NCBI GenBank assembly: GCA_018651745.1
Contig: JABIDL010000032.1
Location: forward strand, 1 to 12,633
Origin: Candidatus Neomarinimicrobiota bacterium
GTDB taxonomy: Bacteria; Fidelibacterota; Marinisomatia; Marinisomatales; TCS55
Direction: 5' to 3'
DNA length: 12,633 nucleotides
The notes below the pieces were generated by a model. It had not been told where the DNA came from. It worked only from the letters and a program-made list of their open reading frames with translations, and made no database searches. Shown here in pieces: positions 1 through 12,633 of this stretch. Position 1 is the first letter of the stretch. The number at the start of each line of letters is the position of its first letter. Both the position numbers and the translations under genes were made by a program.

Positions 1-20
1 AGCCCATTATACCTAATCCC

Positions 21-40
21 TGTGGATAAAATGTGGATAA
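21..40. promoter_or_regulatory. Tandem pair of perfect DnaA boxes upstream of nrdJ
   Basis: TGTGGATAA occurs at 21-29 and again at 32-40. Each is the exact reverse complement of the 9-mer DnaA box TTATCCACA. The two copies are in the same orientation and 11 bp apart start to start, so they face the same side of the helix. They lie about 55 bp upstream of the likely -35 of nrdJ. DnaA is known to bind near and regulate the nrdAB promoter in E. coli, so an analogous role here is a reasonable inference. An origin or DnaA-titration site just left of the window is the alternative. Confidence 0.75.
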
Positions 41-93
41 CTATTCTTTCGTTCAATTTTTCCCTCAAGAATTGAAAATATTTACTTTTCCTC

Positions 94-122
94 TTGACCC
101 GTTTTACTTCAGGCAATATATT
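94..122 (+). promoter_or_regulatory. Likely sigma70-type promoter of nrdJ
   Basis: TTGACC (94-99) and TATATT (117-122) are separated by 17 bp, close to the housekeeping consensus. Transcription would start near 129-131 and give a leader of about 90 nt before the ATG at 222. That leader is T-rich and contains only a weak GCC/GGC hairpin (172-181) followed by six T. The nrdJ ribosome-binding site is probably TAGGA at 211-215, six bases before the start codon. Confidence 0.6.
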
Positions 123-123
123 G
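114..123. promoter_or_regulatory. NrdR-box-like palindrome overlapping the nrdJ -10
   Basis: CAATATATTG at 114-123 is a perfect 10-bp palindrome. It matches the core of the published NrdR box (CwAtATaTwG) at every position, but the outer flanking bases (aca and tgt in the consensus) do not match. It covers the proposed -10 element, where a bound repressor would block RNA polymerase. NrdR boxes normally come in pairs about three helical turns apart; I do not see a convincing second copy, so this is a moderate call. Confidence 0.45.
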
Positions 124-221
124 ATCCCTGCCAACCAAGACGTTTTTTCTTTTTTACATTTTTTACCAGCCTAAAGGCAGTTTTTTAATACAGTTACCAC
201 ATACCTTAATTAGGATATTTT

Positions 222-2633
222 ATGGCTGAAGCTATGGAATTTCCTTTTGCAGATTCGGATGGGCAAAAGGAACAAATCAAATCTCTTGTAGAGGAACAAG
301 TCCGCGAAATCGAACGTTCAGAAAACGGAAAAACTGCCGTTCCTGAACCCTATACGATAGAATCTTATTACAAAGGCGACAATCTCGGCGCCGATATTCT
401 TAAAAATAAATACCTCGCTCCTTGGGAGCAGCATCCGTACCAACTCTGGCAGCGGCAAGCTCAGGCGTTGGCCGGGGTTGAAAAAACCAAACGCCTGCAA
501 ACCGAGTGGGAAGAAAAATTTATGTCCATTTTAGAGGACTTTCGATTCACGCCCGGAGGACGCATCATGCACGGTGCCGGCCGTGACGACATTACCACAA
601 CGCTCAATAACTGCTATGTGGTAGGCATTCAGGACGACTCAATCAATGCGATATATAAAACGATTGAAGAAGAGGCGCGGACTTATAAATTTGGCGGTGG
701 ATGCGGTCATGACTTATCCGTCCTTCGCCCTTCCGGGGATACCATCAATGGGACCGGTGGTGAATCATGCGGTCCTGTAGGATTCATGAACCTATTCAGC
801 GAAAATACCAATACTATCGCCCAACATGGACGGCGTGGCGCAAATATGCAGACGCTTCGCGTGGACCATCCTGACATTGAAAAATTTATCAGCATTAAAA
901 CCGGTAACGTTGATATGGTGAAATATTCGAATATTTCTGTTCTATTAACGCATCAATTTATGGATGCAGTCGAGAAAGACTCTGATTTTGATCTCTGCTG
1001 GGACGGAAAAATTTACAAAACCATCCAAGCACGCAAACTATGGGATACTATCATTCATCACGCGCACACTAGCGCCGAACCGGGACTGCTTTTCTGGGAA
1101 ACCATGACAGATTATCATAATGCAGAATATTGTAGCCCACTTGTGTCCACAAATCCTTGCGCCGAGCAACCTTTGCCGGATGGAGGATGTTGTAATCTCG
1201 GCTCTATCAACCTTGAACGATATGTTGATGACAAAGGAAATTTTATGATAGATTCGTTTAAAGAATGCGTGCAATACGCCACAAGATTTTTAGATAATGT
1301 CATTGATTATAATCTGGACCGCCATGCGCTGGAAACCCAGCAGGTTAATGCCAAAAATGACCGCCGTATCGGCCTCGGAATCCTCGGACTTGGTGATATG
1401 CTCGTAAAGATGGGCATCAAATACGATAGTAATGATGCATTGGAAACGATTGATCAGGTTATGAAAATTTTCCGTGATACATCCTATGAAACCAGCGCTA
1501 ATCTTGCGCGAGAAAAAGGCGGTTTTCCAAATTTTGACTGGGAAGGCTACCACAAAAGTAAATTCGTTAAAAATCTTCCTAAACGACTCCGGGATAAAAT
1601 TCAGGAGAACGGTGTACGAAATGCTACCATTCTGACGGTGCCTCCCACGGGAAGTGGTGCCATTGTTGCACAAGTCACCTCTGGAATTGAACCCATTTTT
1701 GCAACATCCTACATGCGTCGTGTAAAGAAAAATGATGGCGGTTATGGAAAAACATTTTCTGAATACAAAGTTGTACATCCCGTCATTGAAAAACTATTTG
1801 GCTCAGATAAAAATCTTCCAGACCACGTTGTTACCGCACATGACATTGATCCGTATTTTCGGGTAAAACTGCAAGGTGTAATCCAAAAATATATTGATTC
1901 ATCCATTTCTTCAACGGTGAATCTTCCGAATAATATTGATGTTGAGGCGGTTGGTGATATTTATATGACGGCGTATAAAGAAGGTTTAAAAGGTATTACT
2001 GTGTACCGTGAAGGCAGTCGTGAAGGAATTCTCATCACCGATAAAAAAGAAGATCTTTCTACAAACGGTGAAATAGATGAGGAACTTCAGACAAAAGCCC
2101 GAGGAACTAAGGCACCGCGAAACCGACCCGGCATTACTCAAGGGCAAACTAGAAGAATCCGAACCGGCGAAGGATCCCTTTATATTACTATTAATGAAGA
2201 TGAAAACGGTTTATGTGAAATTTTTACGACCATCGGAAAGGCAGGTGGAAACGCCGCTGCACAGTCCGAAGCGATAAGTCGGCTTATTTCTTTGGCATTG
2301 CGATCTGGAATCAACCCAACCTCAATTGTGAAACAACTAAAAGGAATTAGCGGTCCAAATCCCGCCTGGGAAGATGGCCGGCTTGTGCTTTCTACCCCTG
2401 ATGCTATCGGAAAAGCATTGGATGACTACCTGAAAGACATCCAGACTAAAGATCAAAAGGATGAACATCCAAGTGCACAATTCACTATGGTGTCCGAGGC
2501 AGAAACCAGCGGGAAACCTGTTACGGATTTTACATTTAAAAATATCACAACTTGTCCGGACTGCGGGAGCACCGTCAATCATGAAGCCGGATGCGTTACG
2601 TGCCCCGGATGTGGTTTTTCAAAATGTGAATAA
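222..2633 (+). CDS. nrdJ: Adenosylcobalamin-dependent (class II) ribonucleotide reductase
   Basis: This enzyme reduces ribonucleotides to deoxyribonucleotides in the cytoplasm, using adenosylcobalamin to generate a thiyl radical. The 803-residue protein has the family landmarks in order: FTPGGRIMHGAG (109-120), the first redox cysteine in NNCYVVG (C131), FGGGCGHDLS (158-165), the catalytic loop NPCAEQPL (N311, thiyl-radical C313, E315), and C324 as partner of C131, at the same 11-residue offset from the radical cysteine as in the Lactobacillus enzyme. PPTGSG follows later. The region around 640-735 looks like the TSCPD domain found at the end of NrdJ proteins. The tail (778-803) carries six cysteines, including two CxxC pairs, and probably combines zinc binding with a redox shuttle. 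No class I or III subunit is present. The start at 222 has a TAGGA six bases upstream. The gene is alone on the plus strand and converges on frr. Confidence 0.96.
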   Translation: MAEAMEFPFADSDGQKEQIKSLVEEQVREIERSENGKTAVPEPYTIESYYKGDNLGADILKNKYLAPWEQHPYQLWQRQAQALAGVEKTKRLQTEWEEKFMSILEDFRFTPGGRIMHGAGRDDITTTLNNCYVVGIQDDSINAIYKTIEEEARTYKFGGGCGHDLSVLRPSGDTINGTGGESCGPVGFMNLFSENTNTIAQHGRRGANMQTLRVDHPDIEKFISIKTGNVDMVKYSNISVLLTHQFMDAVEKDSDFDLCWDGKIYKTIQARKLWDTIIHHAHTSAEPGLLFWETMTDYHNAEYCSPLVSTNPCAEQPLPDGGCCNLGSINLERYVDDKGNFMIDSFKECVQYATRFLDNVIDYNLDRHALETQQVNAKNDRRIGLGILGLGDMLVKMGIKYDSNDALETIDQVMKIFRDTSYETSANLAREKGGFPNFDWEGYHKSKFVKNLPKRLRDKIQENGVRNATILTVPPTGSGAIVAQVTSGIEPIFATSYMRRVKKNDGGYGKTFSEYKVVHPVIEKLFGSDKNLPDHVVTAHDIDPYFRVKLQGVIQKYIDSSISSTVNLPNNIDVEAVGDIYMTAYKEGLKGITVYREGSREGILITDKKEDLSTNGEIDEELQTKARGTKAPRNRPGITQGQTRRIRTGEGSLYITINEDENGLCEIFTTIGKAGGNAAAQSEAISRLISLALRSGINPTSIVKQLKGISGPNPAWEDGRLVLSTPDAIGKALDDYLKDIQTKDQKDEHPSAQFTMVSEAETSGKPVTDFTFKNITTCPDCGSTVNHEAGCVTCPGCGFSKCE

Positions 2634-2654
2634 AAATAATTATTCCACCTAAAA

Positions 2655-2689
2655 TAAAAAAGCCCCTTGAGAACCAAGGGGCTTTTTTA
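2655..2689. terminator. Strong bidirectional rho-independent terminator between nrdJ and frr
   Basis: A GC-rich stem GCCCCTTG (62-69 of the 2600s block) pairs perfectly with CAAGGGGC (2675-2682) around the loop AGAAC (2670-2674). The stem is flanked by six A on the left (2656-2661) and six T on the right (2683-2688), so the helix extends to about 15 bp and gives a U-tract in either direction. It sits between the stops of two convergent transcripts and should end both nrdJ and the rplM-to-frr operon. Confidence 0.93.
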
Positions 2690-2711
2690 TACCGCTTAAT
2701 TTTTACCTTGT

Positions 2712-3269
2712 TTAGAATTCCATTAATTCTTTTTCTTTATGATCTTGAAGCTCGTTAAGACTTTCTATATGCTTATCTGTCATTTCCTGTAAATCCTGCT
2801 CACTTCGACGAATCTCATCTTCAGAAATATGTTCATCCTTACCAAATTCCTTTGCATGATGAATTGCATCTCTCCTAACATTTCTTATTGCCACACGTCC
2901 TTCTTCCACTTGTTGGTGAACCATTTTAATTAAATCTTTTCGTCTTTCTTCAGACAATTGGGGAACCGGAAGTAGAATAACCGTACCATTATTATTGGGT
3001 GTAAGACCAATATTGCTTTCAACAATCGCCTTTTCAATATCAGGAATTAAATGTTTTTCAAACGGTTGTATAGTAATCAACCTCGCCTCAGGAACGGTTA
3101 TATTTGATACCTGATTTAGTGGTGTTTTCGTTCCGTAATAGTCAACCGATACTGAATTCAGTACCTCAGGATTCGCACGACCGGTTCTGATTTTCACCAG
3201 TTCCATTCGGGTGTGTTCCACGGCTTGATCCATACGATGTTTTGCATCAGTTAAAATGTCTGTCAACAT
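2712..3269 (-). CDS. frr: Ribosome recycling factor
   Basis: RRF splits post-termination ribosomes together with EF-G and is essential in bacteria. The protein has 185 residues, the normal length. The N-terminal helix leads into the conserved IRTGRANPEVL (27-37), then the beta domain with VDYYGTKTPLNQV (42-54) and ARLITIQPFEK (62-72), and then the long helical return with LSEERRKDLIK (105-115) and NVRRDA (130-135). The start codon is preceded by AAGGA at a good distance. The gene follows pyrH after 4 bases and is the last gene of the ribosomal operon; the terminator at 2655-2689 lies just downstream. Confidence 0.97.
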   Translation of the reverse strand: MLTDILTDAKHRMDQAVEHTRMELVKIRTGRANPEVLNSVSVDYYGTKTPLNQVSNITVPEARLITIQPFEKHLIPDIEKAIVESNIGLTPNNNGTVILLPVPQLSEERRKDLIKMVHQQVEEGRVAIRNVRRDAIHHAKEFGKDEHISEDEIRRSEQDLQEMTDKHIESLNELQDHKEKELMEF

Positions 3270-3273
3270 AAAA

Positions 3274-3990
3274 TTAATCCTTAATTAATGTTCCTATTTG
3301 TTCACCCATAATAATCTTCTTTAAGTCTCCAGGTTTATTTACGTTAAAAACGCGTAAGGGTAAATTATTTTCCTTGCATAATGAAATCGCGGTCATATCC
3401 ATCACCCGAAGTTCTTGCACGAGCACTTCCTTGAATGTGATCGTGTCAAATTTCACTGCATCAGAATATACTTCAGGGTCTTTGTCGAAAACACCATCTA
3501 CTTTGGTTCCTTTAAGTACAACATCAGCTTTAAGTTCAGTGGCTCTAAGAACCGCAGCAGTGTCGGTAGTAAAATATGGATTTCCAGTGCCGCCGGCAAC
3601 AATGACTACGCGACCTTTTTCCAAATGCCTAAGAGCTCGACGTCGTATATAAGGTTCAGCAATTTGAGAAACATTTATTGCAGATAGGGTTCGAGTATCA
3701 CACTCCAATTGTTCCAGCGCATCCTGAACAGAAATTGCATTCATGATTGTAGCCAGCATTCCGAGGTAATCACCCGTAACGCGATCCATTCCTTTTCCTG
3801 CTGCCTTAACACCACGAAATAAATTTCCAGCTCCAATAATTAAACCAACATCTACATTTAATTCTCGAATAGAGTTTACTTCTTTTGCAAGATAATGCGC
3901 TTGTTTTGGATCAATCCCAAAGCCTTCTTTACCGGCGAGGATTTCGCCACTGAGTTTAAGTAAAACCCGTTTAAAAACGGGATCGGGCAT
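3274..3990 (-). CDS. pyrH: Uridylate kinase (UMP kinase)
   Basis: PyrH phosphorylates UMP to UDP with ATP. It belongs to the bacterial hexameric amino-acid-kinase family, unrelated to eukaryotic UMP/CMP kinases. The 238-residue protein shows LLKLSGE (10-16), the glycine loop IIGAGNLFRG (51-60), DYLGMLATIMNA (74-85), and the substrate-binding GGTGNPYFTTDTAA (133-146), followed by LKGTKVDGVFDKDP (159-172). The length is typical. No clear Shine-Dalgarno sequence precedes the start; the gap to the tsf stop is only 8 bases, so translational coupling is likely. It completes the pyrimidine theme of the upstream pyrR-pyrB-pyrC genes by using UMP made through that pathway. Confidence 0.97.
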   Translation of the reverse strand: MPDPVFKRVLLKLSGEILAGKEGFGIDPKQAHYLAKEVNSIRELNVDVGLIIGAGNLFRGVKAAGKGMDRVTGDYLGMLATIMNAISVQDALEQLECDTRTLSAINVSQIAEPYIRRRALRHLEKGRVVIVAGGTGNPYFTTDTAAVLRATELKADVVLKGTKVDGVFDKDPEVYSDAVKFDTITFKEVLVQELRVMDMTAISLCKENNLPLRVFNVNKPGDLKKIIMGEQIGTLIKD

Positions 3991-3998
3991 GGATAAAA

Positions 3999-4616
3999 TT
4001 AAGAGAGTTTCCCGTTAACGCTCATCTCGCCAATGGCATAACGGGTGAAACGGGCAATCTGGATATTTTCACCTAGAGTTGTAACCGCTTCCGTGAGAAG
4101 ATCACCAACTTTTTTGTCGGGGTCTTTGATGAATTGCTGATTTAAAAGACAAACTTCTTGGAAATATTTGTCGAGCCTTCCATCTACAATTTTATCTATA
4201 ATATTATCAGGTTTCCCGGATGCCTTCGCCTGATCTTCAAAAATTTCACGTTCTTTCGAAATGTCAGTTTCAGAAATATCTTCCTGTTTTACAGCTACAG
4301 GATTTGTGGCGGCAACTTGCATGGCTAAATTATGAGCCAATTCCTGGAACCCGGTAGTCTTGGCAACAAAATCAGTTTCACAATTGATTTCTAGTAACAC
4401 ACCGAGTCTCCCGCCGTGGTGAATGTAAGAATACACGATGCCTTCCTTCGCGACGCGCAACCCTTTTTTTGCTGCTTTTGCAATTCCGGATTTCCGTAAA
4501 AAATCAACAGCATTATCCAGATTACCGTCCGTTTCTGACAAGGCTTTTTTACAGTCCATCATCCCGGCGCCTGTTTTATCGCGTAATTCTTTAACTAATG
4601 TCGCATCAATACTCAT
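3999..4616 (-). CDS. tsf: Elongation factor Ts, short form
   Basis: EF-Ts releases GDP from EF-Tu. The N-terminal UBA-like domain is clear: VKELRDKTGAGMMDCKKAL (8-26) and a short helix pair to about 50. The EF-Tu contact motif TDFVAK is at 81-86. At 205 residues the protein is much shorter than the E. coli factor (about 283). It has one core subdomain and a compact C-terminal part ending with LGENIQIARFTRY (181-193), as in the short EF-Ts of Thermus and several other phyla. Its ATG overlaps the rpsB TGA (ATGA), and no Shine-Dalgarno sequence is visible, so translation is probably coupled to rpsB. Confidence 0.96.
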   Translation of the reverse strand: MSIDATLVKELRDKTGAGMMDCKKALSETDGNLDNAVDFLRKSGIAKAAKKGLRVAKEGIVYSYIHHGGRLGVLLEINCETDFVAKTTGFQELAHNLAMQVAATNPVAVKQEDISETDISKEREIFEDQAKASGKPDNIIDKIVDGRLDKYFQEVCLLNQQFIKDPDKKVGDLLTEAVTTLGENIQIARFTRYAIGEMSVNGKLS

Positions 4617-5530
4617 GAGGTTTCTGGTTTTTCTTTATCTGTTGATTCTACAGCCGGCGTTGCCTCTATTACTTCGTCAGTAGAAGGACTTTCTTCCGCA
4701 GGTGTTTCTTCAGAATTATCAGGTTTATCCGCTTTTGCTTCGGAGGCCTCGGCAAGTTTTTCTGACTTAGATTCAGTAATCTTTGATGTTGCTTCGCCTT
4801 TATCGCCAACAGATTCCCCGTTCTTAGATGGTTCTTCAACAACTTCATTTGTACCTTCTCTTACAGCAATAACTTCATCTGCAATGGCTCCAATAATCAA
4901 TTGAATCGTCCGAATCGAATCGTCATTCGCGGGAATAGGATATGAAACAATATTCGGGTCTGTATTGCTGTCTATAATAGCAATGATTGGAATTTCCAAT
5001 CGTTTTGCTTCTTTGATAGCCGTTGATTCGTAATGTCCATCCACAATAACAATAACATCGGGGAGGCGCTTCATATCTTTAATTCCTCGATGTTGATCCG
5101 CAAGCTTGATGCGTTCGCGATTCAACATTTGCACCTCTTTTTTGGTCATATTTTCATAGATGCTTGATCCTTCTTTTTCAAGAAGTTGAAGTCGTTTGAT
5201 ACTTTTGCGAATGGTAGAAAAATTAGTAAGAGTTCCACCAAGCCAACGTTCTACCACATAAAACATTCCGCATCGATCTGCTTCTTCCTGAACAATATCA
5301 CGTGCTGTTTTTTTGGTTCCAACGAACAAAACCTCGCCATTTCGTTTAACAATAGTCTGAATCAATTCACATGCTTTTTCAAGACAGTTGATTGTCTCTT
5401 GTAGGTTAATAATGTAAACACCGTTTTTTTCCATGAGGATATACGGTTTAAAACTGGGATGCCATTTCCGGGTAACATGCCCAAAATGGGCGCCGGTAGC
5501 AAGTAGGTCTTCGAATTTAATTTCTGGCAT
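4613..5530 (-). CDS. rpsB: 30S ribosomal protein S2 with a long acidic C-terminal tail
   Basis: S2 sits on the solvent side of the 30S subunit near the mRNA exit. I place the start at 5530 (MPEIKFEDLL), giving 305 residues. The open frame reaches 5608, but the extra 26 codons run inside rpsI and do not look like S2. Family landmarks are LLATGAHFGH (9-18), GVYIINLQET (37-46), FVGTKK (69-74), RWLGGTLTNF (95-104), LPDVIVIVD (156-164) and the DSNTDP segment (187-192). Residues about 229-305 form an extra tail rich in E, S, T, K and A with no hydrophobic core, probably disordered; E. coli S2 ends near 241. The start is one base past the rpsI stop; tsf overlaps the end. Confidence 0.95.
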   Translation of the reverse strand: MPEIKFEDLLATGAHFGHVTRKWHPSFKPYILMEKNGVYIINLQETINCLEKACELIQTIVKRNGEVLFVGTKKTARDIVQEEADRCGMFYVVERWLGGTLTNFSTIRKSIKRLQLLEKEGSSIYENMTKKEVQMLNRERIKLADQHRGIKDMKRLPDVIVIVDGHYESTAIKEAKRLEIPIIAIIDSNTDPNIVSYPIPANDDSIRTIQLIIGAIADEVIAVREGTNEVVEEPSKNGESVGDKGEATSKITESKSEKLAEASEAKADKPDNSEETPAEESPSTDEVIEATPAVESTDKEKPETS

Positions 5531-5531
5531 A

Positions 5532-5924
5532 TTATCTCTTTGAGAATTGGAATTGTTTTCGGGCACCCGGCTGTCCATATTTTTTTCGTTCCACAACCCG
5601 GGCATCACGTGTTAGGAATCCTGCTTTTTTTAATTCTGGTCTATACGACGGAACAGCTATTTGAAGCGCACGCGCGATACCGAGCCTTAATGCTCCGGCT
5701 TGACCGGTTAATCCGCCTCCGTACACATTAGCGGTAATATCATATGATTTGTCAGCTTCAACTGTAACAAGCGGTTGAGAAACAATCGTAGCTAACACAT
5801 CTCGGCAAAGGTATTCTTTATAAGGTCGACCATTTACAACAATCTTGCCTTTACCGGGCTTGAGATAAATTCGAGCCACAGATCGTTTCCGTCTGCCAAC
5901 TGCTACGTGGGAATTCTCAGACAT
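5532..5924 (-). CDS. rpsI: 30S ribosomal protein S9
   Basis: S9 binds the 30S head, and its C-terminal tail reaches toward the peptidyl tRNA. The protein has 130 residues, as usual. VGRRKRSVARIYLKPG (9-24), the glycine motif GGGLTGQAGALRLGIARAL (69-87), and the basic tail ending in SKR (128-130) are all present, including the conserved terminal KR. GGAGA lies a few bases before the ATG. The start overlaps the rplM stop by one base (TAATG), the usual rplM-rpsI arrangement. Confidence 0.97.
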   Translation of the reverse strand: MSENSHVAVGRRKRSVARIYLKPGKGKIVVNGRPYKEYLCRDVLATIVSQPLVTVEADKSYDITANVYGGGLTGQAGALRLGIARALQIAVPSYRPELKKAGFLTRDARVVERKKYGQPGARKQFQFSKR

Positions 5925-6352
5925 TAAATCTCCAATGTTTTCGGATTTTGGGCAATGTGCGGATGTTCATCACCTGCGTATACTTTTAAATGAGACATCA
6001 GTTTTCTCCCGAGTCGATTTTTAGGGAGCATACCTTTAATAGCGCCCGTAATAATCCGATCCGGATGGGTCTTCATCATGTGCTGAAAATCAGTAAATGT
6101 AGTTCCACCAGGATAACCCGAATGTTTAAAATATTCCTTTTTGGTTTCTTTATTACCTGAAACCTTGATTTTTTCGGCATTGATGACTACCACAAAATCA
6201 CCCATGTCCAAATGCGGACTGAAAGTAGGTTTATGTTTGCCTCTAAGAATTTGAGCAACTTCGCTCGAAAATCTGCCAAGCATTTTTCCGGCAGCATCGG
6301 CGATGTACCAATCCCGTGTAATCTCGTGCGCTTTTAATGTTTTTGTTTTCAT
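5924..6352 (-). CDS. rplM: 50S ribosomal protein L13
   Basis: L13 is an early-assembly protein of the large subunit. The 142-residue sequence matches the family length. Landmarks are DWYIADAAGKMLGRFSS (14-30), LRGKHKPTFSPH (36-47), GDFVVVINAEKIKVSG (51-66), the KEYFKHSGYPGG segment (72-83), and GMLPKNRLGRKLMSHLKVYAG (107-127). It is the first gene of the ribosomal block rplM-rpsI-rpsB-tsf-pyrH-frr, all separated by 8 bases or fewer or overlapping. No strong Shine-Dalgarno sequence precedes the ATG. A promoter candidate lies in the 86-base gap upstream. Confidence 0.97.
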   Translation of the reverse strand: MKTKTLKAHEITRDWYIADAAGKMLGRFSSEVAQILRGKHKPTFSPHLDMGDFVVVINAEKIKVSGNKETKKEYFKHSGYPGGTTFTDFQHMMKTHPDRIITGAIKGMLPKNRLGRKLMSHLKVYAGDEHPHIAQNPKTLEI

Positions 6353-6378
6353 AATTTTACGTTCGAATAAAGCCTATG

Positions 6379-6406
6379 AAATTAGACCAAAATATATCAG
6401 GGTCAA
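6379..6406 (-). promoter_or_regulatory. Candidate promoter of the rplM-to-frr operon
   Basis: On the minus strand, TTGACC (6406 to 6401) is followed after 16 bp by TAATTT (6384 to 6379). The -35 hexamer is identical to that proposed for nrdJ. Initiation would fall near 6372, giving a leader of about 20 nt before rplM. The rest of the 86-base pyrC-rplM gap is AT-rich and shows no hairpin with a U-tract. Confidence 0.45.
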
Positions 6407-6438
6407 ATAATATTACGAGAAATAGTTTTAGGGATAAA

Positions 6439-7728
6439 TTACAGTTCTGAAACCTGATTCAGAACCAAAGTTGCACTCACTTTTCCCGTAAATGTTTCTC
6501 CCGTAAAGGGAGAGTTTGACGACCGGGAATAAATTGAATCCTCGGTAAACTTCCATTTTTCTGCCGGATCAATAATAACCAATTCTGCATCTACCCCATC
6601 CTTCAACAAATCAGTCTCAAAGCCAAATATTTTTCTGGGGTTTACCGTTAGAAGTTTGATGAGGTTTAACAGAGAGTATTTTTTTTCTTCCTTTAAAATA
6701 GTATTCACAGCTGCAAAACATGATTCAAGCCCAATCATTCCAAATGGTGCATGGGCAAACGTAGCTTCCTTTTCTTCAATCGTATGCGGAGCATGGTCTG
6801 TCGCAATACAGTCGATTGCACCGGAAATTACTGCTTTAACAAGTGCCTTACGGTCTGTTTCGCTTCGTAATGGAGGAGCAACTTTAAAATTTGTGTCATA
6901 GGATTTTAATGCTTCGTCATTAAAGTAAAGATGGTGAGGTGTTACTTCTGCTGTTACAGAAGCGCCCTTCTTTTTTGCTGCTGCAACGTGTAATGCACTT
7001 TCCTTTGTGCTAACATGAGGAATATGGACTGAAGTATTGGCCAATTGAGCTAATTCAAGATCTCGGAAAACCATTATAGATTCCGAAAGAGATGTGTTTC
7101 CATCTAGCCCAAGTTTCAAGGAAGTCTCCCCTTCATTCATCACACCGTCATCTCTCAAATCAACATCTTCAGCGTGATTAATAATAGGCATATGTAGCAT
7201 AGAGGCATATTCCAATGCTCTGCGCATCACTACGGCATTTGTTATCGGCAGGCCGTCATCGCTAAAAGCGATGGCACCTTCACGCGCCATTGCTGACATT
7301 TCAGTTATTTCTGTTCCATTTTGCCCTTTGGTAACAGCGCCAATCGGGTGAATGAAAATTGGACATTCTTCGGCCTTTTCAACAATGAATCGAATGGACT
7401 CAGGCGAATCCAGCGGCGGATTGGTATTTGGCATCACACATACACGGGTAAACCCGCCGGCAAGAGCAGCTTGAGATCCGGTCGCCAACGTCTCCTTATC
7501 TTCTCTTCCTGGTTCACGAAAATGCACATGTACATCGCAAAATCCGTGCGTTATAATTTTTCCGGCACAATCTAAAATTTCTGCAGATTTTGACGAGATT
7601 GATTTATCGACAGATTCAATTTTCCCATTTTTAATCAGGATATCTTTTTTCGCCGACGTTTCTTTGAGCGGATCTAATACAGTTCCACCTTTTAGTAAAA
7701 GTAATTTTGGTATTTTTCGTGTCTTCAT
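6439..7728 (-). CDS. pyrC: Dihydroorotase, class I
   Basis: This zinc amidohydrolase cyclises N-carbamoyl-aspartate to dihydroorotate, the third step of UMP synthesis. The protein has 429 residues, normal for the class I enzymes of Bacillus and Aquifex. It has the metal motif DVHVHFREPG (65-74), NTNPPLD (101-107), SDDGLP (156-161) with the metal-bridging aspartate, NHAED (184-188), HIPHVS (235-240), TPHHL (263-267), APPLRS (284-289) and catalytic TDHAPH (310-315). All expected ligands are present, so it is an active enzyme and not a PyrC-like pseudo-subunit. Its ATG overlaps the pyrB TGA (ATGA). In some bacteria class I dihydroorotase forms a complex with aspartate carbamoyltransferase, and the tight coupling would suit that. 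Confidence 0.96.
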   Translation of the reverse strand: MKTRKIPKLLLLKGGTVLDPLKETSAKKDILIKNGKIESVDKSISSKSAEILDCAGKIITHGFCDVHVHFREPGREDKETLATGSQAALAGGFTRVCVMPNTNPPLDSPESIRFIVEKAEECPIFIHPIGAVTKGQNGTEITEMSAMAREGAIAFSDDGLPITNAVVMRRALEYASMLHMPIINHAEDVDLRDDGVMNEGETSLKLGLDGNTSLSESIMVFRDLELAQLANTSVHIPHVSTKESALHVAAAKKKGASVTAEVTPHHLYFNDEALKSYDTNFKVAPPLRSETDRKALVKAVISGAIDCIATDHAPHTIEEKEATFAHAPFGMIGLESCFAAVNTILKEEKKYSLLNLIKLLTVNPRKIFGFETDLLKDGVDAELVIIDPAEKWKFTEDSIYSRSSNSPFTGETFTGKVSATLVLNQVSEL

Positions 7729-8651
7729 TCTTCCGATTTCCCACCTAAGAGTAAATATAATATTGCCATTCTCGAGGCGACACCGTTTAGCACTTGGTCA
7801 AGAATAATGGCTTGCTTGCTATCAGCGACCGTACTGTCAATTTCAATACCGCGATTCATGGGTCCTGGATGCATAATAATTAATTCCTTGTTATGACGTT
7901 CGAGCCTTTCTGTGTTTACACCGAAAACCTCTCGATATTCCCTGACCGATGGAAACAGTCCGACTCCCATTCGTTCCATTTGAATGCGAAGAATATTCAA
8001 CGCATCTGCCCATTCAATCGCTTCATCTAAATTATGGCTCACGTTTACACCTAGCGATTTAATGTGAGGTGGAATGAGTGTAGGCGGTCCACACACGGTT
8101 ACGTTTGCGCCAAGTGTAATGAGTCCGTAGATATTACTAAGCGCAACCCGGCTGTGAGAAATATCGCCCACAAGCGCCACATTCAATCCTTTTATTTTAC
8201 CAAACACTTCTTTTAGGCTCATCATATCCAAAATTGCTTGAGTCGGATGCTCATGTTTCCCGTCCCCAGCATTAATAATAATGGCATCCACATGCTTCGT
8301 TAAATGAAGTGGTGCACCAGGATCCGGATGACGCATTACCACAGCATCAATTTTCATAGCTTCGATATTTTGGGTCGTATCTTTAAAACTTTCTCCTTTT
8401 TTTAAACTGGATGTGGAGGCTGAAAAATTCACGGTATCTGCACTTAACCTCTTTTGGGCAAGCTCGAAACTTATTCGAGTGCGCGTGGAATTTTCAAAAA
8501 ATAGGTTTACAATTGTCTTTCCCTGAAGTGAGGGGACTTTTTTAATCGGGCGATCCAAAATCTCTCTAAATGAAAATGCTGTATTAATAATTGTTTCAAT
8601 ATCCTTCTCGGGATATCCTTCGAGTCCGAGTAAATGTTTTTGCTCAAGCAT
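7725..8651 (-). CDS. pyrB: Aspartate carbamoyltransferase catalytic chain
   Basis: PyrB joins carbamoyl phosphate and aspartate, the committed step of pyrimidine synthesis. I place the start at 8651 (MLEQKHLLGL), giving 308 residues. AAGGA lies upstream at suitable spacing, and the 15 codons of the longer frame (to 8696) are inside pyrR and atypical. Landmarks are FFENSTRTRISFE (51-63) for carbamoyl phosphate, SSLKKGES (81-88) with the lysine of the mobile loop, HPTQAILD (135-142), VALVGDISHSRV (158-169), LRIQMERM (221-228) and HPGPMNRG (261-268). No regulatory pyrI gene is nearby, so control by CTP through PyrI is unlikely here and PyrR is the more likely regulator. It overlaps pyrR by 8 bases. 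Confidence 0.96.
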   Translation of the reverse strand: MLEQKHLLGLEGYPEKDIETIINTAFSFREILDRPIKKVPSLQGKTIVNLFFENSTRTRISFELAQKRLSADTVNFSASTSSLKKGESFKDTTQNIEAMKIDAVVMRHPDPGAPLHLTKHVDAIIINAGDGKHEHPTQAILDMMSLKEVFGKIKGLNVALVGDISHSRVALSNIYGLITLGANVTVCGPPTLIPPHIKSLGVNVSHNLDEAIEWADALNILRIQMERMGVGLFPSVREYREVFGVNTERLERHNKELIIMHPGPMNRGIEIDSTVADSKQAIILDQVLNGVASRMAILYLLLGGKSEE

Positions 8652-9210
8652 CCGGATCTTCCTTAAAGGACAGTAAATAAATGCCGTCTTTTTCATCCAC
8701 TTCCTTTAACAAAACGCTTACATGTTCACCTTCGTTTGTGGGAATGTTTTTACCAACGAAATCGCCCCGAATCGGGATTTCTCTATGCCCACGATCCACA
8801 AGGACACAGAGCTGAATCTTCGCTGGCCGCCCATAAGCAAAAAGCTCATCCATGGCAGCACGGATGGTTCTTCCTGTAAATAAAACATCATCCACGAGGA
8901 CTACAGTTTTACCATCTAATGTTACAGGGATGTTAGACCCTTTTACTTGGGGAACAACCAGCCGTTCGCGAAAGTCATCGCGGTGGAAAGCAATGTTGAC
9001 TTCTCCCAAAGGAATATCTAGAGAAACATTTGTTTGAATAATAGCATGCACGCGCTTTGAAAGTGGTTCGCCTCGCGTTTGGATGCCAATTAATACAAGA
9101 TCATCCTTATTAGAATTACTTTCCAATATTTCATGACTAAGGCGGGTGATCATTTTTTGGATGTCCGTCTCATCAAACAACAGTTTTTCTTTTGGTTTTA
9201 TCATACTCAT
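8644..9210 (-). CDS. pyrR: Bifunctional pyr operon attenuator / uracil phosphoribosyltransferase
   Basis: PyrR binds pyr leader RNA in a uridine-nucleotide-dependent way and, in many species, also converts uracil and PRPP to UMP. The 188-residue protein has the type I PRTase fold: VLIGIQTRGEPLSKR (39-53), the PRPP loop VVLVDDVLFTGRT (103-115), and the PyrR-typical HREIPIRGDFVGKNIPT (142-158). The start at 9210 is used; a second ATG two codons later (9204) is possible. It is first in the pyrR-pyrB-pyrC cluster and directly follows a leader that carries a PyrR-binding-loop match and alternative hairpins, so autoregulation is strongly suggested. Confidence 0.96.
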   Translation of the reverse strand: MSMIKPKEKLLFDETDIQKMITRLSHEILESNSNKDDLVLIGIQTRGEPLSKRVHAIIQTNVSLDIPLGEVNIAFHRDDFRERLVVPQVKGSNIPVTLDGKTVVLVDDVLFTGRTIRAAMDELFAYGRPAKIQLCVLVDRGHREIPIRGDFVGKNIPTNEGEHVSVLLKEVDEKDGIYLLSFKEDPDA

Positions 9211-9219
9211 TTTCTTAAC

Positions 9220-9272
9220 AAAAAACCCCCGGGCAGCTGGTTCTGCAGTTTGCAGAAGACAGAGACGGAGGT
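9220..9272 (-). terminator. Conditional intrinsic terminator within the pyr leader
   Basis: On the minus strand ACCTCCG (9272-9266) pairs with CGGGGGT (9231-9225), seven pairs with one G-U, and the 3' arm runs into TTTTTT (9225-9220). The large loop contains its own perfect hairpin, TTCTGCA-aac-TGCAGAA (9257-9241), which would shorten the effective loop. The 5' arm overlaps the alternative helix described for the leader, so the terminator can be switched off. Confidence 0.6.
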
Positions 9273-9304
9273 CTCATTCACTGCCCTTACCGTCTCACAG
9301 GACT
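9220..9304 (-). promoter_or_regulatory. PyrR-responsive attenuator leader of pyrR-pyrB-pyrC
   Basis: Read on the minus strand, AGTCCTGTGAGAC (9304 to 9292) matches the PyrR binding-loop consensus ARUCCNGNGAGGYU over its first eleven positions, with a G-to-A difference next. It can form a small hairpin with a CUGUGA loop. Downstream are mutually exclusive helices. GAGACGG (9296-9290) can pair with CCGTCTC (9268-9262). The overlapping ACCTCCG (9272-9266) can pair with CGGGGGT (9231-9225), just before a run of six T (9225-9220), forming a terminator. GGGCAG (9286-9281) can also pair with CTGCCC (9236-9231), competing with the terminator. UMP-bound PyrR would favour termination. The start of pyrR is 10 bases past the T-run. 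Confidence 0.8.
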
Positions 9305-9371
9305 GATTTAAAGGGTCATTCTTACTTTAAAGTTAATACAAACAGATAAAAAAACTAAGATACAATCCTTG

Positions 9372-10298
9372 CTACTTATTCATCCTCACTAAAATAGTTT
9401 CAATAATATCTTTTTCGTTAGAATAATCATCAGGATTTATTTCTAAATCAATATTTTCCTTTCGAAACCACGTCCGCTGTCGCTTTGCATATTGACGAGT
9501 ACGAATCACAATTTCTTCTTCCATCACTTCCCGAGTTATTTCCCCATCTAATACCTGAATGATTTGTTTATATCCAATGGAATCCAATGCATGCACATTA
9601 TCAACACCATATTTTTCCTGAAGATGTTTTGTTTCATCAATCCAACCGGATTTTAACATTGTCTTTGTCCGATTTCGGATTCGATTTTCAAGTTTATCAG
9701 GCGGTATTAAAACAAGAACTGTAAAAGTTTTAATTTTGCGCGTTTCAGATGCATCTTGTTTTTTGAAATGAACCGAAGGCGGATCGCCGGTGGACTCATA
9801 AATTTCTAGCGCGCGAACCAACCGTTTTCGATTATGAGGATGAACTATTTCTGCATAATCCGGGTCAATCTTTTTTAATCGATTCAGCATCAGTTCGCTT
9901 CCATGAGCATCATAATCTTTTTCTAATTTTTCCCGAATGGATTCATTTGTCATACTTCCTTCGAAAATACCAGTGGAAAGCGCCCTGAAATACAGTCCGG
10001 ATCCACCACAAATAATGGGAGTTTTCCCTCTTTTCTTAGCCGTATCAATTGCTTCCAAAACTAATTCAGCATATTCTCCTGCGGATACCGATTCTGTGGG
10101 TTCGCGAATTCCAATTAAATGATGATAAATACGCTTCCGATCTTCCTCGGTAGGTTGAGCCGTGCCAATCGGCATGTCTTTATAAATCTGTCTGGAATCA
10201 AGACCAATGATTTCTCCATCAACTTTCTTGGCGATTGAAAGAGCAAGGGTGGATTTCCCTGAAGCAGTTGGACCGATGATTGCTAAAATGGTTTCCAT
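9372..10298 (-). CDS. miaA: tRNA dimethylallyltransferase
   Basis: MiaA transfers a dimethylallyl group to N6 of A37 in tRNAs that read UNN codons, the first step toward ms2i6A. I use the ATG at 10298, which gives METILAIIGP and 308 residues, the family length. The frame stays open to 10376, but those 26 codons run across a promoter-like TATAAT and a repeat. Landmarks are the P-loop GPTASGKS (9-16), GLDSRQIYKDMPIGTAQPT (32-50), IICGGSGLYFRAL (95-107), HPHNRKRLVRALEIY (153-167), SIGYKQI (240-246) and RTRQYAKRQRTWFRK (266-280). It lies upstream of the pyr leader in the same direction, 161 bases from pyrR, and could share a transcript with it. Confidence 0.96.
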   Translation of the reverse strand: METILAIIGPTASGKSTLALSIAKKVDGEIIGLDSRQIYKDMPIGTAQPTEEDRKRIYHHLIGIREPTESVSAGEYAELVLEAIDTAKKRGKTPIICGGSGLYFRALSTGIFEGSMTNESIREKLEKDYDAHGSELMLNRLKKIDPDYAEIVHPHNRKRLVRALEIYESTGDPPSVHFKKQDASETRKIKTFTVLVLIPPDKLENRIRNRTKTMLKSGWIDETKHLQEKYGVDNVHALDSIGYKQIIQVLDGEITREVMEEEIVIRTRQYAKRQRTWFRKENIDLEINPDDYSNEKDIIETILVRMNK

Positions 10299-10343
10299 AA
10301 TGGTGGTAAAAATTAGTCCATGAATTCTTTTAACTTCAATGGG

Positions 10344-10372
10344 ATTATATTCCGTAGTGAATTGTTGCCTAA
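10344..10372 (-). promoter_or_regulatory. Candidate miaA promoter with consensus -10
   Basis: On the minus strand a perfect TATAAT (10349 to 10344) lies 45 bases before the miaA ATG. The hexamer 17 bp upstream is TTAGGC (10372-10367), a poor -35 that falls inside the 17-bp repeat. A weak -35 combined with a consensus -10 fits a promoter that depends on an activator or on an extended -10, but this is inference. Confidence 0.4.
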
Positions 10373-10375
10373 GCA
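10359..10375. repeat. 17-bp direct repeat, copy 1
   Basis: GAATTGTTGCCTAAGCA here is identical to 10456-10472, 97 bp away. This copy covers the -35 region of the proposed miaA promoter. The sequences outside the 17 bp are not similar, so this is not a simple tandem duplication. Confidence 0.85.
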
Positions 10376-10406
10376 TACGTGCTGAAATGATTCACAAGTT
10401 TAGCAT

Positions 10407-10494
10407 TTCGATCCTTTGAGTAGCAGCCGCACACGATTGCAACAATGAGTAAACCGAATTGTTGCCTAAGCAACAGTCTTCAAGGAGGATCGAA
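10407..10494. repeat. 88-bp imperfect palindrome between miaA and the methyltransferase gene
   Basis: The outer arms TTCGATCCT (10407-10415) and AGGATCGAA (10486-10494) are perfect complements. They continue as TTGA (10416-10419) with TCAA (10480-10483) after a two-base GG bulge. Inside are a second inverted repeat, GCAACAAT (10439-10446) with ATTGTTGC (10458-10465), and an overlapping perfect hairpin, GTTGC-ctaa-GCAAC (10461-10474). The shape, a long bulged hairpin, recalls folded recombination sites, but the terminal AAC/GTT core of integron attC sites is absent. It could also be a degenerate miniature element or an RNA structure. Confidence 0.65.
10456..10472. repeat. 17-bp direct repeat, copy 2
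   Basis: Identical to 10359-10375. In this copy the last 12 bases are part of the perfect hairpin GTTGC-ctaa-GCAAC; in copy 1 the right arm is degraded (GCATA), so only three of the five pairs remain. It could be an operator duplicated for a dimeric regulator, or a footprint of a mobile element. Confidence 0.85.
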
Positions 10495-10565
10495 CCATTA
10501 AATACAATAAATAGATTTATGTATGTATTATCCATAGATTAAATGTTCGATATCATTAAATAGAA

Positions 10566-11273
10566 ATGAAAAACGAGACTCAATACTTCGGAAAGGACTT
10601 GGAAGCAATGTCCTTTGCCTATAATTATCATAAATGGATTCTTGAAGAATTCACCCCATACCTTGGTGCTCATGTAGCAGAAGTGGGGGCAGGAATGGGT
10701 CATTTTTCTGAATTTTTATTAGAAACTCAAATAAATCACCTTACCACATTTGAGCCATCTGAAAATATGTACCCTGTCCTTGAAAATAATTTTGCTCATC
10801 ATAATAACGTAGATACTATTCATGCATTTTTTGAAGACCAATCGCATCAATACAATCAATCGTTTGATTCCATCTGTTACGTAAATGTTCTTGAACATAT
10901 AGAAAAAGATAGAGAAGCCTTAACGCATGCCTATAAAACGCTTCAACAAAATGGGCATATTCTGATCTTTGTACCTGCACTATCATTTTTGTACAGCAAT
11001 TTTGATAAAGCCGTGGGACATTATAGACGGTATTCTAAAAAGGAACTTGTAGATGTGGTTTCAGCAGCAGGATTTTCAATTAAAAAAATCAACTATTTTG
11101 ATATAGCTGGAATTATTCCATGGTATGTTGCTTTCGTATTGTTAAAACAAACTACAACCGAGTCTAATGTTTCTTTGTACGACACTTGGGTTGTCCCAAT
11201 CATGAAAAAAGTAGAACGCATCATACCACCCATCATCGGAAAAAACTTGATTCTTATTGGGCAGAAAGCATAA
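10566..11273 (+). CDS. Class I SAM-dependent methyltransferase, UbiG-like, substrate unknown
   Basis: The 235-residue protein has a Rossmann methyltransferase fold. Motif I for SAM binding is VAEVGAGMGHFSEFLLE (37-53), the acidic residue ending the next strand is in FEPSENM (62-68), and the motif IV region is SICYVNVLEHIEKDREAL (102-119). The second half has DKAVGHYRRYSKKEL (147-161), a pattern I associate with methyltransferases of surface-glycan clusters and small-molecule pathways. A hydrophobic stretch at about 178-194 could touch a membrane but is short and not a clear transmembrane helix. No glycan gene is nearby, so the substrate cannot be named. No Shine-Dalgarno sequence precedes the ATG, and the upstream 65 bases are very AT-rich, with a possible TATTAT -10 at 10526-10531. 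It stands alone between palindromic elements next to an integron-type integrase, so acquisition by transfer is likely. Confidence 0.85.
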   Translation: MKNETQYFGKDLEAMSFAYNYHKWILEEFTPYLGAHVAEVGAGMGHFSEFLLETQINHLTTFEPSENMYPVLENNFAHHNNVDTIHAFFEDQSHQYNQSFDSICYVNVLEHIEKDREALTHAYKTLQQNGHILIFVPALSFLYSNFDKAVGHYRRYSKKELVDVVSAAGFSIKKINYFDIAGIIPWYVAFVLLKQTTTESNVSLYDTWVVPIMKKVERIIPPIIGKNLILIGQKA

Positions 11274-11293
11274 CTGTGCAACACACCCAATAG

Positions 11294-11377
11294 TTTAGGT
11301 TGGAATTATTTTGGGAAGTTCGGGATTCCTACTGGAACGATGTTTTAGAATTCCTTGACGAAAATATTGGGGAATAA
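11294..11377 (+). pseudogene. Short coding-like remnant, possible 3' end of a lost gene
   Basis: The frame from 11294 (just after a TAG) to the TAA at 11375-11377 encodes about 27 residues with a protein-like, amphipathic composition rich in W, F, L, E and D (FWEVRDSYWNDVLEFLDE is the core). Only a TTG at 11300 could start it, and no ribosome-binding site is seen. It looks like the C-terminal end of an enzyme whose upstream part is missing. I cannot name the family, and chance is possible at this length. Confidence 0.3.
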
Positions 11378-11393
11378 GCGGCCGTTTTCTCCC

Positions 11394-11542
11394 CGCGTGC
11401 ACCCACGACTATCTTAAATGTGGCATGAGAATCCCTTCTCGTGCGCTTGCATTCTTTCATCCACGATTGAAAATGAGCGAGACACAATAGTGGCACAAGC
11501 TTCCCAGCGCATGCAAATCCATGACCAAGGATGGTCGTGGCA
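11394..11542. repeat. Three imperfect palindromic repeat units downstream of intI
   Basis: Three units share an ordered set of words on the plus strand: GCGC(A/T)TGC or CGCGTGC, then A(T/C)CCA(C/T)G, then GTGGCA. The units are 11394-11425, 11443-11495 and 11507-11542. In each, the CCA(C/T) arm can pair with the GTGG arm across a spacer of different length. In the last unit the pairing is long: CCATGACC (11519-11526) with GGTCGTGG (11533-11540). A separate 9-bp hairpin, GCATGAGAA-tccc-TTCTCGTGC (11423-11444), links units one and two. The last unit ends 3 bases before the integrase stop. They are not recognisable attC sites. Confidence 0.5.
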
Positions 11543-11545
11543 CTT

Positions 11546-12499
11546 TTAATTATCCAACGGACTTTTAACGCCGAGCGGACCTTTTTGCATCACGTGGGTG
11601 TAGATCATCGTTGTACGAAGATCTTTATGCCCAAGTAGTTCCTGAACAGTTCTGATATCATAACTATTTTCCAGCAAGTGTGTTGCAAAACTGTGACGCA
11701 GTGTATGGCATGTTACGCGCTTTTCAATTCCGGCTAACTTAACTGATTTCTTCAACGCTCTACTCACGCTTGAATCATGAATATGCCATCGCATTAATTC
11801 ACCTGTTTGCGGATTGTTTGACAGACTGACTGATGGAAAAACAAACTGCCATTTTACTTCCTTACTTGCATTGGTATATTTTCGTCTCAATGCCTTTGGA
11901 AGTATAATGGACCCACTTCCCTTTTTTATATCATTTTCGTGCAGAGTTTTTACTTTTAAGATTTGGTCTTCCAATGGGTTTATACATTTTTCCGGTAACA
12001 GTGTTACGCGATCTTTATCCCCTTTTCCTCTGCGAATAATCAGGCTTTTCTGTGAAAAATCAATATCCTGAATTCTGATATTCAAACATTCTGTTAATCG
12101 TAATCCTGCCCCATAAAGTAAATTACATATAATAGAATGAATACCATGGATATTTGCCAGAACAATCTTGACTTCATCTTGAGAAAGGACAACGGGTATA
12201 TGCTTTGTGCCTTTGGCTATAACAAAATTCTCCGGCTTACCGATATCTTTCTCAAGCACTTTCAAATACAAAAATAAAAGCGCATTTCTAGCCTGGTTTT
12301 GTGTTGATGCGGAAACTGTTCTATCAACAGCAAGATACGTTAGATACTGATTAATTTCTTTTGCACCCATTTCAGAAGGGTGTTTTACATTATGAAATTT
12401 TATAAATCGCTTTATCCAATCAGTATATGTTTTTTCTGTTCTGTAACTATAATTACGAACACGTATGTTGTCCCTAACTCGATTTAATAGTTTGCTCAT
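11546..12499 (-). CDS. intI: Integron integrase (tyrosine recombinase, IntI family)
   Basis: The protein recombines attI and attC sites to insert or excise gene cassettes. At 317 residues it matches IntI length. The N-terminal SAM-like core-binding domain (about 1-85) includes SYRTEKTYTDWIKRFIKFH (18-36). The catalytic set is complete: R134 in LLYGAGLRLTE, K159 in RRGKGDKDR, H265 and R268 in CHTLRHSFATHLLE, H291 in LLGHKD, and nucleophile Y300 in TTMIYTHV. Two features separate IntI from XerC/D: the additional segment LPKALRRKYTNASKEVKWQFVFPS (200-223) and the C-terminal GPLGVKSPLD (307-316). AAGGA lies five bases before the ATG. No frameshift or internal stop is seen, so it should be active. 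The methyltransferase to the left is in the opposite orientation with no attC beside it, so it is not clearly a cassette. Confidence 0.94.
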   Translation of the reverse strand: MSKLLNRVRDNIRVRNYSYRTEKTYTDWIKRFIKFHNVKHPSEMGAKEINQYLTYLAVDRTVSASTQNQARNALLFLYLKVLEKDIGKPENFVIAKGTKHIPVVLSQDEVKIVLANIHGIHSIICNLLYGAGLRLTECLNIRIQDIDFSQKSLIIRRGKGDKDRVTLLPEKCINPLEDQILKVKTLHENDIKKGSGSIILPKALRRKYTNASKEVKWQFVFPSVSLSNNPQTGELMRWHIHDSSVSRALKKSVKLAGIEKRVTCHTLRHSFATHLLENSYDIRTVQELLGHKDLRTTMIYTHVMQKGPLGVKSPLDN

Positions 12500-12633
12500 G
12501 TTAATCCTTGAATTTAAAAGTATCCCCCAGTAGTTTTTCTAGAGGTAATTTAAGTATATATGAAATGAATGTAATGCATAATATTACGCATATAGGAGCA
12601 CTATTTGATGTTTTCGTCAAATATTAACTGTTA
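12500..12633. promoter_or_regulatory. intI upstream region, likely to contain its promoter and part of attI
   Basis: These AT-rich bases lie where attI is normally found, 5' of the integrase gene. They contain an 18-bp near-palindrome with one mismatched pair (12574-12591, arms ATGCATAAT and ATTACGCAT) and a 9-bp hairpin, TATTTGATG-tttt-CGTCAAATA (12602-12623). The final bases are GTTA (12630-12633), the start of a possible GTTRRRY core that the window edge cuts off. A minus-strand TTGACG (12620-12615) could be a -35, but its best -10 (TATATG) is 20 bp away. The exact attI site cannot be placed. Confidence 0.4.

Follow-up and report, generated by a model that had tools for sequence, protein, structure and literature searches.

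A contig from Candidatus Neomarinimicrobiota bacterium ends shortly after an open reading frame resembling an integron integrase. This raises the question of whether the gene belongs to a chromosomal integron and, if so, where the cassette array lies. The window (12,633 nucleotides; JABIDL010000032.1) comprises the entire contig C32 of the host draft genome G000 (1.86 Mb, 95.8% complete). A preliminary description, based on the letters of the window, had read the gene as a complete IntI, placed it beside housekeeping genes rather than a transposon or plasmid, suggested a non-proteobacterial host, and predicted an array beyond the right edge of the window. Features of the locus and related elements on other contigs are collected in Table 1.

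Table 1. Positions of integron features in the window and of related elements on other contigs
Feature	Position	Strand	Evidence
Methyltransferase gene, left flank of integron	10566..11273	+	Pfam Methyltransf_23; gene order in congener G002
51-bp element directly after intI stop	11490..11540	-	near-identical copy after second intI
Copy of 51-bp element after second intI	C3:360-410 (L039:360-410)
intI, complete integron integrase, 317 aa	11546..12499	-	TIGR02249; 2a3v; catalytic residues; tree
Region upstream of intI and left portion of attI	12500..12633	+	alignment with congener G001
attC beside mutL	C2:42368-42500 (L189:2469-2601)	-	covariance model R2; stem scan
26-bp boundary TTTGGGTTACGGTGCTTMATCATTCA, host	C2:42338-42363		follows last attC
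26-bp boundary, congener G002	C65:2543-2568		follows last attC
26-bp boundary, congener G001	C21:118338-118363 and C21:24861-24886		follows last attC

Identification of the integrase

The gene occupies the right end of C32, and its reading frame is uninterrupted throughout. The integron integrase profile TIGR02249 (integrase_gron) matched the protein with 438 bits (E 2.1e-131) over profile positions 1-313 of 315, against a curated cut-off of 265 bits. Its Pfam domains were Phage_integrase and Phage_int_SAM_4. The closest solved structure was 2a3v (V. cholerae IntI4; 297 bits), with an alignment over residues 3-316 that spans the IntI insertion. All catalytic residues were found (R134, K159, H265, R268, H291, and Y300); among 18 aligned IntI proteins of the host order, H265 was nearly invariant and the other five fully so. 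The insertion residues K207, Y208, and W217 (KY...W, 207-217) were invariant in 18 of 18, and XerC and XerD have no such insertion. The GVKSPLD motif is present at the C-terminus. The open reading frame was thus confirmed by sequence as a full-length integron integrase, with every diagnostic feature named in the preliminary description intact.

All tyrosine recombinases have a common fold, and the XerC and XerD models did align to the protein (146-149 bits), as would be the case had a XerC/D-type or phage recombinase been mistaken for IntI. However, these scores fall far under the curated cut-offs of those models (335 and 330 bits), whereas TIGR02249 far exceeded its own, and the IntI insertion is present. 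We built a maximum-likelihood tree of 73 proteins that included the Xer proteins of the genus and left out phage integrases. In this tree, the check that the preliminary description had called for, the window protein grouped with IntI and apart from the Xer proteins of its genus with support of 100/100. We therefore regard a misidentified Xer or phage recombinase as vanishingly improbable.

Within the tree, the window IntI paired with that of congener G001 (100/98), and the two nested in a clade of 11 IntI proteins from the host order (100/88). The sister of this clade was an IntI from Calditrichota (L078, JANQQU010000033; 53% identity), with support of 86/88. Separately, a second IntI lineage in the host order grouped with Auribacterota and Nitrospinota. 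IntI scoring over threshold was found in 12 of 61 sampled genomes of the lineage. Compared with 23 named genomes, host RpsB reached at most 51% identity, and the betaproteobacterial sequence was among the lowest ranked; no 16S rRNA was found in the host assembly. Together with the Calditrichota sister, the RpsB identities make it likely that the host is non-proteobacterial, as first supposed.

Genomic context and insertion locus

The neighbors of intI, named from profile scans for some and from reading of the translations for the others, are the housekeeping genes nrdJ, frr, pyrH, tsf, rpsB, rpsI, rplM, pyrC, pyrB, pyrR, and miaA. Inspection of the window's open reading frames revealed no transposase and no plasmid gene. 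Rfam gave zero matches in the window, promoter-like sites near intI were no more common than in shuffled sequences, and no LexA box was established near the gene. An inverted repeat around intI (11355-11367 with 12608-12620) was considered and dropped, being approximately at chance level for that length.

The methyltransferase ortholog in congener G002 lies approximately 29 bp from mutL with no integron between them. On its other side are miaA, pyrR, pyrB, and pyrC, the same as in the window. This adjacency therefore marks the insertion locus, with G002 representing the empty site. The host mutL is found on a different contig, at the right end of C2, where it is followed by an attC and then by a truncated cassette ORF of at least 120 codons which runs off the contig end. 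The distal end of the array would thus correspond to the mutL end of C2, although this join between C32 and C2 is inferred, since it rests on gene order and not on a spanning contig.

Recent delivery of a mobile integron by a transposon or plasmid would account for the empty site of G002 and for the 51-bp element common to both host intI genes (see below). However, the association with transposons or plasmids that characterizes mobile integrons of the class 1 type was not observed; housekeeping genes lie on both sides. G001 also carries the boundary sequence of the genus at the same mutL locus, the window IntI groups with IntI of its own genus and order, and the best plasmid-borne IntI was at most about 51% identical to it. 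We consider such delivery highly improbable.

attI and the right edge of the window

Because intI reads leftwards, attI and the array were expected to its right. The array is not visible in the window because C32 continues for just 134 bp past the intI start before ending at GTTA (12630-12633). When aligned to the attI region of G001, the right end of C32 was identical at 43 of 60 positions up to the core, which in G001 reads GTTAGAT and is followed by a cassette. The attI core consensus is GTTRRRY, and the host core is cut after four bases by the contig end. Judged by G001, then, C32 stops exactly where the putative attI core begins.

The proposed arrangement consists of intI transcribed leftwards, attI immediately to the right of the intI start, and an array that would extend rightwards from attI to mutL. 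The assembly would have broken exactly at the attI core, with the far array end left on C2. We conclude, with a probability of roughly 0.92, that a sedentary chromosomal integron has its left end in this window and that its array, from attI to mutL, was split by the assembly.

Detection of attC sites

Strict attC regular expressions initially returned zero matches in the host. Because of the degenerate R'', detection instead relied on a stem-based scan and on covariance models. In the stem-based scan, the C2 site scored 32.0, while an equal amount of shuffled sequence yielded a single match, at 31.0. The C2 site is well formed, with 14 stem pairs and two extrahelical bases, and its predicted fold is the imperfect palindrome with extrahelical bases expected of an attC.

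Stem pairing was evaluated across ten attC sites from the host genus, the host order, and one acidobacterium. In the R and L stems, 80% of cells were paired, and 22 cells had changed on both sides. Sliding the partners by 1-3 columns reduced R/L pairing to 30-39%. Single-strand folding of individual attC sites gave weak z-scores (-0.2 to -2.5), so that the comparative evidence is stronger than that from folding single sequences.

A covariance model (R1) was trained on ten attC sites, including host sites and the C2 site among them. With an E threshold of 1, R1 detected attC in 12 of the 17 genomes scanned. No match at this threshold was found in G005, G006, G007, or G050, all of which are without an IntI over the cut-off; G042 carries IntI, yet had no attC match. 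Separately, R1 gave 50 matches in the relative G038, 24 in G010, and 22 in G003, where their spread over many contigs indicates large cassette collections. In G038, an intact intI also lies in frame with an allantoicase gene (PF03561, E 4e-105) within one 687-aa ORF (contig C71, L051:10651-12714), which could represent either a fusion of integrase and allantoicase or the loss of a stop codon.

As the training set of R1 included host sites, seven attC sites from outside the host genus were used to build a second model (R2). Across the whole 1.86-Mb host genome, R2 ranked the C2 site first (63 bits, E 2.4e-11). A site on contig C30, with a degenerate R'', was second (E 0.07 genome-wide), and everything else in the host had E > 1. 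These two sites were the only attC recognized in the host assembly. The search for attC in the host genome, also suggested at the outset, thus found sites at contig ends which synteny places beyond the right edge of the window, supporting the predicted rightward array.

The small number of recognized sites could also indicate an intI without cassettes (an In0 or decaying relic), with the attC at mutL a leftover. Indeed, the miaA-mutL locus of G001 retains only the 3' boundary of an array and a degenerate last site, with no intI. Against this, host C2 has a well-formed attC with a cassette ORF before it that runs off the contig, and the breaks between contigs fall at attI and within attC, as is typical of repeated arrays. 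We regard the relic as quite unlikely and favor an integron with an array that the assembly has split.

Contigs of the host and G002 (ends L189, L213, and L149) were also observed to stop within cassette arrays, some inside attC or the attI core. Contig ends in the host lineage therefore appear to mark hidden arrays.

A probable second integron and shared boundaries

The host carries a second intI, a fragment of 116 codons at the start of contig C3 which adjoins crp and has 64% amino acid identity to the window intI. Host rpsT lies at the right end of C30 and is followed by a 190-aa ORF, the attC, and a thioredoxin-like ORF, past which the contig ends inside another attC-like arm. At the crp locus of G001, these elements occur together: a complete intI, attI, a cassette encoding a GNAT acetyltransferase, attC, HigBA, an ATP-grasp gene, and rpsT. 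A second integron therefore probably lies between crp and rpsT in the host, split over C3 and C30, with the linkage taken from G001. Beside the ATP-grasp gene at this locus, G002 carries a cassette together with two attC sites. The genus therefore appears to keep integrons at two loci, crp-rpsT and miaA/methyltransferase-mutL.

The cassettes on C2 and C30 are tied to the host intI genes by synteny alone; the intact layout is seen in G001 and in G004. The latter, from the same family, has intI and two attC-terminated cassettes on one 162-kb contig, with attC sites that were outside the R1 training set. Host contig C27 carries at its right end a HigA relative (L210:2387-2781), which was considered as a cassette and not counted because no attC was found nearby. 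It shares 77% identity with the integron-adjacent HigA of G001 and lies, together with a truncated remnant of HigB, near the contig end.

The last attC in the host, G002, and G001 is followed by a 26-bp sequence (Table 1). It is present at both G001 loci, no further copy occurs in 61 genomes, and a diverged version is found at host C30. This sequence may represent a genus-specific mark of the distal array end at two loci. The two array ends of G001, one per locus, are 94% identical over 174 bp.

The intI end also has a shared element. The 51 bp that directly follow the intI stop contain a terminator-like stem-loop (11519-11540) and recur after the second intI. The host genome has just these two copies of the element core (up to 3 mismatches); a search of 129 other genomes of the order and of viral contigs found none. 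Despite only 64% identity between the IntI proteins, the common boundaries and 51-bp element suggest duplication or exchange of the platform. It is conceivable, if doubtful, that the integron platform itself was copied within the genome, either by duplication followed by array exchange or by boundary-guided movement of whole integrons.

Discussion

Characterized IntI proteins cut attI at the core GTT and exchange strands with folded bottom-strand attC. By analogy, the substrates of the host IntI would be double-stranded attI and the attC of a circular cassette, folded from its bottom strand, and new cassettes would insert at the attI GTT, next to the integrase. The sequence supports each component of this scheme; we infer the reaction, cassette capture, and cassette expression in the host.

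The locus resembles the superintegron of V. cholerae (IntI4/VchIntIA, 2a3v) in several respects. As in V. cholerae, intI would diverge from the array with the putative attI beside it, attC sites bound small cassette-like ORFs, and the context is housekeeping; toxin-antitoxin genes lie beside the congener's array. The V. cholerae superintegron has hundreds of cassettes, whereas the host assembly displays few. Unlike V. cholerae, the host has two loci in one 1.9-Mb genome and a genus-specific boundary past the last attC. The Calditrichota IntI is the nearest named relative of the host-order clade, although it comes from a different lineage and was compared by its integrase alone.

Many bacterial phyla, as well as archaea, are known to carry integrons (PMC9668308), and those in non-proteobacterial and archaeal MAGs have the same components, likewise split over contigs in drafts (PMC9668308, PMC9024848). 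The authors of IntegronFinder note that draft assemblies split integrons at their similar attC sites, and more than one IntI occurs in 22% of IntI-bearing genomes (PMC9024848). As integrons are already known in many non-proteobacterial phyla, that of the host is real but ordinary in kind. Our analysis adds a well-supported chromosomal integron from an uncultivated lineage. It also demonstrates that synteny, together with a lineage-specific attC model, can place an integron that the assembly has cut. The two loci with common boundaries provide a natural system for how sedentary platforms multiply and decay.
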